Shown one piece after another: positions 1 to 64,000 of a DNA stretch of 64,000 nucleotides; positions within the stretch are counted from its first letter, which is position 1, and each line of letters opens with the position of its first letter. Origin of the DNA: Thermoflexus hugenholtzii JAD2 (GTDB lineage Bacteria > Chloroflexota > Anaerolineae > Thermoflexales > Thermoflexaceae); contig NZ_FYEK01000077.1 of NCBI RefSeq assembly GCF_900187885.1, positions 1-64,000 on the forward strand, in the 5' to 3' direction. The notes under the pieces are model-generated. The model was not told where the DNA came from, did not search any database, and saw only the letters and a list, made by a program, of their open reading frames with translations. The position numbers and the translations under genes are program-made.

Positions 1-391
1 TGTCCAAGAGCACGGCGGTGCGCAGGCTGCGCGGGCCCTGGCTCCGCAGATGGGCCTGCAGATACTGCAACGTCAGCCCCGTGTCCACGATGTCCTCCAC
101 CAGCAACACGTCCCGATCGGTGACCGGGGCATTGAGATCCTTCAGGATGCGGACCACCCCCGAGGTCTCGGTGGCCGTCCCGTAGCTGGAGCAGGCGATG
201 AAATCCACTTGGGCCCGCACCCCCTCCAGGTGCCGGAGGAGATCCGCGCAGAACACGAAGGCGCCCTTGAGGACCCCCACCACCAGCAGCTCCTGCCCCC
301 GGTAATCCGCAGAGATCTGCGCCGCCAGATCCCGCACCCGCGCCGCCAGCTCCTCCGCGCCGATCAGCGGCTCGATCCGATGGGGCCGCAT
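1..391 (-). CDS. hpt: hypoxanthine phosphoribosyltransferase, 3' end cut by window
   Basis: Salvages hypoxanthine/guanine to IMP/GMP using PRPP. The visible 130 residues start MRPHRIEPLIG and contain the PRPP-binding loop LLVEDIVDTG near residue 95 and a KGAF turn typical of type I phosphoribosyltransferases. The ATG at 391 is preceded by a good Shine-Dalgarno (AGGAGG). The C-terminal third lies outside the window. It is divergent from mutS2, and a TATAAT-like -10 on this strand (424-429) could serve it. Family assignment is from motifs; HPRT versus XPRT cannot be separated with certainty from this fragment. Confidence 0.9.
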   Translation of the reverse strand, partial: MRPHRIEPLIGAEELAARVRDLAAQISADYRGQELLVVGVLKGAFVFCADLLRHLEGVRAQVDFIACSSYGTATETSGVVRILKDLNAPVTDRDVLLVEDIVDTGLTLQYLQAHLRSQGPRSLRTAVLLD

Positions 392-496
392 GGCCAGCCT
401 CCTGCCGGGTTTTCGCCGCCCCGATTATACCCACAGGTCTCTCCCCTTCAGACCCGGGGTATGATCATGCTGAGATCCCCGAAGCAGGGAGATGCG

Positions 497-2842
497 GTGC
501 GCGAGCACGACCTGATCACCCTGGAATGGCCCAAGATCCGGGAGCGGCTGGCGGCTTACACCGCCTTCCCCTGGAGCGCGGAGAAGGCCCGCGCCCTGCG
601 CCCCTCCGCCGACCCTGCTGAGGTCCTCGCCCGGCTCGCCGAAACGGAGGAGGCCCGCCAGCTCCTCGCCCGGGAGCCCGGCTTCGACCTAAGCGGGGTC
701 CGGGACCTCCGCCCCCACCTGGAGGCGGCCCGGCACGGAGCGACCCTCTCCCCCGCCGACCTCCTCGCCCTGCGGGAGACCCTGCAGGCCGCCCGGCGCG
801 CCCGCCGGACCCTGCTGCGGCGATCCGGGGAGTGGCCCCATCTGGCCCGCCACGCGGCGCGCATGCAGGAGTTCTCGGAGCTGGAGGAGGAGATCGCCCG
901 CTGCCTGGACGAGGCGGGGGAGGTGAAAGACGAGGCCAGCCCGACCCTCCGGGCCCTGCGCGCCGAGATCCGTCGCCTGACCCAGGAGATCCAGAGCCGG
1001 CTGCAGGCTTACCTCACGGACCCCCGCTACGCGCCGTATCTGCAGGAGCCCCTGATCACCCTGCGTGGGGACCGCTTCGTGATCCCGGTGCAGGCCGAGC
1101 ATCGGGGGAAGATCCCGGGCCTGGTCCATGACGTCTCCGCCAGCGGGGCCACCCTGTTCATCGAGCCGTTGCCGGTGGTGGAGCTGGGGAACCGGCTCCG
1201 CGCGGCCCGGGCCCAGGAGGAGAAGGAGATCGCCCGCATCCTGGCCGCCTTAAGCGCCGCCGTGGGCGCCCGGGCGGAGGAGATCCGCGCCACCCTGGAG
1301 GCCGTGGCGGATCTCGACCTGGCGCTGGCCAAGGCCCGCTACGCCATCGACCTGCGCGCGGAGCGCCCGGAGATCGTCCCGTGGCCGGAGGAGCCCCCTG
1401 AGCGTCGGACGCAGTCGCCCCTCTGGCTGCGCCAGGCCCGCCACCCGCTGCTGGATCCCCAGCGGGTGGTGCCCATTGATATCACGCCGGACCCCGCCAC
1501 GTTCATGCTCATCCTCACCGGTCCCAACACCGGCGGCAAGACGGTGGCCCTGAAAACCGTAGGGCTCCTGGCGATCATGGCCCAGAGCGGCCTGCACATC
1601 CCGGCGGCGGAGGGCTCCCGCCTGCCGGCCTTCGACGGCATTTACGCGGACATCGGGGATGAGCAGAGCATCGAGCAGAACCTCTCCACCTTCTCCGCTC
1701 ACCTCACCAACATCCTGGGCTTTTTGGAGAAAGCCACCGCCCGCTCCCTGGTCCTCCTGGACGAGCTGGGGGCGGGGACGGATCCGATGGAGGGGGCGGC
1801 GCTGGCCCGCGCCCTGCTGGAGCACTTCCACGAGCGGAGGGCCACCACCCTGGTGGCCACCCACTTCCCAGAGCTCAAGCTGTGGGCCCAGACCACGCCG
1901 GGGGCGGTCAACGCCAGCGTGGAGTTCGACCCGGAGACCCTGGCCCCCACCTATCGGGTGCGCATCGGGCTTCCCGGGCGCTCCAACGCCTTCCTCATTG
2001 CCCGCCGGCTGGGGATGCCTGAAGCCCTGATCGCCCGCGCGCAGCGCTATGTTTCGCCGGAGGCCCTGCGCCTGGAGGCGCTGCTCACAGAGGCCGAGCG
2101 GCTGCGAGCGGAGGCCGCCCGGGCCTGGGAGGAGGCCGAACAGGCCCGGGCCGCCGCCCGCGCCCTGGAAGCCGAATGGCGCGAGCGCATCGCCCGCATC
2201 GAGGCGGAGCGGGAGCGGCGGCTCCGCGAGGCCCGGGAGCAGATCGAGGCGCTGCTCCGGGAAGCGCAAGAAGAGGTGGAACGCATCCGACGGCAGGTCC
2301 GGCGGATCCATCAGGCGGAGGTGGAGGCCGCCCGGCAGCGCCTGGAGGCCCTGCGGGCCCGCGCCCGGAGCCTCCACACGCCCCCGCCCGCGGCACCGGA
2401 GGCCCCCGCGGGGCCCGCCTTCGCCCTCGGTGACCGCGTGTGGGTGCGCCCCCTCCAGGCGGAAGGCGAGATCCTTCACATCGAGGGCGAGGAGGCGGAC
2501 GTGCAGGTGGGCCGCTGGCGGCTGCGGATGCCCCTCGCAGACCTGGAGCGCCGGGAACGGCCCACCCCACCCTCGGCCGCCGCCCCCTCCCCTCCGCCGC
2601 CGGCTGGGGTGGCCCTGGACCTCGACCTACGGGGGATGCGGGTGGAGGACGCCCTCCCCGTCCTCGAGAAATTCCTGGACGACGCCTTCCTGGCCGGCAT
2701 GCCCTTCGTGCGGATCATCCACGGCAAGGGCACCGGGGCGCTGCGCCGGGCCGTGCGGGAGCGCCTGAAAGGGCATCCTCACGTGGAGGCTTTCGAGCCC
2801 ACTCCGGACGACGGCGCCACCATCGTGCGGCTGGCGCGGTGA
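497..2842 (+). CDS. mutS2: MutS2 family endonuclease/ATPase
   Basis: MutS paralogue thought to act on recombination intermediates or collided ribosomes rather than mismatches. At 781 residues it is of normal MutS2 length. Order of parts: N-terminal core/lever region, MutS-type ATPase with Walker A GPNTGGKT at about residues 342-349 and a Walker B LVLLDELGAGTD stretch, a long Glu/Arg-rich coiled coil (about 510-640), and a C-terminal Smr nuclease domain (about 708-781) with LDLRGM and HGKGTGAL motifs. The frame stays open far upstream. I chose the GTG at 497 because it has AGGGAG five bases upstream and gives the usual N-terminus (LITLEWPKI); ATG at 461 is the alternative. It stands alone, with a hairpin just after the stop. 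Confidence 0.93.
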   Translation: MREHDLITLEWPKIRERLAAYTAFPWSAEKARALRPSADPAEVLARLAETEEARQLLAREPGFDLSGVRDLRPHLEAARHGATLSPADLLALRETLQAARRARRTLLRRSGEWPHLARHAARMQEFSELEEEIARCLDEAGEVKDEASPTLRALRAEIRRLTQEIQSRLQAYLTDPRYAPYLQEPLITLRGDRFVIPVQAEHRGKIPGLVHDVSASGATLFIEPLPVVELGNRLRAARAQEEKEIARILAALSAAVGARAEEIRATLEAVADLDLALAKARYAIDLRAERPEIVPWPEEPPERRTQSPLWLRQARHPLLDPQRVVPIDITPDPATFMLILTGPNTGGKTVALKTVGLLAIMAQSGLHIPAAEGSRLPAFDGIYADIGDEQSIEQNLSTFSAHLTNILGFLEKATARSLVLLDELGAGTDPMEGAALARALLEHFHERRATTLVATHFPELKLWAQTTPGAVNASVEFDPETLAPTYRVRIGLPGRSNAFLIARRLGMPEALIARAQRYVSPEALRLEALLTEAERLRAEAARAWEEAEQARAAARALEAEWRERIARIEAERERRLREAREQIEALLREAQEEVERIRRQVRRIHQAEVEAARQRLEALRARARSLHTPPPAAPEAPAGPAFALGDRVWVRPLQAEGEILHIEGEEADVQVGRWRLRMPLADLERRERPTPPSAAAPSPPPPAGVALDLDLRGMRVEDALPVLEKFLDDAFLAGMPFVRIIHGKGTGALRRAVRERLKGHPHVEAFEPTPDDGATIVRLAR

Positions 2843-2847
2843 ACGCA

Positions 2848-2868
2848 GGCCGAAATTCGATTTCGGCC
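2848..2868. terminator. hairpin after mutS2 (GGCCGAAAT/ATTTCGGCC)
   Basis: Perfect 9-bp stem with a TCG loop directly downstream of the mutS2 stop and upstream of the threonine dehydratase Shine-Dalgarno. It has no T-run, so termination is uncertain. The same core (GCCGAAATTC) recurs at 4238 and 5104, so it may instead be a member of a small repeat family. Confidence 0.45.
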
Positions 2869-2916
2869 CGCATCGGGTTGTTTCAAGCAGGACTCTCACC
2901 GGAACGGAGGTGCCCA

Positions 2917-3876
2917 ATGGAGGCACATCAAATGCCCACCTTCGCCGACGTGCTGCGAGCCCGGCAGGTCCTGGGGCGCTTCCTGCCCCGCACGCCCCTG
3001 CATCGCTACCCGGCCCTGGACCGGCTGCTGGAGGCCCGGGTTTACGTCAAGCACGAAAACTACCAGCCCATCGGGGCCTTCAAAGTGCGCGGGGGGATCT
3101 ATCTGATGTCCCGTCTCTCGCCGGAGGAGCGGGCCCGAGGGGTGATCACCGCCTCCACCGGCAACCACGGCCAGTCCATCGCCTACGCCGCCGCCCTCTT
3201 CGGGGTCCGGGCGGTGATCGTGGTCCCCGAGAACGCCAATCCCGTCAAAGTGGAGGCCATCCGGAGCTACGGCGCGGAGATCCGGGTCCACGGGCGGGAT
3301 TTCGACGACGCCCGCTCCTACTGCGAGCGCGCGGCCTCCGAGGAGGGCCTGCGCTACATCTCCTCGGGGGATGAGCCGGAGCTCATCGCCGGGGTGGCCA
3401 CGGAAACCTTGGAGATCCTGGAGGACCAGCCGGACGTCGAGATGATCTTCGTCCCCGTGGGCGGGGGCAGCGGGGCGGCGGGGGCGTGCTTGGTGGCGAA
3501 GACCCTGAACCCCTCGATCCGGGTCATCGGCGTGCAGAGCGCCCGCGCCCCCGCGGCCTATCTCACCTGGCGCCACCGGCGCTGGACCGAGGCGCCGATG
3601 GAGACCCTGGCGGAGGGCCTGGCCACCCGGCGCCCGTTTATGCTGCCCCAGCGGATCATGTGGGAGGGGCTGGACGATTTCATCCTGGTGGACGATGAGG
3701 AGCTGGTGGAAGGCGTGCGGATCTATCTGGAGAAGGCCAAGACCCTGGCGGAGCCGGCGGGCGCCGCGCCCCTGATGGCCGCCCTGCGGCTCCGGGAACA
3801 GGTGCGCGGGAAGACCATCGCCCTGATCCTAAGCGGCGGCAACCTCTCCCCGGAGCAGCTCCGCCGCTTCCTGTGA
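2917..3876 (+). CDS. threonine/serine dehydratase (PLP fold type II)
   Basis: Deaminates threonine (or serine) to 2-oxobutyrate (or pyruvate). The 319-residue protein has the PLP lysine in IGAFKVRGG (Lys56), a STGNHGQS substrate loop (81-88), the phosphate-gripping PVGGGSGAAG glycine loop (181-190) and a terminal SGGN. It lacks the C-terminal ACT-like regulatory domain of biosynthetic IlvA, so it resembles the short catabolic TdcB/serine-racemase type. The ATG at 2917 has GGAGG six bases upstream. It is followed immediately by the GTAG repeat cluster, so it is probably monocistronic. Substrate choice among Thr, Ser and racemisation is not settled by sequence. Confidence 0.88.
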   Translation: MEAHQMPTFADVLRARQVLGRFLPRTPLHRYPALDRLLEARVYVKHENYQPIGAFKVRGGIYLMSRLSPEERARGVITASTGNHGQSIAYAAALFGVRAVIVVPENANPVKVEAIRSYGAEIRVHGRDFDDARSYCERAASEEGLRYISSGDEPELIAGVATETLEILEDQPDVEMIFVPVGGGSGAAGACLVAKTLNPSIRVIGVQSARAPAAYLTWRHRRWTEAPMETLAEGLATRRPFMLPQRIMWEGLDDFILVDDEELVEGVRIYLEKAKTLAEPAGAAPLMAALRLREQVRGKTIALILSGGNLSPEQLRRFL

Positions 3877-3892
3877 AGGCAAGCCCTTTCTT

Positions 3893-3961
3893 GTAGGAGC
3901 GGCTTTAGCCGCGACCATCGTGCCATCGAAGACACGGATTCGGGGCTAAAGCCCCTCCTAC
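3893..3961. repeat. GTAG-headed REP/BIME unit 1
   Basis: The unit opens GTAGGAGCGGCTTTAGCCGC and closes GGGGCTAAAGCCCCTCCTAC, so its ends form an imperfect inverted pair, each containing its own palindrome. The inner part carries CATCGAAGAC. It is followed by a CAAAGATCGATTTTT linker leading to unit 2. The organisation matches bacterial interspersed mosaic elements with a GTAG tetranucleotide head. Confidence 0.85.
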
Positions 3962-3976
3962 CAAAGATCGATTTTT

Positions 3977-4044
3977 GTAGGAGCCGCTTCAGCCGCGACC
4001 TTGTGTCATCGAAGACGCGGGTCCGGAGCTACAGCCTCTCCTAC
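3977..4044. repeat. GTAG-headed REP/BIME unit 2
   Basis: Second direct copy of the unit at 3893-3961 (GTAGGAGCCGCTTCAGCCGC ... AGCTACAGCCTCTCCTAC), again followed by the CAAAGATCGATTTTT linker. The 3' arm has drifted more than in unit 1. Confidence 0.82.
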
Positions 4045-4058
4045 CAAAGATCGATTTT

Positions 4059-4229
4059 TGTAGCCGCGACCTTCGCGGGATCGAAGAAAACAAGCGTTCA
4101 GCGTTGAAGGCCCTCCCGTCAGAAGCGACCGGCGGTGCCATTGGAGGACGACGGTTCTTCCTGCAGGAGCCGCCTTCGCCGGGACCCTTGCGCCATCGAG
4201 AATGCGAAGTTCGGGGCGGAAGCCTCTCC
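4059..4229. repeat. long direct repeat, copy A (partner at 5230-5400)
   Basis: Starts as a truncated REP unit (TTGTAGCCGCGACC), then runs through about 160 bases that align without gaps to 5230-5400 (offset 1171). A core of about 56 bases around GACCGGCGGTGCCATTGGAG is identical in both copies; mismatches cluster toward the ends. The copies bracket the VapBC pair. No plausible gene is seen inside. Confidence 0.85.
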
Positions 4230-4305
4230 GATCGTAAGCCGAAATTCATCGCGACATCCATGCTCGCAGGAGCGACGTCCGCCGCGACCTTTTCCTCTCC
4301 TCCGA

Positions 4306-4327
4306 AGAGACAGGTTAGAATGATCTC
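4306..4327. promoter_or_regulatory. possible vapBC promoter/operator
   Basis: A TAGAAT -10-like hexamer (4316-4321) lies inside a short inverted repeat AGAGA...TCTCT (4306-4310/4323-4327) just ahead of the vapB Shine-Dalgarno. VapB-type antitoxins usually autorepress at such sites. The arms are short, so this is tentative. Confidence 0.3.
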
Positions 4328-4353
4328 TGAAACCCTTGCGAGGAGAGAAGCCC

Positions 4354-4560
4354 ATGACACAGGTCATCGTTCATATCGATGAACGGCTACTGGAGGAAGC
4401 GCAGCGGCTGAGCGGTGCCAAAACAAAGGAGGAGATCATCGAGCTGGCATTACACGAGCTGATCCACCGTCTCCGACGAAGGCAGATCGCAAGCCACGCC
4501 GGAGCGGTCGAACTGGAGCTCACTCAGGAAGATCTCCGCCGCATGCGGGAGGGACGCTAA
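4354..4560 (+). CDS. vapB: VapB-type antitoxin
   Basis: A 68-residue protein beginning MTQVIVHIDERLLEEA with a ribbon-helix-helix pattern (IVHIDERLLEEAQRLSG, then a KTKEEIIELAL helix) and a charged C-terminal tail for toxin binding. By family it neutralises the downstream PIN nuclease and represses the operon. The ATG at 4354 has AGGAGAG just upstream; an in-frame TTG at 4336 is less likely. The stop overlaps the vapC start (TAATG). The codon mix is lower in GC than in flanking housekeeping genes, and the pair lies inside a repeat cluster, suggesting acquisition as a cassette. Confidence 0.85.
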   Translation: MTQVIVHIDERLLEEAQRLSGAKTKEEIIELALHELIHRLRRRQIASHAGAVELELTQEDLRRMREGR

Positions 4561-4976
4561 TGGCTCGGATTCTGATCGATACATCCGTATGGATCGAATT
4601 TTACCACCCGAGGGGTTCGGCCTACGTAAAACAGGCCCTTCAAGAGGCCCTAGAGCATCACGAGATCGCCCTGACAGCCCCAATTATGGTCGAACTGCTA
4701 TTCGGAGCCAGAACCGAAAACGAGCGGGAACTGCTACAACGAGATCTGGAAACCCTCATCTATTTGCCCATTCGGTGGGAGGAAGCGTTTGCAGCGGCTC
4801 ATCTGGCCTGGAAGTTAAGCCGAAGTGGCCGCCGCGTGCCCACTACCGACCTCCTCATCGCAGGCGTCGCCCTGGTCCACGGCTGTGAGGTGTGGCATTT
4901 CGGAGATTCTCATTTCAAGATAATGGAGGACTTCGGCGGACCCTCCCAACGGGATCTGGCTCCTCATTCCATTTGA
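4560..4976 (+). CDS. vapC: VapC-type PIN-domain ribonuclease toxin
   Basis: A 138-residue PIN-domain protein, of normal VapC length. The acidic metal-binding residues are all present: Asp7 (LIDTSVW), Glu45 (VELLFG), Asp97 (TTDLLIAG) and Asp116 (FGDSHF). VapC toxins cleave tRNA or rRNA and stop translation when free of VapB. The start overlaps the vapB stop by one base, giving translational coupling. With all catalytic residues intact the module looks functional, not decayed. The RNA target cannot be read from sequence. Confidence 0.88.
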   Translation: MARILIDTSVWIEFYHPRGSAYVKQALQEALEHHEIALTAPIMVELLFGARTENERELLQRDLETLIYLPIRWEEAFAAAHLAWKLSRSGRRVPTTDLLIAGVALVHGCEVWHFGDSHFKIMEDFGGPSQRDLAPHSI

Positions 4977-5030
4977 GCGCGAGCTCATCCCTCGTTTCTC
5001 GCTCCTAGGGCAGAAAGATCAAAGCAATAC

Positions 5031-5201
5031 CGGCAGGAGCGGCTTCCGCCGCAACCCTTGCGTCACCGAAGACCAGGGTTTAGGGCGGAAGCCCCAATCG
5101 CAAGCCGAAATTCATTTCGGCCTCCATTGTTTATGAGGGCAGCTTTCATCACGACCCTCGCTGTCTCAAGAATGGAGGTTCGGGGCTAAAGCCCATCCTA
5201 C
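5031..5201. repeat. degenerate REP/BIME units between vapC and copy B
   Basis: Contains a variant unit (GCAGGAGCGGCTTCCGCCGC ... GGGCGGAAGCCCC, 5033-5093), then a perfect 8-bp hairpin GCCGAAAT/ATTTCGGC at 5104-5121, then a unit whose 3' end GGGGCTAAAGCCCATCCTAC (5182-5201) is well preserved. The stretch 4977-5447 holds no credible gene and is filled by these repeats. Confidence 0.75.
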
Positions 5202-5218
5202 AACAAGATCGATGCCCT

Positions 5219-5403
5219 GTAGGAGCGGCTTCAGCCGCGACCTTTGCGGGATCGAAGAAAACAAGAGTTCAGAGTTGAAGACCCTCCTGTCAGAAGCGAC
5301 CGGCGGTGCCATTGGAGGACGACGGTTCTTCCTGCAGGAGCCGCTTTCGCCGGGACCCTGGCACCATCGAAGACCCCAAGTTCGGGGCTAAATCCCCTCC
5401 TAC
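5219..5403. repeat. REP unit plus long direct repeat, copy B
   Basis: Opens with an intact GTAGGAGCGGCTTCAGCCGCGACC head, continues into the copy of the 4059-4229 repeat, and closes with GGGGCTAAATCCCCTCCTAC. A further head fragment (GTAGGAGCTTCCGCCGCG) lies near 5419, touching the 3' end of the permease gene on the other strand. Confidence 0.83.
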
Positions 5404-5447
5404 AAAAAGATCAATGCCGTAGGAGCTTCCGCCGCGAACTTTCCCTC

Positions 5448-6230
5448 TCATCCCCCCGCGCTGGTGTAGTGGCGCAGGGCGTAGCGCCAGAAGGCCCGGC
5501 TGACGGCAAACAGGACGGCGGCGATGGCCAAGCCTGTCGCGACCCCCGCCGGCCGCAACCAGCCCAGCACCGCCTGAGCGGGCACCGTGGTGATGAAGGC
5601 GATGGGGACGATGAAGGTGAGGACAATCCGGACCCATGTGGGGAACGCCGTCGCCGGGAAGCGGCCGGCCTCGAAGAAGGTGTAGATGAGCTCCATGATG
5701 TTGCCGACCTCCACGAACCAGAACGAGAGGGTGATGAGGATCATCAAGAGGGAGTAAAAGATCACCAGACCGGCGAGCAGCATCACCCCGAACAGGAGCA
5801 GCCGATCCGCCGGGGGCCAGCCCAGCCGGGCGAGGGCCCAGGCCACCACCCCCAGGCCCAGCAGGATATCCGTGAGGTGCCAGATCTGCATCCGTTGAAA
5901 GGAGACCAGGAACTGGCTGTCCAGCGGGCGCAGCAGGACGAAATCCAGCGTCCCCTGGCGGATGGCCTCCGGGATCTCCTCCAGGTTGGGGCGAAGAAGG
6001 GCGGCCATGATCCCCTCAAAGGCGATGAAGAGCCCGGCCACGATGAGGGCCTCCTCATAGCGCCAGCCCCCCAGCCGCGGCCGGTGCATGAAAAACACCT
6101 GCAGCGCGGCCAGGGTCCAGAGGGAGGACGCCACCGCCACCAGGGCGTTGGCCAGGAAGTCCGCCCGATATTCCATGGCCGCCATGAGGTTCGCCTGAAA
6201 GAAACGGAGGAGAACCCGCAGGTAGGTCAT
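5448..6230 (-). CDS. ABC-2 type transporter permease half (COG3694/DUF990-like)
   Basis: A 260-residue membrane protein with six hydrophobic segments, beginning MTYLRVLLRFFQANLMAAMEY. The N-terminal topology and an IRQGTLDFVLLRPL stretch are typical of ABC-2 permeases that normally pair with a second permease and an ATPase. Its ATG overlaps the upstream gene's TGA (ATGA), so the two are co-translated. No partner permease or ATPase is adjacent; the gene ends against the repeat cluster, where the rest of an operon may have been lost. Substrate unknown. Confidence 0.78.
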   Translation of the reverse strand: MTYLRVLLRFFQANLMAAMEYRADFLANALVAVASSLWTLAALQVFFMHRPRLGGWRYEEALIVAGLFIAFEGIMAALLRPNLEEIPEAIRQGTLDFVLLRPLDSQFLVSFQRMQIWHLTDILLGLGVVAWALARLGWPPADRLLLFGVMLLAGLVIFYSLLMILITLSFWFVEVGNIMELIYTFFEAGRFPATAFPTWVRIVLTFIVPIAFITTVPAQAVLGWLRPAGVATGLAIAAVLFAVSRAFWRYALRHYTSAGG

Positions 6231-6694
6231 CCCAGGCGCCACTCCACCCGATAGCCGAAGCCCCGGGTGTTGTCGATCCAGCGGACCCAGCGCGGGGTGA
6301 TGCGGTAGAGGCGGGCGTGGGCCAGGGCCTGGGGCAGCTCCTCAACGAAACGGAACTTGGCCCGGTAGCGGGCCATCACCCGCGCTCGCTCCTCGGGGTC
6401 CTCCACCGGATCCGCCCGTCCGGTCAACTGGAGGCCCTGGATGGTCCGCCAATCCCACGGCTCCCCGTGAATGGTGACGGCGACCTCCGGGCGGTTCAGG
6501 AGATGACGGGTGTGGCGGCTCTCGGGAGATGAAAGGAAATACAGCCGCAATCCATCGTCGTGGACGAAGTAGAGGGAAGCCGCGTAGGGCTGGCCCGCCT
6601 CGTCGGCCGTGGCCAGGGTCAGAGTGGAGCGCTGGCTGAGGAAGCGGAGCACCGCCTCCCAGATCCCCCCGGTGTGGGTCGCAACCGGTTCCAT
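6227..6694 (-). CDS. pyridoxamine 5'-phosphate oxidase-like FMN-binding split-barrel protein
   Basis: A 155-residue protein with the split-barrel pattern: TLTLATADEAGQPYAASLYF, a LYFLSSPESRHTRHL stretch, and an IQLTGRA-like strand (LQLTGRADPVED). Family members bind FMN/F420 or haem, and some oxidise PNP; this short form is best described as a general stress or flavin-reductase-like protein. No Shine-Dalgarno is clear: ATG 6694 is chosen, while ATG 6721 would begin a few bases after the tRNA. It lies directly downstream of tRNA-Leu and may share its transcript. Its stop overlaps the permease start. Confidence 0.72.
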   Translation of the reverse strand: MEPVATHTGGIWEAVLRFLSQRSTLTLATADEAGQPYAASLYFVHDDGLRLYFLSSPESRHTRHLLNRPEVAVTIHGEPWDWRTIQGLQLTGRADPVEDPEERARVMARYRAKFRFVEELPQALAHARLYRITPRWVRWIDNTRGFGYRVEWRLG

Positions 6695-6727
6695 AAAGAA
6701 ACAATCCCGGGCTCGCGGCATCTCAGG

Positions 6728-6813
6728 TGGGCCGGGCGGGAGTCGAACCCGCACGCCCCTCCCGGGGCAGCAGATTTTAAGTCTGCCGCGTCTGCCGATT
6801 CCGCCACCGGCCC
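6728..6813 (-). tRNA. tRNA-Leu (anticodon TAA)
   Basis: 86-nt class II tRNA. The acceptor stem GGGCCGG/CCGGCCC has seven pairs and a discriminator A. The D-loop region is GGCGGAATCGGCAGACGC, the anticodon arm GCAGACTTAAAATCTGC carries TAA, there is a long GC-rich variable arm, and the T-loop is GGTTCGACTCC. The 3' CCA is not encoded. Confidence 0.95.
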
Positions 6814-7135
6814 ACAGGAACGGCATTTCTATCTTATCACCGTCCCCGCCCCTTCGCGAAACGATCACCGGCCTTCCCTGATCGGCTGTGCCCCGGGATC
6901 TGACCCCTGCACCGACGACCATCCGGAGCGCACCGCAAGCCCATCCCGAAGGCCCAATCATCCGGGCAGGACCAGCTTTAGCCGAGAATCCGGAGGACCC
7001 GACCGGCGTCCCCCACAGAAACCGGATCCCTGCCCTCCTTGGGCATCTAGGGCCTCCGGTGAGATCGCCTTATCATAGAGGGTACAGAGGATCCGGTCGT
7101 ATCGAAGACGCCTATCCCCGGCGAGGAGGGTCACG
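6814..7135. other. gene-free spacer between tRNA-Leu and the membrane protein gene
   Basis: About 320 bases with no convincing gene. On the minus strand a TAAGAT -10 (6831-6836), with a weak TTCGCG -35 18 bases upstream, is placed to drive tRNA-Leu. The right end supplies the GAGGAGGG Shine-Dalgarno of the next gene. No repeat unit or strong hairpin was seen. Confidence 0.5.
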
Positions 7136-8119
7136 ATGGAGCTGGGCGAGTGGCTGTCCCGCGGGCTCTCGCTGACATGGCGGTATAAATCCCTCTGGCT
7201 CTTCGGCGTCCTGGCCGCCCTGGGCACGGGCGCGCCGCGCCTTTCGGGCAATTTCAACTTCTCGTTCAGAACCTCCACGCCGCCTCAGCCGTTGCCCCCC
7301 GGCTTCCCGGAGGCCGTGCGCCGGTGGCTGGAGCAGAACTGGCCCCTGGTGCTGCTGGCGATCCTGGGGCTGATCGCGTTCTCCCTCCTTCTGCAGCTGT
7401 TGGCCCTTTGGGCCCAGGGGGCGCTGATCCTGGGAGCCGGCGAGGCCGCTGCGGGGCGCTCCCCCCAACTCGGCTTCCTGGGACGTCAGGCAGTGGCCCG
7501 CTTCCTGCGACTGATCGGGATCATGATCGTGCTGGGCGCCCCCGGCTTTCTCCTTACCTTGATCTTGATCCTCGGGCTGGTGGGCGGGACGTTGTTGCTC
7601 TTCCTCGCCCGCCAGGAAGGCGCGCGGATCGCCGGCCTGCTCCTCGCGCTCCTGGCCTTCTTCCTCGCGCTGGGCTGCTTGCTGCTCCTGGCCGCGGTCA
7701 TGCACCTGTGGTCCCGCCTGGCCTTGCGGGCGGCGTTGCTGGAGGACCTGCCGTGGATCGCTGCCCTGCGCCGGGGCCTGCAGCTCGGCCTGCGCCGCAT
7801 CGGGGCCCTCCTCCTGACCTGGCTGGTCCTGGACGTCGGCGTGCTGGGGGTGACGGAGTTCCTCCTCAGCTTCCTGAGCGTAATCCCTCTCCTGCTCTGG
7901 ACGGGCGCCGCGCTGGCCATCTTCTTCGGGCGCGGAGGGCCTGTGGAGGTCTCCACGATGTTCCGGTTCGGCATCGCCCTGATCACCGGGGCCCTCTGCC
8001 TGGCCCTCCTTACCCGGGCGCTGATGGCCCCGATCCTCACCTATGTGGAGACCGTCTGGACCCTGGCCTACCGCGCGTGGGCGGGGCTGCCCGCGGGATC
8101 CGCCAGCGAGGAGGATTAA
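7136..8119 (+). CDS. polytopic membrane protein of unknown function
   Basis: A 327-residue protein with about six to seven hydrophobic helices (about residues 18-33, 70-95, 125-160, 165-195, 220-250, 260-300). After the first helix comes a soluble loop rich in Pro (TPPQPLPPGFPEAV). It resembles the loose group of glycerophosphoryl-diester-phosphodiesterase membrane-domain-like (DUF7544-type) proteins, but no catalytic motif is seen. ATG 7136 has GAGGAGGG nearby. Three bases separate it from the downstream epimerase gene, so the two are very likely an operon. Function not assigned. Confidence 0.6.
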   Translation: MELGEWLSRGLSLTWRYKSLWLFGVLAALGTGAPRLSGNFNFSFRTSTPPQPLPPGFPEAVRRWLEQNWPLVLLAILGLIAFSLLLQLLALWAQGALILGAGEAAAGRSPQLGFLGRQAVARFLRLIGIMIVLGAPGFLLTLILILGLVGGTLLLFLARQEGARIAGLLLALLAFFLALGCLLLLAAVMHLWSRLALRAALLEDLPWIAALRRGLQLGLRRIGALLLTWLVLDVGVLGVTEFLLSFLSVIPLLLWTGAALAIFFGRGGPVEVSTMFRFGIALITGALCLALLTRALMAPILTYVETVWTLAYRAWAGLPAGSASEED

Positions 8120-8122
8120 GCG

Positions 8123-9133
8123 ATGCGGGCGCTGATCACCGGGGGAACGGGCTTCGTCGGGGCGAACCTGGCCGCCTATCTTCGCCAGCAAGGATGGACG
8201 GTGCGGATCCTGCGGCGGGCCACGTCCTCCTTGAAGGCCGTGGAGGACCTGGATGTGGAGCACGCCATCGGGGATGTGCTGGAGCCGGAGAGCCTGCGGC
8301 CGGCCATGGTGGGCTGCGAGGCCGTCTTCCACACCGCCGCGGTCTCCGCTTACTGGCGCACCCCGGGAGCGCAGATCCTGCGGGTCAACATCGAGGGCAC
8401 GCGGAACGTCCTCGCCATCGCCCGGGAGATGAACGTCCGGCGGGTGGTGCTGACCAGCTCCCTGGCCGCCCTGGGGGTGCCGGCCGATGGAACCCTGCTG
8501 ACCGAAGACCATCCCTACAACCTGCCGCCCGGGCGTTTCCTCTACGGATACAGCAAGGCGATGGCCGAGGCCATCGCCCGGGTCTTCGTCGCCCAGGGGC
8601 TGGAGGTAGTCATCGTGAACCCCTCCGTCATCCTGGGCCCTCGCGACCACCACCGCATCTCCGGGAGCCTGATCCTGGAGATGGCCCGGAGGCGCGTGCC
8701 GGCCCTCCCCCCCGGCGGGGTGAACGTGGTGGCCGTAGAGGACGTGGCCCGAGGGCACCTCCTCGCCCTGCTGCATGGGCGGAGCGGGGAGCGTTACATT
8801 CTGGGCGGCGAGAACCTGACCTACCGAGATCTGGCCCAACAGATCGCTGAGGTGGTGGGCGTCCCCGCTCCCCCACGCGTGCTTCCGCGTCGGATCATGA
8901 AAGCCCTGGCGGGGGCCGCCCGCCTCGCCGCGGCCCTCGGGCTCCCCCTGCCCGTGGGTCCCGATCAGCTCTGGCTGAGCGCTCACTTCATCTGGTGCGA
9001 TGGAAGCAAGGCCGAGGCCGAGCTGGGCTACCGCCCTGAGATCCCGGTCCGCGAGGCCATCCGGCGGGCGTGGGAATGGTATCAGGCTCACGGGGAAGAC
9101 TCTTCAAAGGCCTCCCCAGTCCCCGGATCCTGA
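8123..9133 (+). CDS. NAD(P)-dependent epimerase/dehydratase (extended SDR)
   Basis: A 336-residue extended short-chain dehydrogenase with the Rossmann motif ITGGTGFVGANL at residues 5-16, a conserved Asp near 59 (IGDVLEPES), an LTSSLAALG strand, and the catalytic YGYSK (Tyr near 138, Lys near 142). The sequence style fits dihydroflavonol-reductase or hopanoid-associated sugar epimerase (HpnA-like) enzymes; substrate unknown. The start follows the preceding stop by three bases, with its GAGGAGG Shine-Dalgarno inside the upstream gene. Confidence 0.82.
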   Translation: MRALITGGTGFVGANLAAYLRQQGWTVRILRRATSSLKAVEDLDVEHAIGDVLEPESLRPAMVGCEAVFHTAAVSAYWRTPGAQILRVNIEGTRNVLAIAREMNVRRVVLTSSLAALGVPADGTLLTEDHPYNLPPGRFLYGYSKAMAEAIARVFVAQGLEVVIVNPSVILGPRDHHRISGSLILEMARRRVPALPPGGVNVVAVEDVARGHLLALLHGRSGERYILGGENLTYRDLAQQIAEVVGVPAPPRVLPRRIMKALAGAARLAAALGLPLPVGPDQLWLSAHFIWCDGSKAEAELGYRPEIPVREAIRRAWEWYQAHGEDSSKASPVPGS

Positions 9134-9164
9134 ATCCCCGATCCATCGAAGCGACCTCCCCCGC

Positions 9165-9229
9165 TTGACAGATCCTTTTCCTGGCTTAAAATCTGTCATG
9201 ACAAATGACTTGTCAAATGTCTCGACAAG
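9165..9229 (+). promoter_or_regulatory. promoter with NiaR-like operator cluster
   Basis: TTGACA (9165-9170) and TAAAAT (9187-9192) are 16 bases apart. Immediately downstream is the perfect palindrome TGTCATGACA (9194-9203), followed by TGACAA-ATGAC-TTGTCA (9199-9215) and CTTGTC...GACAAG (9209-9229). The repeated TGTC/GACA half-sites sit where a repressor would block initiation, just ahead of the niacin module that includes a 3H-domain repressor. The NiaR assignment is inference. Confidence 0.6.
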
Positions 9230-9240
9230 AGGAGGACCCC

Positions 9241-9855
9241 ATGGGGCGGATGGTGGAGGTGCCTGAGTATTCACTGACGCCATCGGTGGAAGTGGACCCC
9301 CGAACCACCGCGCTGATCGTGGTGGATATGCAGAACGACTTCGTCCATCCTCAGGGCAAGCTCTTCGTTCCCGACGCCCCGGCGACGGTCCCCCGTATCC
9401 GCCGGCTCCTGGATCTGGCCCGCGCCAGCGGCATGTTCGTCGTCTTCACCCAGGACACGCACTATCCCGGGGACCCGGAGTTCCCCATCTGGGGGGAACA
9501 TTGCGTAGCCGGGACGTGGGGATGGGAGATCGTCGAGGAGCTGAAGCCTCAGGAAGGGGAGCTGGTGCTGCCCAAGCGCCGCTACGATGCCTTCTACGGG
9601 ACGCCTCTGGAGCATGAGCTGCGGCTGCGGGGCATCCGGGATCTGGTGATCTGCGGGACGGTAGCCAGCATCTGCGTGCATTACACCGCGGCCAGCGCAG
9701 CCCTGCGCTGGTTCCACGTCATCATCCCGGTGGACGCCACCTCGGCGCTGCACCCCTTCGACATGGAGGCCGCCAACCGCCAGACGGCCTTCCTGTTTCG
9801 GGGCACCCTGACCACGGTGGACGCCCTGCGGGTGCGGGCACCTGCGGCAGCCTGA
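9241..9855 (+). CDS. pncA: isochorismatase-fold cysteine hydrolase, probable nicotinamidase
   Basis: A 204-residue cysteine hydrolase. The Asp-Lys-Cys triad is visible: Asp29 (VVDMQNDF), Lys112 (LPKRRYDAFYGT) and Cys145 (GTVASICVHYTA), with a cis-peptide region before the Cys. A DTHYPGDPEF...EHC segment (72-88) offers His/Asp ligands as in nicotinamidases. Adjacent NiaR- and NiaP-type genes make nicotinamide to nicotinate conversion for NAD salvage the best guess; other isochorismatase-fold hydrolases remain possible. ATG 9241 has AGGAGGA five bases upstream, inside a regulated leader. Eleven bases separate it from the repressor gene. Confidence 0.75.
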   Translation: MGRMVEVPEYSLTPSVEVDPRTTALIVVDMQNDFVHPQGKLFVPDAPATVPRIRRLLDLARASGMFVVFTQDTHYPGDPEFPIWGEHCVAGTWGWEIVEELKPQEGELVLPKRRYDAFYGTPLEHELRLRGIRDLVICGTVASICVHYTAASAALRWFHVIIPVDATSALHPFDMEAANRQTAFLFRGTLTTVDALRVRAPAAA

Positions 9856-9866
9856 AGAGGAAGGAC

Positions 9867-10412
9867 ATGGCCCTCCGGGAGCAGCCCATCGCCGAGCGGC
9901 CGGCGGGCCCGGAAGCGCGCCGGGCCCGCCTTCTGGAGCTCCTGCAGGCGGCCGACCGTCCCCTCACCGGGGCGGAGCTGGCCCGCCGGCTGGGGGCCAG
10001 CCGGCAGCTCATCGTGCAGGACATCGCGGTGCTGCGGGCGGCCGGGGTGGAGATCCTCGCCACCCCCCGTGGATATCTCCTCCCCCGCGCCCGTCCAGCC
10101 CACCGCACCCTGGTGGCGGTCCGCCACACCCCCGAGCAGACCGAGGACGAGCTCACGCTGCTGGTGGATCTGGGGGTGGAGGTGGTGGACGTCATCGTGG
10201 AGCACCCCATCTACGGGGAGCTGCGGGGCAGCCTCCACGTGGCCTCTCGGGAGGATGTCCGCCAGTTCATGGAGGCCGTCCGCCGGACCGGCGCCCGCCT
10301 GTTGAGCGAGCTCACGGAGGGGCTCCACCTGCACACCCTGGAGGCCCGAAGCCCGGAGCTGCTGGAGCGCGCCCGGGAGGCGCTCCGTCAGCGCGGCTAT
10401 CTGGTCGAATAA
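9867..10412 (+). CDS. niaR: NiaR-type (HTH plus 3H domain) nicotinate-responsive repressor
   Basis: A 181-residue protein with an N-terminal winged HTH (RRARLLELLQAADRPLTGAE, then LGASRQLIVQDIAVL, residues 18-60) and a C-terminal 3H domain. The latter is recognisable by its histidines in IVEHPIYGELRG, SLHVASRED and GLHLHTLEA. This two-domain layout is that of NiaR/YrxA, which represses niacin uptake and salvage genes when nicotinate is bound. It lies between the amidohydrolase and the transporter, and the TGTC/GACA repeats upstream of the operon are its likely target. Confidence 0.83.
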   Translation: MALREQPIAERPAGPEARRARLLELLQAADRPLTGAELARRLGASRQLIVQDIAVLRAAGVEILATPRGYLLPRARPAHRTLVAVRHTPEQTEDELTLLVDLGVEVVDVIVEHPIYGELRGSLHVASREDVRQFMEAVRRTGARLLSELTEGLHLHTLEARSPELLERAREALRQRGYLVE

Positions 10413-10480
10413 GAAGGCCCGATGGGCCGAACCCAAACGCCACCCTTTCGGAGCGTGAAACTTCGGCAGGAGGTCTTCCC

Positions 10481-11824
10481 ATGGCTACCGCCGCTCCAGC
10501 GACCTGGACCTTCGAGGAGGCCATCGATCGGGTGGGCCTCGGCCGCTTTCAATACAAGCTGATGGCCATCTGCGGGGCGGGATGGGCAGCCGACGCGATG
10601 GAGGTGCTGCTGATTTCCTTCGCCCTGCCGGCCATCCGACAGGAGTGGAAGCTGACCACCGCCCAGGCCGGCCTCCTGGGCACCGCCATCTTCCTCGGGA
10701 TGCTGGCCGGGGCCTGGTTCTGGGGGACGCTCTCCGACCGCATCGGGCGGAAGCTGGGGTTCATCCTCACGGTGCTCATCGACTCCGGCTTCGGCCTGCT
10801 CTCGGCCTTCTCCCCCAACTTCGCTACACTGGTCCTGTTGCGGGCCCTCACCGGCTTCGGCGTGGGCGGCACGTTGCCGGTGGACTATGCGATCTTCGCC
10901 GAGTATCTCCCCCGCAAGCAGCGCGGGCGTTACCTCGTGTATCTGGAGGCCTTCTGGGCCCTGGGCGCCCTGGTCGCGGCCGGCCTGGCCTGGCTGATCG
11001 TGCCCCGGGTGGGCTGGCGGCCGCTGCTGGCCATCTCCGCCCTGCCCGGCCTCATCGTCTTCTGGATCCGCCGCTACGTCCCCGAGTCCCCTCGCTTCCT
11101 CCTGGTGCACGGCCGGGAGGAAGAGGCGCGGGCGATCCTGCGCCAAGTGGCCCGGGAGAACGGAGCCCCGCTGCCCGAGGACATCCGCCTCGTCGTCCCG
11201 CCCGTGCCGCAAGTGAGCGTGGGCGACCTGTGGCGTCGACCTTACACCCGCACCACCGCGCTGCTCTGGCTGATCTGGTTCGGCATCTCCCTGGGATACT
11301 ACGGGGTGTTCACCTGGCTGCCCAGCCTCTTCGTGCAGCGGGGGATGACCTTCCTGCGGTCCTATGAATACATCTTCATCCTCACCCTGGCCCAGCTGCC
11401 GGGCTATTTCTCGGCGGCCTATCTGGTGGAGCGCCTCGGGCGGCGGATGACCCTGGGGCTGTATCTGATCGCCAGCGGCATCTTCACGTATCTCTTCGCC
11501 GTGGCGGTCTCGCTGCCCGCCTACGTCGCGGCGGCGATCTGGATGTCCTTCTTCGCCCTGGGAGCCTGGGGCGCCCTTTACGCCTATACCCCGGAGGCTT
11601 ACCCCACCCAGCTGCGCACCACAGGGATGGGCGCGGCCAGCGGGATGACCCGCATCGCCGGCGCCCTGGCTCCCACCCTCGGCGGATATCTGCTGGGGGT
11701 CTCAATGCCGCTGGCCCTCACGGTCTTCGCCGCCGCCTACGTCCTCTCCGGGCTGGCCGCCCTCTCCCTGCCTTACGAGACCAAAGGCCAACCGCTGGCG
11801 GACGTGGTGGGAGAACTCCGATGA
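10481..11824 (+). CDS. niaP: MFS transporter, probable niacin transporter NiaP
   Basis: A 447-residue major facilitator with 12 predicted helices. It shows the sugar/acid symporter signatures WGTLSDRIGRK (residues 81-91, loop 2-3) and a GVGGTLPVDYAIFAEYLP-like helix 4, PESPRFLL after helix 6, and YTPEAYPTQLRTTGMG in helix 10. The AADAMEVLLISFALP N-terminus matches the NiaP/SV2 branch. Position after niaR makes nicotinate/nicotinamide the likely cargo, but aromatic-acid transport cannot be excluded from sequence alone. ATG 10481 has GGCAGGAGG upstream. Confidence 0.72.
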   Translation: MATAAPATWTFEEAIDRVGLGRFQYKLMAICGAGWAADAMEVLLISFALPAIRQEWKLTTAQAGLLGTAIFLGMLAGAWFWGTLSDRIGRKLGFILTVLIDSGFGLLSAFSPNFATLVLLRALTGFGVGGTLPVDYAIFAEYLPRKQRGRYLVYLEAFWALGALVAAGLAWLIVPRVGWRPLLAISALPGLIVFWIRRYVPESPRFLLVHGREEEARAILRQVARENGAPLPEDIRLVVPPVPQVSVGDLWRRPYTRTTALLWLIWFGISLGYYGVFTWLPSLFVQRGMTFLRSYEYIFILTLAQLPGYFSAAYLVERLGRRMTLGLYLIASGIFTYLFAVAVSLPAYVAAAIWMSFFALGAWGALYAYTPEAYPTQLRTTGMGAASGMTRIAGALAPTLGGYLLGVSMPLALTVFAAAYVLSGLAALSLPYETKGQPLADVVGELR

Positions 11825-11834
11825 ACCCGGGAAT

Positions 11835-11867
11835 GGGCGGGGAGATGGAGAAGCACTCTCCCCGCCC
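11835..11867. terminator. bidirectional hairpin between convergent genes
   Basis: GGGCGGGGAGA (11835-11845) pairs perfectly with TCTCCCCGCCC (11857-11867) across an 11-base loop. It lies just after the niaP stop and before the 3' end of the convergent DCC gene. There is no strong T-run on either side. Confidence 0.6.
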
Positions 11868-11880
11868 GCTGATCCAGCGG

Positions 11881-12267
11881 CTACGCGCCGCACTCTTCGG
11901 GATGCTCCTCGCAATACGGACGCACGCCGGGCAATCGCCCGCGATGCCAGGCGATTTGTTCGTATAGGCCGTCCACAAGCCACCGAATCGGGGGAAAGGC
12001 GTAGAGCCGAAGGAGCCCCGGCCAGCCGAGGGCGCCGTCCAGGGCGGCCAGGACCGCCGCCGCGCCCCGATGGCGCTGCCCATCGGGGGTGATCGCCCAG
12101 GCCGCCTCCTCGCACTGCGCCCGGGTCAGGCCGTAGCGCTCCGGCGCGCCCGGCCGCTGGCAGGGCACCAGCCGGACTCGCCCCCGTCGGTCCCAGCGCC
12201 GGATCCAGCGGGCCGCCCGGGTGCAAAAGCCACACCACCCATCGAAGATCAGCACGATCTCCCCCAT
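11881..12267 (-). CDS. DCC-family thiol-disulfide oxidoreductase-like protein (DUF393)
   Basis: A 128-residue protein with the family signature DGWCGFC (Asp9, Cys12, Cys15) directly after the first strand. Later come the AITPDGQRHRGAAAVLAAL segment and a C-terminal Cys near residue 120 (RPYCEE). DCC proteins are thioredoxin-like in fold prediction but poorly characterised. ATG 12267 has GGAGGTGGGAG just upstream. The gene is divergent from the amidase and convergent with niaP. Confidence 0.83.
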   Translation of the reverse strand: MGEIVLIFDGWCGFCTRAARWIRRWDRRGRVRLVPCQRPGAPERYGLTRAQCEEAAWAITPDGQRHRGAAAVLAALDGALGWPGLLRLYAFPPIRWLVDGLYEQIAWHRGRLPGVRPYCEEHPEECGA

Positions 12268-12312
12268 CGCTCCCACCTCCCCTTCCCTCCAAGCATACTG
12301 CCAACGCGCCGG

Positions 12313-12341
12313 TTGCAGGCGCGCCCCGGCTCGGCTACACT
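12313..12341 (+). promoter_or_regulatory. putative promoter of the amidase gene
   Basis: TTGCAG (12313-12318) and TACACT (12336-12341) are 17 bases apart, about 40 bases upstream of the amidase start. Found by eye only. Confidence 0.5.
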
Positions 12342-12382
12342 CACTGAGAAGCATCCAATCGGGTCGCCCGGTGGGAGGCGGG

Positions 12383-15300
12383 ATGGACAGGGATGCCCAG
12401 CGGTCCAGAAGGGCTTTGGGCTTCCGGCGGGCAGGTGCGGCGCTTCTGTTGGGTGGGGGGTTCCTGAGCCTCCTGTTGCTAGGGCTGGCCTGGCGGGGGA
12501 TGGCCGCCGTCGTCCGCCCCCAGTCCGAAGGCGCCTCGGTGTGCTTCTACACAGACCCGTGGGACAGCCGGGTTCGCTGCGTCTCCCGCGTGTTCCCGCA
12601 GGCGGCCGCCTCGATCACCGATCGCCTCTCCCTGCGCCTGCAGGCCCTGATCACTGGCCCCACTCCGGAGGAGCGGGCCGCTGGCCTCTGGTCCCCGCTC
12701 CCGGCCGGGGCGCGCCTGGCCAGCTTCCAGTGGTCCGGAGCGGTCCTCACCCTCTACCTGGAGCTGCCTGTCGCCTACCTGGAGCGGGCCTCTCCCGAGG
12801 GGCCGGTCCTGAGCCCCTGGACCATCGATCAGGCCCTTTACCTGTTCCTGCGACACCTGGAGCCCTTTGGAGTGCAGAACGTGCAGGTGATGGCCCGCAA
12901 CCCGGTCGACGGGCGGTTCTATGCCCTCTCCTGGTTCCTCCGAGAGCCTCCGCCCCTGAACAAACCGACGGAGCTGGCGAAGGCCAGCGGGGAAACCCTG
13001 CAGCCGCTCGGCGTCTCCGGCCCGCCGGCCTACAGCCGCCCTCAGGCCTCCGGCTTCCTCAGCGGGAAGGCGATCTACCTCAGTGCCGGGCACGGCTGGT
13101 ATTGGTATGCCCCCGGAGGCCGCTGGCTGACCCAACGGGGCAACACCAACGGGCTGGTGGAGGACCTCAACAACGCGGAGGTCGTCAACCAGTTCCTGAT
13201 CCAGTATCTCTACAACGCCGGCGCGGACGTCTGGCCGGTGCGCGAACGGGACATGAACACCTGGGAAGGGATCGCCGACAACGACAACCCCGCCACGTAT
13301 CAGGAACAGGGCCCGTGGTCTCCGGGCACCCTTCCCGGCTACAACGGCGGCACCTATCGCACCGCCCTCACCACGCTGGGGACGGCCACCGCCATGGCCG
13401 TTTGGACTCTCTTCCCGCCACGGGATGGCTTGTATGCCGTCTACGTGTGGTATACCGCCGGCTCCAACCGGAGCACCGATGCGCAATTCCTGATCGAGCA
13501 CGCCGGCGGACGCAGCGAGGTCCGCATCAACCAGCAGGGCCACGGCTACACCTGGCGCTACCTGGGAACCTTTCCCTTCCGGGGCGGGCAACCCGCCCGG
13601 GTCATCCTCACCAACCGCACCGACCGGCCGGAGAACCTGAACCGGGTGGTGGTCGCCGACGCGATCCGGATCGGTGGGGGGATGGGCACCGTCCGGGGGG
13701 ATGGACCGCCGCCCAGCCCCGGGCCCAGCGGGCGGCCTCGGTGGGAGGAGGCGGCCCGCTACTGGGCGAAGTATCAGGGCGCTCCCCCTTCGGTTTATGA
13801 TCCCTTCCAGTGCAACACCCACAGCGCCTGCGGAGACGCCATCGACGACGTCACCGCCCGACCTCGCTACGCCGAGTGGGAGCGGGAGCCCTTCGACGAC
13901 CCGGTCTACTTCTCCTTCCACACCAACGGCTACAACGGGACGCTGCGCGGGACGGAGTCTTACGTTTACGACAACAGCGACCCGAACTACCAGCGCACGC
14001 CGGGCAGCCTGGAGCTGCAGAACGCCGTGCACACCCAGGTCATCCAGGACCTGCGGGCGGCGTGGGATCCGAACTGGATCGATCGAGGAAAGAAACAGGC
14101 CAACCTGGGGGAGCTGCGCCTGCTCTCCACCATGCCGGGCGTCCTGATGGAGGTGGCCTTCCACGACAACCCGCAGGACGCGGCGGCCCTGAAAGATCCT
14201 CGTTTCGCGCAGATCGTGGCCCGGGCGATCTACAAGGGGATCGTGCGCTACTACGCCCAGCGGGACGGCCGCGCCCCGGTCTTCCTCCCCGAGCCTCCCC
14301 AGGCCCCGGTCGCCCGCCAGACCGGGCCGGGCCAGGTGACCCTCTCCTGGCAGCCCTCCCCCAGCGACGGCGGCGTCCTCCTGGGGCACCCGGCCACCGC
14401 CTACAAGGTCTACACCAGCACCGATGGGTTCGCGTGGAGCGACGGGGTGCTGGTGAACGACACCACGTGGACCCTCTCCGGCCTGCCGGAGGGGAGGGCA
14501 GTGTTCTTCCGGGTGACGGGCGTGAACGCCGGCGGCGAGTCCTTCCCCACGCCCGTCGTCGGGGTCCGGGTGGGGCCGTGGGGCGCGCCCCGCCTGCTGC
14601 TCGTGGACGGGTTCGACCGGCTGGACGCGGCCATGCGGCCCGTGGAGGATCTGGGCGGCAGCCTGGGCCTCGTGACCCGGATGCCCCTTGCTCGAATGAA
14701 CGGCTTCGACGCCCTGGCGGGGATCGGCCGCGCCCTCTCGTTGCCTTTCGATGGCGCGACCGATGAAGCCGTCGCCGGCGGCGCGCTCCCCCTGGAGGGA
14801 TACGCCGCGGTGATCTGGGCGCTCGGGGAGGAGGGCTTCTCGGAGCCCACCCTGGACGACGCGGCGCGGGCCCGGCTGCGGACCTATCTCCGCAACGGAG
14901 GCCGCCTGATCCTCAGCGGCTCGAACGTCGGCCAGGACCTGAGCCAGCGAGATCCCGGCTTCCTGCGGGATGTCCTGCGAGCCGGGTTCTCCGCCGACGA
15001 CGCAGGGACCCGAACCGTGCGCCCGGTCTCGGGCGGGCTGCTGGACGGCATCGGCGATCTCACGCTGGACGACGGGACGATGGGCAGCCACCGGGTGACC
15101 ACGCCGGACGTGTTGACGCCGGGTCCCGAAGCCCAGATCCTGATGCAGTATCCGGACGGACGGGCGGCGGCCACCTTTTTCGGCGCGCCCTGCCCGCAGG
15201 TGGCGGTCTTCGGGTTCCCGCTGGAGAGCGCCTGGCCGATGAGCGCCCGGGCCGCGCTGCTGGACCGCCTCCTGAACGCGATGCTGGCCTGCGGGGCCCC

Positions 15301-16411
15301 GCCGGAGACAACCATCACCGCGCCGACCCCCAACGCGCTGCTGAACCACGTCCCCATCATCGCCGGGACGGCCTCGCCCTCGGACGTCACAGCGGTTCAG
15401 GTAGCGCTCCAGCGGACGAGCGACCAGCGATGGTGGAACGGCTCGGGCTGGGGAGCCGGGCCGGTCTGGCTGACCGCCACCGGCCGCCTCACCTGGTCCT
15501 GGTCCCCGCCTTCCGATTTGACGGATGGGACCTATGGGGTGCTGGCCCGGGCGGTGCGGGACACCATTGTGGACCCCACCCCCGCTGCGGTGACCTTCAC
15601 CCTGGACCGCACGCCGCCGGGGACACCGGTCCTGATCACCCCCACGGTGACGATGACCTACACCCCGCCGGTCCGGATGGAGTGGGCGCCCACGGGCGCC
15701 GAGACGCCGGCCGGATACGTGGTGCTGATCAACACCGCTCGCTTCACGGTAACTGCGCCGCCCTTCCTGGCCAACCTGGCTCCTGGGGAATATCAGTGGA
15801 CGGTCGCTGCCTTCGACGCAGCAGGCAATCTCTCGGGGACGCCTCCGCCGGTGCAGTTCTATGTGGCAGCCGGGGCGCGCCCCCCCGGTCAGGTGTTCCT
15901 GCCCTTGATTATGCGTGGGGAGGGGATCACTCCCCCGCCCCCACCGCCCCCGGCTTGTGTGGAACGTTTGGCAAACGGAGGATTTGAAGCGGATTTAGCG
16001 GGAAGCTGGCAGATCCTCAATCCAACGGCGCCCATCGCCCGGGTCCAGAGCCCGGTTTACGAGGGGCAGTGGGCGGTCCGCCTGGGGGACCTGCAGGCGA
16101 CCTCTTCCTCCTATGCCACCCTCTGGCGGCGGGTGAGCCTGGATGGAAGCCGGGCCACCCTGAGCCTGTGGCGCCTGCCTCAAATCCGGGAAAGCGGCGA
16201 TCGCTTCTACATCGGCTTCCGGAACGCCCGGAACGAATGGATCCCGCTGCTGGTCGACTCGGCGAACACCGGAGCGTGGGAGCCGGTGAGCCTGGACCTC
16301 ACGCCTTATGCAGGCCAGATCCTCACCCTGACCATCGGCGTTTACAATAATGGGAGCGGTCCGGGCAGCGCGGCGGTGATCGACGCCGTGAGCCTGCAGG
16401 TCTGCCGGTAA
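12383..16411 (+). CDS. giant modular N-acetylmuramoyl-L-alanine amidase with GerMN, golvesin-like, FN3 and C-terminal binding domains
   Basis: A 1342-residue secreted or anchored protein. After an N-terminal membrane segment (about 16-38) comes a GerMN-like domain (about 45-190), then an Amidase_3 zinc amidase split in two. Half one has SAGHG and a Glu in GLVEDLNNAE; half two has SFHTNGYNG and LMEVAFHDN, so all four expected zinc/catalytic positions remain. Between the halves lies a golvesin/carbohydrate-binding-like insert (about 320-435). A FN3 domain (about 645-730), a ThuA/amidotransferase-like region, Ig-like repeats, an internal FLPLIMRG motif and a terminal jelly-roll-like domain follow. 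It likely remodels peptidoglycan. ATG 12383 is chosen; GTG 12371 is possible. Confidence 0.8.
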   Translation: MDRDAQRSRRALGFRRAGAALLLGGGFLSLLLLGLAWRGMAAVVRPQSEGASVCFYTDPWDSRVRCVSRVFPQAAASITDRLSLRLQALITGPTPEERAAGLWSPLPAGARLASFQWSGAVLTLYLELPVAYLERASPEGPVLSPWTIDQALYLFLRHLEPFGVQNVQVMARNPVDGRFYALSWFLREPPPLNKPTELAKASGETLQPLGVSGPPAYSRPQASGFLSGKAIYLSAGHGWYWYAPGGRWLTQRGNTNGLVEDLNNAEVVNQFLIQYLYNAGADVWPVRERDMNTWEGIADNDNPATYQEQGPWSPGTLPGYNGGTYRTALTTLGTATAMAVWTLFPPRDGLYAVYVWYTAGSNRSTDAQFLIEHAGGRSEVRINQQGHGYTWRYLGTFPFRGGQPARVILTNRTDRPENLNRVVVADAIRIGGGMGTVRGDGPPPSPGPSGRPRWEEAARYWAKYQGAPPSVYDPFQCNTHSACGDAIDDVTARPRYAEWEREPFDDPVYFSFHTNGYNGTLRGTESYVYDNSDPNYQRTPGSLELQNAVHTQVIQDLRAAWDPNWIDRGKKQANLGELRLLSTMPGVLMEVAFHDNPQDAAALKDPRFAQIVARAIYKGIVRYYAQRDGRAPVFLPEPPQAPVARQTGPGQVTLSWQPSPSDGGVLLGHPATAYKVYTSTDGFAWSDGVLVNDTTWTLSGLPEGRAVFFRVTGVNAGGESFPTPVVGVRVGPWGAPRLLLVDGFDRLDAAMRPVEDLGGSLGLVTRMPLARMNGFDALAGIGRALSLPFDGATDEAVAGGALPLEGYAAVIWALGEEGFSEPTLDDAARARLRTYLRNGGRLILSGSNVGQDLSQRDPGFLRDVLRAGFSADDAGTRTVRPVSGGLLDGIGDLTLDDGTMGSHRVTTPDVLTPGPEAQILMQYPDGRAAATFFGAPCPQVAVFGFPLESAWPMSARAALLDRLLNAMLACGAPPETTITAPTPNALLNHVPIIAGTASPSDVTAVQVALQRTSDQRWWNGSGWGAGPVWLTATGRLTWSWSPPSDLTDGTYGVLARAVRDTIVDPTPAAVTFTLDRTPPGTPVLITPTVTMTYTPPVRMEWAPTGAETPAGYVVLINTARFTVTAPPFLANLAPGEYQWTVAAFDAAGNLSGTPPPVQFYVAAGARPPGQVFLPLIMRGEGITPPPPPPPACVERLANGGFEADLAGSWQILNPTAPIARVQSPVYEGQWAVRLGDLQATSSSYATLWRRVSLDGSRATLSLWRLPQIRESGDRFYIGFRNARNEWIPLLVDSANTGAWEPVSLDLTPYAGQILTLTIGVYNNGSGPGSAAVIDAVSLQVCR

Positions 16412-16435
16412 TGCCCCGGAGGGGGGCGGGAAGGG

Positions 16436-17461
16436 ATGCGTGCGCAGACGGCCTGGCTGGTGATCTTCCTCGGCGCCCTCGCCATCGCGCTGGTGATGAC
16501 GCCGGTGGCCCGCGCGGTGGCCGTCCGCGTGGGGATGGTGGATCATCCGGCCTCGCGCAAGCTACACACGCGGCCCATCCCGCTGCTGGGCGGCCTCGCC
16601 CTTTACCTGGCCGTGCTGCTGGCCCTGTTGCTCTTCGAGGGCCGCTACAACCTTCCCCAGCTGGCCGGGATCCTGGCGGGGGCCACCGCCATCTCGTTCC
16701 TGGGGATCTGGGATGACCGCTGGGGGATGCGCCCGTTGATCAAGCTGGCCGGCCAAGTGCTCATCGCCGGCGTGGTGATGGCGACGGGCGTGACCGTCTC
16801 CCTCTTCCCCTGGCCGATCCTGAACCTCCTAGTGACGCTGCTCTGGCTGGTCGGGATCACCAACGCCTTCAACCTCATCGACAACATGGACGGCCTGTCG
16901 GGAGGGATCGGTGCGGTCGCCGCGGCCTTCTTCCTGCTCCTGGCCGCCCTGAACGGCCAATATCTGGTGGGTGCCATGGCCGCCGCTGTCCTGGGGGCCT
17001 GCATCGGCTTCCTGCGCTACAATTTCAACCCGGCCTCGATCTTCATGGGGGATGCCGGGAGCCTGTTCCTGGGGTTCCTGATGGCGGTCCTGGGGATCAA
17101 GCTTCGCTTCCCCAACAACGTCGCCTTCGTCACCTGGATGGTCCCGGTGCTGGTCCTGGGGATCCCCATTTTCGACACCGCTCTGGTGGTGCTCTCGCGG
17201 CTCCGGCGGGGCCTCAACCCACTGACCACGCCGGGGAAGGATCATCTCTCCCACCGGCTGGTGCGGGCGGGGCTGACCCATCGGGAGGCGGTGTTAACGC
17301 TGTATCTGGCTCAGGTGACCCTGGGGGTGCTGGCGATGTTCGTCGCCATGGCGGGGGCGCTGGAGAGCTACCTGATCGGGGGATTGGTGGTGGGCTTCGC
17401 CCTGTGGGCCCTCTGGCGCCTGGAGCAGCCCCCCTTCTTCGAGCCGCCCGCCAGGCGGTGA
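16436..17461 (+). CDS. WecA/TagO-type undecaprenyl-phosphate sugar-1-phosphate transferase
   Basis: A 341-residue integral membrane enzyme of the MraY/WecA/TagO family, which moves a HexNAc-1-phosphate from UDP-sugar to undecaprenyl phosphate to start envelope glycan synthesis. Key motifs: LGIWDDRWGMRP (residues about 84-95), NAFNLIDNMDGLSGG (about 142-156), FMGDAGSLFLG (about 202-212) and the C-terminal KDHLSHRL HIH-like loop (about 269-276). About ten to eleven helices are expected. It lacks MraY-specific features and the N-terminus fits WecA/TagO. The start is 25 bases after the amidase stop, so it is probably co-transcribed with cell-wall genes. Confidence 0.85.
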   Translation: MRAQTAWLVIFLGALAIALVMTPVARAVAVRVGMVDHPASRKLHTRPIPLLGGLALYLAVLLALLLFEGRYNLPQLAGILAGATAISFLGIWDDRWGMRPLIKLAGQVLIAGVVMATGVTVSLFPWPILNLLVTLLWLVGITNAFNLIDNMDGLSGGIGAVAAAFFLLLAALNGQYLVGAMAAAVLGACIGFLRYNFNPASIFMGDAGSLFLGFLMAVLGIKLRFPNNVAFVTWMVPVLVLGIPIFDTALVVLSRLRRGLNPLTTPGKDHLSHRLVRAGLTHREAVLTLYLAQVTLGVLAMFVAMAGALESYLIGGLVVGFALWALWRLEQPPFFEPPARR

Positions 17462-17470
17462 GGGCTGCGG

Positions 17471-17893
17471 ATGCGACGCGGGCTTCCGATCCTGCTCGTC
17501 GGGCTCTTCCTCTTCAGCTTAGGGGCCGGGCTGGCCCAGCTGCGCCCGGCCGCTCGATCCGCTCCCCCCACCCAGCCCGCCCGGCTGATCCTGATCACCC
17601 GGACGCCGCAGCCCGGCGGGACGCCGGCTCCTTCCCTCCCCCTCACCCCCACACCGGAGGGGCGGTGGATGCGCGTGGCGGGGACAGGGGGGCTCGGGCT
17701 GCGGCTCCGGGAGGGCCCGGGGCTGAACCATCCGACCGTCGCGGTGCTCCCGGAGGGCACCCGGTTATGGGTCTTCCCGGAGCCCCAGGAAGCGGACGGC
17801 CTGCGCTGGTATCGGGCGCGGACAGCGGAGGGAGGTATGGAAGGATGGGTGGCGGAGCCCTATCTGACCCCGGAGCCCCTCTCTTCGCCGTAG
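17471..17893 (+). CDS. secreted SH3b-domain protein
   Basis: A 140-residue protein with a signal anchor (RRGLPILLVGLFLFSLGAG), a Pro/Thr-rich linker (about 30-65) and a bacterial SH3-type domain (about 67-135) with LGLRLREGPGLNHPTVAVLP and WYRARTAEG...GWVAEPYL. Such domains bind peptidoglycan or peptides. It follows the WecA-like gene by nine bases and is likely the last gene of the envelope operon. No catalytic domain. Confidence 0.75.
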   Translation: MRRGLPILLVGLFLFSLGAGLAQLRPAARSAPPTQPARLILITRTPQPGGTPAPSLPLTPTPEGRWMRVAGTGGLGLRLREGPGLNHPTVAVLPEGTRLWVFPEPQEADGLRWYRARTAEGGMEGWVAEPYLTPEPLSSP

Positions 17894-17932
17894 AACAGCG
17901 GGTTCCGGGCGCAGGCTCCTTGAGCAGGTCCT

Positions 17933-18197
17933 TTACAGGCCGACCGCCTTCCGGATGAGCGCAATGATCCGGGCCTCCTCTGCCTCGGATACCTCTCTCA
18001 ACGCAAACGCGACGGGCCACATCGCTCCCTCATCCAGGCGCGCCGCATCGGTGAAACCCAGGGTTGCATACCGCGTTTGGAATTTGTAGGCGCTCTGCCT
18101 GAGCGCCCCTTCATCGCGGCCCGTTCCTCAGCAGTAACCCCCCCCTGGCGGTCTTCCGGCTGGTCCCCCGTGAGCCCTTCGTTTTCTTCCCTGGCAT
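17933..18197 (-). pseudogene. decayed DUF1801-family gene with internal deletion
   Basis: Reading minus from ATG 18197 (good GGAGG upstream) gives a Lys-rich start MPGKKTKGSRG. After a run of G that shifts frame, [11 protein letters not shown] follows, the usual DUF1801 N-terminus. The middle is missing. The frame then resumes with [29 protein letters not shown] and a terminal [15 protein letters not shown], the usual C-terminus of the family. The joint carries the hairpin GTAGGCGCTCTGCCTGAGCGCC (18087-18108). Full-length relatives are about 140-150 residues; this remnant is about 265 bases and cannot make that protein. It explains the otherwise gene-free gap. Confidence 0.75.
18087..18108. 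repeat. GTAG-headed hairpin inside the DUF1801 remnant
   Basis: GTAGGCGCTC-TGCC-TGAGCGCC forms a GGCGCTC/GAGCGCC hairpin behind a GTAG head, resembling the REP elements elsewhere in the window but with a different stem. It lies at the deletion joint of the pseudogene. Confidence 0.55.
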
Positions 18198-18214
18198 CGG
18201 GGATCTCCTCCCGC

Positions 18215-18757
18215 TCACGCCAGCTCCGGCTGGATCAGGCCGTAATGGCCGTCCCGCCGGCGGTAGACCACGTTGATGCTGGCGGTCTCCGGGTTGTAGA
18301 AGATGAAGAAGTCGTGGCCGAGCAGCTCCATCTGCTCGATGGCTTCCTCCGGCGTCATCGCCGTGACCTCGAACCGCTTGATCTTCACAATCCGGCCGCC
18401 CTCTTCGGTTTCCCCGATCGCGGCCGGGGCGGTCTCCTCCATGCCAGCCCGCGCGCGTCCCTCCCGCCGGCCCTTGAACCGCTCGATGCGCCGCTCCATC
18501 TTGTCCACCACCAGGTCAATGGCCGCCAGGAGATCCGCGTGGCGCTCCTCGGCCCGGAGGAGGAGGCCCGGCGTCATCCGCAGGGTGAGCTGCGCGATCT
18601 GACGTTGATCCCGGCTACGGGTGTTCTCCTGGGCCAGCTCCAGCTCAGCCTGCGAGATCGTGGGCAGGAAGCGCTCCAGCCGTGCGATCCGCTTGCGTGC
18701 GTAGGCCTCGATGGCCTCCGTGATCTCAATGTTCCGTCCCCGCACGATCAGCTCCAT
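18215..18757 (-). CDS. hpf: long-form ribosome hibernation-promoting factor
   Basis: A 180-residue protein with the N-terminal RaiA/S30AE domain (MELIVRGRNIEITEAIEAYA ... AAIDLVVDKMERRIERFK, residues 1-95), a variable linker and the C-terminal HPF dimerisation domain (IVKIKRFEVTAMTPEEAIEQ onward, about 122-180). Long HPF alone dimerises ribosomes into inactive 100S particles in stationary phase. A strong TTAGGAGGAG Shine-Dalgarno precedes ATG 18757. Its start lies 32 bases inside the end of comF, suggesting coupled translation. Confidence 0.93.
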   Translation of the reverse strand: MELIVRGRNIEITEAIEAYARKRIARLERFLPTISQAELELAQENTRSRDQRQIAQLTLRMTPGLLLRAEERHADLLAAIDLVVDKMERRIERFKGRREGRARAGMEETAPAAIGETEEGGRIVKIKRFEVTAMTPEEAIEQMELLGHDFFIFYNPETASINVVYRRRDGHYGLIQPELA

Positions 18758-19514
18758 AGGCTCCTCCTAAGGGGATCGAAAGGGATCTTCGTAGGATCAC
18801 CCGCGCGAGGGTGAACCCCCATACCGTGACCGCGCCGGCCTGATAGAGGGCCGCTGCGCAGGCCTCCAGGGTGGCCCCGCTGGTGCACACATCGTCGATC
18901 ACCGCCACCCGCCTGCCCGCGATCCAGCGGGGATCGGCCTGGAAAACCCCCTGCACGTTCGCCCGTCGCGCGAGGTGGTCCAGCCCCACCTGGGAGGGCG
19001 TGGCCCGCACGCGCCGCAGCGCCTCCGGGTGCACGGGGAGGCTCAGGTGTTCGGCCAGGGCCTCCGCGAGCAGGGCGGCCTGATTATACCCCCGCTGACG
19101 CTCTCGCCCCCGGTGGGCAGGAACCGGGATCAGCAGGTCGGCCTCCAGGGCGAAACGGGTCCAGCCGTCGGCCATCAGCGGGGCCAGGGCCCGGGCCACC
19201 GCATAGCGTCCATGGAATTTTAGCCGGTGCACCGCCCGGCGGAGGGGTCCCCGATAGAGACAGGCCGAGCGGATCCCCGCCAGCCGGGGCGGATCGGCCC
19301 GGCACGTGGGGCAGCGATCCCCCTCCGGCCACGGGATCCCGCAGCCTGGGCAGACCGGCGGCATAATCGGAATGACCGCCGCCGCGCAGGCGGCGCACCA
19401 GAAGGCTCCCGGCCTCCCACAACCGGCACAGCGCGGAGGGAAGAGGAGATCCAGCGCCTCCTCCAGGATGCGGAAGGGCAGGGTCAGGCGGACCGGGAGG
19501 GAGATCCGACGCAC
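18726..19514 (-). CDS. comF: ComF-family phosphoribosyltransferase-like protein
   Basis: A 262-residue ComF homologue. The N-terminal zinc-ribbon part has four CXXC pairs (RCAGCG, WCAAC, VCPGCG, RCPTC; about 28-70). The phosphoribosyltransferase-like domain has the family blocks LKFHGRYAVARAL, LIPVPAHRGRERQRGYNQA (about 133-151) and the PRPP loop VAVIDDVCTSGATL (about 204-217). ComF assists DNA uptake in competent bacteria. The start is taken as GTG 19514, with no clear Shine-Dalgarno. The C-terminal tail GAYGADRAGTEH runs into hpf by 32 bases. Position behind a Tad pilus operon fits a surface/DNA-uptake context, which is inference. Confidence 0.88.
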   Translation of the reverse strand: MRRISLPVRLTLPFRILEEALDLLFPPRCAGCGRPGAFWCAACAAAVIPIMPPVCPGCGIPWPEGDRCPTCRADPPRLAGIRSACLYRGPLRRAVHRLKFHGRYAVARALAPLMADGWTRFALEADLLIPVPAHRGRERQRGYNQAALLAEALAEHLSLPVHPEALRRVRATPSQVGLDHLARRANVQGVFQADPRWIAGRRVAVIDDVCTSGATLEACAAALYQAGAVTVWGFTLARVILRRSLSIPLGGAYGADRAGTEH

Positions 19515-19554
19515 ATTCTACCCCAAAGCGAGAGCTCAACCCGGAGGTTTTTCG

Positions 19555-20493
19555 CTAAGGGAGGAACCCGCCGCCGAACTGCTTGAGCACGATGAGCAGG
19601 GCCGGCCCGAGCAGGACCACGAACATGGCGGGGAAGATCAGGAAGACCAGCGGGAACAGCATCTTGATCGGGGCTTGGCGGGCCAGCTCCTCCGCCCGCT
19701 GCCGGCGGCGCAGGCGCATCTGATCCGCCTGGATGTGAAGCACCTTGGCGATGCTCACCCCCAGCTGCTCCGCCTGGATGATGGCCGCTACGAAGGTAGT
19801 CATCTCCGGCAGATCCACCCGCGCCGCCATATCCCGCAGGGCGTCCTTGCGGGAGCGCCCCAGGGCGATCTCATGGAGGACACGGGCGAAGGCGCGCCCC
19901 AGCTCGTTGTGGTTCCAACGCTCCGCCACCTTCTGCATCGCCGCGTCGAAGCCCAGGCCGGCCTCCACACAGATCACCAGGAGATCCAGAGCGTCCGGCA
20001 ACGTCTTCAGGATCTCCCGCTTGCGCCGGGCGATCTGTTGGTTGAGCCAGAGCATGGGAAGGTAAAAACCCAGCCCGCCCATGGCCAGGCTGAGAACCCA
20101 CCGCTGGGGCGGCGGGGCCCGCAGCAGCAGCACCTGGAGGAGGCCGAAGAGGAACAGCCCGACCAGCAGACGCAGCACGAAGAACTCTGCCGCCCCCAGG
20201 CGGGTGGGATTGCCGGCCAGCTCCAGGCGGCGACGGGTGTCCTCAATGATCGATTGCGGGGTGAACCGGGTGATGAAGGCCGCGATCTGGCGAAGGAGGG
20301 GGACGATCACCCGCTGGGTGAAAGGAATGGAGAGCTCGATGTCCTCCAGGGTCACCGGCACGTCCCGGGCGGCGAACTCCGCCAGCCGGGCCTGAAGCAC
20401 CTCCTCCTCCCGCGGCGCCCCCAGGCCGATCACCAAGGCCAGCGCGATCACCCCCAGGGCCAAGATGACCAGAACCACGATCAGGCTCACCAT
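19555..20493 (-). CDS. tadC: Tad pilus inner-membrane platform protein TadC
   Basis: A 312-residue type II secretion F-domain protein with an N-terminal helix (MVSLIVVLVILALGVIALAL), a central pair of helices (about 108-160) and a cytoplasmic T2SSF domain with LPDALDLLVICVEAGLGFDA and MRLRRRQRAEELARQAPIKM, then two C-terminal helices. In Tad systems TadB and TadC form the platform for pilus extension. ATG 20493 is preferred because of GAGG within the end of tadB and the normal N-terminus; longer frames upstream overlap tadB. Last gene of the Tad core operon; comF follows after about 40 bases. Confidence 0.88.
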   Translation of the reverse strand: MVSLIVVLVILALGVIALALVIGLGAPREEEVLQARLAEFAARDVPVTLEDIELSIPFTQRVIVPLLRQIAAFITRFTPQSIIEDTRRRLELAGNPTRLGAAEFFVLRLLVGLFLFGLLQVLLLRAPPPQRWVLSLAMGGLGFYLPMLWLNQQIARRKREILKTLPDALDLLVICVEAGLGFDAAMQKVAERWNHNELGRAFARVLHEIALGRSRKDALRDMAARVDLPEMTTFVAAIIQAEQLGVSIAKVLHIQADQMRLRRRQRAEELARQAPIKMLFPLVFLIFPAMFVVLLGPALLIVLKQFGGGFLP

Positions 20494-20497
20494 CCTC

Positions 20498-21466
20498 TTA
20501 CACCTCGATCCGGACAATCCGGCGGATCACGAAGTAACCGATGAGCATCATGACCAGGGTGCAGGAGATCATAAAATAGCCCAGGATCCCGCTGTTGAAG
20601 AAATTCAACATGTAGTTGCGGTTGATCCCGAACAGGATCAGGCCCAGGGCGATGGGGAGGAACATCAGGACATAGCCGCTGAGGGTTTGCTGGGCGGTCA
20701 GCGCCCGGATCTCCCCTTGGATCCGCACGCGCTCGCGGATGGTGAAGCTGATGGTGTCTAGGATCTCGGCCAGGTTCCCGCCCACCTCGCGGTGGATCAG
20801 GATCGCCGTGACCAGCATCTCCAGGTCATCACTGCGGACCCGACGGAGCATGTTCTGGAGGGCCTGTTCCAGGGAGAGGCCCAGCTGCTGTTCCTTGACC
20901 ACGCGATCGAACTCGACAGAGATCGGCGGGGGGAGCTCCCGGGCCACGGCCTCCATGGCCTGCAGGACGCTGTAGCCAGCCCGCAGGCCGTTCACCATCA
21001 GGTTGATGGCGTCCCCCAGCTGGGCGTTGAAGGCCTGCAGCCGCCGCCGCTGGCGCCAGGCCACATACAAGCGGGGGGCGAAGAAGCCGGCCACCGCTCC
21101 CAGCAACGTGAGCGGCAGGAAGCGGAAGATCAGCTGGGCCAGCAGGAGCCCAAGCCCCGCGGAGAGGATCTGCATGACCAGGAACTCCGCCGGGGTGATC
21201 TTGAGATCCGCCCGGGCCAGCTGGAGGCGCAGGTCCTCCGCGAACCCCCGCCCGGCGATGGCCCGGTTCAGATTTTCACTGAATGGCATGGCCCGGCGGG
21301 AGGGCGCCGGACGGGATGGCCCCTCGCCCCGGCGCACGGGCGGGGCAGCGGCGTAGCGTTCCAGCCGCTCGACCACCTCCTCCTCTTCCCCTCCGAAGAT
21401 GTAGAGGAGCAGGAGGATCACGATCAGCGCGCCCCCGCCGATCAGCACATAAGTCTGCCAGGCCAT
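20498..21466 (-). CDS. tadB: Tad pilus inner-membrane platform protein TadB
   Basis: A 322-residue T2SSF-domain protein with an N-terminal helix ([20 protein letters not shown]), a Glu-rich patch, and the F-domain block [20 protein letters not shown] ... [18 protein letters not shown], followed by two terminal helices. It pairs with TadC. ATG 21466 has AGGGGGAAGGGG upstream. The gap to cpaF is 11 bases and to tadC four, so translation is coupled. Confidence 0.88.
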
Positions 21467-21476
21467 CCCCTTCCCC

Positions 21477-22880
21477 CTATCGACGCCCGATGCCGAAGAT
21501 CGAGGGCGGCAGGCGGATGCCGGCCTCCTCCAGGCGGTCGATGAAGCGCGGCCGGATCCCCGTGGGCACCAGCCGGCCAACGATCTTCCCCCCTTCCATC
21601 CCGTATTGCTCGAATTTGAAGAGCTCGGTGGCGGTGATCACCTCCCCCTCCAGGCCCTGGATCTCTGTGACGGAGACGATCTTGCGGGAGCCGTCCCGCA
21701 TGCGGGAGGTCTGGACGATCAGGTCGATGGCCATGGCGATCTGCTCCCGGATCGCCCGGTGGGGGAGATCCGTCCCGGCCATCAGCACCATGTTCTCCAG
21801 GCGGGCCAGGGCGTCACGGGGGCTGTTGGCGTGGATGGTGGTCATGGAGCCCTCGTGGCCGGTGTTCATCGCCTGGAGCATGTCAAAGGCCTCGCCCCCG
21901 CGGCACTCCCCGACAATGATCCGGTCCGGGCGCATCCGCAGGGCGTTGATCACCAGATCCCGCATGGTGATCTCGCCCTTCCCCTCAATGTTCGGTGGGC
22001 GGGTCTCCAGGGTGACCACATGCTCCTGGCGCAGCTGCAGCTCCGCCGCGTTCTCAATGGTGATGATCCGCTCCCCCTCCGGGATGAAGCCGGAGAGGAT
22101 GTTGAGCAAGGTGGTCTTGCCCGAGCCCGTCCCGCCGGAGACCACGATGTTGATCCTCGCCTGGACGCAGGCTTTCAGGAACTCCATCACCTCCGGCGTG
22201 GCCGAGCCCAGGCGGATCAGATCCTCCACCGTGAGAGGGGTCCGGTAGAACTTCCGGATGGTCACCACCGGGCCGATCAGGGAGATCGGGGGGATCACAA
22301 TGTTGACGCGGGAGCCGTCGGGCAGCCGAGCGTCCACGTAGGGCATGCTCTCGTCCACCCGCCGGCCCAGGGGAGCGACGATGCGTTCGATGATCCGCAT
22401 CAGATGTTCATCGTCCTCGAAGACCACGTTCGTCCGCTCGATCTTCCCGTTGCGCTCGATGTAGACCTTCTTGGGCCCGTTGACCATGATCTCGGTGATG
22501 GTGTCATCCTGGAGCAGGGGCTCCAGGGGGCCGTAGCCCAGGATCTCGGCCACGATCTGCTCGAACAGCCGCTGGCGCTCCAGGCGGCTCAGGACGATGT
22601 GATCCTCCGCCAGGACGGCGTCGAACTTCTCCTCGATCATCGCCCGCAGCTCTTCGGTGCGGGAGAGATCCAGGGTGGGCTCCAGCTCCGCGAGGAGTTT
22701 GTTCTGGATCCGGCTTTTGAGATCCGCGTAGGCATCCCGGAGGCCGGTGGTGGTCGGCAACGGCCGGCGGGGGGCGGAAGGCGGCGGAGGCTCCGGGGCC
22801 GGCCCCGGGCGCGCCGGCTCGGGGCTCGGCGACGCTGCAGGAGGACTCTGGCTTCCCTGAATCCGTCGCAGGAGCGACAT
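21477..22880 (-). CDS. cpaF: Tad/CpaF-type secretion ATPase
   Basis: A 467-residue hexameric traffic ATPase that powers pilus assembly. It has a Pro-rich N-terminal linker (about 10-42), then the CpaF N-domain ([20 protein letters not shown]), Walker [14 protein letters not shown] (248-260), Asp box [12 protein letters not shown], Walker [17 protein letters not shown], and a His box TIHANSP. Strong GGAGG before ATG 22880. Only 35 bases separate it from cpaE. A second ATPase for retraction is absent, as is usual for Tad. Confidence 0.94.
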
Positions 22881-22914
22881 CCTTCACCTCCGGAAAGCGA
22901 GTGGGAACAGCCTC

Positions 22915-24123
22915 CTAACGGCCAGTCCGCCGCCGGACCTCCTCCGCCTCGGGGGCGGCGGATAGCGCCTCCTCGACCCGCCCGGCCAGCTGGAGGAGGG
23001 CCTGGGCGATGGGCCGGGCCCGCTGGGCGACCAGCGGGCTGCCCTTGTTGATCGACTGCAACACCGTCGTCTCATCCCAGGGAATCTGGGCAACCACCGG
23101 GTGCTTGAGGGCCTGCTCCACCATCTCCGCCGTGATCCCGAAGCGCCGGTCGGCCTTGTTGAGGACCATCAGGGTCTTCTGGGGCGGGTACTCCAGCTGG
23201 GCCGCCACATCGAAGAACAGACGGGCGTTCTTGATGGTGGGCACGTCCGGCGTCACTACCAGCACGATCCGATCGGCCTCATCGAGGATCTGTAGCGTGA
23301 GATCCGAGGGCTGGGTCGTTGTGTCGATGACCAGGATGTCGAAGAGACCGCGGGCCAACCCCAGGATGCGCTTCATCGCCTCCGCGGTCACATACTCCGC
23401 CAGCTCCGGCCGGGGCGGGGCCAGCAGCACCTTCAACCCCGAGGCGTGGGCGAGCATCGTCAAGGTCAACGCCTCCGGATCCACCTCATCCATCTGGGCC
23501 AGATCGGCCAGATGGCGGGGCCCCTGCAGGTTCAAGAACACTCCCACATCCCCGAACGGCAGGGAAGCGTCGATGAGGGCCACCTTGCGATCCGGCTTCT
23601 GGAGGGCGACCGCCAGGTTCACTGCGATCATCGTGGTCCCCACGCCCCCCTTCGGGCTGTAGACGGCCACCACCTTCCCCCGCGCGCCGCCCGGCCCGGC
23701 CGCGACCCCCAGCGGGCCTGTGGGCGGCAGCACCGCCGGAGGCCGCCGGGTCCGGACCACCCGACGGACCGTGGCCACCAGCTCGTCCGCCGAGAAGGGC
23801 TTAGGGAGGAAGTCCCGGGCTCCGGCCAGCATCGCCCGCCGCAGGTAGTCCGCGTCGCTCTGAACGGACATCATGACCACCTGCGTGAGGGGAGCGACCT
23901 CCATGATTCGCTCCACCGCGGCGATGCCGCTCATCCCCGGCAGGTTGATGTCCAGCAAGACCACGTCCGGCTGCAGGTCCCGCGCCAGCCGGATCCCTTC
24001 CTCCGCGGTGGCTGCGCTCCCCACCACCTCGATGTCCGGCTCGAACAAAAGGAGCTTCTTCAGGTTCTCCCGCGTCTCGGGGACATCATCCACAATCAGC
24101 ACGCGAATCCGCGCGTCCGCCAT
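22915..24123 (-). CDS. cpaE: CpaE/TadZ-type receiver-MinD ATPase
   Basis: A 402-residue two-domain protein. Residues 5-120 are a response-regulator receiver with phospho-acceptor Asp58 (VVLLDINLPGMSG) and Lys108 (LPKPF). Residues 150-385 are a MinD/ParA-type ATPase with deviant Walker A KGGVGTT (158-164) and IDASLPFGDVGVFLN. CpaE/TadZ places the Tad machine at the correct cell site. Unlike many TadZ proteins, the receiver keeps its phospho-site, so a histidine kinase may control it; none is in the window. GAGGAG precedes ATG 24123. Confidence 0.9.
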   Translation of the reverse strand: MADARIRVLIVDDVPETRENLKKLLLFEPDIEVVGSAATAEEGIRLARDLQPDVVLLDINLPGMSGIAAVERIMEVAPLTQVVMMSVQSDADYLRRAMLAGARDFLPKPFSADELVATVRRVVRTRRPPAVLPPTGPLGVAAGPGGARGKVVAVYSPKGGVGTTMIAVNLAVALQKPDRKVALIDASLPFGDVGVFLNLQGPRHLADLAQMDEVDPEALTLTMLAHASGLKVLLAPPRPELAEYVTAEAMKRILGLARGLFDILVIDTTTQPSDLTLQILDEADRIVLVVTPDVPTIKNARLFFDVAAQLEYPPQKTLMVLNKADRRFGITAEMVEQALKHPVVAQIPWDETTVLQSINKGSPLVAQRARPIAQALLQLAGRVEEALSAAPEAEEVRRRTGR

Positions 24124-24150
24124 CGGATCTCCTCGATCAAAATATGTAGC

Positions 24151-25158
24151 TCACCGGCACGGCTCCCGGGCGAACGCATCCGGACAACCCGGGATCATAT
24201 CCGGGGCAAGGCCGAAGCGCCCGGGCGGCGGGAGGGTGATCCCGATCCGCTGGAGCAGCCATCCTAAGGTCACCGGGTCCGTCCGCACCAGCTGGTTATC
24301 CGTCGGGTTGCGCAAGGCCAGGTCCACCACCGCTCCGGATTCCCGCAGCCACTGCAGGATCAACGCCTCCTGCGGATCGACCAGCAACGTGATGTATCGC
24401 TGGCGCGGCATCGGAGTGGGCGTGGGCGCGGGACCCGGCGTCGGCGTCGGCCCAGGCGGGGGCAGAGGCTGCGGAGGCTCAAAGGATCCGATAGAAAGGA
24501 TCTCCACGTTCTGAAGGACCAGCTGGCTGACCCGGAATTCCACCTGCTGCTCCGGCTTCACCACGGCCGCCTGCGCCGCGGCGCCGGGCTCCACCCCAAG
24601 GGCCCGCAACCGATTGAACAGATCTTCGTCCAGGATCTGCGGGCGGAACTCCCCATCGGCGGTCGCCTTGACTGGAACCAGACGGAACGTCACCAGCACG
24701 TCCACCCGATCCCCAGGCGCCAGGTTGAAGGCGACGGCCCCCGCCTCGTCGGCCGGGATGGGGAAGGCTACTTTCCCGGGCGGCACGAAGAGGCTGGCCT
24801 CCGATCCCCGCCGCGCCGCCTCTGCGGGCTGCACCGTCAGGTCCTCCGGCACGATGGGCTTCTGCCGGGGGATGTCCACCCGGGCCACCTTCCCGATCAC
24901 CTCCTTCGGATCCGCGAAAGCCCCCTCCGGCAGGACCTCAACCGGCCATCCCCGCAGGGTGACATCCGACTCCGTGATCAACGCCCCGCGCGGGATGCTC
25001 TGGGCCGCGATGACGATGGGCTTCAGCGAAGGGGGTGTGGGCGTTGGCGTCGGGGCCGGGCCCGCAGCGAAACGGGGCACGAGCAACAGCGCGGCCCCCA
25101 TCAGGACCAGGATCAGCAGGATGAGCAGCAACAACGTTCGATTTCTGCGCCGGCGCAT
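24151..25158 (-). CDS. cpaB: CpaB/RcpC-type pilus assembly protein (SAF domain)
   Basis: A 335-residue protein with an N-terminal membrane anchor (LLLLILLILVLMGAALLLV), a short Pro/Thr linker, a SAF domain (IVIAAQSIPRGALITESDVT onward, about 49-110) and the CpaB/RcpC domain (about 125-300) with VAFNLAPGDRVDVLVTF, interrupted by a second Pro-Thr run near 240-260. CpaB stabilises the secretin channel in Gram-negative Tad systems; here it is probably an assembly factor at the cell wall or outer layer. First gene of the core operon. ATG 25158 has GGAGGCAGAGG upstream. Confidence 0.88.
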   Translation of the reverse strand: MRRRRNRTLLLLILLILVLMGAALLLVPRFAAGPAPTPTPTPPSLKPIVIAAQSIPRGALITESDVTLRGWPVEVLPEGAFADPKEVIGKVARVDIPRQKPIVPEDLTVQPAEAARRGSEASLFVPPGKVAFPIPADEAGAVAFNLAPGDRVDVLVTFRLVPVKATADGEFRPQILDEDLFNRLRALGVEPGAAAQAAVVKPEQQVEFRVSQLVLQNVEILSIGSFEPPQPLPPPGPTPTPGPAPTPTPMPRQRYITLLVDPQEALILQWLRESGAVVDLALRNPTDNQLVRTDPVTLGWLLQRIGITLPPPGRFGLAPDMIPGCPDAFAREPCR

Positions 25159-25315
25159 CCCTCTGCCTCCGGTTCAGGATCCTAATCACCCTCCACGGCA
25201 CACCGCCTCCTCCGGATCGCAACCCGCCCCCATCGAGCCCCTGCACAACCCCGCACCCTATCACTCCCCAATTCGGGAGCGGGTGGGGCCGTCAAAAGTC
25301 ATCCGATTACTGAAT

Positions 25316-25321
25316 ATTATA
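25316..25321 (-). promoter_or_regulatory. TATAAT -10 upstream of the Tad core operon
   Basis: A perfect TATAAT on the minus strand, with only a weak -35 (TATACG) 17 bases upstream, in an AT-rich island between cpaB and the LPRTG protein gene. A TATAGGCC(C)TTT motif occurs twice here (25318 and 25341). It would leave an untranslated leader of about 150 bases. Confidence 0.4.
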
Positions 25322-25374
25322 GGCCCTTTCCAATTTTCCGTATAGGCCTTTTGTCCCCCAGTGCGCCCTCGCGC

Positions 25375-25920
25375 CTACCGCCGCCTCCGAAATCGCCGGC
25401 GGCGCCACGCCAGTAAAGCCGCCAGCATGGCCAGACCGCCCCCGGCCACTGGCCCCCAGAGCGCCCCGCCGGTCCGCGGCAGCCGGGCGACATCCAAACC
25501 GGGTGTGGCCACGCTGGGGCTCGCTGCATCGGACCCTCCCGATGGACCCGGGGGCGGAGACGAGGGAGCTGGGACCGCCGGAGCGGTGGGCATGGGAGAA
25601 ACCGTCGGAGAGGGGATAGGAGTTACCGTGGGAGGGGGCTGCGTAGGAGGAGGCACGGACGTGGACGTCGGCGTGAACGTAGGGGAGGGAGAAGGCGTCG
25701 GCGTGGGCGAAGGAACCGGCGTATCCGTCGGGGTCGCCACCGGGGTGGGCGTCCACGTCGGGAACGGGGTGGGCGTCGGGCCCGGGGTGGGGAACTGGGC
25801 GCTGGCCCGATCGCCCCACCCCAGGGCGAGCCCCATCCCCAACGCCAGGCCCAGCCCGGCCCGCAGCCCGCCGCGCGCCCACCCATGCCTTCTTTGAACG
25901 CGAGCGCCTTCCCACGCCAT
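25375..25920 (-). CDS. secreted Pro/Thr-rich protein with LPRTG cell-wall sorting signal
   Basis: A 181-residue low-complexity protein: signal peptide (GLRAGLGLALGMGLALGWGDRASA), then about 100 residues dominated by Pro, Thr and Ser (TPTPFPTWTPTPVATPTDTP style). The C-terminus has LPRTGG at about residue 147, a hydrophobic helix (PVAGGGLAMLAALLAW) and a terminal Arg run. That three-part tail is a classic LPXTG sortase substrate. No sortase is in the window. ATG 25920 has GGAGGGAGAAGG upstream. Next to the Tad operon, so perhaps a stalk or surface spacer. Confidence 0.75.
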   Translation of the reverse strand: MAWEGARVQRRHGWARGGLRAGLGLALGMGLALGWGDRASAQFPTPGPTPTPFPTWTPTPVATPTDTPVPSPTPTPSPSPTFTPTSTSVPPPTQPPPTVTPIPSPTVSPMPTAPAVPAPSSPPPGPSGGSDAASPSVATPGLDVARLPRTGGALWGPVAGGGLAMLAALLAWRRRRFRRRR

Positions 25921-26043
25921 GGACCTTCTCCCTCCGGATGCGATCCCGCCAGCCTCCGGCTGAGGAGATCTTACCATCGAACCTACCACGTTGGGAAGCC
26001 CTGGTCCGGAATCACCAGACAGCCGATGGATCCACGGATCGGC

Positions 26044-29000
26044 TCACGGACCTCGCAGGATCAGGGGGAGGAACACCCGATATCCGCCCACCCTCACCGG
26101 CTCGGTGACGTTGTTGTCCTCCCGCGTTTCCATCACGCATCCCCGGCCGGGGAAGCCAAAGCCGGGGGTGTAGGCGTCCACCATGGCGCGGATCGAGGCA
26201 GTCCTCGTAAGTGACAGCGTGAAGACCCCGGAGGCCGCGGCGCCCGGAGGCAGCCGATGCGCTCCCAGATCGAGATAGTCCGCACGAACGGGTTCGTCGT
26301 TCGCCCAGAACCCCACCAGCACCCAGTGCGGCGCGCACAGGGGGTTCTCACTGGACAACGGACGGGCGGTTCCCGGCCCGACGTTAGTGACGACCACCGT
26401 GAGCGTGACTGTGCTTCCATCAAAGCTCACGGATTCCGGTGGGATGGCGACCACCAGATCCGGTCCGGCCAGGGTGGTGACGTCGGAAGCCTCGAAGCGG
26501 TCCGCCAGGGGAACCCCTGCCGTCCCGAAGGCGCGGGCGGTGACCGTGTTGGTGAAGGCGACCACGTCCGAGAGGTTGGCGGAGACGCTGATCTGAGTGC
26601 TCCGGACGAAGGAGATCGTCGCCCGGGGCCCCAGGGCGGGGAGCGTGATCACCATCTCCCTGGCCTCCACCGGTGGATCCACGAAAGTGATCCACGGCCA
26701 TCCGGTCAGCGTGTCGGTGATCCGAAGGTCTGTCACCGTCACCCAGCCGGTGTTGGTGAGGGTGATGGTATAGCGGAGGATCTCCTCGATGTCCGCTTGG
26801 CTTCGATCGTCGGTCTTGACGATCTGGAGGGCATACGGCTGACGTACCACGTGGGTGATAGCCCCCAGTGGGAGGGGCGGGGTGCCGGAGAGGGATGCCG
26901 TAGCGGTGAGCCAGGCCCCGTCCTCGATCCACATCGGGTCCGTGATCTGCACCGTCCAGGTGAGGGCCGCGGCCGCCCCCGCGCCCAGGCCGGGCAGGTC
27001 CCAGCGGAAGGTCGGCCAGGATCCCGTGAACACCGACCCCGCGCTGACCTGAAGGCCGTTGGGGAGCGGGACGACGGCGAGGGGGAGCTGCCCGGTGATC
27101 TGCGCCGCCCCCAGCGGAGCGGACGCAGGGTTGGTCACCCACACAGTATAGGTGAGCAGATCCCCAGGGAAGACCACGCTCCCGGCGGGCGGGAGGGCGC
27201 TGAGGGTACCGGTCAACGCGACCACCGGATGGACGACGACGTTGCCGGAGAGCAACCCGAACTCATCGGTCTGGAGAACGGCCTGGTTCTGGATCTGGCC
27301 ACCCCCGGCAGTCACGGTGACCGCGAAGGTGAACGTCAGGACGCTCCCGGGGGCGAGGGCGGTCATCTCCCCCACCCACCCGCTGGCGGAGACCGTCCAC
27401 GAGAGCCCTGCGGAGGCGGAGGCCGAGCCTGCCACGTAGGCCGTCCCGGCCGGGAAGTCGTCCATCAGCCGGAGGTTGTGGAGGGTGGCCCCGCTGTCGT
27501 TGGTCAGGACCACCGTGTAGGTGATCCGATCCCCGGGCCGCACCGCATTCCCCTCCGGCGGCATCGCCTGTTTGACCCAGGCAGGCGGCTTGTCCGGGAC
27601 CTCGTAGCGCAGATCGGCCCGGAGCAGGAAGGGCGCGGTGAGGGGGTTCGTGGTGCTGAAGACCACTTCATACTGAAGGGACTGGACGTAGAAGTTGAGG
27701 GGGATGGAAAGGGTGACCTCTCCCGTCCCGGTGAGCGGCGTCCACGGGCCCCAGTCGCTCCACGGGAAGCCGTCCTGAGCCTGGGATCGGATGCGGACCG
27801 CGGCGTCGGTCCCGGGCGGACGCAGGAACTGGAAGTCCAGCGTCAACAGCAGTCGCCGCCGGTCCAGATGAAAGGGCGGGGCGAGGTAGCGCCCACTGGA
27901 GACGAAGAGCCCTGCCCCCTCCGCGCCCAGTCGTCCGGCGTTGATGTGGGTCAGGGGGGTGTTCTGATCGCGCCCCCCGATCACGTAGACCCAGCCGTCG
28001 GGGAGCACGACCATGGCGTGGGCGCTGCGGGGTGGGGTGATCAGGCTGGTGGCCGTCCAGGTGATTACCTCCCTGGTGTCGGCGATCACCCCTGCCCGCA
28101 CGTCCCGGCTGACATCGCTGAGGTTGCTCTGCAACCCTCCGCTGGTGAGCAACAGGCCGTTGTAGCCGATGGCCGCCAGCTCCACCAGGTTGTTGTCCAG
28201 GGGCTCGGTGCGGGTGAAGGGCCCGAGGAGCGTCCCATCCCCCAGGGGCGCGAACCAGACCTCATACAGGGGCAGGCTGCTCGTCCCGGTCATCCCCCCG
28301 ATCACATAGAGATAGCCCTGCTCGGCCACCGCGGCGTGCCGCCACAGGGGATAAGGCAGGGTCCACGTGAGGCGGGTCCAGCCGGTGATGAGACCAGTGG
28401 CCGGGTCCGGCCGGGCCACGTAAATGGTGTCGGTCACCTGGAGGCTTTCATCGATCCCGCCCAGGACGTAGATCCACCCCGCCCACGCCACCGTCGCCAT
28501 GCTCTCCAGCCCGACGGGCAGGGAGACCGCCTCCGTGAACGGGGAGAGGGAGCCATCCGGGTTCACCCGGGCGTAGGCTACCTGACGCTGGGCCGCTCCG
28601 ATGTCTGGGTTCGGCTCCCGCCTGCCGCCGATGACATACAGGAAGGGGCCGACCTGCACCGCTCCCCCATAGGCGGTGCCATAGGGGAAGATCCCGGTGA
28701 GGTTGGTCGTGACGGTGACCCATGGCGTGAGGTTATGATCGCCCAGGACCGTGGCCGATTGCACGATGGCGTGCGTCAGGGCGCTGCCCACGGTGGCATC
28801 GTGGAGCCCGCCGATCACATAGATGCGCCCGTTCGTGTAGACCGCAGCGTGACCCCAACGGGGGACCAGGCCCGCCGTCACCACCGTGGTGATCCACTCC
28901 CCGCTCAGGCCGGCCCGGAGCAGCGAGACCGCGCCGTCCCCTATGCCGGCCAGCCCGGTGCGGAGGAACTCCCCGGCGCCGAAATCCACCAACGTGGTCT

Positions 29001-29121
29001 GGGAAAGGACCTGGACGCCGGCCTCGGCCCGGCGGCTCATGAGGAGCAGCAGGGCGAGGAACCCGGCGCCCGCGATGAGAAGCGTTGCCCCAACTCGATG
29101 CCAACCTTTGTGCGTCCGCAT
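26044..29121 (-). CDS. large surface protein with Kelch repeats, DUF11 repeats and C-terminal FLPLILR motif
   Basis: A 1025-residue secreted protein. Signal peptide or anchor (GATLLIAGAGFLALLLLMSRRAEA), a Kelch beta-propeller (about 85-430) with repeats such as GRIYVIGGLHDATV, FLYVIGGRR, WIYVLGGID, YLYVIGGMTG and WVYVIGGRD, then a laminin/jelly-like segment. Two or three DUF11 repeats follow (about 505-890; GDRITYTVVLTNDSG, GDLLTYTVWVTNP, ILRYTITLTNTG). A CARDB-like module (TREDNNV) is next, and the chain ends YRVFLPLILRGP. Probably an adhesin or surface scaffold. It lies between the LPRTG protein and TadG on the same strand. Confidence 0.78.
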   Translation of the reverse strand: MRTHKGWHRVGATLLIAGAGFLALLLLMSRRAEAGVQVLSQTTLVDFGAGEFLRTGLAGIGDGAVSLLRAGLSGEWITTVVTAGLVPRWGHAAVYTNGRIYVIGGLHDATVGSALTHAIVQSATVLGDHNLTPWVTVTTNLTGIFPYGTAYGGAVQVGPFLYVIGGRREPNPDIGAAQRQVAYARVNPDGSLSPFTEAVSLPVGLESMATVAWAGWIYVLGGIDESLQVTDTIYVARPDPATGLITGWTRLTWTLPYPLWRHAAVAEQGYLYVIGGMTGTSSLPLYEVWFAPLGDGTLLGPFTRTEPLDNNLVELAAIGYNGLLLTSGGLQSNLSDVSRDVRAGVIADTREVITWTATSLITPPRSAHAMVVLPDGWVYVIGGRDQNTPLTHINAGRLGAEGAGLFVSSGRYLAPPFHLDRRRLLLTLDFQFLRPPGTDAAVRIRSQAQDGFPWSDWGPWTPLTGTGEVTLSIPLNFYVQSLQYEVVFSTTNPLTAPFLLRADLRYEVPDKPPAWVKQAMPPEGNAVRPGDRITYTVVLTNDSGATLHNLRLMDDFPAGTAYVAGSASASAGLSWTVSASGWVGEMTALAPGSVLTFTFAVTVTAGGGQIQNQAVLQTDEFGLLSGNVVVHPVVALTGTLSALPPAGSVVFPGDLLTYTVWVTNPASAPLGAAQITGQLPLAVVPLPNGLQVSAGSVFTGSWPTFRWDLPGLGAGAAAALTWTVQITDPMWIEDGAWLTATASLSGTPPLPLGAITHVVRQPYALQIVKTDDRSQADIEEILRYTITLTNTGWVTVTDLRITDTLTGWPWITFVDPPVEAREMVITLPALGPRATISFVRSTQISVSANLSDVVAFTNTVTARAFGTAGVPLADRFEASDVTTLAGPDLVVAIPPESVSFDGSTVTLTVVVTNVGPGTARPLSSENPLCAPHWVLVGFWANDEPVRADYLDLGAHRLPPGAAASGVFTLSLTRTASIRAMVDAYTPGFGFPGRGCVMETREDNNVTEPVRVGGYRVFLPLILRGP

Positions 29122-29157
29122 TTCCGGATCCTGAGCGCTGAGAGTGGGAAGATAAAG

Positions 29158-29193
29158 GTCCCGGGAGGCCTGCTAACGGGAGCCTCCCGGGAC
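29158..29193 (-). terminator. hairpin downstream of TadG
   Basis: GTCCCGGGAGGC (29158-29169) and GCCTCCCGGGAC (29182-29193) form a perfect 12-bp stem with a 12-base loop just beyond the tadG-like stop on the minus strand. No T-run. Confidence 0.55.
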
Positions 29194-29203
29194 AGGGATC
29201 GGC

Positions 29204-30502
29204 TCACTTGAACAGGAAGAGCTGGGGAGGCGAGGTCGGACAGGCCTCATCGATATAGGTCAGCTGGAAGTTGGCGCCGGAGACGTCGACCTCGTAGCCG
29301 AAGATGGCACCGTTCCCGGTGAACCCCTGGCTGCCCGAGAGGTTGACCAAGCCGTTGGGGGCGTAGATCAGGCCCTCCCAGGTGATCGAGGCATACGAGA
29401 GCTGGATCGCCCCGTTGTTGGTGTCATTGGATGTCGAGAAGAACAGGAGCTGCCCCTTGCCGTCCGGCTCCCGATAGAACCCCTTGAAGTAGGCGTCATC
29501 GTTGTTCGAGCTGGTGGACTTGATCTCGCCGTTGGTCACGATCGTCAGCGTGACGGTTCCCCCGCCCTGGATGGTGACGTCGCCGTTGACCACGTAGAGC
29601 CCGTCGCAGAGCTTATAGGAGCCGCCGCTGTTGTTCCCGGGCGAGGGGCAGAGGCCGCTGGATTTCAGCGTGATGGGACCGCTGAAGTAATAGCGCCGGC
29701 TCGCATCCGCCTGGTTCCACTTGGAGCCGCCGGGCAGGAAGTCTTCGTATTTATAAAACTCGGGCATCGGGATGTAGCTGCCCTGCTGGGTGGTCTGGCA
29801 CTTCCCCTGCCCTTTCTTCTCCGTCACATAGTCACAGACGCCGTTGATATACATCTGCTGGCTGATATTGATGTCGGCATTGGAGTGGATGTTGCCGTTG
29901 ACGACCCCGGCCTGGCCGCCGCCGGTGGCCTTGAGGACGTTGGGCTGGCAGTTGCCGGTGCACCCGCCGAAGATGGCCCAGCCATTGCAAGAGACAGGCG
30001 GCTGGTAGACCGCCACCGCCTCCGCGCTCACGCGCAGGTTCGCCTGACCGATGATCTGGGCGATGAAGGCGGAGAAGGGGTTCCAGACCACCACGCGGAC
30101 GCCCTTCACGTCCTTCGTCCCGATCTTGGCCGGGACGAAGCCGCCGCCGACCGGGCCGAGGACGTTCCCGTCGGCGTCAGTGTAGAAGACCTGGATGTTG
30201 GCGTTATACGCGTTCCCGGGCTGGCCGTCCGTATCCGGCAGGCCGTGGGCCTCCACGGCGCTGTTCACCGCCCGCAACAGCGCCGCCTCCGGGCAGCCGT
30301 AGCCCTGAAGGTTGTTGCACCAGGGTTTGGGGTTCCAGAGGAAACGCGCCCCGGTCAGGGCCCCGGCGTCGGCCCCGTTCTGGGCCCGCCGGCGCTGGCC
30401 GTAGGCGTTGCTCCCGTCCAGGGCCAGGGCCGTGAGGGCCAGAAGGCCCACGAAGGCCAACGCGATCAACACCAGCGCTTGTCCTCGGCTTCGTCCGTGC
30501 AT
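29204..30502 (-). CDS. TadG-like protein (Tad N-terminal domain, pilus/secretion associated)
   Basis: A 432-residue protein with the putative Flp pilus-assembly TadE/G N-terminal domain (GRSRGQALVLIALAFVGLLALTALALDGSNAY). This hydrophobic helix follows a short positive head, and the usual ALDGSNAYGQRRRAQNGADAGALTGA segment follows. The rest (about 150-432) is an extracytoplasmic beta-rich region with several Cys (NGWAIFGGCTGNC; DEACPTSP). ATG 30502 has CGGAGGAGGTGG upstream. Last of three genes (TadE, TadE, TadG) reading leftward from 31565. Confidence 0.83.
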   Translation of the reverse strand: MHGRSRGQALVLIALAFVGLLALTALALDGSNAYGQRRRAQNGADAGALTGARFLWNPKPWCNNLQGYGCPEAALLRAVNSAVEAHGLPDTDGQPGNAYNANIQVFYTDADGNVLGPVGGGFVPAKIGTKDVKGVRVVVWNPFSAFIAQIIGQANLRVSAEAVAVYQPPVSCNGWAIFGGCTGNCQPNVLKATGGGQAGVVNGNIHSNADINISQQMYINGVCDYVTEKKGQGKCQTTQQGSYIPMPEFYKYEDFLPGGSKWNQADASRRYYFSGPITLKSSGLCPSPGNNSGGSYKLCDGLYVVNGDVTIQGGGTVTLTIVTNGEIKSTSSNNDDAYFKGFYREPDGKGQLLFFSTSNDTNNGAIQLSYASITWEGLIYAPNGLVNLSGSQGFTGNGAIFGYEVDVSGANFQLTYIDEACPTSPPQLFLFK

Positions 30503-30529
30503 GTTTCCACCTCCTCCGGACATCCCGAT

Positions 30530-30997
30530 CTATGGGCATCCGCTTGAACCGTTGTTGAGGGCGCGCTGCACCGCGTAAGCCCGCAGCGCCACCTCTGGGC
30601 CGAACATCGCCTGCATCACCGGCGTGATCATCGTGAACGAATACCGCGTCGAGACTGTGATCGGCGTGCCGAAGCAGATCTGCCCCGGATCGTTCGGCGT
30701 GATCACGATCGTCACCCGGTAGGGATCCAGGGGGGTCCCGGGGGTGGAGCGGATGGCGATGAAGGTGCGGTCGTAGGCGTTGTTGGGCGTCTGGCAATCC
30801 GGGCCGTTGGCCGCGCTGATGCAGCGGGGGTTCATCGCCGCATACAGCGCCCCCTCCCCGGCGGCGTCCTGGATGGCCACCCAGGCCATATACATCCGGC
30901 CCAGGTCCAGCACCCCGGTGAGCAGGATCAGCAAGACAGTGGCTGCCAGGGCGAACTCCACCAGGCTCTGACCGCGTCCTCGTCCCATGGTCCCCAT
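30530..30997 (-). CDS. TadE-like minor pseudopilin
   Basis: A 155-residue protein with the TadE signature: GRGRGQSLVEFALAATVLLI, in which a Glu follows a short positive head, then a hydrophobic helix and LDLGRMYMAWVAIQDAAGEG. The remainder holds two Cys pairs and a C-terminal GSSGCP. TadE proteins are processed minor pilins needed for Flp pilus assembly. ATG 30997 has GAGGGAG upstream. It lies between another TadE-like gene and TadG with gaps of 10 and 27 bases. Confidence 0.85.
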   Translation of the reverse strand: MGTMGRGRGQSLVEFALAATVLLILLTGVLDLGRMYMAWVAIQDAAGEGALYAAMNPRCISAANGPDCQTPNNAYDRTFIAIRSTPGTPLDPYRVTIVITPNDPGQICFGTPITVSTRYSFTMITPVMQAMFGPEVALRAYAVQRALNNGSSGCP

Positions 30998-31007
30998 AGG
31001 GCTCCCT

Positions 31008-31565
31008 CTACGGTTTCGGCATCGCGATGCCGCTGATCGGGACCACCGAGCGCATCCCGGCGAAGCGCAGCGTCAGGCCCGGAAGGAAGGGCTGCATCAG
31101 GGGCGTGGCCGCGCTCACCCGGGATTGCACTTCCACATACACCTGATCGTTCAGGGCCAGGACCGCTGTCGGCAGCTGGATCTGCGCGGGATCCGAAGCG
31201 CATACCCCCAGGGAGGTGCTGCCACCACCAGAGGTGGGGCGCAGGTATTCCACCGTGATCGTCACCTGGCTCCGGGGCGTCAGGGCCAGGGTCCCGTAGG
31301 CCCGGTTCAGGATCTCATTGCACTCCGCAGCGGTGACCTTCCCCCGATCGGCGTCATTGGCCCGGTGGATGGTCGCCGCCCCCGCCCGTAAGGCCTCCCG
31401 GGCCGCATTGGAGACCTCGGTGTAGATGTAGAGGACGCGGCCGAACTCCATGATCCCCAGCATGAACAGCAACAGCACCGGGAGGATCAAGGCGAACTCC
31501 ACCAACCCCTGACCCCGGCGGAAGGATGCCCCCCGCATCCGCACCTCTCGGATCCGTGAGGTCAT
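31008..31565 (-). CDS. TadE-like minor pseudopilin, first gene of leftward set
   Basis: A 185-residue protein: positive head, then FRRGQGLVEFALILPVLLLF with the processing-site Glu, GIMEFGRVLYIYTEVSNAAREALRAG typical of TadE, and a soluble beta-rich C-terminal half. ATG 31565 is selected for the GGAGGTAA Shine-Dalgarno, which is itself the 3' arm of a perfect hairpin (31573-31589). Transcription is divergent from the rightward Tad minor-pilin set. Confidence 0.85.
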   Translation of the reverse strand: MTSRIREVRMRGASFRRGQGLVEFALILPVLLLFMLGIMEFGRVLYIYTEVSNAAREALRAGAATIHRANDADRGKVTAAECNEILNRAYGTLALTPRSQVTITVEYLRPTSGGGSTSLGVCASDPAQIQLPTAVLALNDQVYVEVQSRVSAATPLMQPFLPGLTLRFAGMRSVVPISGIAMPKP

Positions 31566-31572
31566 ATGTCTC

Positions 31573-31589
31573 TTACCTCCGTGAGGTAA
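31573..31589 (-). promoter_or_regulatory. hairpin covering the Shine-Dalgarno of the first TadE gene
   Basis: On the minus strand TTACCTC-ACG-GAGGTAA is a perfect 7-bp inverted repeat. The 3' arm is the Shine-Dalgarno GGAGGTAA of the TadE gene at 31565. It could hide the ribosome site in the mRNA or be a protein operator in DNA. Confidence 0.5.
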
Positions 31590-31650
31590 ACCGCCCAAAG
31601 AGGTGGGGGGGTTACGGCCCCTCCCCGCCCCACCCTGGACTTTCGGGCTA

Positions 31651-31678
31651 TTGACGGTTTGAGATTTTTTAATATAAT
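31651..31678 (+). promoter_or_regulatory. strong sigma70-like promoter for rightward Tad minor-pilin set
   Basis: TTGACG (31651-31656) and a perfect TATAAT (31673-31678) are 16 bases apart in an AT-rich spot within GC-rich DNA, about 75 bases before the next TadE start. Confidence 0.75.
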
Positions 31679-31753
31679 CCCCCATAGGGGGGTGCAGTGA
31701 ATGTCGAATTAAATTTAAACCGCTCTGGATGGGCTTTTGGATACGGAGGGTCT

Positions 31754-32356
31754 ATGAGCGAGCGGGGACGGAGAGGACGGCGGGCCCAGAGCATCGTGGA
31801 GCTGGCGATTCTACTCCCCCTCTTTCTGATCCTCATCGCTGGGCTCACCGAGATCGGGTTCGCCATTGCAGCCTATCTCTCCCTGCAGGACGCCGTGCGG
31901 GAAGCCGCCCGCTTCGGGGCCGATGGGGATCCCTGCCTCTACGCGGATCGCCAGGAGGACCCGCGGGATCCCAGCGCTGTGTGCGGCAGCGACCTGTTCC
32001 TGAACCCCATCTCCCAGCGATTTGACGAGGCCTTCCAGCCCTATGCGCTGAACTCCGGCCTGGGGGACGACCTGGTGATCTCCGCCTTCGGCGTCCGGCA
32101 GGACGGCACATTGGTCTGGCGGCTCCCCCGAGACGCCCCCAACGGCTGGTCACGATTCAACAATCAAAGCTCTCGAGTCACCAACGAGGCCATCACTGCG
32201 CAGGTTGGTCGTTCCCCGAGCAAAGGGATCCTGATCGTGGAGGCCTATTATCACTATCGTCAGCGTCTGGGCCTGTTCACATCGATATTCCCTGAAATCA
32301 TCCCGATGTATGCGTCGGCCTGGATGCCGCTGCCTTCGGTGGATCCGATGGAATGA
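31754..32356 (+). CDS. TadE-like minor pseudopilin, rightward set
   Basis: A 200-residue TadE protein: basic head (SERGRRGRRAQ), SIVELAILLPLFLILIAGLT with the Glu, then EIGFAIAAYLSLQDAVREAARFGADG. The C-terminal two-thirds is soluble and includes a conserved-looking Cys pair (DPCLYADRQ and AVCGSD). ATG 31754 has CGGAGGG upstream. It is followed after about 50 bases by the VWA-TadG gene. Confidence 0.85.
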   Translation: MSERGRRGRRAQSIVELAILLPLFLILIAGLTEIGFAIAAYLSLQDAVREAARFGADGDPCLYADRQEDPRDPSAVCGSDLFLNPISQRFDEAFQPYALNSGLGDDLVISAFGVRQDGTLVWRLPRDAPNGWSRFNNQSSRVTNEAITAQVGRSPSKGILIVEAYYHYRQRLGLFTSIFPEIIPMYASAWMPLPSVDPME

Positions 32357-32409
32357 GCCCGGCACAGGTCCCTCCAGCCCCTTCGGGGTCGCCAACGGAA
32401 GGAGGAAAG

Positions 32410-33927
32410 ATGCGCGGCCGCGGTCAGATTGTGGTCCTGTTCGCTTTCATGGTAGTGGGGCTGCTGGCCCTGGCCGGCCTGGCCATGGACGGCGCCCGGC
32501 TTTACGCCGCCCGGCACCGCTTGCAGCACGCCCTGGATGGAGCAACCCTGGCCGGCTCCAATCAGTTCCGCGTCGGCCGCACCCTGGCCGACATTCAGCA
32601 GGCCGCTCAGGATTTCCTGACCGCCCAGGGCTTCGACGTCGCCGCTATCCGGGTCTACACATGCGACGATCCGGGCCCCTACGCCGCGGAGCTCTGCACC
32701 ACCCCCAGGCGCAAGCTGGTGCGTGTCGAAGCGGAGGTGACCGTCCCGATGACCTTCCTGCGCGTGGTGGGCTGGGAGAGCGCGCGCCTCTCCGGCTCCG
32801 CCACAGGGGAGGCCGCCTCGGTGGACCTAGTGCTGATCATCGACAACTCAGAGTCTATGGCCTACGACACCCGCATGGTCCTCGCCTCCGCAAACCCCAT
32901 CGTGTGCATCCCCACCGATGCCCCCGATCCCAATCCGGCATGTCCTCGGCCCCAGCGGCCGCACTTCTGCAACCCGACGGACGCCTGTGAACCCTTCCGC
33001 TTTGTGCGGCAGGCAGCGCTGGAATTCGCCGCCCGGATGTATTACCCCTACGACCGCGTGGCGGTGATCTCCTTCGATCGCCAGCCTCGCCTGTGGGTGG
33101 ATCTGAACGGGGGGACCAGCCTGATGGCCGTTGAGAACGCGATCCGGAGCATCCAGGTTTATGACCCTTCCCAAAACGCACAGACTGCAAAATGCGCAGG
33201 GATGGATTGCACCTCCGAATCGGGGAACTGCGTCCCGGTGCCTGTCTTCGAGCCGGGGCCCGGCAACGATCCCCGCCCGTGTCCCAGCAGCAACGTCCAA
33301 GGAGCCCTCCGGCTGGCTTACAACGTCTTGGCCACCCAGGGACGTCCGGCGGAGACCGGTGCCCTCTGGGCCATCGTGATGCTGAGCGATGCCGCCGCCA
33401 ACGCCACAGATCCCGTTCCGAGCTCGCCAGATCCGGCAACCAAGAACTTCGGGCTCTGCCCGAAATATACACCGCCCCCGGGGTGGGGGGAGCCCACCTG
33501 GTATTGGGGGGATCCCACCTACCGTCCGTTCTGTCAGGATGGAGACTTCGAAGCGCGCCATCCCAGCACGAGCCCCCGTTACGATGCGGAGGACGCCGCG
33601 CTGGATATGGTGGACGTGCTGAGAGAGGCCAACGTAGTGGTCTTCTCGATCGGCTACGGCACCGGGATGCACAGCCTGAACGTCCGGCCCGGTGGGGGGC
33701 GAGATCGCGATGTCGGGGAGAAGTTCATGCGCTACCTCGCCGACAGCACGGATGGGGACAACCGGGCCGATTGCCTGCAGAGCGGGGACGACTGGTTCAG
33801 CTCCGGAGCGGTCTGGAAACCCCAGGGGCAGTCGTGCAGCAATTACTTCTACGCCCCGGACGCCAGCACCCTGCAACAGATCTTCCGGGAGATCGCCCGT
33901 CGGATCTTCACCCGCTTGAACCGATAG
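32410..33927 (+). CDS. TadG-like protein with von Willebrand factor A domain
   Basis: A 505-residue protein with the Tad N-terminal helix ([33 protein letters not shown], positions 5-37) and a VWA domain from about 135. The MIDAS metal site is visible as DNSES (Asp145-x-Ser-x-Ser), with a later Asp in MLSDAA. The VWA loops hold a Cys-rich insert ([30 protein letters not shown]) likely braced by disulfides. VWA-bearing TadG proteins can act as tip adhesins. ATG 32410 follows GGAGG. Confidence 0.85.
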
Positions 33928-33958
33928 GTGGCTTCTCTTGTGCCGCAAAGGAGGGATC

Positions 33959-35095
33959 ATGCGCCGATTGGCTCAGGGGACGCTGGAGTTCGCCGTGGCC
34001 CTGCCTATCTTCCTGATGCTGGTCTTCATGGTCATCGAGCTGGCCCGGGTGTTCTACGCCTGGGCGACCATTGAGAACAACGCCCGGGCGGCGGCCCGGT
34101 ACCTTTCTACCGGGCAATACGATGAGGCCTTCTGTCTCAGCGGCTGCACGGATGAGGCCGACCGGGAGCAGGCCCGGCTGCAGGCCGGCCTGATGCGGGG
34201 ACGCGAGATCCTTTACGGTCTCTTGGTCACCTCCTTCGGGGAACAGGCCGGCGGGCCCGGCTCGGATGCGCCGGGCTTCTACGGCGTGACCATCTGCAGC
34301 AGCCGGGCAGGCTTCGAATTCGATCCGGCCACCCTGCGCTGCGAGCCCGGCAACGACGCGGGCGGCCCCGGAGACCGGGTGGTGGTGGTGGTGCGCTACA
34401 ACCATATGATCATCACCCCCTTCCTGCGGCCTATCGTCTCCCACATCCCGCTGATCGCCCGCCGCGAGGCCATCAACGAGCGCTTCCGGACCGTCCGTCT
34501 GCTGGGGCTGCCGCCGCAGATCCCAACGGTGGAGCCGCCTCCCACGCCGACGTTCACCCCGGGTCCCACCGATACGCCCACGCCCACGCCGCCGCCCACG
34601 GACACACCGACGCCTACCCCTACGGCGACGGCAACCCCGACGCCGACATCGACCTCCACGCCCACGGCCACTGCAACGCGCACGCCCACCCGCACGCCTA
34701 CGCGCACCCGCAGGCCAACGCGCACCCGCACGCCTACGCCCACGCCGTGCCCGCCGTCGATCTGCACGCCCACGCCGACCCGCACCCCCACGCGCACACC
34801 GACTATCACGCCGACTCGCACTCCCACGCGCACGCGGACGCCGACGCCCACCCGCACGCCCACACCGACGGTATGTCCGCCGTCGGTCTGCACGCCTACG
34901 CCCACCCGCACGCCCACGCGCACACCAACCCGCACATTCACGCCTACGCCCACACGGACGCCGACGATCACACCCACCCGCACGCCGACCCGCACGCCCA
35001 CCCGCACCCCGACGCCCACGCCGGTGTGGACGCCCACGCCCCCCCGGACACCCACGCCGACGCCGACCCGCACGCCAAGCGGGTGGGACGGGTGA
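33959..35095 (+). CDS. TadE-like protein with long Thr-Pro repeat tail
   Basis: A 378-residue protein. Residues 1-190 form a TadE module ([40 protein letters not shown]). Residues about 192-378 are almost entirely Thr-Pro-Arg repeats (TPTRTPT style), interrupted twice by cysteine pairs CPPSIC (264-269) and CPPSVC (306-311), 42 residues apart. The TP tail probably adopts an extended, maybe glycosylated, rod across the cell wall; the Cys pairs could cross-link. ATG 33959 has AAAGGAGGG upstream. The tail DNA is a low-complexity CACGCCCACC-type repeat. Confidence 0.82.
34540..35090 (+). repeat. Thr-Pro coding low-complexity repeat with 126-base higher-order unit
   Basis: About 550 bases of short ACGCC/CACGC(C/A) repeats encoding Thr-Pro(-Arg). 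A larger unit of 42 codons, starting at each CPPS(I/V)C motif (34748 and 34874), is repeated, pointing to expansion by recombination or slippage. Confidence 0.8.
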
Positions 35096-35114
35096 AGGTC
35101 TCCCGACACCTTCT

Positions 35115-35160
35115 GGGCGGATGGAGAGGCAGATTTTGAATTCAACCCCTCCATCCGCCC
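35115..35160 (+). promoter_or_regulatory. long stem in leader of the FLPMILR protein gene
   Basis: GGGCGGATGGAG (35115-35126) and CTCCATCCGCCC (35149-35160) are perfect 12-bp arms around a 22-base AT-rich loop. The stem lies between the TP-tail gene stop and the next ATG (35177). It could be a terminator of the pilin set, an mRNA processing site or an attenuator. Confidence 0.5.
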
Positions 35161-35176
35161 GAGTGGTTAGAGAATA

Positions 35177-36349
35177 ATGACCGAACAGACGAAAAGCGGT
35201 CTGCGATTTGGACCGATCCTTCGCCTGCTCAGCCTCCTCCTGTCGGGCCTGGGGCTGTTGGGGATCTTCGTCTGGCATGGGATCGCACGGGCCCTGCCAC
35301 CTCCTCCGCCTCCCCCGTGGCCCACTCCACTCCCCGCGCCGGCCCTGCGCGCGGCCGAAGTCTTCCCCAACACTCGATGGCAGACCCTCACCATTGGTGT
35401 CACCAGCCTAGGGGATCCATACTTACCTGTCACCCGGGAGAACCGGATTGAGAACGCCACCGTGGATCGCCTCCGCATCGGCTTCGGGGGACTGACCTAC
35501 CCGGATTGGATCACCCGGGTGGAGGTCTGGGCCGATCCCTTCGATGGTGAGATCACCTGGACGGTGGAGCCCACCGGCGTGCTGTTCCTCAATGTGCAGC
35601 CCACCCACACCCTTTTCGCCTCCTGGATGACCACGGCCTATGCCCGGTATCAGCCGCCGGAATATGAGATCACCGTAGGGACCATTGGGGGCACAGGCTT
35701 CGAGTTCGCCACGGGGATGGCCGTGCGCGTGCCAACGGGGATTTACACCATCACCTACGCTCGGATCCTCTCCACCAGCCAGGAAGGGCTCAATCCCATC
35801 CCGTTCTACACGCCGGAGGGCATCCTCTGGCCGCTGGCCCGCTTCACCGCCACTCCCGAGAGCCGGGCGTGGGTGACCTACACCATCCGCCTGGGAGATC
35901 TGCGCGGCAATCCGGAGGAGATGCTCCCGGATCTGATTCTCCTCAGCCCTACGCTCCGGCTGGTCGGGGACATGGCCCAAGTGAACGCATGGGTCCGGAA
36001 CGCGGGCGCCGCGCCGGTCCCTCCTCGCGTCGGCGGCTTCCTGGTGGCGCTGCAGCAGCGCGCGTCCGGGAACCCTCCGGCCGGGCCGTGGGACGGCGAA
36101 GGCTTCGCGGCGTGGATGGAAGGGCCTTCGGGCATCTGGCTTCCCCCGTTGGCCCCCGGTCAGGAGATCCCCATCACCGGGACTGCGTCCTTCCAACCCG
36201 GTCGTTGCTTCTTCCTGAACCTCGATGTGGATCCCTATGGGGAGAGCCCCCTCACCGGGCGGGTCTGGGAGGCGCGGGAGGACAACAACGTGATCGCCGT
36301 CTGCCCAGCCATCATCTTTCTTCCCATGATCCTGCGGGGCCCGCCGTAG
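35177..36349 (+). CDS. secreted beta-rich protein ending in FLPMILR motif
   Basis: A 390-residue protein with an N-terminal membrane segment (LRLLSLLLSGLGLLGIFVWHGIARA), a Pro-rich hinge (PPPPPPPWPTPLPAPA), a beta-rich middle of unknown family, and a CARDB-like C-terminal module (WEAREDNNVIAVCP). The chain ends IIFLPMILRGPP, nearly the same terminus as the Kelch/DUF11 protein. It follows the Tad minor-pilin set on the same strand, so it may be part of the same surface structure. No enzymatic motif seen. Confidence 0.7.
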   Translation: MTEQTKSGLRFGPILRLLSLLLSGLGLLGIFVWHGIARALPPPPPPPWPTPLPAPALRAAEVFPNTRWQTLTIGVTSLGDPYLPVTRENRIENATVDRLRIGFGGLTYPDWITRVEVWADPFDGEITWTVEPTGVLFLNVQPTHTLFASWMTTAYARYQPPEYEITVGTIGGTGFEFATGMAVRVPTGIYTITYARILSTSQEGLNPIPFYTPEGILWPLARFTATPESRAWVTYTIRLGDLRGNPEEMLPDLILLSPTLRLVGDMAQVNAWVRNAGAAPVPPRVGGFLVALQQRASGNPPAGPWDGEGFAAWMEGPSGIWLPPLAPGQEIPITGTASFQPGRCFFLNLDVDPYGESPLTGRVWEAREDNNVIAVCPAIIFLPMILRGPP

Positions 36350-36357
36350 ATCAGGGT

Positions 36358-36625
36358 GTAAAGAAAGCGTGGCCTCGCGGGGCTAAAGCCTTCCTAATAG
36401 GAGCGACTTCCGCCACGACCCCCTGCAGGGGCGAGAAGAAAGGGTTTGGGACTGAAGGCCCTCCCTTCAGAAATGACCGCCGTTGCCATGCGGGACACCC
36501 GCCCAGGGCGGAAGCTCCTCCTACACGATGTTTTCGGTAGGAGTGGCTTTAGCCGCGACCCTTGCAGGATCGAAAACGACAGTTCAGGGCTTCAGTCCAC
36601 CCCTCGACACCGAATGGCATGCCGC
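36358..36625. repeat. cluster of degenerate GTAG/BIME elements
   Basis: Contains GGGGCTAAAGCCTTCC (36379-36394), a CCCTCCCTTCAGAAATGACCGCC stretch that echoes the 4059/5230 repeats, CTCCTAC (36518-36524) and the head GTAGGAGTGGCTTTAGCCGCGACC from 36537. The gene-free stretch 36350-36713 is filled by these decayed copies; no other gene is seen in it. Confidence 0.7.
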
Positions 36626-36713
36626 CCGGCAGGCGGTCGCTCCCTCCAGTAAAATACGCAGGCTGGGGCGAGGCCCAAAGGCCTCCCCACCCCTCTCGGA
36701 GTCGCACATCGCG

Positions 36714-38237
36714 ATGCCGAACGGATGGGGACGCTGGATCATCGGACTGGGAGCGATGGCGCTGGCCGCCTGCACCGCCCGGCCAGCCCCGGTGACCGTG
36801 GTGGCCGATGGCCAGCGCCGGACGGTTTACGTCCGCGGCCCCACGGTCCGGGAGGCCCTGGCCCAGGCTGGCATCACCCTTCGGGACCTGGACCGCGTCA
36901 CCCCACCGGAGAACGTCCCCATCCAGCCTGGGATGGTGATCACCGTCACCCGCATCACCCAGACCCTGGAGGTCGAGGAGATCCCCCTGCCCTTCCCCCA
37001 GCAGATCCTGAAGGACGCCCGGCTGGCCCCCGGAGAGACCCGCCTGATCCGCCGGGGGGAGCCCGGGATGGAACGGGTCACCGTCCGCCTCACATGGGCG
37101 GACGGCCAGCTGGTGGAGCGCCGGGAGGTGCATCGGGAGCGCCTCCGGGAGCCAGTGCCCGAGATCCTCGCCGTGGGCCTGGGTGGCGAGGTAGCCTCCC
37201 TCCCCATCTCCGGCACCCTGGTCTTCCTGGCCCGCCGGGACGCATGGCGGATGGCCGGGGAGACCTCCCGGATCCTTCCGCTCACCCGCTTCGGCGATTT
37301 GGACGGTCGGGTCTTCGCCCTCTCTCCGGACGCATCCATCCTGCTGTTCTCCCGGGCACCCCTCACGGCCTCCTCCCGCCTGCTGAACACCCTGTGGGGA
37401 CTGGATCTCCGGGCGGACCCGCCCCGTTCCCAGCCTGCCGGCCCGGAGAACATCCTCTGGCTGGACTGGTCCCCCCGGGGGGACCGCATGGCCTTCACCA
37501 CCGGGGAGCCCAGCCCCGGGCCGCCGGGATGGCGGGCGAACAACGACCTGTGGATCGGCCGCTGGGCCGGTGGACGCATCACGGCGCGTCAGGTCCTCAC
37601 CTCCACAGCGGGAGGTCCCTACGGCTGGTGGGGGATGCGCTGGGCCTGGTCCCCGGACGGCCGGCGCCTGGCCTTCGGGCGGACGGACGGGATCGGCATC
37701 CTGGATGTGGAGAGCCTCCGGATCACCCTCCGGATCACCTTCCCGGTTTACGAGACGGGGGGCGCCTGGGCGTGGACGCCCGCCCTCTCCTGGTCACCCG
37801 ACGGGCGCTACCTGGCCGCCCTGGTCCACGGCCCGCCTCGAGGGGAGGAGCCGCCGGAACAATCGACGCGCTTCGATCTGTGGATCGTGGCCGTCGAGGG
37901 TGGCTGGGCACGCCCGCTTCTGGAGGACGTCGGGATGTGGGCGGCCATCTTGTGGACCCCGCGGGGGATCTTCTTCGGACAGGCCCGGCAGCCTGAGATG
38001 GGGGACGCCTCGCGCTACGACCTCTACGGGATGGACCACGACGGGAGCAACCGGCGACGGCTGTTCCCACCGGAGGGGGAGATCGGGTTCGGCGGCCCGC
38101 CGGATATGCTCTGGGCCCCCGACGGCCAGAGCCTCCTGGTCCGCTATCAGGGGGACCTCTACCGGATCAATCTCCTCTCCGGCCGGATCGACCGCCTCAC
38201 CGCGCAGGGGGACATTGCCGCCATGGCCTGGCGTTAG
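36714..38237 (+). CDS. lipoprotein with DUF348, G5 and beta-propeller domains
   Basis: A 507-residue lipoprotein: signal peptide with lipobox LAAC (Cys20), a DUF348-type ubiquitin-like domain (RTVYVRGPTVREALAQAGIT, about 33-60) and a G5 domain (about 80-145). Next comes a six-bladed WD40/TolB-like propeller (about 150-507) with repeats such as LSWSPDGRYLA, WAWSPDGRRLAFGR and DMLWAPDGQSLLVRY. DUF348-G5 pairs are common in resuscitation-promoting and cell-wall-binding proteins; the propeller replaces the usual lytic domain. The Shine-Dalgarno is weak (GGAG 13 bases upstream), so the start is less sure. Confidence 0.78.
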   Translation: MPNGWGRWIIGLGAMALAACTARPAPVTVVADGQRRTVYVRGPTVREALAQAGITLRDLDRVTPPENVPIQPGMVITVTRITQTLEVEEIPLPFPQQILKDARLAPGETRLIRRGEPGMERVTVRLTWADGQLVERREVHRERLREPVPEILAVGLGGEVASLPISGTLVFLARRDAWRMAGETSRILPLTRFGDLDGRVFALSPDASILLFSRAPLTASSRLLNTLWGLDLRADPPRSQPAGPENILWLDWSPRGDRMAFTTGEPSPGPPGWRANNDLWIGRWAGGRITARQVLTSTAGGPYGWWGMRWAWSPDGRRLAFGRTDGIGILDVESLRITLRITFPVYETGGAWAWTPALSWSPDGRYLAALVHGPPRGEEPPEQSTRFDLWIVAVEGGWARPLLEDVGMWAAILWTPRGIFFGQARQPEMGDASRYDLYGMDHDGSNRRRLFPPEGEIGFGGPPDMLWAPDGQSLLVRYQGDLYRINLLSGRIDRLTAQGDIAAMAWR

Positions 38238-38368
38238 AGCCGGAGCCCTTCAGAGAAAGTGGCGGCAAACCCTAAACTCTTAAAATTACAGAGCAGTCTC
38301 GACAGACTACTTTTGCTTAAATAGGGTTGCGGCTTATAGGAGGACAACAAAATATTTTAGAGAGCGTC

Positions 38369-38592
38369 ATGCTCCGTTATGATCTATGTCCGGCTTGCGG
38401 ATCGGCCGAGTGTCGAGTTCGGAAGAAGTGGCCCACGGGATCGTGCTGGATTTCGATGCGTATGATCGGGTGGTCGGCATTGAGATCGAAGGCGCGCGCG
38501 TTCGTCGATCTATCCCCCGCCTCGAGGTCAAGGGGTTTCCGCTCGCTCAACGAATTCTGATGGAGCAGGCTCCCGCGTCCGCAGGGCCATGA
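38369..38592 (+). pseudogene. frameshifted DUF2283-family gene
   Basis: ATG 38369 opens MLRYD, the usual DUF2283 start, but the frame then goes wrong. Shifting by one base near 38384 restores a good family sequence (LRIGRVSSSEEVAHGIVLDF, then VVGIEIEGARVRRSIPRL) running to a stop at 38592. One missing base would explain it, either a true mutation or a sequencing error. AGGAGG lies at 38339. The upstream 100 bases are AT-rich, with AACCCTA...TAGGGTT and AGTCT-CGAC-AGACT inverted repeats, and composition differs from neighbours. Its end overlaps plsC on the other strand by about 65 bases. Confidence 0.6.
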
Positions 38593-39370
38593 AGTTCTCC
38601 GGAGCCGTTAGCGGCCGAAGGTAGCGGGGGGTCGCAGCGGGGAAGTTGGCGTAAACCCCGCGCCGTTCCGGGGGCAACAGCGCGGCGATCTGGACCATCA
38701 GCTCGTCCGTGGCCTCCCGCAGGGCCTCCCGGCTCCGCTCCTCCGGGATCTCCACCCGGAAGGGGGAGCCGAAGACCACGCGCACCGGCGTGCGCCGGAG
38801 CCGGCGGATGTTGAACTTGAAGCGATCGGTCCCATCCACCCCCACGGGCACGATGGGGGCGCCGGTGCGCCAGGCCAGGTAGACCGCCCCCTCCTTCCCC
38901 CGGATCAGAGCCCCGGTGGGGCTCCGGGTGCCCTCGGGGGCGATGAGCAACACCCCACCCATCCGGAGCACCTCCAGGGCCGTCTGAACGGCCCGGCGAT
39001 CGATCTCCCCACGCCGGACCGGGAAGGCGTCAAAGGCGCTGACCAGAGGGCCCAGCACCACATCGCGGAAGACCTCGGCCTTGGCCATGGGGAGGACCTT
39101 GCGGCGGAGCACGCTGACCACCAGCACGGGATCCAGGAAGCTGATATGGTTGATGGCCAGGATGACCGGCCCGCTGGCCGGGATGTTCTCCAGCCCGACC
39201 ACCTCCAGGCGCAACACCAGGCGATAGGCGAGGTGCAGCAGGAAGGTCAGGAAACGGCGCACCCACGAGTGCCGGTGCACCCGCGTGGCCGTCAGCCAGC
39301 GGGAGGAACGCTGGAACACCTGCCCGGTCTCTTCCATGCCCGGACGCCCTCCTTCCGGGGAGCTCCTCAT
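38528..39370 (-). CDS. plsC: 1-acyl-sn-glycerol-3-phosphate acyltransferase (PlsC-like)
   Basis: A 280-residue acyltransferase of phospholipid synthesis. Motifs are in order: NHISFLD (His75-x4-Asp80, catalytic), FPVRRGEID (motif II, about 116-124), APEGTRS (motif III, 145-150) and IVPVGVDG (motif IV). A membrane-facing helix ([14 protein letters not shown]) precedes motif I. ATG 39370 overlaps the prfA stop (ATGA), so translation is coupled. It may act on lysophosphatidate or other acyl acceptors. Confidence 0.88.
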
Positions 39371-40455
39371 CCGGCCGTTTGCAGCTCAGCCAGGCGGCGG
39401 GTCTGATCGTCCAGGATCAGCGCCTCGATCAGCGGATCCAGATCCCCGTCCAGGACCTCTTGCAGGCGATACAGGGTGAGATGGATGCGATGATCGGTGA
39501 CCCGGTTCTGGGGGAAATTATACGTGCGGATCTTCTCCGCCCGCTCGGCGGTCCCCACCTGGCTGCGTCGGGCCTCGCGGACCTCCGCCTCTCGCTTCCG
39601 ACGCTCCAGCTCATACAGCCGCGCCCGTAGGATGGCCAGGGCCCGTTGCTTGTTCTGGAACTGGGACCGCTCGTCCTGACAGGAGACTACAATGCCGGTC
39701 GGGACATGGGTGATCCGCACGGCGGTCTCGTTCTTTTGCATATGCTGTCCTCCCGCCGTCCCCGCTCGGAAGGTCTCGATGATGAGGTCCTTGGGATCGA
39801 TCTGGACCTCCACCTCGTCCATTTCGGGGAGCACCGCGACGGTGGCGGTGCTGGTATGGATGCGTCCGGAGGCCTCCGTGATGGGGATCCGCTGGACCCG
39901 GTGGACGCCGCTCTCGTATTTCAGGCGGGAGTAGGCGCCGCGGCCGCGGATCATGAAGATCACTTCCTTGAAGCCGCCCAGGCCGGTCTCGTTGGCGCTG
40001 AGGAGCTCCACCGCCCAGCCTTTCCGCTCGGCGTAGCGGGTATACATCCGGAAGAGATCGGCCGCGAACAGGGCCGCCTCCTCCCCACCCGCTCCCGCCC
40101 GGATCTCCACGATCACGTTCTTCTCGTCGTTCGGATCGCGGGGGAGCAGCTGCCGCAGGAGCTCCTGCTCCAGGCGCTCCTGCTCCTCGGTGAGCCGCTC
40201 CAGCTCCTCCCGGGCCAGGGCGGCCAGCTCCTCCTCCTCGGCGGTCTCCAACAGCTGTTGGGCCTCCTCCCGCTGACGGCTCACCGTTCGATAGCGCCGG
40301 AAAGTCTCCACGATGGGCTCCAGCTCCTCTCGCTCCTGGCTGAGGGAGCGAAGCCGGGCGAGGTCGGCCGCCACCACCGAATCCGCCAGCAGGGCCGTCA
40401 GCTCCTCATATCGCCGCTCCACCGCCTCCAATTTCTCCAGCCATCGGCGCTCCAT
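39367..40455 (-). CDS. prfA: peptide chain release factor 1
   Basis: 362 residues, normal RF1 size. Codon-recognition motif PIT (191-193) sits in [18 protein letters not shown], in place of the more common PxT variants. The GGQ catalytic tripeptide is at 235-237 ([14 protein letters not shown]), and the tail [20 protein letters not shown] is typical. It terminates at UAA/UAG. ATG 40455 has GAGGGG upstream. prmC, which methylates the GGQ Gln, is not adjacent; plsC follows with a 4-base overlap. Confidence 0.95.
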
Positions 40456-40530
40456 ACACCCCTCTTCATCCGGATGTTCGATCGGCCAGCCGGTAGAGGC
40501 GCAACGCCGCTGCGCCTGATCCGAACCGGC

Positions 40531-41376
40531 TTACGCCTCCTCCAGGCCCAGGCGCCGCAGGGCATCCCGGGCAGCCTCCCGGGTGGCCTCTCGTTTGCTG
40601 GTCCCCTGGCCTTCCCCGACCACCTCCTCCCCGATCCGCACCCGCACGGTGAAGCGCGCCGCGTGGGGAGGGCCTTCCACCGCCACCACCTCATAGACCG
40701 GCGTCTGGCCCCGCACCGCCTGGCTCCACTGCTGCAGGCGCCCCTTCGGATCGTGCCGCTCCAGGTTCTCCAGGGCCCGCGCGATAGCCTCCGGAAGCAA
40801 CCGGCGCAGCAGGGCCTCGGCCGCCGCCAGCCCGCCGTCCAGATACAACGCCCCCAGGAGGGCTTCGAAGGCGTCTGCCAGGATGGAAGGCCGGGTCCGG
40901 CTTCCCTCCGCCTCTCCCTTCCCCAGCCGGAGGAAGCGGCCGAGCTCCAGGGTCTCGGCCCAGGCCGCCAGCTGCTCGCCCCGAATGAGGGCGGTCCGCA
41001 GGGCCGTCAGGCGCCCCTCCGGCCATTCCGGGAAGCGGCGGAACAGCTCCGCGCTGACGACCAGCTGCAGCACCGCGTCCCCCAGGAACTCCAGCCGCTC
41101 GTTATCTCGGACCCCCTCCCCGGGGTGCTCGTTGACGTAGGAGCGGTGGGTCAGGGCCTCCCGAAGCCACTCGGGGTTCTGGAACGACCAGCCCAGGCGC
41201 TCCTCCAGGAGCCGGAGCGAGTCTTCAGGAGAAGCGGGAGGCGCCCCTTCCTCCCGGACCGTCCCGGTGGATCCGGAGGGTGCCTCATCCGAACGGATGG
41301 GGGACAGAAAGGGCTCCCGACGCCATCCCGGGAGGTTTGCCAAGAGGCGTCCCATCCGGCTACGCAGGATGCCCAT
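40531..41376 (-). CDS. rnc: ribonuclease III
   Basis: 281 residues. Catalytic domain signature NERLEFLGDAVLQ (92-104) with Glu97 and Asp100, then Asp168 and Glu171 in LADAFEALLGALYLD. A double-stranded RNA binding domain (about 203-280) ends with SKREATREAARDALRRLGL. It has a Pro/Ser-rich N-terminal extension of about 50 residues before the usual start; ATG 41376 with AGGAGG 12 bases upstream supports the long form, but a start closer to residue 50 is possible. Processes rRNA and mRNA. Confidence 0.93.
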   Translation of the reverse strand: MGILRSRMGRLLANLPGWRREPFLSPIRSDEAPSGSTGTVREEGAPPASPEDSLRLLEERLGWSFQNPEWLREALTHRSYVNEHPGEGVRDNERLEFLGDAVLQLVVSAELFRRFPEWPEGRLTALRTALIRGEQLAAWAETLELGRFLRLGKGEAEGSRTRPSILADAFEALLGALYLDGGLAAAEALLRRLLPEAIARALENLERHDPKGRLQQWSQAVRGQTPVYEVVAVEGPPHAARFTVRVRIGEEVVGEGQGTSKREATREAARDALRRLGLEEA

Positions 41377-41477
41377 CCGGGGGGATCCTCCTGTTGGAAT
41401 CCGAGAACAAATGATTCGCCTGATGCCTCAACGGATGCTCGCCTTGCCCGGGATCCGGGAGGCGCACCCCGCATCAA

Positions 41478-41507
41478 AACAAAAGGGGCAGATCCTGGAT
41501 CTGCCCC
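41478..41507 (-). terminator. intrinsic terminator after tRNA-Gly
   Basis: On the minus strand GGGGCAGAT-CCAGG-ATCTGCCCC is followed by TTTTGTTTT (41478-41484), a classic Rho-independent terminator between tRNA-Gly and rnc. Confidence 0.85.
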
Positions 41508-41523
41508 CGTTTCCTTGCCGGAG

Positions 41524-41596
41524 AGCGGGCGACGGGATTCGAACCCGCGGCCTTTGGCTTGGGAAGCCAACGCTCTACCACCTGAGCTACGCCCGC
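41524..41596 (-). tRNA. tRNA-Gly (anticodon CCC)
   Basis: 73-nt cloverleaf: acceptor GCGGGCG/CGCCCGC, D arm GCTCAGGTGGTAGAGC, anticodon arm TTGGC-TTCCCAA-GCCAA (CCC), T arm GCGGGTTCGAATCCCGT, discriminator T as usual for Gly. 3' CCA not encoded. Followed by a strong terminator. Confidence 0.96.
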
Positions 41597-41667
41597 CCGC
41601 TTTCTCTATTTAAGAATTTAGCCGGTCCCTGCCGTTCTGTCAAATCCACCCGCTCGGGCGGAGGCCG

Positions 41668-41696
41668 GCGGGGGCGCGACACCGTTGCGCCCCCGC
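41668..41696. terminator. GC-rich hairpin downstream of the DUF2892 gene
   Basis: GCGGGGGCGC (41668-41677) and GCGCCCCCGC (41687-41696) form a perfect 10-bp stem with a nine-base loop, between the DUF2892 stop and tRNA-Gly on the minus strand. No T-run. Confidence 0.55.
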
Positions 41697-41716
41697 TGCC
41701 CTTATCCGCGGCCGCC

Positions 41717-41914
41717 TCAGCGCTTCGTCCGGAAACCCAAGACCGTGTAGAGCGGGCACCAGCCGATCAGGGAGGTGAGGATGAAGACGACGGCGATGAC
41801 GGTCAGGATGATGCCCAGGGTGTTAAAGCGGAGGACGAAGGCTGAGACCAGGATGAAGACGACCGCCACGATCAGCCGCACGATGCGATCCCAGCCGGCC
41901 ATGTTCACCACCAT
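41717..41914 (-). CDS. small DUF2892-family inner-membrane protein
   Basis: A 65-residue protein beginning MVVNMAGWDRIVRLIV with two hydrophobic helices (VRLIVAVVFILVSAFVL; GIILTVIAVVFILTSLIGW) and the signature end GWCPLYTVLGF, as in YgaP-like DUF2892 proteins. Function unknown; often next to thiol-redox or rhodanese genes. ATG 41914 has CAGGAGGTGG upstream. It follows the disulfide oxidoreductase gene by 26 bases, same strand. Confidence 0.8.
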   Translation of the reverse strand: MVVNMAGWDRIVRLIVAVVFILVSAFVLRFNTLGIILTVIAVVFILTSLIGWCPLYTVLGFRTKR

Positions 41915-41940
41915 GATCCACCTCCTGCGCACAAGGATGT

Positions 41941-42678
41941 TCAGTCCTCATCATCGTGGTGATGAGAGTGGGCATGACCCGCGGCGATGGCGTGGCGCAT
42001 CCGCTCCCAGGCCGCCGTGGCCTTCGCCATCGCCTCCGGATCCGTCACCTTCATCAGCTCGTTGATGAAGTAGCCTTCCGGCACGGCTCCCTCGATGTGG
42101 ATGACCTCGTTGATCACCGTGCGGGGCACCCCATAGACCCCGTAGAAATCCGCCAGCTCGGGGAACTCCATCGCCTCGATCATGTCCGCGCGGATCCATG
42201 GGCTCTCGAAGGCCGCCTGATGGGCCAGCCGGACCATCCGCGGACAATACGGGCACGTGGGCGTGACGAAGACCTGGATGTGGACCGGCGTCTGGATCCG
42301 GGCCAGGCGCTGGCGGCTCGCCGGCGAGAGCCCCGAATCCCGCGCCCCCACCATCCGGATGTCCTCGATCAGCGAGCCGAACTCATAGCCAGACGGGATC
42401 CCGAAGTAGCGGATGCCGTAGTCCCGGTCCCCTTCGATGACCACGGCCGGGACCTTATCGATCCCGTAACGCTCCGCGACCTCCCGGTCCGTGATCCGGT
42501 TATGGACCTCCAGGGAGAGGCGATCGGAGAGGGCCGCTACCTCCTCCACCAGCTGTCGGGTCTCCCGGCAATAGATGCAATCCGTATGCTGGATGAAAAC
42601 CCGCAACCGCACCGGATGGGGCAGATCGGCCAGCAGCCGGCGGACTTCCTCTCGGGTGCGCGCGTCCAGCAACGCCAT
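41941..42678 (-). CDS. thermophile-type protein disulfide oxidoreductase (two thioredoxin folds)
   Basis: A 245-residue protein with two tandem thioredoxin/glutaredoxin domains, each with a CXXC: CIYC (residues about 35-38) and CPYC (about 146-149), plus cis-Pro loops DKVPAVVI and YGVPRTVI. This is the PDO (glutaredoxin-like) family of hyperthermophiles and thermophiles, which makes or reshuffles intracellular disulfides. The C-terminal tail HAHSHHHDDED is His-rich and may bind metal. ATG 42678 has GGAGGTCC upstream; it sits divergently from tmRNA across a structured spacer. Confidence 0.85.
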   Translation of the reverse strand: MALLDARTREEVRRLLADLPHPVRLRVFIQHTDCIYCRETRQLVEEVAALSDRLSLEVHNRITDREVAERYGIDKVPAVVIEGDRDYGIRYFGIPSGYEFGSLIEDIRMVGARDSGLSPASRQRLARIQTPVHIQVFVTPTCPYCPRMVRLAHQAAFESPWIRADMIEAMEFPELADFYGVYGVPRTVINEVIHIEGAVPEGYFINELMKVTDPEAMAKATAAWERMRHAIAAGHAHSHHHDDED

Positions 42679-42973
42679 ACGGACCTCCTCCGGGTAAGGA
42701 TGCGCGGGTGAAGGATGCGGGCCCCGGCCCGCCGCCCTCTGAGGGAGACCGGATGGGGGGCGTTGCGCCCCCCATCCTCCCCGTCGGAGGGCCCGATGGC
42801 GCGGACCGTCCAGGGCTCGTGGAGGCCCTGGAAAAGGGCCCTTCACTTCCCTTAGATGCGGCGGTCTCCATGAGGTGACATGGGAATTCCCGCCGGGGGA
42901 AAAGCCCCCTTCGGGAGCGAGACGCCGCATCGCGCATCCACACGCGATTTGCGCTATAATATGTAGTGCAGAT
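42679..42973. other. structured divergent spacer between PDO gene and tmRNA
   Basis: 295 bases with no gene. It contains a perfect 12-bp hairpin GGATGGGGGGCG/CGCCCCCCATCC (about 42751-42777). A long-range near-perfect inverted pair GATGCGGCG(G)TCTC / GAGACGCCGCATC (about 42856-42869 and 42919-42932) encloses a GGGGG-AAAAG-CCCCC hairpin. The right arm touches the tmRNA -35 region. Confidence 0.5.
42955..42960 (+). promoter_or_regulatory. tmRNA promoter -10
   Basis: A perfect TATAAT ends 13 bases before the tmRNA 5' end. The -35 (around 42932-42937) is poor and falls on the right arm of an inverted repeat. Confidence 0.65.
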
Positions 42974-43355
42974 GGGGGCGAACTGGGCTCGACGGGGGAG
43001 GCAGATCGTCGGTGGCCGGTCGGGGCCGCTCGGACCCCGTGAACAACCCGAGCAAAAAACAAGTGCCAACCGCGACTACGCGGCTCTCCCGCTGGCCGCC
43101 TAAGCCAGCGTGAGGGGACGGTCCCCCGATGAGGGGACCCGCTCGACCGGACCCATCGCCGACGGGGCCGGCTCGGGTGTGACAAAGTCGGCGTGCGGCG
43201 GCCCGGCGCCCCGGAGGGCTGCCTAAGATCGAAGGGGCTGGCCGGCCGGAGACCTTGCCGGTGGGAGGACCGGCCGGCGAGAGGAAGAACCGGATACACC
43301 GGTAGGCACCGGCGGTGGAATCCTCCGGACGCGGGTTCGATTCCCGCCGCCTCCA
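42974..43355 (+). ncRNA. ssrA: transfer-messenger RNA
   Basis: 382 nt. The 5' end GGGGGCGAACTGGGCTCGAC and 3' end GGTTCGATTCCCGCCGCCTCCA form the tRNA-like domain (acceptor GGGGGCG/CGCCTCC with one G-U pair, discriminator A). The tag frame at 43065-43103 reads ANRDYAALPLAA followed by TAA, with resume codon GCC. The tag rescues stalled ribosomes and marks products for proteolysis. CCA is not encoded. Downstream is a strong terminator. Confidence 0.96.
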
Positions 43356-43361
43356 CTGAAG

Positions 43362-43397
43362 CCGGGCGGGGCCTGAGGGGCCTCGCCCGTTTTTTTG
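43362..43397 (+). terminator. intrinsic terminator of tmRNA
   Basis: An 11-bp GC-rich stem (43363-43373/43379-43389, one G-T pair) is followed by seven T residues (43390-43396). Confidence 0.9.
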
Positions 43398-43438
43398 GAG
43401 CCGCATGTTGCGAATCTCTCCCTTATCCGGACGCTCGT

Positions 43439-44614
43439 ATGGGCGTGACCGATTACTACGTCTGGCGAGAGTTTGAGGATCGCATCGGGAACGAGTGGAT
43501 CCGATGGGCAGGCAAGCCCGGCCTGGAGATCTGGAGCCATGTGGACCCGGGGGTTGCGCTCATCGCCCAGGTGATGGAAGTCGGGCCCCAGGATCACGTG
43601 CTGGATCTCAACTGCGGGGTGGGCTGGCTGGGGGTGCTGGCTGCCCGGCGCACCGCCGGCCGCATCGTCCTGGCCAGCGACCACGGCCTGGCGGTGGAGG
43701 CTGCCCGGCGCACCATGGCCATGAACGGCCTGGAGGGCCGCGCCCTCCTGATCCACGGCGATGGAATCCCCGGGCTCCAGCCCGGGACCTTCGATGTGGT
43801 CTTCCTTAACATCCCGAAGGGAAAGGAGGTGGCCCAGCGCCTAGTGCGCATCGCCGCCTGGGCCCTGAAGCCCGGCGGGCGCCTCTATCTGGCCGGGCCG
43901 AAGCGGGGTGGGATTGAGGGGATCATCGCCTACGCCGCGGATCTGTTCGGCAAGGCCCCCGTGTGGGCCTACGGCGGAGGCTACCGGGTGGCTGTGGCCA
44001 CCCGCCCACCCGACCTCCGCTTGGAGCCCCCTGGGGAAGATTTCGTCGAGCGGGAGGCTACTGTCCGGGGCCGGACCTGGCGTTTCATTACCCGGCCCGG
44101 GCTGTTCTCATGGTCTGCTTTGGATGAAGGGACACAGCACCTCATCGAGCAGATGGAGATCCGCCCCCAGGACCATGTGTTGGATCTGGGATGCGGGTAT
44201 GGCATCGTGGGGGTGATCGCCGGCCATGAGGCCCGGGAGGGGCGAGTGGTGATGGTAGACATCAGCGCCGCGGCCCTGGAGGCCAGCCGGCGCACCCTCT
44301 CCCTCTACGAACTGCCCCACGTCGAGGTGCGCCTGAGCGATGTCATCGATGGCGTGCGGGGGGAGCGCTTCGATGTGGTGGTGACCAACCCGCCGATCCA
44401 TCAAGGCTTCGGGGTGGAACGGGAGGTGGCCATGCAGTTCGTCCATGATGCGCCCGCGGTGCTGCGCCCGGGCGGGCGGCTGTATCTGGTGGGCGCCGTG
44501 GTGCTCCCCTACCGCGCCCTCATCGAGCGGGCCTTCGGGAACGTGGAGATCCTCTTCGACGACCGGCACTACCGGGTTTACCGGGCCATCCACCGGCCTC
44601 GCCGGTTGCGATGA
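43439..44614 (+). CDS. two-domain class I SAM methyltransferase (RsmC/RlmG-like)
   Basis: 391 residues with tandem methyltransferase domains. The N-terminal one (about 45-200) keeps a SAM-like motif VLDLNCGVGWLG but has NIPKG where the catalytic motif should be. The C-terminal one (about 230-391) has VLDLGCGYGIVG and VVTNPPIHQG, the NPP motif of N2-guanine methyltransferases. The duplicated layout, with a degenerate first copy, matches RsmC/RlmG enzymes that modify 16S G1207 or 23S G1835. ATG 43439 has only a weak Shine-Dalgarno. It follows the tmRNA terminator. Confidence 0.8.
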   Translation: MGVTDYYVWREFEDRIGNEWIRWAGKPGLEIWSHVDPGVALIAQVMEVGPQDHVLDLNCGVGWLGVLAARRTAGRIVLASDHGLAVEAARRTMAMNGLEGRALLIHGDGIPGLQPGTFDVVFLNIPKGKEVAQRLVRIAAWALKPGGRLYLAGPKRGGIEGIIAYAADLFGKAPVWAYGGGYRVAVATRPPDLRLEPPGEDFVEREATVRGRTWRFITRPGLFSWSALDEGTQHLIEQMEIRPQDHVLDLGCGYGIVGVIAGHEAREGRVVMVDISAAALEASRRTLSLYELPHVEVRLSDVIDGVRGERFDVVVTNPPIHQGFGVEREVAMQFVHDAPAVLRPGGRLYLVGAVVLPYRALIERAFGNVEILFDDRHYRVYRAIHRPRRLR

Positions 44615-44633
44615 GCCGCCGGGCGGACAGCGG

Positions 44634-46022
44634 CTATGAAGATTCCCGCTCGTGCCCTCGGAAGACCAGCCGCAGAGGGGTTCCGGTGAACGGGTAACGC
44701 GCCCGGATTCGGTTCTCCAAGTAGCGCTCATAGGAGAAGTGGACCAGGTCCGCGTCGTTGACGAAGAACACGATGGTCGGAGGATCGGTCCGGGCCTGGG
44801 TCACGTAATAGATCTTGAGAGGCTTCCCTTTCCGCGTCGGAGGGGGCTGAGCCTCCAGCGCCTCGCGGACGAGCCGGTTCAGCTCGGAGGTGCTCAGGCG
44901 CACATGGCGCTCCCGGTAGACCTGCAGGGCCAGGGGGAGCAGGGCCGGGACGCCGTAGCCGGTCTTCGCCGACACGAAATGCACCGGCGCGTAATCCAGG
45001 AACTTCAGGGTCCCCCGGATATGCTGGATGAACTCCTCCGGCTTCACCCGGGGCCGTCCCCGCTCGTCCAACATGAGATCCCACTTGTTGACCACCAGGA
45101 TCACACTGCGGGCCTCATCCACCACCATCCCGCCGATCACCGCGTCCTGATGGGTGACGCCCTCCTGCGCGTCCAGCACCAGGAGGACCACGTCGCTGCG
45201 CTGGATGGCCCGCAGGGCCCGCAGGACGCTGTAGCGCTCGATCCCCGGCCGGATTTGGCCCCGCCGGCGGATCCCGGCCGTGTCAATGAGGATGATCTTC
45301 TTCCCCTCCCATTCGATGGGTGTGTCGATGGCATCCCGTGTGGTTCCGGGGATCGGGCTGACGATGACCCGCTCCTCCCCCAGGATGGCGTTGAGCAGGG
45401 AGGACTTCCCGACGTTGGGGCGCCCGACGATGGCGATGCGGATGCCCTCTTCCTCCTCCGCTTCGGCCAGGCCCGGCAGAGCGGCCACGATGGCGTCCAG
45501 CAGCTCGCCGATGCCAGTGCCATGGAGGGCGGAGATGGGGTAGACCTCCCCCAATCCCAGCCGGTAGAACTCCACCGCCGCCTCCCGCAGCTCGGGGTTA
45601 TCCGCCTTGTTCGCGGCCACCAGCACCGGCTTCTGCGTCCGCCGCAGGACCTCCGCCACGGCCTCATCGGCGGCGGTGAGGCCGGCCTGGACGTCCACCA
45701 CCATGACCAAGACGTCGGCCTCGGCGATGGCGATCTCAGCCTGGGCGCGGATCTGGGGGATAAAGGCGGCGGAGTCTTCCGCCAGAGGCTGGGCCGGCCG
45801 GAGGCCGGCCTCCACCTTAGGAGGCAACACCTCCAGTCCACCCGTGTCCACCAGGGTGAAGGCGAAGCCGTTCCAGATCACCTCCCCATGGAGGCGATCC
45901 CGCGTCGTCCCCGGGCGTTCGTCCACCAGGGCCAGCCGCTGGCCGATCAGCCGGTTGAAGAGGGAGGACTTCCCCACGTTGGGCCGCCCCACCAGGGCGA
46001 CCATCGGCTTGCGCGTCGCCAT
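44634..46022 (-). CDS. der: ribosome biogenesis GTPase Der (EngA)
   Basis: 462 residues with two tandem GTPase domains, each with VGRPNVGKSS (12-20 and about 200-210), GTTRD G2 motifs, DTGG/DTAG G3 motifs and NKAD/NKWD G4 motifs, then the C-terminal KH-like domain (TSELNRLVREALEAQPPPTRKGK ...). Essential for 50S assembly. ATG 46022 has no strong Shine-Dalgarno, but the N-terminus aligns with the family. Convergent with the methyltransferase. Confidence 0.95.
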   Translation of the reverse strand: MATRKPMVALVGRPNVGKSSLFNRLIGQRLALVDERPGTTRDRLHGEVIWNGFAFTLVDTGGLEVLPPKVEAGLRPAQPLAEDSAAFIPQIRAQAEIAIAEADVLVMVVDVQAGLTAADEAVAEVLRRTQKPVLVAANKADNPELREAAVEFYRLGLGEVYPISALHGTGIGELLDAIVAALPGLAEAEEEEGIRIAIVGRPNVGKSSLLNAILGEERVIVSPIPGTTRDAIDTPIEWEGKKIILIDTAGIRRRGQIRPGIERYSVLRALRAIQRSDVVLLVLDAQEGVTHQDAVIGGMVVDEARSVILVVNKWDLMLDERGRPRVKPEEFIQHIRGTLKFLDYAPVHFVSAKTGYGVPALLPLALQVYRERHVRLSTSELNRLVREALEAQPPPTRKGKPLKIYYVTQARTDPPTIVFFVNDADLVHFSYERYLENRIRARYPFTGTPLRLVFRGHERESS

Positions 46023-46177
46023 ATTTCGGAACCCGCTGGAAACTCGTGCTGGGCACCCCGTTGTTGGGCAGAGGATCAAACGGGCTGGGGATCCACCCCG
46101 TGAGGCCCCCAGCCCTTAACATTATAATTATGGAGATCCAAGGGGACCGGAGCCCCTCATCCCGTCGGGAGGAATCC

Positions 46178-46990
46178 ATGCGCGAAATCACTGTGGCAGC
46201 TGTGCAAATGGACGCGCGTCTGAACGAAATGGAAGACAACCTGTCCCGCATGGCGGAATGGATCGCCCGGGTCGCCAGCGAGCAGCGGGTCGATCTGATC
46301 GTCTTCCCCGAGCTGGTGACCACGGGCTACGAATGCGGCGCCCGCTTCACCGAATGGGCCCAGCGGATCCCCGGTCCCTCCACCCACCGCATCGCCCAGC
46401 GGGCAAGAGAGTTCGGGGTCCACGTGGTGTTCGGGATGGCCGTCCGGGAACGGGTGGAGACCATCCTCTACAACTCCGCGGTGGTGATCGGGCCGGATGG
46501 GGAGACCCTGGGGGTTTACCATAAGGTGCACCTGAAGGGGGAGGAGCGGCTGCTCTTCCGGGGCGGCTACCGGTTCCCCGTCTTCGAGACCGGGTTCGGA
46601 TGGCTGGGGGTGTTGCTGGGGTGGGACCTCCTGTTCCCGGAGGCCGCCCGGGTGCTGGCCCTCAGCGGGGCGGAGCTCCTGGCGGTCCCGGCGGCCTGGG
46701 AGCAGCCCCTGCGGGAGGAATGGCGAATCGTGACCCGGGCGAGGGCGCTGGAGAACACGTTCTTCCTGGTGGCGGCCAACCGCGTCGGCAAGGAGGTGAC
46801 TTACGAGTTCGTCGGCGACTCCATGATCCTCGGGCCGCGGGGTCAGGTCTTCGCCTCCCTGGATGAGCCGACGGAGGGCTACGTGGTGGCCCGCATCGAC
46901 CTGGAGGAGGTCCGCCGCCAGCGGGAGGAGCTTCAGGTCCTCCAGGCTCGCCAGCCCAACAGCTATCGGCTCCTGGCCAAGCCCTACTGA
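46178..46990 (+). CDS. nitrilase-superfamily protein lacking the catalytic cysteine
   Basis: A 270-residue carbon-nitrogen hydrolase fold. Two of the three catalytic residues are present: Glu45 (VFPELVTTGYE) and Lys116 (YHKVHLKGEE). The third motif, normally GV..C(Y/W)D..FPE, reads GVLLGWDLLFPE, so Gly148 replaces the nucleophilic Cys. The rest (LAVPAAWE, WRIVTRARALEN, NRVG) is well kept, so the gene is not randomly decayed. Either a pseudo-enzyme with a binding or structural role or an altered mechanism. ATG 46178 has GGGAGGA upstream; TATAAT occurs at 46123. Confidence 0.85.
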   Translation: MREITVAAVQMDARLNEMEDNLSRMAEWIARVASEQRVDLIVFPELVTTGYECGARFTEWAQRIPGPSTHRIAQRAREFGVHVVFGMAVRERVETILYNSAVVIGPDGETLGVYHKVHLKGEERLLFRGGYRFPVFETGFGWLGVLLGWDLLFPEAARVLALSGAELLAVPAAWEQPLREEWRIVTRARALENTFFLVAANRVGKEVTYEFVGDSMILGPRGQVFASLDEPTEGYVVARIDLEEVRRQREELQVLQARQPNSYRLLAKPY

Positions 46991-47030
46991 GCCGGGGCCC
47001 AGCTGCACGATCGCAAACAAAGCCCTGATT

Positions 47031-47101
47031 GTAGGAGCGGCTTTCACCGCGACCTTTTCGCAGGATCGAAGACGGAGATTCGGGGCTAAAGCCCCTCCTA
47101 C
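47031..47101. repeat. isolated intact GTAG REP/BIME unit
   Basis: GTAGGAGCGGCTTTCACCGCGACC ... GGGGCTAAAGCCCCTCCTAC, followed by AAAGATCGATCT. Same organisation and length (71 bases) as the units at 3893 and 3977 some 43 kb away, between the nitrilase-like and phosphatidyltransferase genes. Confidence 0.85.
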
Positions 47102-47133
47102 AAAGATCGATCTCTTGCGAATGAGGGTAGAGA

Positions 47134-47736
47134 ATGGCTGCGGAGCGATGGCGGGCGTGGGCGGAGCCGATCCTGGCCCGGCTGGCCCGCGGGCTGGATT
47201 CGCTGGGGATCCATCCGAACGCGGTGACGATTCTGGGGTTTCTGCTGAGCCTGGGCGCCGGGCTGCTGGTCGGCCTGGGGCTCCGATGGGGTGCCGCGGC
47301 GCTCTGGGCCCTCAGCGGGCTCTGTGACGCCCTGGATGGGTCGCTGGCCCGCCTCTCCGGCAAGGCCTCCCCGGCGGGGGCTTTCCTGGATTCCACGCTG
47401 GATCGTTACAGCGATGGGGCGATTCTGCTCGGCATCGGGGCGGCCTGGCAACGGGCCGGCACCCCGTGGGGCAGCTGGATTGCCGGGTTCGCGCTCCTGG
47501 GCGCCCTGATGGTCAGCTACGCCCGCGCCCGCGGGGAGGGGCTGGGCCTCTCCCTCCGGGAGGGCTTCTTCACCCGGCTGGAGCGCTTCTTCCTGATCCT
47601 CCTGGCCCTCCTCACCGGCTGGTATGGACCGTTGCTGCTGCTTTTCGCCCTCCTGGCCCACCTGGCCGCCTTGCAGCGGGCCGCACGGGCGCTGCGGATG
47701 CTTCACGCTCACTCCCCTTCTGAGCGTTCACCGTGA
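47134..47736 (+). CDS. CDP-alcohol phosphatidyltransferase
   Basis: A 200-residue integral membrane enzyme with the family motif D-x2-D-G-x2-A-R-x8-G-x3-D-x3-D exactly present: Asp65, Asp68, Gly69, Ala72-Arg73, Gly82, Asp86, Asp90 (CDALDGSLARLSGKASPAG, FLDSTLDR). It joins a CDP-diacylglycerol to an alcohol such as inositol phosphate or glycerol phosphate. Six hydrophobic segments. Its stop overlaps the GTG of the ABC ATPase gene (GTGA), linking lipid synthesis and an exporter in one operon. Alcohol acceptor unknown. Confidence 0.87.
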   Translation: MAAERWRAWAEPILARLARGLDSLGIHPNAVTILGFLLSLGAGLLVGLGLRWGAAALWALSGLCDALDGSLARLSGKASPAGAFLDSTLDRYSDGAILLGIGAAWQRAGTPWGSWIAGFALLGALMVSYARARGEGLGLSLREGFFTRLERFFLILLALLTGWYGPLLLLFALLAHLAALQRAARALRMLHAHSPSERSP

Positions 47737-48707
47737 TCCAGGCGGAAGGGCTTCGCAAGACCTTTGGGAACATCACCGCCGTGGAGGAGGTCTCCCTGGA
47801 GGTGCGCCCGGGGGAGATCGTAGCCCTCCTGGGCCCCAACGGCGCCGGCAAAACCACCACCGTCCGGATGCTGGCCGCGTTGCTGCGGCCGACGGCCGGC
47901 CGGGCCCTGGTCGCCGGCTACGACGTCCTGCGCCAGCCCGAGGAGGTCCACCGGCGGGTCGGGCTGCTGACCGAGTTGCCCGGCCTCTACCTGCGGATGA
48001 CCGGCTACGAGTATCTCGCTTTCTTCGCGGATCTCTACGAGGTCCCCCGTCCGCTCCTGAAGCAACGGCTGGAGGCCTGGCTGGACCGCCTGGAGCTCCG
48101 CGGCGCCCTCCACCAGCGCATCGCCACGTATTCCAAAGGGATGCGCCAGAAGCTGGCGCTGTTGCGCGCGTTCCTCCCCTTGCCGCCCGTTTTCCTGCTG
48201 GACGAGCCCACCTCGGCGATGGATCCGCAGAGCGCCCAGGTGGCCCGGGAGATGATCCGCAGCTTGGCGCAAGAGGGTCACGCCGTTCTGCTGTGCACCC
48301 ATAATCTCTACGAGGCCGAGGCCCTCGCTCACCGCATCGCCATCCTCTGCCGCGGCCGGATCCTCGTGGAGGGCACCCCCCAGGCGCTGCGGGACCGCTT
48401 CCTGGGGCCGCCGGTCTACGAGCTGCGTCTCGCCGCGCCGGCGGGGCAGGCCCTGGAGCTCCTCCCGGAGGGCCTCGCCGTTGTGGAATGGGGAGACCAT
48501 TGGGTTCGCTATCGGACCTCGGATCCGGAGCGGGAGAACCCGCGGGTGTTGCAGGCGTTGCTGGCCCATGGGCTGCCGGTGGTCTCCCTGTCGGAGGTCC
48601 CTCGCCCCCTGGAGGACCTTTACCTCCGCATCCTGAACGGGGCCGCTCCGCCCGCTTCACCGGATCCAGTGGCCCAATTCGAGGGAGAACACGCATGCCG
48701 CTCGTGA
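47733..48707 (+). CDS. ABC transporter ATP-binding protein (ABC-2 exporter type)
   Basis: A 324-residue CcmA/NatA-type ATPase: Walker A LGPNGAGKTTT (about 34-44), the signature is YSKGMRQK (in place of LSGGQ, as usual for this branch), Walker B PPVFLLDEPTSAMD, H-loop CTHN. A C-terminal region of about 100 residues follows the NBD. GTG start overlaps the previous stop by four bases; the end overlaps the permease start by 13 bases. Drives the fused permease next to it. Confidence 0.9.
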   Translation: MIQAEGLRKTFGNITAVEEVSLEVRPGEIVALLGPNGAGKTTTVRMLAALLRPTAGRALVAGYDVLRQPEEVHRRVGLLTELPGLYLRMTGYEYLAFFADLYEVPRPLLKQRLEAWLDRLELRGALHQRIATYSKGMRQKLALLRAFLPLPPVFLLDEPTSAMDPQSAQVAREMIRSLAQEGHAVLLCTHNLYEAEALAHRIAILCRGRILVEGTPQALRDRFLGPPVYELRLAAPAGQALELLPEGLAVVEWGDHWVRYRTSDPERENPRVLQALLAHGLPVVSLSEVPRPLEDLYLRILNGAAPPASPDPVAQFEGEHACRS

Positions 48708-50167
48708 ACGAGGGGATGGGGCTCCGGGATCTGGGAAAGCGAGGTCAACGCTGGCTGCGGGGAGCGTGGGTGATCTTCCGGCGGGATCTGCTGGACATCC
48801 TGCGGGACTGGCGGCTGGTCTCGCCCCTGGCCCTGCTCCTGTTCATCTTTCCGGTGCTGGCCCTGCTCTCCGCGGAAGCCGCGACCCGCTACATGGCCCA
48901 GTTCGGCGCCCAGCTGGTGGCGGAACGCCTGCTGCCGTTCTTGGCCCTGGCGACCGGCTTCCTGCCCCTGACGGTCTGTCTCATCATCCCTCTGGAGACC
49001 TTCGTGGGGGAGAAGGAACGGCGGACCCTGGAGCCGCTGCTGGCGGCCCCCGTGAGCGACCTGCAGCTCTATGTCGGCAAGGGGCTGGCCGCCCTCATCG
49101 TCCCCACCGCCACCTCGTTGCTTGGGGTCACCCTGTATCTGCTCATCCTCATCGCGCGGCGTGCCCTTCCTCCGGAGCCAGCGCTCGTCCTCTCCCTTTA
49201 CGGCATCCTGAGCCTGCACGCGGTGGTGATGGTGGCGGGGGCCATTGTGATCTCCACTCAATCCCATAGCGTCCGCGGGGCCAACCTTCTGGCCAGCTTC
49301 ATCATCCTCCCCCTTTCCATGCTGCTGGTCTTCGAGTCCTCCCTCCTCTTCTGGGGCAGCTACCGGATGCTAGTGATCATCCTGTGCATCCTGCTCGCCT
49401 ACGCCGTCCTGCTGGTCCGGATGGGCATCGCCCTGTTCAACCGGGAGCAGCTGCTCAGCGCGGAGTTCGACACGCTGGATCTGCGGGGGATGGCGCGGGG
49501 GTTCTGGCGGGCGCTACGGACGGGGGATCCCGACGGGTTGCCGCGAAGCGGATGGGATGGGCTCTGGGGGCCGATCCGCCGCTCCGGAGGGGCGCTGGCG
49601 ACCCTGGCCCTCCTGGGGCTGATGGGGTTCGCCCTCGGGTGGTCCTTGACGCCCGGGATAGGCTCCCTCCCCGCGGAGGCGATCCTGGAACGGCTGGGGC
49701 CCGGCGGGCAGAACCTCTCGCGCTCGCTGGCCCTCCCGCTGACGGCGTGGGGGATCTTCATCCACAACCTGCGGGCGGTGCTGGTGAACACCCTCCTGGG
49801 GGCCCTCAGCCTGGGCCTGTGGGTGGCCTTCTATCCGGTGGGGTTGATGGGGTTCATCGGGATGCTGCTCCGTATGCTCTTCACCATCGATCCCTCGCTG
49901 GGGATGGCGGGGATCCTGGCTGTGCTCCCCCACGGGCTCGTCGAGCTGCCTGCCGTCGGCCTGGCGTTCGCGGGCGCGTTACGCCTGAGCCTGACGCTGC
50001 TCACCCCGCCGCATCCCCGGAGCCTGCGGGATCGCCTGCTGCTGGCTCTGGCGGATTGGATCAAGCTCCTCGGGCTGGCGATCCCGCCGCTCCTGCTGGC
50101 GGCCTGGATCGAAGCCCATGTGACCCCTCATCTGGTTCTCGGATGGCTCGCTGCTCGGCTCCCCTGA
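48695..50167 (+). CDS. ABC-2 permease fused to SpoIIM/DUF95-like membrane domain
   Basis: 490 residues. The first 260 form an ABC-2 permease (about six helices; PLETFVGEKERRTLEPLLAAP is the family hallmark after the second helix). After a hydrophilic linker (about 250-290), residues about 300-490 carry a SpoIIM/DUF95-like domain (LTAWGIFIHNLRAVLVNTLL ... ILAVLPHGLVELPAVGLAFA). SpoIIM-type proteins and ABC-2 exporters are often neighbours; here they are one chain. ATG 48695 has GAGGGAG upstream. Substrate unknown; coupling to a phosphatidyltransferase hints at lipid or envelope traffic. Confidence 0.82.
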   Translation: MPLVNEGMGLRDLGKRGQRWLRGAWVIFRRDLLDILRDWRLVSPLALLLFIFPVLALLSAEAATRYMAQFGAQLVAERLLPFLALATGFLPLTVCLIIPLETFVGEKERRTLEPLLAAPVSDLQLYVGKGLAALIVPTATSLLGVTLYLLILIARRALPPEPALVLSLYGILSLHAVVMVAGAIVISTQSHSVRGANLLASFIILPLSMLLVFESSLLFWGSYRMLVIILCILLAYAVLLVRMGIALFNREQLLSAEFDTLDLRGMARGFWRALRTGDPDGLPRSGWDGLWGPIRRSGGALATLALLGLMGFALGWSLTPGIGSLPAEAILERLGPGGQNLSRSLALPLTAWGIFIHNLRAVLVNTLLGALSLGLWVAFYPVGLMGFIGMLLRMLFTIDPSLGMAGILAVLPHGLVELPAVGLAFAGALRLSLTLLTPPHPRSLRDRLLLALADWIKLLGLAIPPLLLAAWIEAHVTPHLVLGWLAARLP

Positions 50168-50173
50168 GCCGGC

Positions 50174-51229
50174 TCACGGGCGACAGGCCCGTTCCCCTGT
50201 CCGGTCGGTGTGGACGCGGAAGGTCTCCCCGCGGGCTTCCAGGAAGACCACGTAGCCCGGCGTGATGATCTGCGCATACACCTTCCCCGGCTCCGGGCAT
50301 CCCAGAGCGGCGTCCGGCCAGTCCACCGGCTCCCATGCGATGACCCGGATCGCTTCGGGGGAGAGATCCAGCTGCATGGCCAGGAACCGGATCGCTGCCC
50401 TCACCGCATCCGGATGCGCTGTAGGGGTTGGGGGAGGATAAGGCGCGCGCTCCATCGCTTCCCTTAACCATTCCCGAAGCGGGGCCAGCGCCGGATCCGC
50501 TGCCCCCGGAAGCGTCCCCTCGTGGAAGATCACCTTCCTGATCTGCTCCCCTTCCTGAACCGTGACCGCGTAAGCGAAGCCATCCGGGACCGGCGTGCCC
50601 ACCTCTTGATCCAGGAACGGGCGGAGGCCTTCCACCGTCCGGGCGACCGCATCCGGGGTCGTCTTCCAGCGAACATGAAGGCGGTTTTTCCGATCCAGGA
50701 AATAGAGCGTGCCGTCCGCCATCGCCATCAGCTCGTGGTCCATCCCGGCGATGCCACCGGTTCGGCGGACCCGCAGGAGGACGCGGGCGGGCAACCCGTT
50801 CCACACTTCCCCTTTCGTCACCAGGATGTAGGGTTGACCGCGGGGGCTCCGCCGGACCTGCCCGTGCAACCGGAGCAGCGTTTCGGTGGCCTCCCGGTCG
50901 AATGGGCGGAGGGGGATGTCCTTCATTGCCTCCTCCCCGGCGGGCGCGATGTAGATGCAGCCGGTCGGGTCGGCGACGGCGACGTCGCTGCGGGTGAGGG
51001 GCGGCCCCACCCCGGCTTCCCCCAGCAGATCCCACCCCCGGTAATAGGCGAGGATCGTCACCTCCCGGCCCTGGTAGCCCGAGGGATCCGCGAGGATCTC
51101 GCCGATCGGGGTGATGGACTCCCAGAAGGCCGGTGTGGGGATGATGGTGCCGTTCGAGGGAGGCACCAGCGGCCTCGGGGCGCAGGAAGCGAAGACACAG
51201 AGCAGACCCGCCAGGATCGCTTTCCTCAT
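50174..51229 (-). CDS. secreted lipoprotein of unknown function
   Basis: A 351-residue protein with signal peptide and lipobox FASC (Cys16). The middle has an OB-like segment (EILADPSGYQGREVTILAYY). The C-terminal domain (about 280-351) has AALGCPEPGKVYAQIITPGY, VVFLEARGETFRVHTD and ends GERACRP. That block is seen in many Chloroflexi and cyanobacterial lipoproteins but has no known role. ATG 51229 is preferred over GTG 51232. A possible promoter (TTCAGG-17-TATAGG) lies just upstream on this strand. Convergent with the ABC permease gene. Confidence 0.65.
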   Translation of the reverse strand: MRKAILAGLLCVFASCAPRPLVPPSNGTIIPTPAFWESITPIGEILADPSGYQGREVTILAYYRGWDLLGEAGVGPPLTRSDVAVADPTGCIYIAPAGEEAMKDIPLRPFDREATETLLRLHGQVRRSPRGQPYILVTKGEVWNGLPARVLLRVRRTGGIAGMDHELMAMADGTLYFLDRKNRLHVRWKTTPDAVARTVEGLRPFLDQEVGTPVPDGFAYAVTVQEGEQIRKVIFHEGTLPGAADPALAPLREWLREAMERAPYPPPTPTAHPDAVRAAIRFLAMQLDLSPEAIRVIAWEPVDWPDAALGCPEPGKVYAQIITPGYVVFLEARGETFRVHTDRTGERACRP

Positions 51230-51402
51230 CACTTGCTCCCTCCCAGAAGCAGAGAGCCTATACTCCAGAAGACCCTTTTCCTGAAAGAAAGACGTTCAGG
51301 CATTCCCCGGGGTTCCGGCAGGCCTTCTCCACTTCGTTGGAGATCTCCGGCAGCCTTCCAGGCCCTGCGGGCCAGCGGGTGTCGCGGGAGGGATCTGCGG
51401 GG

Positions 51403-52248
51403 TCACGGCGTCCAGAACCGGCCGAAGCCCAGGGCGGCGGCGGCCATGGACCCGAAGAACAGGGCGGCGCTGAGGCCCAAGAGGAGGAAATCGTGGCGCT
51501 GGAACCGCAGCTCCGTCAGCCAAGTGCGGCGTCCCACGCCGAAGGCCCGCAGGTCCATCGCGTCGATGATGTCCTCGGCGGCCATCAGGGCGTGCAGGGT
51601 GACCGGTACCACCAAGGGCGCGAGGCGCCGGATTTGGGCGATGGGGCCGCCGCGCACGTTCTCCAGCTCATATCCCCGGGCCCGCTGGGCATCCATAGTT
51701 TGCATGGCGTCCCGTCCCAGGGTGGGGATGAAGCGGAAGGCCAGGTCCATGGCGTAAGCGATCTTGTCCGGCAGACCCAGGCCCCGGAAGACCACGCCAT
51801 ACTGGGAGGGATCCAGGGTATAGGGGATCAGGATGGCAGCGGTGATCACCGTCCCCATCCGGCACATCTGGCTGAGGGCGAAGAAGAGGCGCTCCACCGT
51901 GATAGGGATGGCCGGGGTCCACCCGAACAGAGAGATCGGCAGGACCAAGCGGGCCAGCAGCCGCTCCGTCTGATAGACCTCAAAGCCTCCGCGGCCGGTC
52001 AGGAACGTGATGAACACGAACACGAAGGCCACGAAGCCGGTGAACAGCCAGGCCCGACGGGTTTCCCGCCAGGTCAGCCGGTTCAGCCGGAAGTAGAGGA
52101 GGGCCAGGCCCCACAGGCCCGCCAGCACCCGCACGTCCCAGAAGAAGAGGGTGGAGAGCATCAACGAAAGGGCGGCGAGCAGACGAGCCCGCGGGTCGAA
52201 GGCCTCCAGGAAGCTGCCCCGCCGTCGATAGGGCCATGTCACCAGCAC
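51403..52248 (-). CDS. ecfT: ECF transporter transmembrane component EcfT
   Basis: A 281-residue EcfT with about five helices and the coupling motif ARG twice-like: LRAFG (about 238-242) and QRARGYEL (about 201-208) match the Ala-Arg-Gly signatures that contact the ATPases. The start is taken as GTG 52248, because GAGGAGG lies six bases upstream; an ATG in the right place is absent. It is the last gene of the A-S-T operon. Transports a vitamin or metal together with the S component. Confidence 0.83.
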   Translation of the reverse strand: MLVTWPYRRRGSFLEAFDPRARLLAALSLMLSTLFFWDVRVLAGLWGLALLYFRLNRLTWRETRRAWLFTGFVAFVFVFITFLTGRGGFEVYQTERLLARLVLPISLFGWTPAIPITVERLFFALSQMCRMGTVITAAILIPYTLDPSQYGVVFRGLGLPDKIAYAMDLAFRFIPTLGRDAMQTMDAQRARGYELENVRGGPIAQIRRLAPLVVPVTLHALMAAEDIIDAMDLRAFGVGRRTWLTELRFQRHDFLLLGLSAALFFGSMAAAALGFGRFWTP

Positions 52249-52282
52249 CGGGCCCTCCTCTTCCAGACGCGGAGACCCTGGC

Positions 52283-53185
52283 TCATGCCACCCCGGCGCC
52301 CCGGCCCAGTTGCTGCTGCAGGGCGTTGTAGGCGCCCACCAGCAACGGGGTGAGGATGGCCGCGTGGAGGATGTTCGGTCCCGCCGCCGGCACGAACTCC
52401 CCAAGCAGGGCCACCGCGGGCGGATAGCCGTTGATCCAGATGTCGGCGATGGCCGCGAAGCCGATGCCCACGATGTTGGCCACCGCCCCCCAGACGATCA
52501 CTGAGGCCAGGGCGATGTTCCCTCCCAAAGCGAACCGCAGGGCCACCACCAGGGCCGCACCGATGAGCGGCACCCAGCGCATCAGCGGGCTGAGGGGTCC
52601 GCCGAAGAAGGGGCTCTCAATCTCGGTGGTCATCGCCCACAAGCTCAGCGCCACCCCCACCGCGGCCACTACACCGGTGAGGATGTTCAGGGCCCGCTCG
52701 CGCCCCAGGATCACCGGCAGCCCGGCCACCAGGCCGACCAGGCCGTTCCCGATATCCCACGCCGGGAACACCCCCCAGCCGGTAAGGAAGTCCCCCAGGA
52801 TGTTGCCCACGGCCCCGGTGAAGAAGCCGACAGCGGGTCCGAAGACGTAGCCGAAGAAGACCGGGAAGACGATGGCCGGGCGCAGCGCCACCTGACTCAC
52901 CGAGGGGACCACGAAGACGGTGCCATTGAAAAGATAAGAGAAGACGCCGTAGAGGGCAGCGCCGATGGCCATATACACGACCTCACGGGTGCCGATCTGC
53001 CAGGCCGGATGATCCGCGGTGGCGAAGTAGATGATGTAGACGATCACGGCCCCGATGGCCACCCAGAGCAGCCAGCCGAAGCCCTGCAGCCGAACTCCCT
53101 CCGGCCCGGTCATCAGGCTGGCCAGCCCCATCAACAGGACGACCACGATCAATAAGATCAGCCAGGTCAGAGCCTTGCGCGCCAT
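52283..53185 (-). CDS. ECF transporter substrate-binding S component, substrate unknown
   Basis: A 300-residue membrane protein of about eight helices, longer than the usual 180-200 residue S components. Features: N-terminal extra helices (ALTWLILLIVVVLLMGLASL), VYMAIGAALYGVFSYLFNG, LRPAIVFPVFFGYVFGPAVGFFTGAVGN and GDFLTGWGVFPAWDIGNGLVGL. The last two are standard S-component blocks. No riboswitch is seen upstream of the operon, so the cargo cannot be named. ATG 53185 has AGGAGG upstream. Confidence 0.8.
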   Translation of the reverse strand: MARKALTWLILLIVVVLLMGLASLMTGPEGVRLQGFGWLLWVAIGAVIVYIIYFATADHPAWQIGTREVVYMAIGAALYGVFSYLFNGTVFVVPSVSQVALRPAIVFPVFFGYVFGPAVGFFTGAVGNILGDFLTGWGVFPAWDIGNGLVGLVAGLPVILGRERALNILTGVVAAVGVALSLWAMTTEIESPFFGGPLSPLMRWVPLIGAALVVALRFALGGNIALASVIVWGAVANIVGIGFAAIADIWINGYPPAVALLGEFVPAAGPNILHAAILTPLLVGAYNALQQQLGRGAGVA

Positions 53186-53213
53186 GGCCGCCTCCTGAGA
53201 TAAGGATGCTCCA

Positions 53214-53232
53214 CCCTCTTAAAGAAAGAGGG
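53214..53232 (-). promoter_or_regulatory. small hairpin between ecfA and ecfS genes
   Basis: CCCTCTT (53214-53220) and AAGAGGG (53226-53232) form a 7-bp stem around five bases in the 62-base gap between the ATPase and S genes, with an AT-rich flank. Could tune relative expression within the operon. Confidence 0.4.
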
Positions 53233-53247
53233 CTGGCTTCTCTTCAA

Positions 53248-54897
53248 TTATAAAGAATCACTCCCAACACCCTGGAGCCAGGCGCACAGGCGCTCGGCCC
53301 GCATGAAGCGGCCGGTTCGGGGAAGATACTGGCGGTTCGCCTCCAGCAGAGAGGTCGGGACCAGCCGCCCCCGGCGCATCACCTCCGGATCGCTCAGCAC
53401 GGCCTCCGGGGGGCCGTCGGCGATCAGCTGACCATCCGCCATCACCCAGATGCGGTTGGCGAAGGAGAGGGCCAGATCCAGATCATGGGTGATGAACACC
53501 AGGGCGTCCGCTGCCTGGGCCGTCCCGAAGACCAGCTCGGCGATGGCGTTCATCAAGCGCATGCAGGTCTGATAGTCCTGGCCTGCCGTGGGCTCGTCCA
53601 TCACCAGGATCCGGCTCCGCATGCTGAGGACCGAAGCGATGGTCACCCGCTTCTGCTGACCGAAACTCAGGGCCCATGGGGAGGAGCGGGCCTGGTCCAG
53701 CAACCCCACCTGCTCCAGGGCCCAGCGGACGTCGGCTTCGACCTGATGGGGAGGGCGGCCCAGGTTCCGGGGCCCGAAAGCCACCTCCTCCCACACCGTG
53801 GGGGCGAAGAGCATATGGCTGGGGCTCTGGAACACATAGCCGATGGTGCGGGCGATGCTGGCCACCGTCTGCGCCCGTGTCTCCTTTCCTCCGACCCAGA
53901 CCCGGCCCCTTCGGGGCTTGAGCAGCCCCATGGCCAGCTTCAGCAATGTCGTCTTGCCTGCGCCGTTGGGGCCGAGGATGGCCAGGCTGTCCCCTTTCCG
54001 GATCTCCGCCTGGATCCCCCGCAGCACATCGGGACCATCTCCGTAGCCGAAGGACACGTCCTCGAAGACAACCAGCGGAGGCGCGGTGGGAGAGGCCGGA
54101 GGGATCTCCACCCCCGGCGTCGGGCGCCGCGTCAGCGCCGACCAGCGCTGAAGCCAGACCCGGAACGGAACCTTCACCGCGGTCGGATCCACGCGTTCGA
54201 AGAAGGACTCCGGATCCCCATCGAAGACCAAGCGTCCGTCCTCCAAATACAGCACCCGCCTGGGGCCCGCCTGGAGGGCGTCCTCCACCCGATGCTCCAC
54301 CAGCAGGATGGTGTGACCCTCCCGATGAAGCTGGCGGAAGACCGCCAGGGCCTCCTGGGCGCTCTGGGGATCCAGGGAAGCGAGGGGCTCGTCCAGCAAC
54401 AGGATCCGTGGGGCCATGGCCAGCACCCCCGCCAGGGCCACCCGCTGCTTCTCCCCCCCGGAGAGCTGGAACGTGGGCCGATCGCGCAGATGGGCGATCC
54501 CCAGGGCGTGCAGGACCTCCTCCACCCGCTCCAGGATCTTCGCCCGTGGCCAGCCCAGGTTCTCCAGCCCGAAGGCCACATCGTGCAGCACGTCGGCGGC
54601 CACAATCTGACGCTCCGGATCCTGAAGCAGGGTTCCCACCTGCTGGGAGAGCCGGGCCATGGGCCATGCGCGGGGATCGTGGCCCCCGATGCGGATGGTG
54701 CCTCGCAGCTCCCCTTTGTAGCTGCGGGGGATCAGCCCGTTCAACGCCCGCAGGAGGGTGCTCTTCCCGCAGCCGCTCGGGCCGGCCATCAAGGCCATCT
54801 CCCCCTCCTCTAGGGCGAACGAGAGGTCGCGGATGGCCGGCTGCGGCCGCGCCGCATAACGGAACGTGAGCTCGCGAACCTCCAGGATCGGACCCAT
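53248..54897 (-). CDS. ECF transporter double ATPase (EcfA1-EcfA2 fusion)
   Basis: 549 residues with two full ABC domains in one chain. Domain 1: Walker A GPSGCGKST (39-47), signature LSGGEKQRV, Walker B ILLLDEPLASLDP. Domain 2 (from about 275): Walker A GPNGAGKTT, signature ALSFGQQKRV (LSFGQ, degenerate third position), Walker B ILVMDEPTAGQDYQ. The Q-loops and H-loops are present. Energises the S and T proteins downstream. The unequal signatures suggest asymmetric ATP sites. First gene of the operon, ATG 54897. Confidence 0.9.
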   Translation of the reverse strand: MGPILEVRELTFRYAARPQPAIRDLSFALEEGEMALMAGPSGCGKSTLLRALNGLIPRSYKGELRGTIRIGGHDPRAWPMARLSQQVGTLLQDPERQIVAADVLHDVAFGLENLGWPRAKILERVEEVLHALGIAHLRDRPTFQLSGGEKQRVALAGVLAMAPRILLLDEPLASLDPQSAQEALAVFRQLHREGHTILLVEHRVEDALQAGPRRVLYLEDGRLVFDGDPESFFERVDPTAVKVPFRVWLQRWSALTRRPTPGVEIPPASPTAPPLVVFEDVSFGYGDGPDVLRGIQAEIRKGDSLAILGPNGAGKTTLLKLAMGLLKPRRGRVWVGGKETRAQTVASIARTIGYVFQSPSHMLFAPTVWEEVAFGPRNLGRPPHQVEADVRWALEQVGLLDQARSSPWALSFGQQKRVTIASVLSMRSRILVMDEPTAGQDYQTCMRLMNAIAELVFGTAQAADALVFITHDLDLALSFANRIWVMADGQLIADGPPEAVLSDPEVMRRGRLVPTSLLEANRQYLPRTGRFMRAERLCAWLQGVGSDSL

Positions 54898-54958
54898 CCC
54901 TCATCCTCGCTGGCGCTTCCTGAGAGCGGTCGATCGATGGGCGCTGCCACGCGACGGG

Positions 54959-54980
54959 TTGCGCATTGCGCAAGATTGTA
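54959..54980 (-). promoter_or_regulatory. palindrome beside the ECF operon promoter
   Basis: TTGCGCA-T-TGCGCAA (54959-54973) is a perfect 15-base palindrome lying immediately downstream of a minus-strand TACAAT -10 (54975-54980), the right place for a repressor operator. No convincing -35 is seen. Confidence 0.5.
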
Positions 54981-55038
54981 ACACAAGCCGGGCCCTTCCC
55001 GGGCCATCTCCCCAAACTCCGGTGTAACATCTGACAAC

Positions 55039-55073
55039 CCTCACTTGTGAGGGGATCGCTCCGCAGGCATAAT
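55039..55073 (+). promoter_or_regulatory. promoter and palindrome of the aminotransferase gene
   Basis: TTGTGA (55045-55050) and CATAAT (55068-55073) are 17 bases apart. The -35 is embedded in the perfect palindrome CCTCACTTGTGAGG (55039-55052), suggesting regulation. Confidence 0.6.
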
Positions 55074-55125
55074 GCGGAGTGCGGAAGGAAGCAACCCCCA
55101 CCTGCTTGTGGAACGGGAGGCGTCT

Positions 55126-56310
55126 ATGCGGCTGGCAGAGCGGATGTCCCGCTTGGGCACGGAGACGGCCTTTGAGGTGCTGGCGCGGGCCAAGGCCCTG
55201 GAGGCCCAGGGGCGGGAGATCATCCATCTGGAGATCGGGGAGCCAGACTTCGACACCCCGGCCCACATCAAGGCCGCTGCCGTCCGCGCCTTGGACGAGG
55301 GATGGACCCACTACACCCCCGCCGCCGGGATCCCCGCCCTGCGGGAGGCCATCGCCGACTACATCCGCCGCACCCGGGGAATCCCCGTCGGGCCCGAGCA
55401 CGTGGTGGTGGTGCCCGGCGGCAAGCCCATCATGTTCTTCGCCATTCTGGCCCTGGTGGAGGAGGGGGACGAGGTCATCTATCCCAACCCTGGCTTCCCC
55501 ATCTATGAGTCCATGATCCGCTTCGTGGGCGCTCGCCCCGTCCCCCTGCGCCTGCGCATGGAGAACGAGTTCCGGGTGGATGTGGAGGAGCTGGCCCGCC
55601 TGATCACCCCCCGCACCCGCATGCTCATCCTCAACTCCCCCGCCAACCCTACCGGCGGGGTGCTGACCCGAGAGGACCTGGAAGCCATCGCCGAGCTGTG
55701 CCTGAAACACGATTTGGTGGTGCTCTCCGATGAGATCTACAGCCGCATCCTCTATGAAGGGGAACACATCAGCATCGCCAGCTTCCCCGGGATGCTGGAG
55801 CGCACCATCATCCTGGACGGCTTCAGCAAGACCTACGCCATGACCGGCTGGCGCTTGGGCTACGGGGTGATGCCCGAACCCCTGGCCGAGGCCGTCACCC
55901 GACTGATGATCAACTCCAATTCCTGCACCGCCGCCTTCACCCAGATCGCCGGCATCGCCGCCCTCACCGGCCCCCAGGACGACGTCGATCGCATGGTGGC
56001 CGCCTTCCGGGAGCGCCGTGAGGTGATGGTGGAGGGGCTCAACCGCCTCCCCGGCTTCCGCTGCCTGAAACCTAAAGGCGCCTTCTACGCTTTCCCCAAC
56101 ATCGAAGGGACCGGGATGTCCTCCCGGGAGCTGGCCAGCTATCTCCTGGAGGAAGCGGGGGTGGCCGTGCTCTCCGGCACGGCCTTCGGGGAATACGGCG
56201 AGGGCTTCCTGCGTCTCTCCTTCGCCAACTCCATCGAGAACATCCAGAAGGCCCTGGAGCGCATCGAAAAAGCCCTCCAGCGCCTCCCCATCCGCGCGGC
56301 GGCCTCATAA
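55126..56310 (+). CDS. class I PLP aminotransferase (aspartate aminotransferase-like)
   Basis: 394 residues, fold type I. Signature blocks: EIGEPDFDTP (36-45), HYTPAAGIPALREAIA, SPANPTGGVLT (Asn in PNPTG-like loop), VVLSDEIYSRI, and the PLP lysine in LDGFSKTYAMTGWRLGYG. C-terminal GFLRLSFANS holds the substrate Arg. Resembles AspB/AspC of thermophiles; aspartate, or broad amino-acid, transamination is likely. ATG 56126-style alternatives are absent; ATG 55126 has CGGGAGGCG upstream. Single gene between two regulatory regions. Confidence 0.88.
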   Translation: MRLAERMSRLGTETAFEVLARAKALEAQGREIIHLEIGEPDFDTPAHIKAAAVRALDEGWTHYTPAAGIPALREAIADYIRRTRGIPVGPEHVVVVPGGKPIMFFAILALVEEGDEVIYPNPGFPIYESMIRFVGARPVPLRLRMENEFRVDVEELARLITPRTRMLILNSPANPTGGVLTREDLEAIAELCLKHDLVVLSDEIYSRILYEGEHISIASFPGMLERTIILDGFSKTYAMTGWRLGYGVMPEPLAEAVTRLMINSNSCTAAFTQIAGIAALTGPQDDVDRMVAAFRERREVMVEGLNRLPGFRCLKPKGAFYAFPNIEGTGMSSRELASYLLEEAGVAVLSGTAFGEYGEGFLRLSFANSIENIQKALERIEKALQRLPIRAAAS

Positions 56311-56316
56311 AGCACC

Positions 56317-56344
56317 GGGGGCACAGGTTGAGACCTGTGCCCCC
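56317..56344. terminator. perfect 12-bp hairpin between convergent genes
   Basis: GGGGGCACAGGT (56317-56328), loop TGAG, ACCTGTGCCCCC (56333-56344), directly after the aminotransferase stop and before the capA-like 3' end. Probably bidirectional. Confidence 0.7.
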
Positions 56345-56352
56345 AAGCGTTC

Positions 56353-58083
56353 TCACTCCGGCATCAGCGCGAACAACCACTCCAGCAGCGCCCGACGCTC
56401 CTCCGGGGTCATCGGGCGCGGACGGGCGAGATCCTCCAGGAAGGCCGTCCGCAACAGCACCCCCAGATATCGCCCCTCGTAGAACACATGCCAGTCGATG
56501 AAGGTCTGCCGGACCCCGATGGGATCCACCTGGTCGAAGAACAGGTTCCCCAGCCCGTAGTGGATGAACCACCCCGGCCCCACCTCAAAGGTCTGCGCGT
56601 GGTGGCCCTGGCTGCCGCTGACGATCACCGCCCCCAGATCCCGCCAGAACCGGAAGTCCTGGACCTGCTGAGGGGTCGGGGCGTAGTCGTAGAACTCCCA
56701 GTATTGCAGGGTAACGATGGGGAGCCACCCCTCCGCCCGCAGGCGACGGACGGCCTCATGGAGTTCCGGCACGCACGGGGCCGCCCCCGGCTCCGTCGGG
56801 GTGGCCCAGTCGTAAGCCGGGCCCACCGGGTTGCAGCCCACGAAGGCCAAGCGGTTCCCGTTGTGCTCGATCTGCAGCGGCCGCAGGGCCTCCTCCAGGT
56901 TCTCCCCACCCCCGTAATAGCGCATCCCCAGACGCCGGTAGAGGGCCAGCGTCTTCCGCAACGGCTCCTTCCCGTAGTCCGCCAGGTGGTTCCCGGTGAG
57001 CTCCACGATGTCCGTGCCGATGTAGGTCAACAGCTCCACGTAACGGGGATCGCTGCAGAACACCACCCCGCTCCGGGGCCGCGGGGGTGGACACCCTTCC
57101 CAGAATGAGACCTCGTTGCTGATGTGGGTGAGATCCGCCCCCTGTAGCCACGGGGCGATATCCCGAGCCGGGAACAGGACCCCGTAACGCTCCATCTGGA
57201 CCGCCGTGCCCCGCACCAGGGCGGTGACCCCTGTCATCGCCAGGATCGTCATCCGATCCTCATCCCGGTTTGTGAGCTTCCCCACCGCCCGCTGGAGTTC
57301 CCCTGTCGGGAACCCTGGGGAGGCCGACTCCACACCGAACCCCACGGCCAGTGGATACCGTCGGGGATCCAGGCCGCGCTCCATGGGGGAGAGGCCATCC
57401 ACCGCGATCACCTTCAGCCGGGGCTCCAGGCGGTGGAAGGGGACCAGGGCCCAGGCCGGGCGCGTCGCCCACAGGCGATCCACCAGCTCCGCCTCCGGGA
57501 CCGGGATCACGACCTGGGGATCCGGGGGCCCCCACCACGCCGCAAACAATCGCATGGTCTCCGGGGCGACGAAGAGAGGCCCGGGGAGGCTGGCCTGACC
57601 CTGCCAGCGCGCCCGCAACGCGGCGAAGGAAACCCCGTCGGTCACGGTGGGGAACGGCGCGGCCAGCGCGTAGATCCACATCCCCAGACGTCCGGGGTCG
57701 TCTGGAGAGACGGGACCGATCTCCACCCCGGAATCGCCGACCCCCCAGCGGGGATCCCGAGCGAGGCGCTGCGTGATCTCCGACCGCACCTCCTCCGGAA
57801 GGGCCGGATGCAGGCGGATCGGCCAGCGGGCCGGCGTCGGGATCGGCGAGGGGAGCGGGGAAGGCGCCGCGGTGGGGGTAGGATCCGGCGGCGCAGCGGA
57901 TTCCCCCCAAGCCCCGCACCCGGCCAGGAAGACCAGCAGCAGGATCCGCCCCAAGCCCTTCTTAAGAGAAAGGATCCCGGAGGACGTGTCATCGCGATGC
58001 GAGGAAGATGGGGACCGGACAACCCCGCCCGCGCCGACCCGGCCCCGACGGGTTGGGATCCGCGTTCGCTTCCGGTCGCTCAC
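56353..58083 (-). CDS. CapA-family lipoprotein (metallophosphatase-like PGA_cap domain)
   Basis: 576 residues. The start GTG 58083 overlaps the JAMM gene stop (GTGA). A basic head is followed by a hydrophobic stretch with lipobox LAGC (Cys56), so the true start may be an internal one closer to the signal (a TTG near residue 44 has an AAGAAGGG Shine-Dalgarno). A Pro-rich linker (about 66-85) and a beta-rich N-region precede the CapA domain (about 270-560), with TGVTALVRGTA, THISNEVSFWEG, LTGNHLADYG and SGSQGHHAQTFEVGPGWFIH, YGLGN. CapA proteins take part in surface polymer production. Confidence 0.82.
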   Translation of the reverse strand: MSDRKRTRIPTRRGRVGAGGVVRSPSSSHRDDTSSGILSLKKGLGRILLLVFLAGCGAWGESAAPPDPTPTAAPSPLPSPIPTPARWPIRLHPALPEEVRSEITQRLARDPRWGVGDSGVEIGPVSPDDPGRLGMWIYALAAPFPTVTDGVSFAALRARWQGQASLPGPLFVAPETMRLFAAWWGPPDPQVVIPVPEAELVDRLWATRPAWALVPFHRLEPRLKVIAVDGLSPMERGLDPRRYPLAVGFGVESASPGFPTGELQRAVGKLTNRDEDRMTILAMTGVTALVRGTAVQMERYGVLFPARDIAPWLQGADLTHISNEVSFWEGCPPPRPRSGVVFCSDPRYVELLTYIGTDIVELTGNHLADYGKEPLRKTLALYRRLGMRYYGGGENLEEALRPLQIEHNGNRLAFVGCNPVGPAYDWATPTEPGAAPCVPELHEAVRRLRAEGWLPIVTLQYWEFYDYAPTPQQVQDFRFWRDLGAVIVSGSQGHHAQTFEVGPGWFIHYGLGNLFFDQVDPIGVRQTFIDWHVFYEGRYLGVLLRTAFLEDLARPRPMTPEERRALLEWLFALMPE

Positions 58084-58517
58084 GGCGAGACATCCTCCAC
58101 CAGCCGGATGGGAACCTCCCGCACCTGGCCGTTCACGATCCGGAAGGCCCGCAGACGCCATTCCCCCTGGACCGGGGCGGCGATCAGGTAGACGGACTCC
58201 GGGTAATAGGCCTCGGCCACGTCGGTCGGAGAAGGGACCGGGGGGCCGTGGGGATGGGAATGATAGATCCCCACCAGCTCCCAGCCTCGGGACTCCAGCT
58301 CCTGCACCACTCGGATGAGATCCTCGGGGTGGACGCGGTAGCGGACCGGGCTGGCCAGCTCGTTGCGGACCGGATACACCTGCAGCACCCGGCGGCCTAC
58401 GCCTCCGAGCAGCCCGCAGGCCTCCAGGGGCCACTCCGCCTGGACGTGGGTGAGGATGCGGGCCGCATGCGTTGGGCTCAGAAATAGGGGTTCCGCTTCC
58501 GGATCCAGATGGCCCAT
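58080..58517 (-). CDS. JAMM/MPN-family metalloprotease
   Basis: 145 residues. The full zinc site is present: Glu32 (EACGLLGG), His86-x-His88 (YHSHPHG), Ser96 and Asp99 (PSPTD), with exactly seven residues between His88 and Ser96. Prokaryotic JAMM enzymes trim C-terminal residues from ubiquitin-like sulfur carriers. Here the gene overlaps the TusA-like gene by 40 bases and the CapA-like gene by four, so the three are translated together. ATG 58517 has GGGGAGGGTG upstream. The substrate protein is not encoded nearby. Confidence 0.9.
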   Translation of the reverse strand: MGHLDPEAEPLFLSPTHAARILTHVQAEWPLEACGLLGGVGRRVLQVYPVRNELASPVRYRVHPEDLIRVVQELESRGWELVGIYHSHPHGPPVPSPTDVAEAYYPESVYLIAAPVQGEWRLRAFRIVNGQVREVPIRLVEDVSP

Positions 58518-58747
58518 GCACCCTCCCCAATCGGCTCCACCCGGAGCACCTCGTCCCCCTGCACGGCCACGCTGCGGGGGACGTTGTGGGTGGCCGGCTC
58601 GTAATCCACCAGCACCCGGAGCACCTGGCCCACCTCCAGCTCCTCCAGGGCCAGGCGCGTCTTCACGTAGGTATATGGGCATACCTCCCCCCGGATGTCC
58701 AGCTCCCGGGTCGGGCGGAGCGCCTGGATTTCCCGTTCCTCCTGCAT
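58478..58747 (-). CDS. TusA/SirA-family sulfurtransferase
   Basis: 89 residues with the fold pattern LDIRGEVCPYTYVKTRLALE. Cys23 is the persulfide cysteine, though the usual CPxP reads CPYT. The second half has LRVLVDYEPATHNVPRSVAV. TusA-like proteins pass sulfur to tRNA, cofactor or dissimilatory pathways. First gene of a three-gene overlapping operon with the JAMM protease, suggesting a sulfur-carrier processing route. ATG 58747 has GGAGGGG upstream. Confidence 0.87.
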   Translation of the reverse strand: MQEEREIQALRPTRELDIRGEVCPYTYVKTRLALEELEVGQVLRVLVDYEPATHNVPRSVAVQGDEVLRVEPIGEGAWAIWIRKRNPYF

Positions 58748-59010
58748 TCGATGCCCCTCCAGAGATCCGAATCCCGCTCAGCCGAGGAGCCCACCTCCGG
58801 CCCTTCGCAACCGGACTCCCTCATGTTATCCTGAACAAGGGCGATTCGGGGAATCTCTCCCTTAGGATCCGGGAAGCCCGCCCCGGGCCGTTTCCGGATC
58901 ACCGGCTGAGACGGTAAAACCAGTGAAGGCCGCAGGCCGGACCCACAGGGACGGAGCGATGTGGTCCCCCTGTTAAGATGGGGATCCTTCCTGAGGAGGT
59001 GCGCTGCCCG
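58748..59010. other. divergent spacer without recognisable gene
   Basis: 263 bases between the TusA operon and the HAD gene. Contains GATTC-GGG-GAATC and other short hairpins but no clear riboswitch core, repeat unit or strong promoter pair. The right end gives the GAGGAGGT Shine-Dalgarno of the next gene. Confidence 0.4.
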
Positions 59011-59685
59011 ATGCGCGACTATCGCTATCTCACGCTCGATTGTTACGGAACTTTGATCGACTGGCGGACGGGACTTGCCGAGCATCTCGGCGGGCTCCTG
59101 CGCCGGCATGGGGTGGACCCGGCGCCGGAGGAGCTGCTTCGGGTGTATGTGGAGGAGGAGCACCGCCTGGAGTCAGGCCCTTACCATCGATATCGGGAGA
59201 TCCTGATGGAGAGCGCCCGGGCGACTGCCGCCCGCTTCGGGGTTTCCCTGTCCGAGGATGAGGCGAGGCGCTTCGCCGAGAGCCTCCCGAGCTGGCCGCC
59301 CTTCCCCGACACCGTGGACGGCCTAAAGGCGCTCCGGGTGCTGGGCTTCCGCCGCATCATCCTCTCCAACGTGGACCGGGATCTACTGGCGGAGACGGTG
59401 CGGCGTCACGGCCTGGAGATCGACGGCGCTATCACCGCGGAGGACACCCGCACCTACAAGCCCAACCCCCAGCATTGGCTGGCCTTCTGCGCCCGCTACG
59501 GCGCCCGCCGGGAGGAGATCCTGCACATCGCTCAGAGCCTCCTCCACGATATCCGGCCGGCTCTCCGGCTGAAGATCGACTGCGTCTGGCTGAACCGCTA
59601 TCGGGAGCCGGTCCCCGAGGACGTGCGGCCCACCGAGATGTTCTATGACATGGACGCCCTGGTGGGCTGGTTGCTGACGCGATGA
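59011..59685 (+). CDS. HAD-superfamily hydrolase (haloacid dehalogenase-like, type II)
   Basis: 224 residues. Motif I LDCYGTLIDW (Asp10 nucleophile; the second Asp is replaced by Tyr, as in L-2-haloacid dehalogenases). Motif II ILSNVDRDLL, motif III Lys in TYKPNPQHW, and motif IV is weak (AQSLLHDIRPA, with one Asp). The missing second acid argues against a typical phosphatase, so dehalogenase-like chemistry is likely. ATG 59011 has GAGGAGGT upstream. Followed by the epimerase gene 39 bases on. Confidence 0.83.
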   Translation: MRDYRYLTLDCYGTLIDWRTGLAEHLGGLLRRHGVDPAPEELLRVYVEEEHRLESGPYHRYREILMESARATAARFGVSLSEDEARRFAESLPSWPPFPDTVDGLKALRVLGFRRIILSNVDRDLLAETVRRHGLEIDGAITAEDTRTYKPNPQHWLAFCARYGARREEILHIAQSLLHDIRPALRLKIDCVWLNRYREPVPEDVRPTEMFYDMDALVGWLLTR

Positions 59686-59724
59686 GTCAGCCCAATCCCC
59701 TCGCACGTGGATCCGGGAGGTCGC

Positions 59725-60657
59725 ATGCGCGTCTTCATCACCGGAGGAGCCGGGTTCCTCGGCTCCGCCCTGGCCAACCGCCTGGTTCGCGAAGGCCACA
59801 CCGTGCTGGTCCTGGACGATCTCAGCGCCGGGGATCCCCAGCGCCTGGATCCGCGGGTGGTGTTCCACCGGGGGGACGTCCGGGACGTCCCCCGGCTCTG
59901 GACCCTGCTGCAGGGGGTGGACTTGGTGTATCATCTGGCCGCGCGGGTCTCGGTCCCGGAGTCCATCCTGTATCCCCGCATCTATCAGGACGTGAACGTG
60001 GGCGGGACGGTGGCCCTGCTGGAGGCGATGCGGGATGCGGGAGTAAGGCGGCTGGTGCTGGCCTCCTCCGGGGCCGTGTATGGGGATCAGCCGGTGCAGC
60101 CGGTCCACGAGGATCTCCTGCCCCGTCCGCGCTCGACCTACGCGGTGACCAAGCTGGCGGCGGAGCACTTCGTCCTGACCCTGGGGCGCCTGTGGGGGTT
60201 TGAGGTCGTCGTGCTGCGGATCTTCAACGCTTACGGGCCAGGCCAGCCTCTGCCCGTCGCCCATGCCCCCGTCACCACCCGCTTCCTCCAGCAGGCCATC
60301 GAGGGGGGCACCCTGGTGATCTTCGGGGACGGCCGGCAGACGCGGGATTTCGTGTATGTGGAGGATGTGGTGGAGGCCCTGGTCGCCGCCGGTCGGCGCC
60401 CGGATCTCAACGGGGAGATCCTCAACATCGGCAGCGGACGCGAGACCTCTATCAACGAGCTGGCGGAGATGGTGATGCGGGCGGTGGGCCGACGCGTCCC
60501 GGTGGTCCACAGCCCGGCCCAGGACGGGGGAGTGGCCCGGCTGTGCGCCGACCTCCGCAAAGCCGAACAGCGGCTGGGATATCGCCCGAAAGTCTCCTTA
60601 GAAGAGGGCCTGCGGCGGATGCTCCGGGAGGACCCCCGCTTCCGAATCTCCGGATGA
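59725..60657 (+). CDS. NAD-dependent nucleotide-sugar epimerase (GalE-like)
   Basis: 310-residue extended SDR: GGAGFLGSAL (residues 7-16) binds NAD, LVLDDLSAGD follows, Asp near 55 (RGDVRDV), ASSGAVYGD with Ser, and catalytic TYAVTK (Tyr and Lys, about 142-146). FGDGRQTRDFVYVEDV and AYGPGQ complete the family. Works on a UDP- or dTDP-sugar, most like UDP-glucose 4-epimerase. ATG 59725 is preferred for its GGGAGG Shine-Dalgarno over an upstream in-frame start. Confidence 0.87.
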   Translation: MRVFITGGAGFLGSALANRLVREGHTVLVLDDLSAGDPQRLDPRVVFHRGDVRDVPRLWTLLQGVDLVYHLAARVSVPESILYPRIYQDVNVGGTVALLEAMRDAGVRRLVLASSGAVYGDQPVQPVHEDLLPRPRSTYAVTKLAAEHFVLTLGRLWGFEVVVLRIFNAYGPGQPLPVAHAPVTTRFLQQAIEGGTLVIFGDGRQTRDFVYVEDVVEALVAAGRRPDLNGEILNIGSGRETSINELAEMVMRAVGRRVPVVHSPAQDGGVARLCADLRKAEQRLGYRPKVSLEEGLRRMLREDPRFRISG

Positions 60658-60668
60658 GGTGGGTGAGC

Positions 60669-60692
60669 GGGGCGGGCCGCGCGGCCCGCCCC
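60669..60692. terminator. 24-base GC palindrome between convergent genes
   Basis: GGGGCGGGCCGC directly followed by GCGGCCCGCCCC is a perfect 12+12 inverted repeat just beyond the epimerase stop and 20 bases before the OppF 3' end. Probably a bidirectional transcription block. Confidence 0.65.
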
Positions 60693-60711
60693 GGGGGTTC
60701 CCTCTCGTTCC

Positions 60712-61694
<983 letters not shown>

Positions 61695-61698
<4 letters not shown>

Positions 61699-62681
61699 CG
61701 CGGCCTCCCGGTTGTGACGTCGACCCAGCAGGCGATCCGATGATGCGGGGCGACCTCTTCCAGCTGGGGGTTCTCCTCCCAGCAGCGATCGATGGCGTAG
61801 GGGCAGCGCGGCGCGAAGGGGCAGCCCCGCGGCAGCTCCAACAGGTCCGGGGGCATCCCATCGATGGACACCAGCCGCCGGCGCTCCCGCCGGTCCAGGC
61901 GGGGGAGGGAGCCCAGCAGGCCCAGGGTGTAAGGATGGCGCGGGTTGTGATACAGCTCGAGGACCGGCGCCTCCTCCACGATGTAGCCGGCATACATCAC
62001 CGCCACCCGGTGGGCCAGCCCGGCCACCACCCCCAGATCGTGGGTGATCCAGATGATGGCCATCCCCAGCTCGTCCCGCAAGCGCTTCACCAGATCGATG
62101 ATCTGGGCCTGGATGGTCACATCGAGGGCGGTGGTGGGCTCGTCGGCGATGAGGATCTGGGGATGACAGGCCAGGGCCATGGCGATCATCACCCGTTGCC
62201 GCATCCCGCCGGAGAACTGGTGGGGATAGTCGTTCAGGCGTTCCTCCGCGTTGGGGATCCCCACCATCCGCAGGAGCTCGATGGCCCGCCCGCGGGCCTC
62301 CCGGGGGGACATGTTGAGGTGGGTCTCCAGCACCTCGGTGATCTGGCGCCCGATGGTGAGGACGGGGTTGAGGGAGGTCATGGGATCCTGGAAGACCATA
62401 GCGATCTTGGAGCCGCGGATGCGACGGATATCCGCCTCATCCAGCTTCAACAGGTCCACCCCCTGAAAGAGAACCTGCCCCCGGGTGATACGGCCGGGGG
62501 GCTGGGGGATCAAGCGCAGGATCGAGAGCATCGTCACGCTCTTGCCGCTGCCCGACTCCCCAACGATCCCCAGCGTCTCCCCCTCGTTCAGCTGGAAGGA
62601 GACCCCGTTCACCGCGTGCACGACGCCATCTCGCGTGAAGAAACGCACCTCCAGGTTCCGGACATCGAGAAGGGGCGGCAT
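61695..62681 (-). CDS. oppD: oligopeptide/dipeptide ABC transporter ATPase (OppD-like)
   Basis: 328 residues. Walker [10 protein letters not shown], signature [17 protein letters not shown], Walker [20 protein letters not shown]-loop ITHDL, and a C-terminal [16 protein letters not shown] cysteine tail. ATG 62681 is preferred, as GAGG upstream is better spaced for it than for GTG 62690. First gene of the oppD-oppF pair; permeases lie elsewhere, or are lost. Confidence 0.91.
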
Positions 62682-63046
62682 CGGTTCCACGCCTCATCGC
62701 AAAGGATCCAGGCTTCCCAGCATATCCGGAGCCTCTTCCCAAGCGACGCGCTTTGTTCCCCTGCCTCCGCGCCCGCCAAGGCTCCGAACCCGGGTTGCAA
62801 AGGAATGATAGGAAAGCTTGAGGGACTCGTCAAGATCCTTCATCCCCATGGATCGGGACGTTCGCCCGAGAAGAGGCTCCGAGGGAAGATCCCGACCGCC
62901 TATCCCCGATCCGGAGCTGCCCATATCATCGATCCGCGGACGTGTCCCAAAATCGTGGAACAACTGCTCGCAGTTGTCCTACGAAGCGGCCAGGCCTGAC
63001 AAAATAGGACGCAGCCTGATCCAGCTCCCTTTGATTTAGATAAAGT
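62682..63046. other. divergent spacer with at most a weak small ORF
   Basis: About 365 bases between oppD and the cupredoxin promoter. An open frame from ATG 62805 to 62999 (64 codons; ends PRTCPKIVEQ ... LRSGQA) exists, but lacks a Shine-Dalgarno or family match, so I do not call it a gene. No repeats of the GTAG family here. Confidence 0.4.
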
Positions 63047-63105
63047 TTGCTTTAGATAAAGCATGTTGTTATAATTTGGCGGGCGGGGTCCCCGAAAGAC
63101 CCCGC
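63035..63105 (+). promoter_or_regulatory. promoter with direct repeats and leader hairpin upstream of cupredoxin gene
   Basis: TTGCTT (63047-63052) and TATAAT (63070-63075) are 17 bases apart. The 11-base direct repeat TTTAGATAAAG occurs at 63035-63045 and 63051-63061, overlapping the promoter as an activator or repressor pair would. The transcript would open with hairpin GCGGGGTC/GACCCCGC (63083-63105), ahead of AGGAGG. Confidence 0.65.
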
Positions 63106-63131
63106 TGGAATCCCCCTCCCAGGAGGTCTCC

Positions 63132-63635
63132 ATGCCCGTCCGATGGTGGAGCGCGGCGATGCTGATCCTCGGCCTGCTCCTCGCCGCATGCGCGCCTGCC
63201 GGCCCGGCCGGTCCCCAGCGCCTCACGTTGAAGATGGACGAATATCGCTTCGATCCCGCCACCATCACGGTGAAGGCTGGCCAGGAGGTGCGCCTCACCC
63301 TGGTGAACCAGGGGAAGGAGCCTCACGAGCTGATGATCGGCCGGGAGCTGAGGACCGAAAACGGCCGGCCTGTGGGCTTCCATCAGGACTTCTTCGAAGG
63401 GATCACCGTGAAAGCCGAGCGGGGCGGGAAAGCCATCGACGTCCGGGAGCTGATGGAAGAAGAGGAAGAACACGAACACGGTTTCATGGTGGTTCTGGAG
63501 CCCGGGGATGAGCCGGTGACCCTCATCTTCACCGTCCCGGCGGACAAGGCCGGGGAGTGGCAGATGGGCTGCTTCGAGAACGACGGCGCCCACTGGGACC
63601 TGGGGATGCAGGGCAAGTGGATCGTCCAGCCCTGA
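63132..63635 (+). CDS. cupredoxin-like copper-binding lipoprotein
   Basis: 167 residues. Lipobox LAAC (Cys20), then a cupredoxin fold: YRFDPATITVKAGQEVRLTL at the N-terminal strand, and copper ligands His65 (KEPHELMIG), Cys147, His154 and Met159 (GCFENDGAHWDLGMQG). Between them is an acidic His-containing loop (EEEEEHEHG, about 109-117), which may bind extra metal. Likely an electron carrier or copper handler on the outer membrane face. ATG 63132 has CAGGAGG upstream; its own promoter and leader. Confidence 0.83.
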   Translation: MPVRWWSAAMLILGLLLAACAPAGPAGPQRLTLKMDEYRFDPATITVKAGQEVRLTLVNQGKEPHELMIGRELRTENGRPVGFHQDFFEGITVKAERGGKAIDVRELMEEEEEHEHGFMVVLEPGDEPVTLIFTVPADKAGEWQMGCFENDGAHWDLGMQGKWIVQP

Positions 63636-63648
63636 TCTGGGCGGACGA

Positions 63649-64000
63649 TCACCCCGATACGCACGGATGATCCCGGATGTAGAAGCGCCAGGGCCGGGTG
63701 CGGGCCAAAACATCCCCCCGCACCCGGATGCGGGGGCCGGTGGCCACCTGTTCCTCCGGGACCGGCTCGCCGGCTTCGAGCCACAGCCGGGCGTCGGGAG
63801 CGCACAGGTCATGGCCGTTGAACCGCCGGTCGATGCCCAGCCCGGCGCACACCCGCCCCGGCCCCCGCAGCCAGTCCCGCATCGGGATCCCCCGCCGTCG
63901 ACGGGCAATCCAGTCCAGCCCCTCCTCCGGCTCCAGGGCCCGGATCAGGATGGCGGCCGGGAACCCCTCCCGCTCGGTGACTACGTTCAGGCAGTAGTGC
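63649..64000 (-). CDS. alkyladenine (3-methyladenine) DNA glycosylase, 5' end cut by window
   Basis: C-terminal 116 residues of an AAG/MPG-type glycosylase: YCLNVVTEREGFPAAILIRALEP (base-flipping/active-site strands), then GIPMRDWLRGPGRVCAGLGID, and RIRVRGDVLARTRPWRFYI near the end; stop at 63649-63651. Removes alkylated purines from DNA. The N-terminus, including the catalytic Glu region, is outside the window. Convergent with the cupredoxin gene. Confidence 0.88.
   Translation of the reverse strand, partial: HYCLNVVTEREGFPAAILIRALEPEEGLDWIARRRRGIPMRDWLRGPGRVCAGLGIDRRFNGHDLCAPDARLWLEAGEPVPEEQVATGPRIRVRGDVLARTRPWRFYIRDHPCVSG

Follow-up and report, generated by a model that had tools for sequence, protein, structure and literature searches.

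The genes of a TusA-family protein and of a JAMM/MPN+ metalloprotease overlap by exactly 40 bases in the genome of Thermoflexus hugenholtzii. We give a probability of about 0.6 to the reading that both proteins form a translationally coupled pair within a carrier-activation relay, the remaining parts of which are encoded elsewhere in the genome. Systems of this type were recognised from their gene neighbourhoods as early as 2006, and the gain is therefore a sharper hypothesis rather than a new kind of biology. What is new is the dispersed arrangement alone, i.e., TusA and JAMM coupled, with E1 and carriers at other places. The gene of a CapA lipoprotein, which follows that of JAMM, is most likely a bystander.

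Gene anatomy of the locus

The window, i.e., the whole stretch of 64,000 nucleotides that was analysed, belongs to contig C77 of a 3.2 Mb Chloroflexota genome. A first reading made from the sequence only had placed a TusA, a JAMM and a CapA gene in it, and all three assignments were confirmed, on the minus strand (Table 1). TusA scores 76 bits against Pfam PF01206 (cut-off 28.6), JAMM 83 bits against PF14464 (Prok-JAB, cut-off 25), and CapA 125 bits against PF09587 (PGA_cap, cut-off 27). Upstream of tusA lies a divergent HAD gene and downstream of capA a convergent aminotransferase gene, so that the same-strand run consists of these three genes only. Positions 51403-54897 of the window hold an ECF-type transporter cluster with a riboflavin-type S component, a double ATPase and a T-like component.

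Table 1. Features of the locus in window positions, with the basis of each assignment.
Feature	Position	Strand	Basis
TusA-family protein, 89 aa, motif DIRGEVCPYTYVKTRLALEE (Cys23)	58478..58747	-	PF01206, CP[Y/M]T clade
JAMM/MPN+ metalloprotease, 145 aa	58080..58517	-	PF14464, zinc site, AlphaFold model
TusA end/JAMM start overlap, 40 bases	58478..58517	-	same length in relatives
Shine-Dalgarno-like GGGGAGGG inside tusA, ahead of JAMM ATG	58521..58528	-	sequence
CapA/PGA_cap lipoprotein, signal LLLVFLAGC, start uncertain	56353..57954	-	PF09587
Terminator-like hairpin 3' of capA	56315..56346	-	one match, the number expected by chance

The length of the TusA-JAMM overlap, as given in that first reading, is identical in G208 and in the loci L016, L017 and L018, where the loci measured beyond G208 are those of Ca. 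T. sinensis, JZ-3 and Ca. T. japonica. For the SKYG36 locus (L019), the ORF coordinates also yield 40 bases. The motif GGGGAGG/GGGGAAGG is situated a few bases 5' of the JAMM ATG and is kept in four other Thermoflexus loci; judged by its letters, this putative ribosome-binding site is strong. In a sample of 151 Chloroflexota genomes, JAMM occurs within about 1 kb of TusA in six other genomes, for which a rough chance estimate is 0.2.

The layout as first described, one overlapping operon of three genes, was thus confirmed in part. It is limited to TusA and JAMM, because the additional overlap of four bases between JAMM and CapA could not be verified. Such an overlap requires the doubtful GTG start at 58083, which is located 55 residues ahead of the lipobox cysteine; the other start candidates of CapA are the TTG at 57954 or a position further upstream. 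In three other, more distant Thermoflexus species, JAMM stops five codons earlier, CapA begins at an ATG just ahead of the signal peptide, and the spacer between both genes (about 210, 250 and 388 bases) is unconserved in sequence.

It is highly improbable that TusA, JAMM and CapA form a single three-protein unit, e.g., for a surface-tied sulfur chemistry. The gene order is kept in the five Thermoflexus genomes with enough sequence (G000, G208, L016-L018), and no promoter-like site was found between the three genes. However, the HAD and aminotransferase neighbours are syntenic across the genus as well, so the shared position of CapA is weak evidence. Outside Thermoflexus, no CapA was seen beside a TusA-JAMM pair. 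Furthermore, TusA and JAMM are cytosolic types, whereas CapA is a lipoprotein. With an adjacency seen in the genus only and a long, unconserved spacer within it, the functional link to CapA considered initially is unsupported, and CapA was rejected as a module member. The window CapA is the sole CapA of the genome, and its predicted structure (pLDDT 43) is too poor to use.

Relatives of TusA, JAMM and E1

The window TusA carries the N-terminal Cys-Pro pair (C23-P24), and its closest solved structure is TM0983 (1jdq). A CPxP motif was sought in this protein and is absent, with CPYT in its place; the motif of E. coli TusA is CPEP. Against the NCBIfam equivalog of the E. coli type, NF001423, the protein reaches 17.2 bits, below the cut-off of 78. 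We searched 350 Chloroflexota genomes with a profile that combines the window TusA with those of its relatives that are linked to JAMM. Eight genomes match at E < 1e-37, and the next matches follow at 1e-25 and weaker. All members of this group carry CPYT or CPMT, and the motif is therefore a clade feature. What had been taken for a changed motif is present as described, but it represents the signature CP[Y/M]T of the clade; the idea of a damaged motif was rejected.

Most TusAs of this clade outside Thermoflexus adjoin sulfur genes. Locus L007 shows the order Rrf2, CysM, ThiS-ThiF fusion, YeeE-type transporter, TusA (CPYP), rhodanese, TusA (CPYT), JAMM and CysM, and L006 the order E1, TusA, JAMM and LarE-like. 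ThiS-ThiF is found together with TusA in L040 and L041, the latter additionally with a CysO-like protein and CysM. In the Anaerolineae genome G386, ferredoxin, TusA, JAMM, E1 and NifU_N follow each other, and TusA and JAMM either overlap by 31 bases or, if another start is chosen, are separated by about 8. G397 and G362 have a TusA-E1 arrangement. The closest relatives of the window TusA hence reside in operons with E1, ThiS, CysM and often JAMM. This comparison of genomes supports the initially suggested sulfur relay, but not the altered motif or the tie to CapA.

The Thermoflexus genome contains two further TusA-family genes. On contig C3 (L013:3904-6672), a TusA with the motif CPMP is located between a small DsrE-looking protein and genes that look like heterodisulfide-reductase-type iron-sulfur subunits; this is probably a separate sulfur-trafficking cluster. 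In two Anaerolineae genomes, a DUF169 gene lies directly 5' of the TusA region (L203:7849-9519, L204:4678-5376).

The zinc site of the window JAMM is complete, with E32, H86-S-H88, S96 and D99 (pattern E...H-S/T-H-x7-S-x2-D), and its AlphaFold model has a pLDDT of 87. The top PDB match of the model is the Pyrococcus furiosus JAMM1-SAMP2 complex (5lda, Foldseek E 2e-12). JAMM1 (5lda, 5ld9) is the closest solved relative by both sequence and structure and shares fold and zinc site, but it is archaeal and SAMP2-bound. A standalone JAMM that lies beside plsY in other Anaerolineae is sister to the Thermoflexus protein in the JAMM tree (96/87), and a direct kinship with the TusA-linked JAMMs is weakly rejected (AU p = 0.038). 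As the tree separates Thermoflexus from these proteins, its TusA-JAMM pairing may be of separate origin. A second JAMM of the genome, encoded on contig C12 in an operon with CysM, CysO, E1 and rhodanese, belongs to a different deep class (100/100).

Two E1 enzymes are encoded in the genome, on contigs C12 and C31. That of C12 is fused to rhodanese. That of C31 (274 aa) is free of rhodanese and ThiS domains and, with 275.8 bits, lies above the cut-off of 266 that NCBIfam sets for MoeB. No rhodanese-less E1 was found near the TusA-JAMM pair in Thermoflexus; it sits on C31. Within a class sample of 80 genomes, the closest matches of the C31 enzyme outside the genus are those of G397 and G386 (63 and 61% identity). 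Both adjoin a CPYT TusA, and the E1 of G386 also adjoins JAMM. This can be set beside the observation that operon-encoded rhodanese-less E1s of this type accompany SirA/TusA (PMC1779556).

In all four Thermoflexus genomes seen, the C31-type E1 is followed by plsY (L065:8556-10085 in case of the Thermoflexus E1), and the sister JAMM occupies the plsY-adjacent place in five other Anaerolineae loci (L120, L125, L126, L129 and L130). As far as gene order can tell, this shared neighbour is a putative indirect link between JAMM and E1. An inferred ancestral TusA-JAMM-E1-plsY cluster that dispersed would explain all three arrangements, although the JAMM tree keeps the Thermoflexus protein apart from TusA-linked JAMMs.

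Sulfur carriers and the proposed relay

A ThiS search of the genome yielded eight matches, one of them within a long RelA-like protein. None is located on contig C77, which agrees with the earlier remark that no ThiS/MoaD-like carrier is nearby. The genome was also expected to provide a sulfur carrier with a C-terminal extension, and several are present. Residues past Gly-Gly are found in five carriers, namely a MoaD-MoaE fusion, a CysO-like carrier, an AOR-linked carrier and two small others, those of contigs C27 and C78. In the five Thermoflexus genomes, ThiS ends exactly at Gly-Gly wherever found, the CysO-like carrier ends in GG-RSPGS, GG-RR or a longer tail, and MoaD is joined to MoaE after Gly-Gly in every case. 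The tails of the AOR-linked carrier and of the two small ones are short and variable. Tailed and fused carriers should have to be cut before they can be adenylated. The MoaD-MoaE fusion is encoded on contig C66 (L025:1024-1767). On contig C3 (L067:7156-10006), three ThiS/MoaD-like genes lie by an aldehyde ferredoxin oxidoreductase, and one of them is without terminal Gly-Gly (MGMLYC).

The fusion is common in the phylum. It occurs in 58 of the 123 MoaE-bearing genomes of the 151-genome Chloroflexota sample, some of which combine it with a single JAMM. It predicts JAMM no better than separate genes do (57 of 58 vs 63 of 65, p = 1), and was rejected as a phylum-wide predictor for want of a specific association; in one genome with the fusion, G131, no JAMM was seen.

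In the proposed relay, TusA would hold a persulfide on the cysteine of its CPYT motif, and JAMM would remove tails or fused domains from ThiS/MoaD-like carriers such that the C-terminal Gly-Gly becomes exposed. The separate rhodanese-less MoeB-like E1 of C31 would adenylate this end, and TusA would then provide the thiocarboxylate sulfur, in the same manner as sulfur comes to MoaD from TusA, with MoeB, in E. coli (PMC5372717). Candidate carriers would be the MoaD-MoaE fusion, serving the molybdenum/tungsten cofactor, the aldehyde-oxidoreductase-linked carrier and the other tailed carriers. For the fusion there is a precedent in Deinococcus, where the activation of MoaD-MoaE depends on a JAMM that cuts it (PMC8832034). 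Both the cooperation of TusA, JAMM and the C31 E1 in Thermoflexus and the choice of carrier are inferred. Against the relay stand the absence of carrier and E1 near the pair in Thermoflexus, the placement of its JAMM in the tree, the two further TusA-family genes, and the lack of a specific association between the fusion and JAMM. The JAMM of C12 could trim carriers, too, and some genomes with the fusion make do with a single JAMM. A more tentative version, which is possible though hardly the first choice, regards the pair as a shared station, where one protease, one persulfide donor and a common E1 serve several tailed carriers; translational coupling would then keep the trimming of carriers and the delivery of sulfur at a constant ratio.

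Other readings of the pair differ in what JAMM is thought to cut. It might mainly act as a desampylase that frees protein-conjugated ubiquitin-like carriers, with TusA as a partner only in sulfur supply. The fold match to a SAMP2-bound enzyme points in this direction, as does the top NCBIfam match of the window JAMM, which is a desampylase, although with 89 bits under the cut-off of 130. Moreover, HvJAMM1 is known to cut linear fusions as well as isopeptide bonds (PMC8832034). On the other hand, the contexts of the TusA relatives are those of sulfur assimilation, often with JAMM included, and the genome has tailed and fused carriers that require linear cleavage. We consider a mainly desampylating role rather unlikely. 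Quite unlikely is also a service in cysteine synthesis, where JAMM would trim the CysO-like carrier and TusA would feed it, after the pattern of thiosulfate/cysteine operons in other Chloroflexota. Such a role would suit the variable tail of this carrier (RSPGS and others), and in other lineages CPYT TusA and JAMM are indeed neighbours of CysM and ThiS. But the Thermoflexus CysO lies in the CysM-JAMM-CysO-E1-rhodanese operon of C12, and we demote the window pair as CysO processor because that operon has its own JAMM, which is of the different deep class. The E1 encoded there has its own rhodanese domain, and no YeeE thiosulfate transporter was found in the Thermoflexus genome. An operon of JAMM with CysM and CysO is seen for the C12 protein and not for the window JAMM.

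Finally, the adjacency of TusA and JAMM may be nothing but a relic: both genes would once have belonged to an ancestral operon and would no longer work together. The scattered remainder of the presumed ancestral cluster, with E1 adjoining plsY, is what this would leave behind. We judge it very unlikely, as the overlap of 40 bases, the ribosome-binding site and both active sites have been kept while other spacers diverged. The relay with dispersed parts remains our preferred reading.

Comparison with known systems

SirA/JAB/E1/ThiS operons were described by Iyer et al. in 2006 (PMC1779556). Their type 4e combines SirA/TusA, JAB/JAMM, a rhodanese-less E1 and ThiS/MoaD with sulfur assimilation genes. 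Thermoflexus shares the TusA-JAMM operon, its genome has the rhodanese-less E1 and the carriers, and its TusA relatives sit in operons of this kind. In contrast to type 4e, E1 and carriers are found outside the operon, and there are no assimilation genes alongside. Formally, the pair is outside the type, since its operon lacks E1 and carrier, but most likely it works like a 4e operon.

Similar to Deinococcus radiodurans, where the JAMM DR0402 cuts the MoaD-MoaE fusion DR2607 (PMC8832034), Thermoflexus has a JAMM and a fused MoaD-MoaE with Gly-Gly at the junction; it differs in the coupling to TusA and in having two JAMMs, and cleavage is here a prediction. With the IscS-TusA-MoeB-MoaD relay of E. 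coli (PMC5372717) it has in common a TusA-family donor, a rhodanese-less MoeB-like E1 and MoaD, whereas the E. coli relay has no known JAMM step and its MoaD is unfused. The sulfur-carrier module as such is of interest and unsurprising. It connects the TusA proteins of the CP[Y/M]T clade with processing by JAMM and with E1 enzymes that lack rhodanese, and it names concrete candidate substrates (the MoaD-MoaE fusion and tailed carriers) in a group of which one thermophile, T. hugenholtzii, is in culture.

The Mec+/CysO/CysM cysteine system (types 4c and 4d, PMC1779556) likewise employs a JAMM to trim a carrier with residues past Gly-Gly, but in Thermoflexus it corresponds to the separate C12 operon with its own JAMM. 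This operon (L015:4939-8955) is complete, with CysM, JAMM, a CysO-like carrier, a membrane protein, thioredoxin and E1/rhodanese, and is close to the known type 4c. Thermoflexus was proposed as a possible cysteine auxotroph (PMC8129789). By its gene content, the C12 operon resembles a route to cysteine that depends on a carrier, one that a module search could miss.
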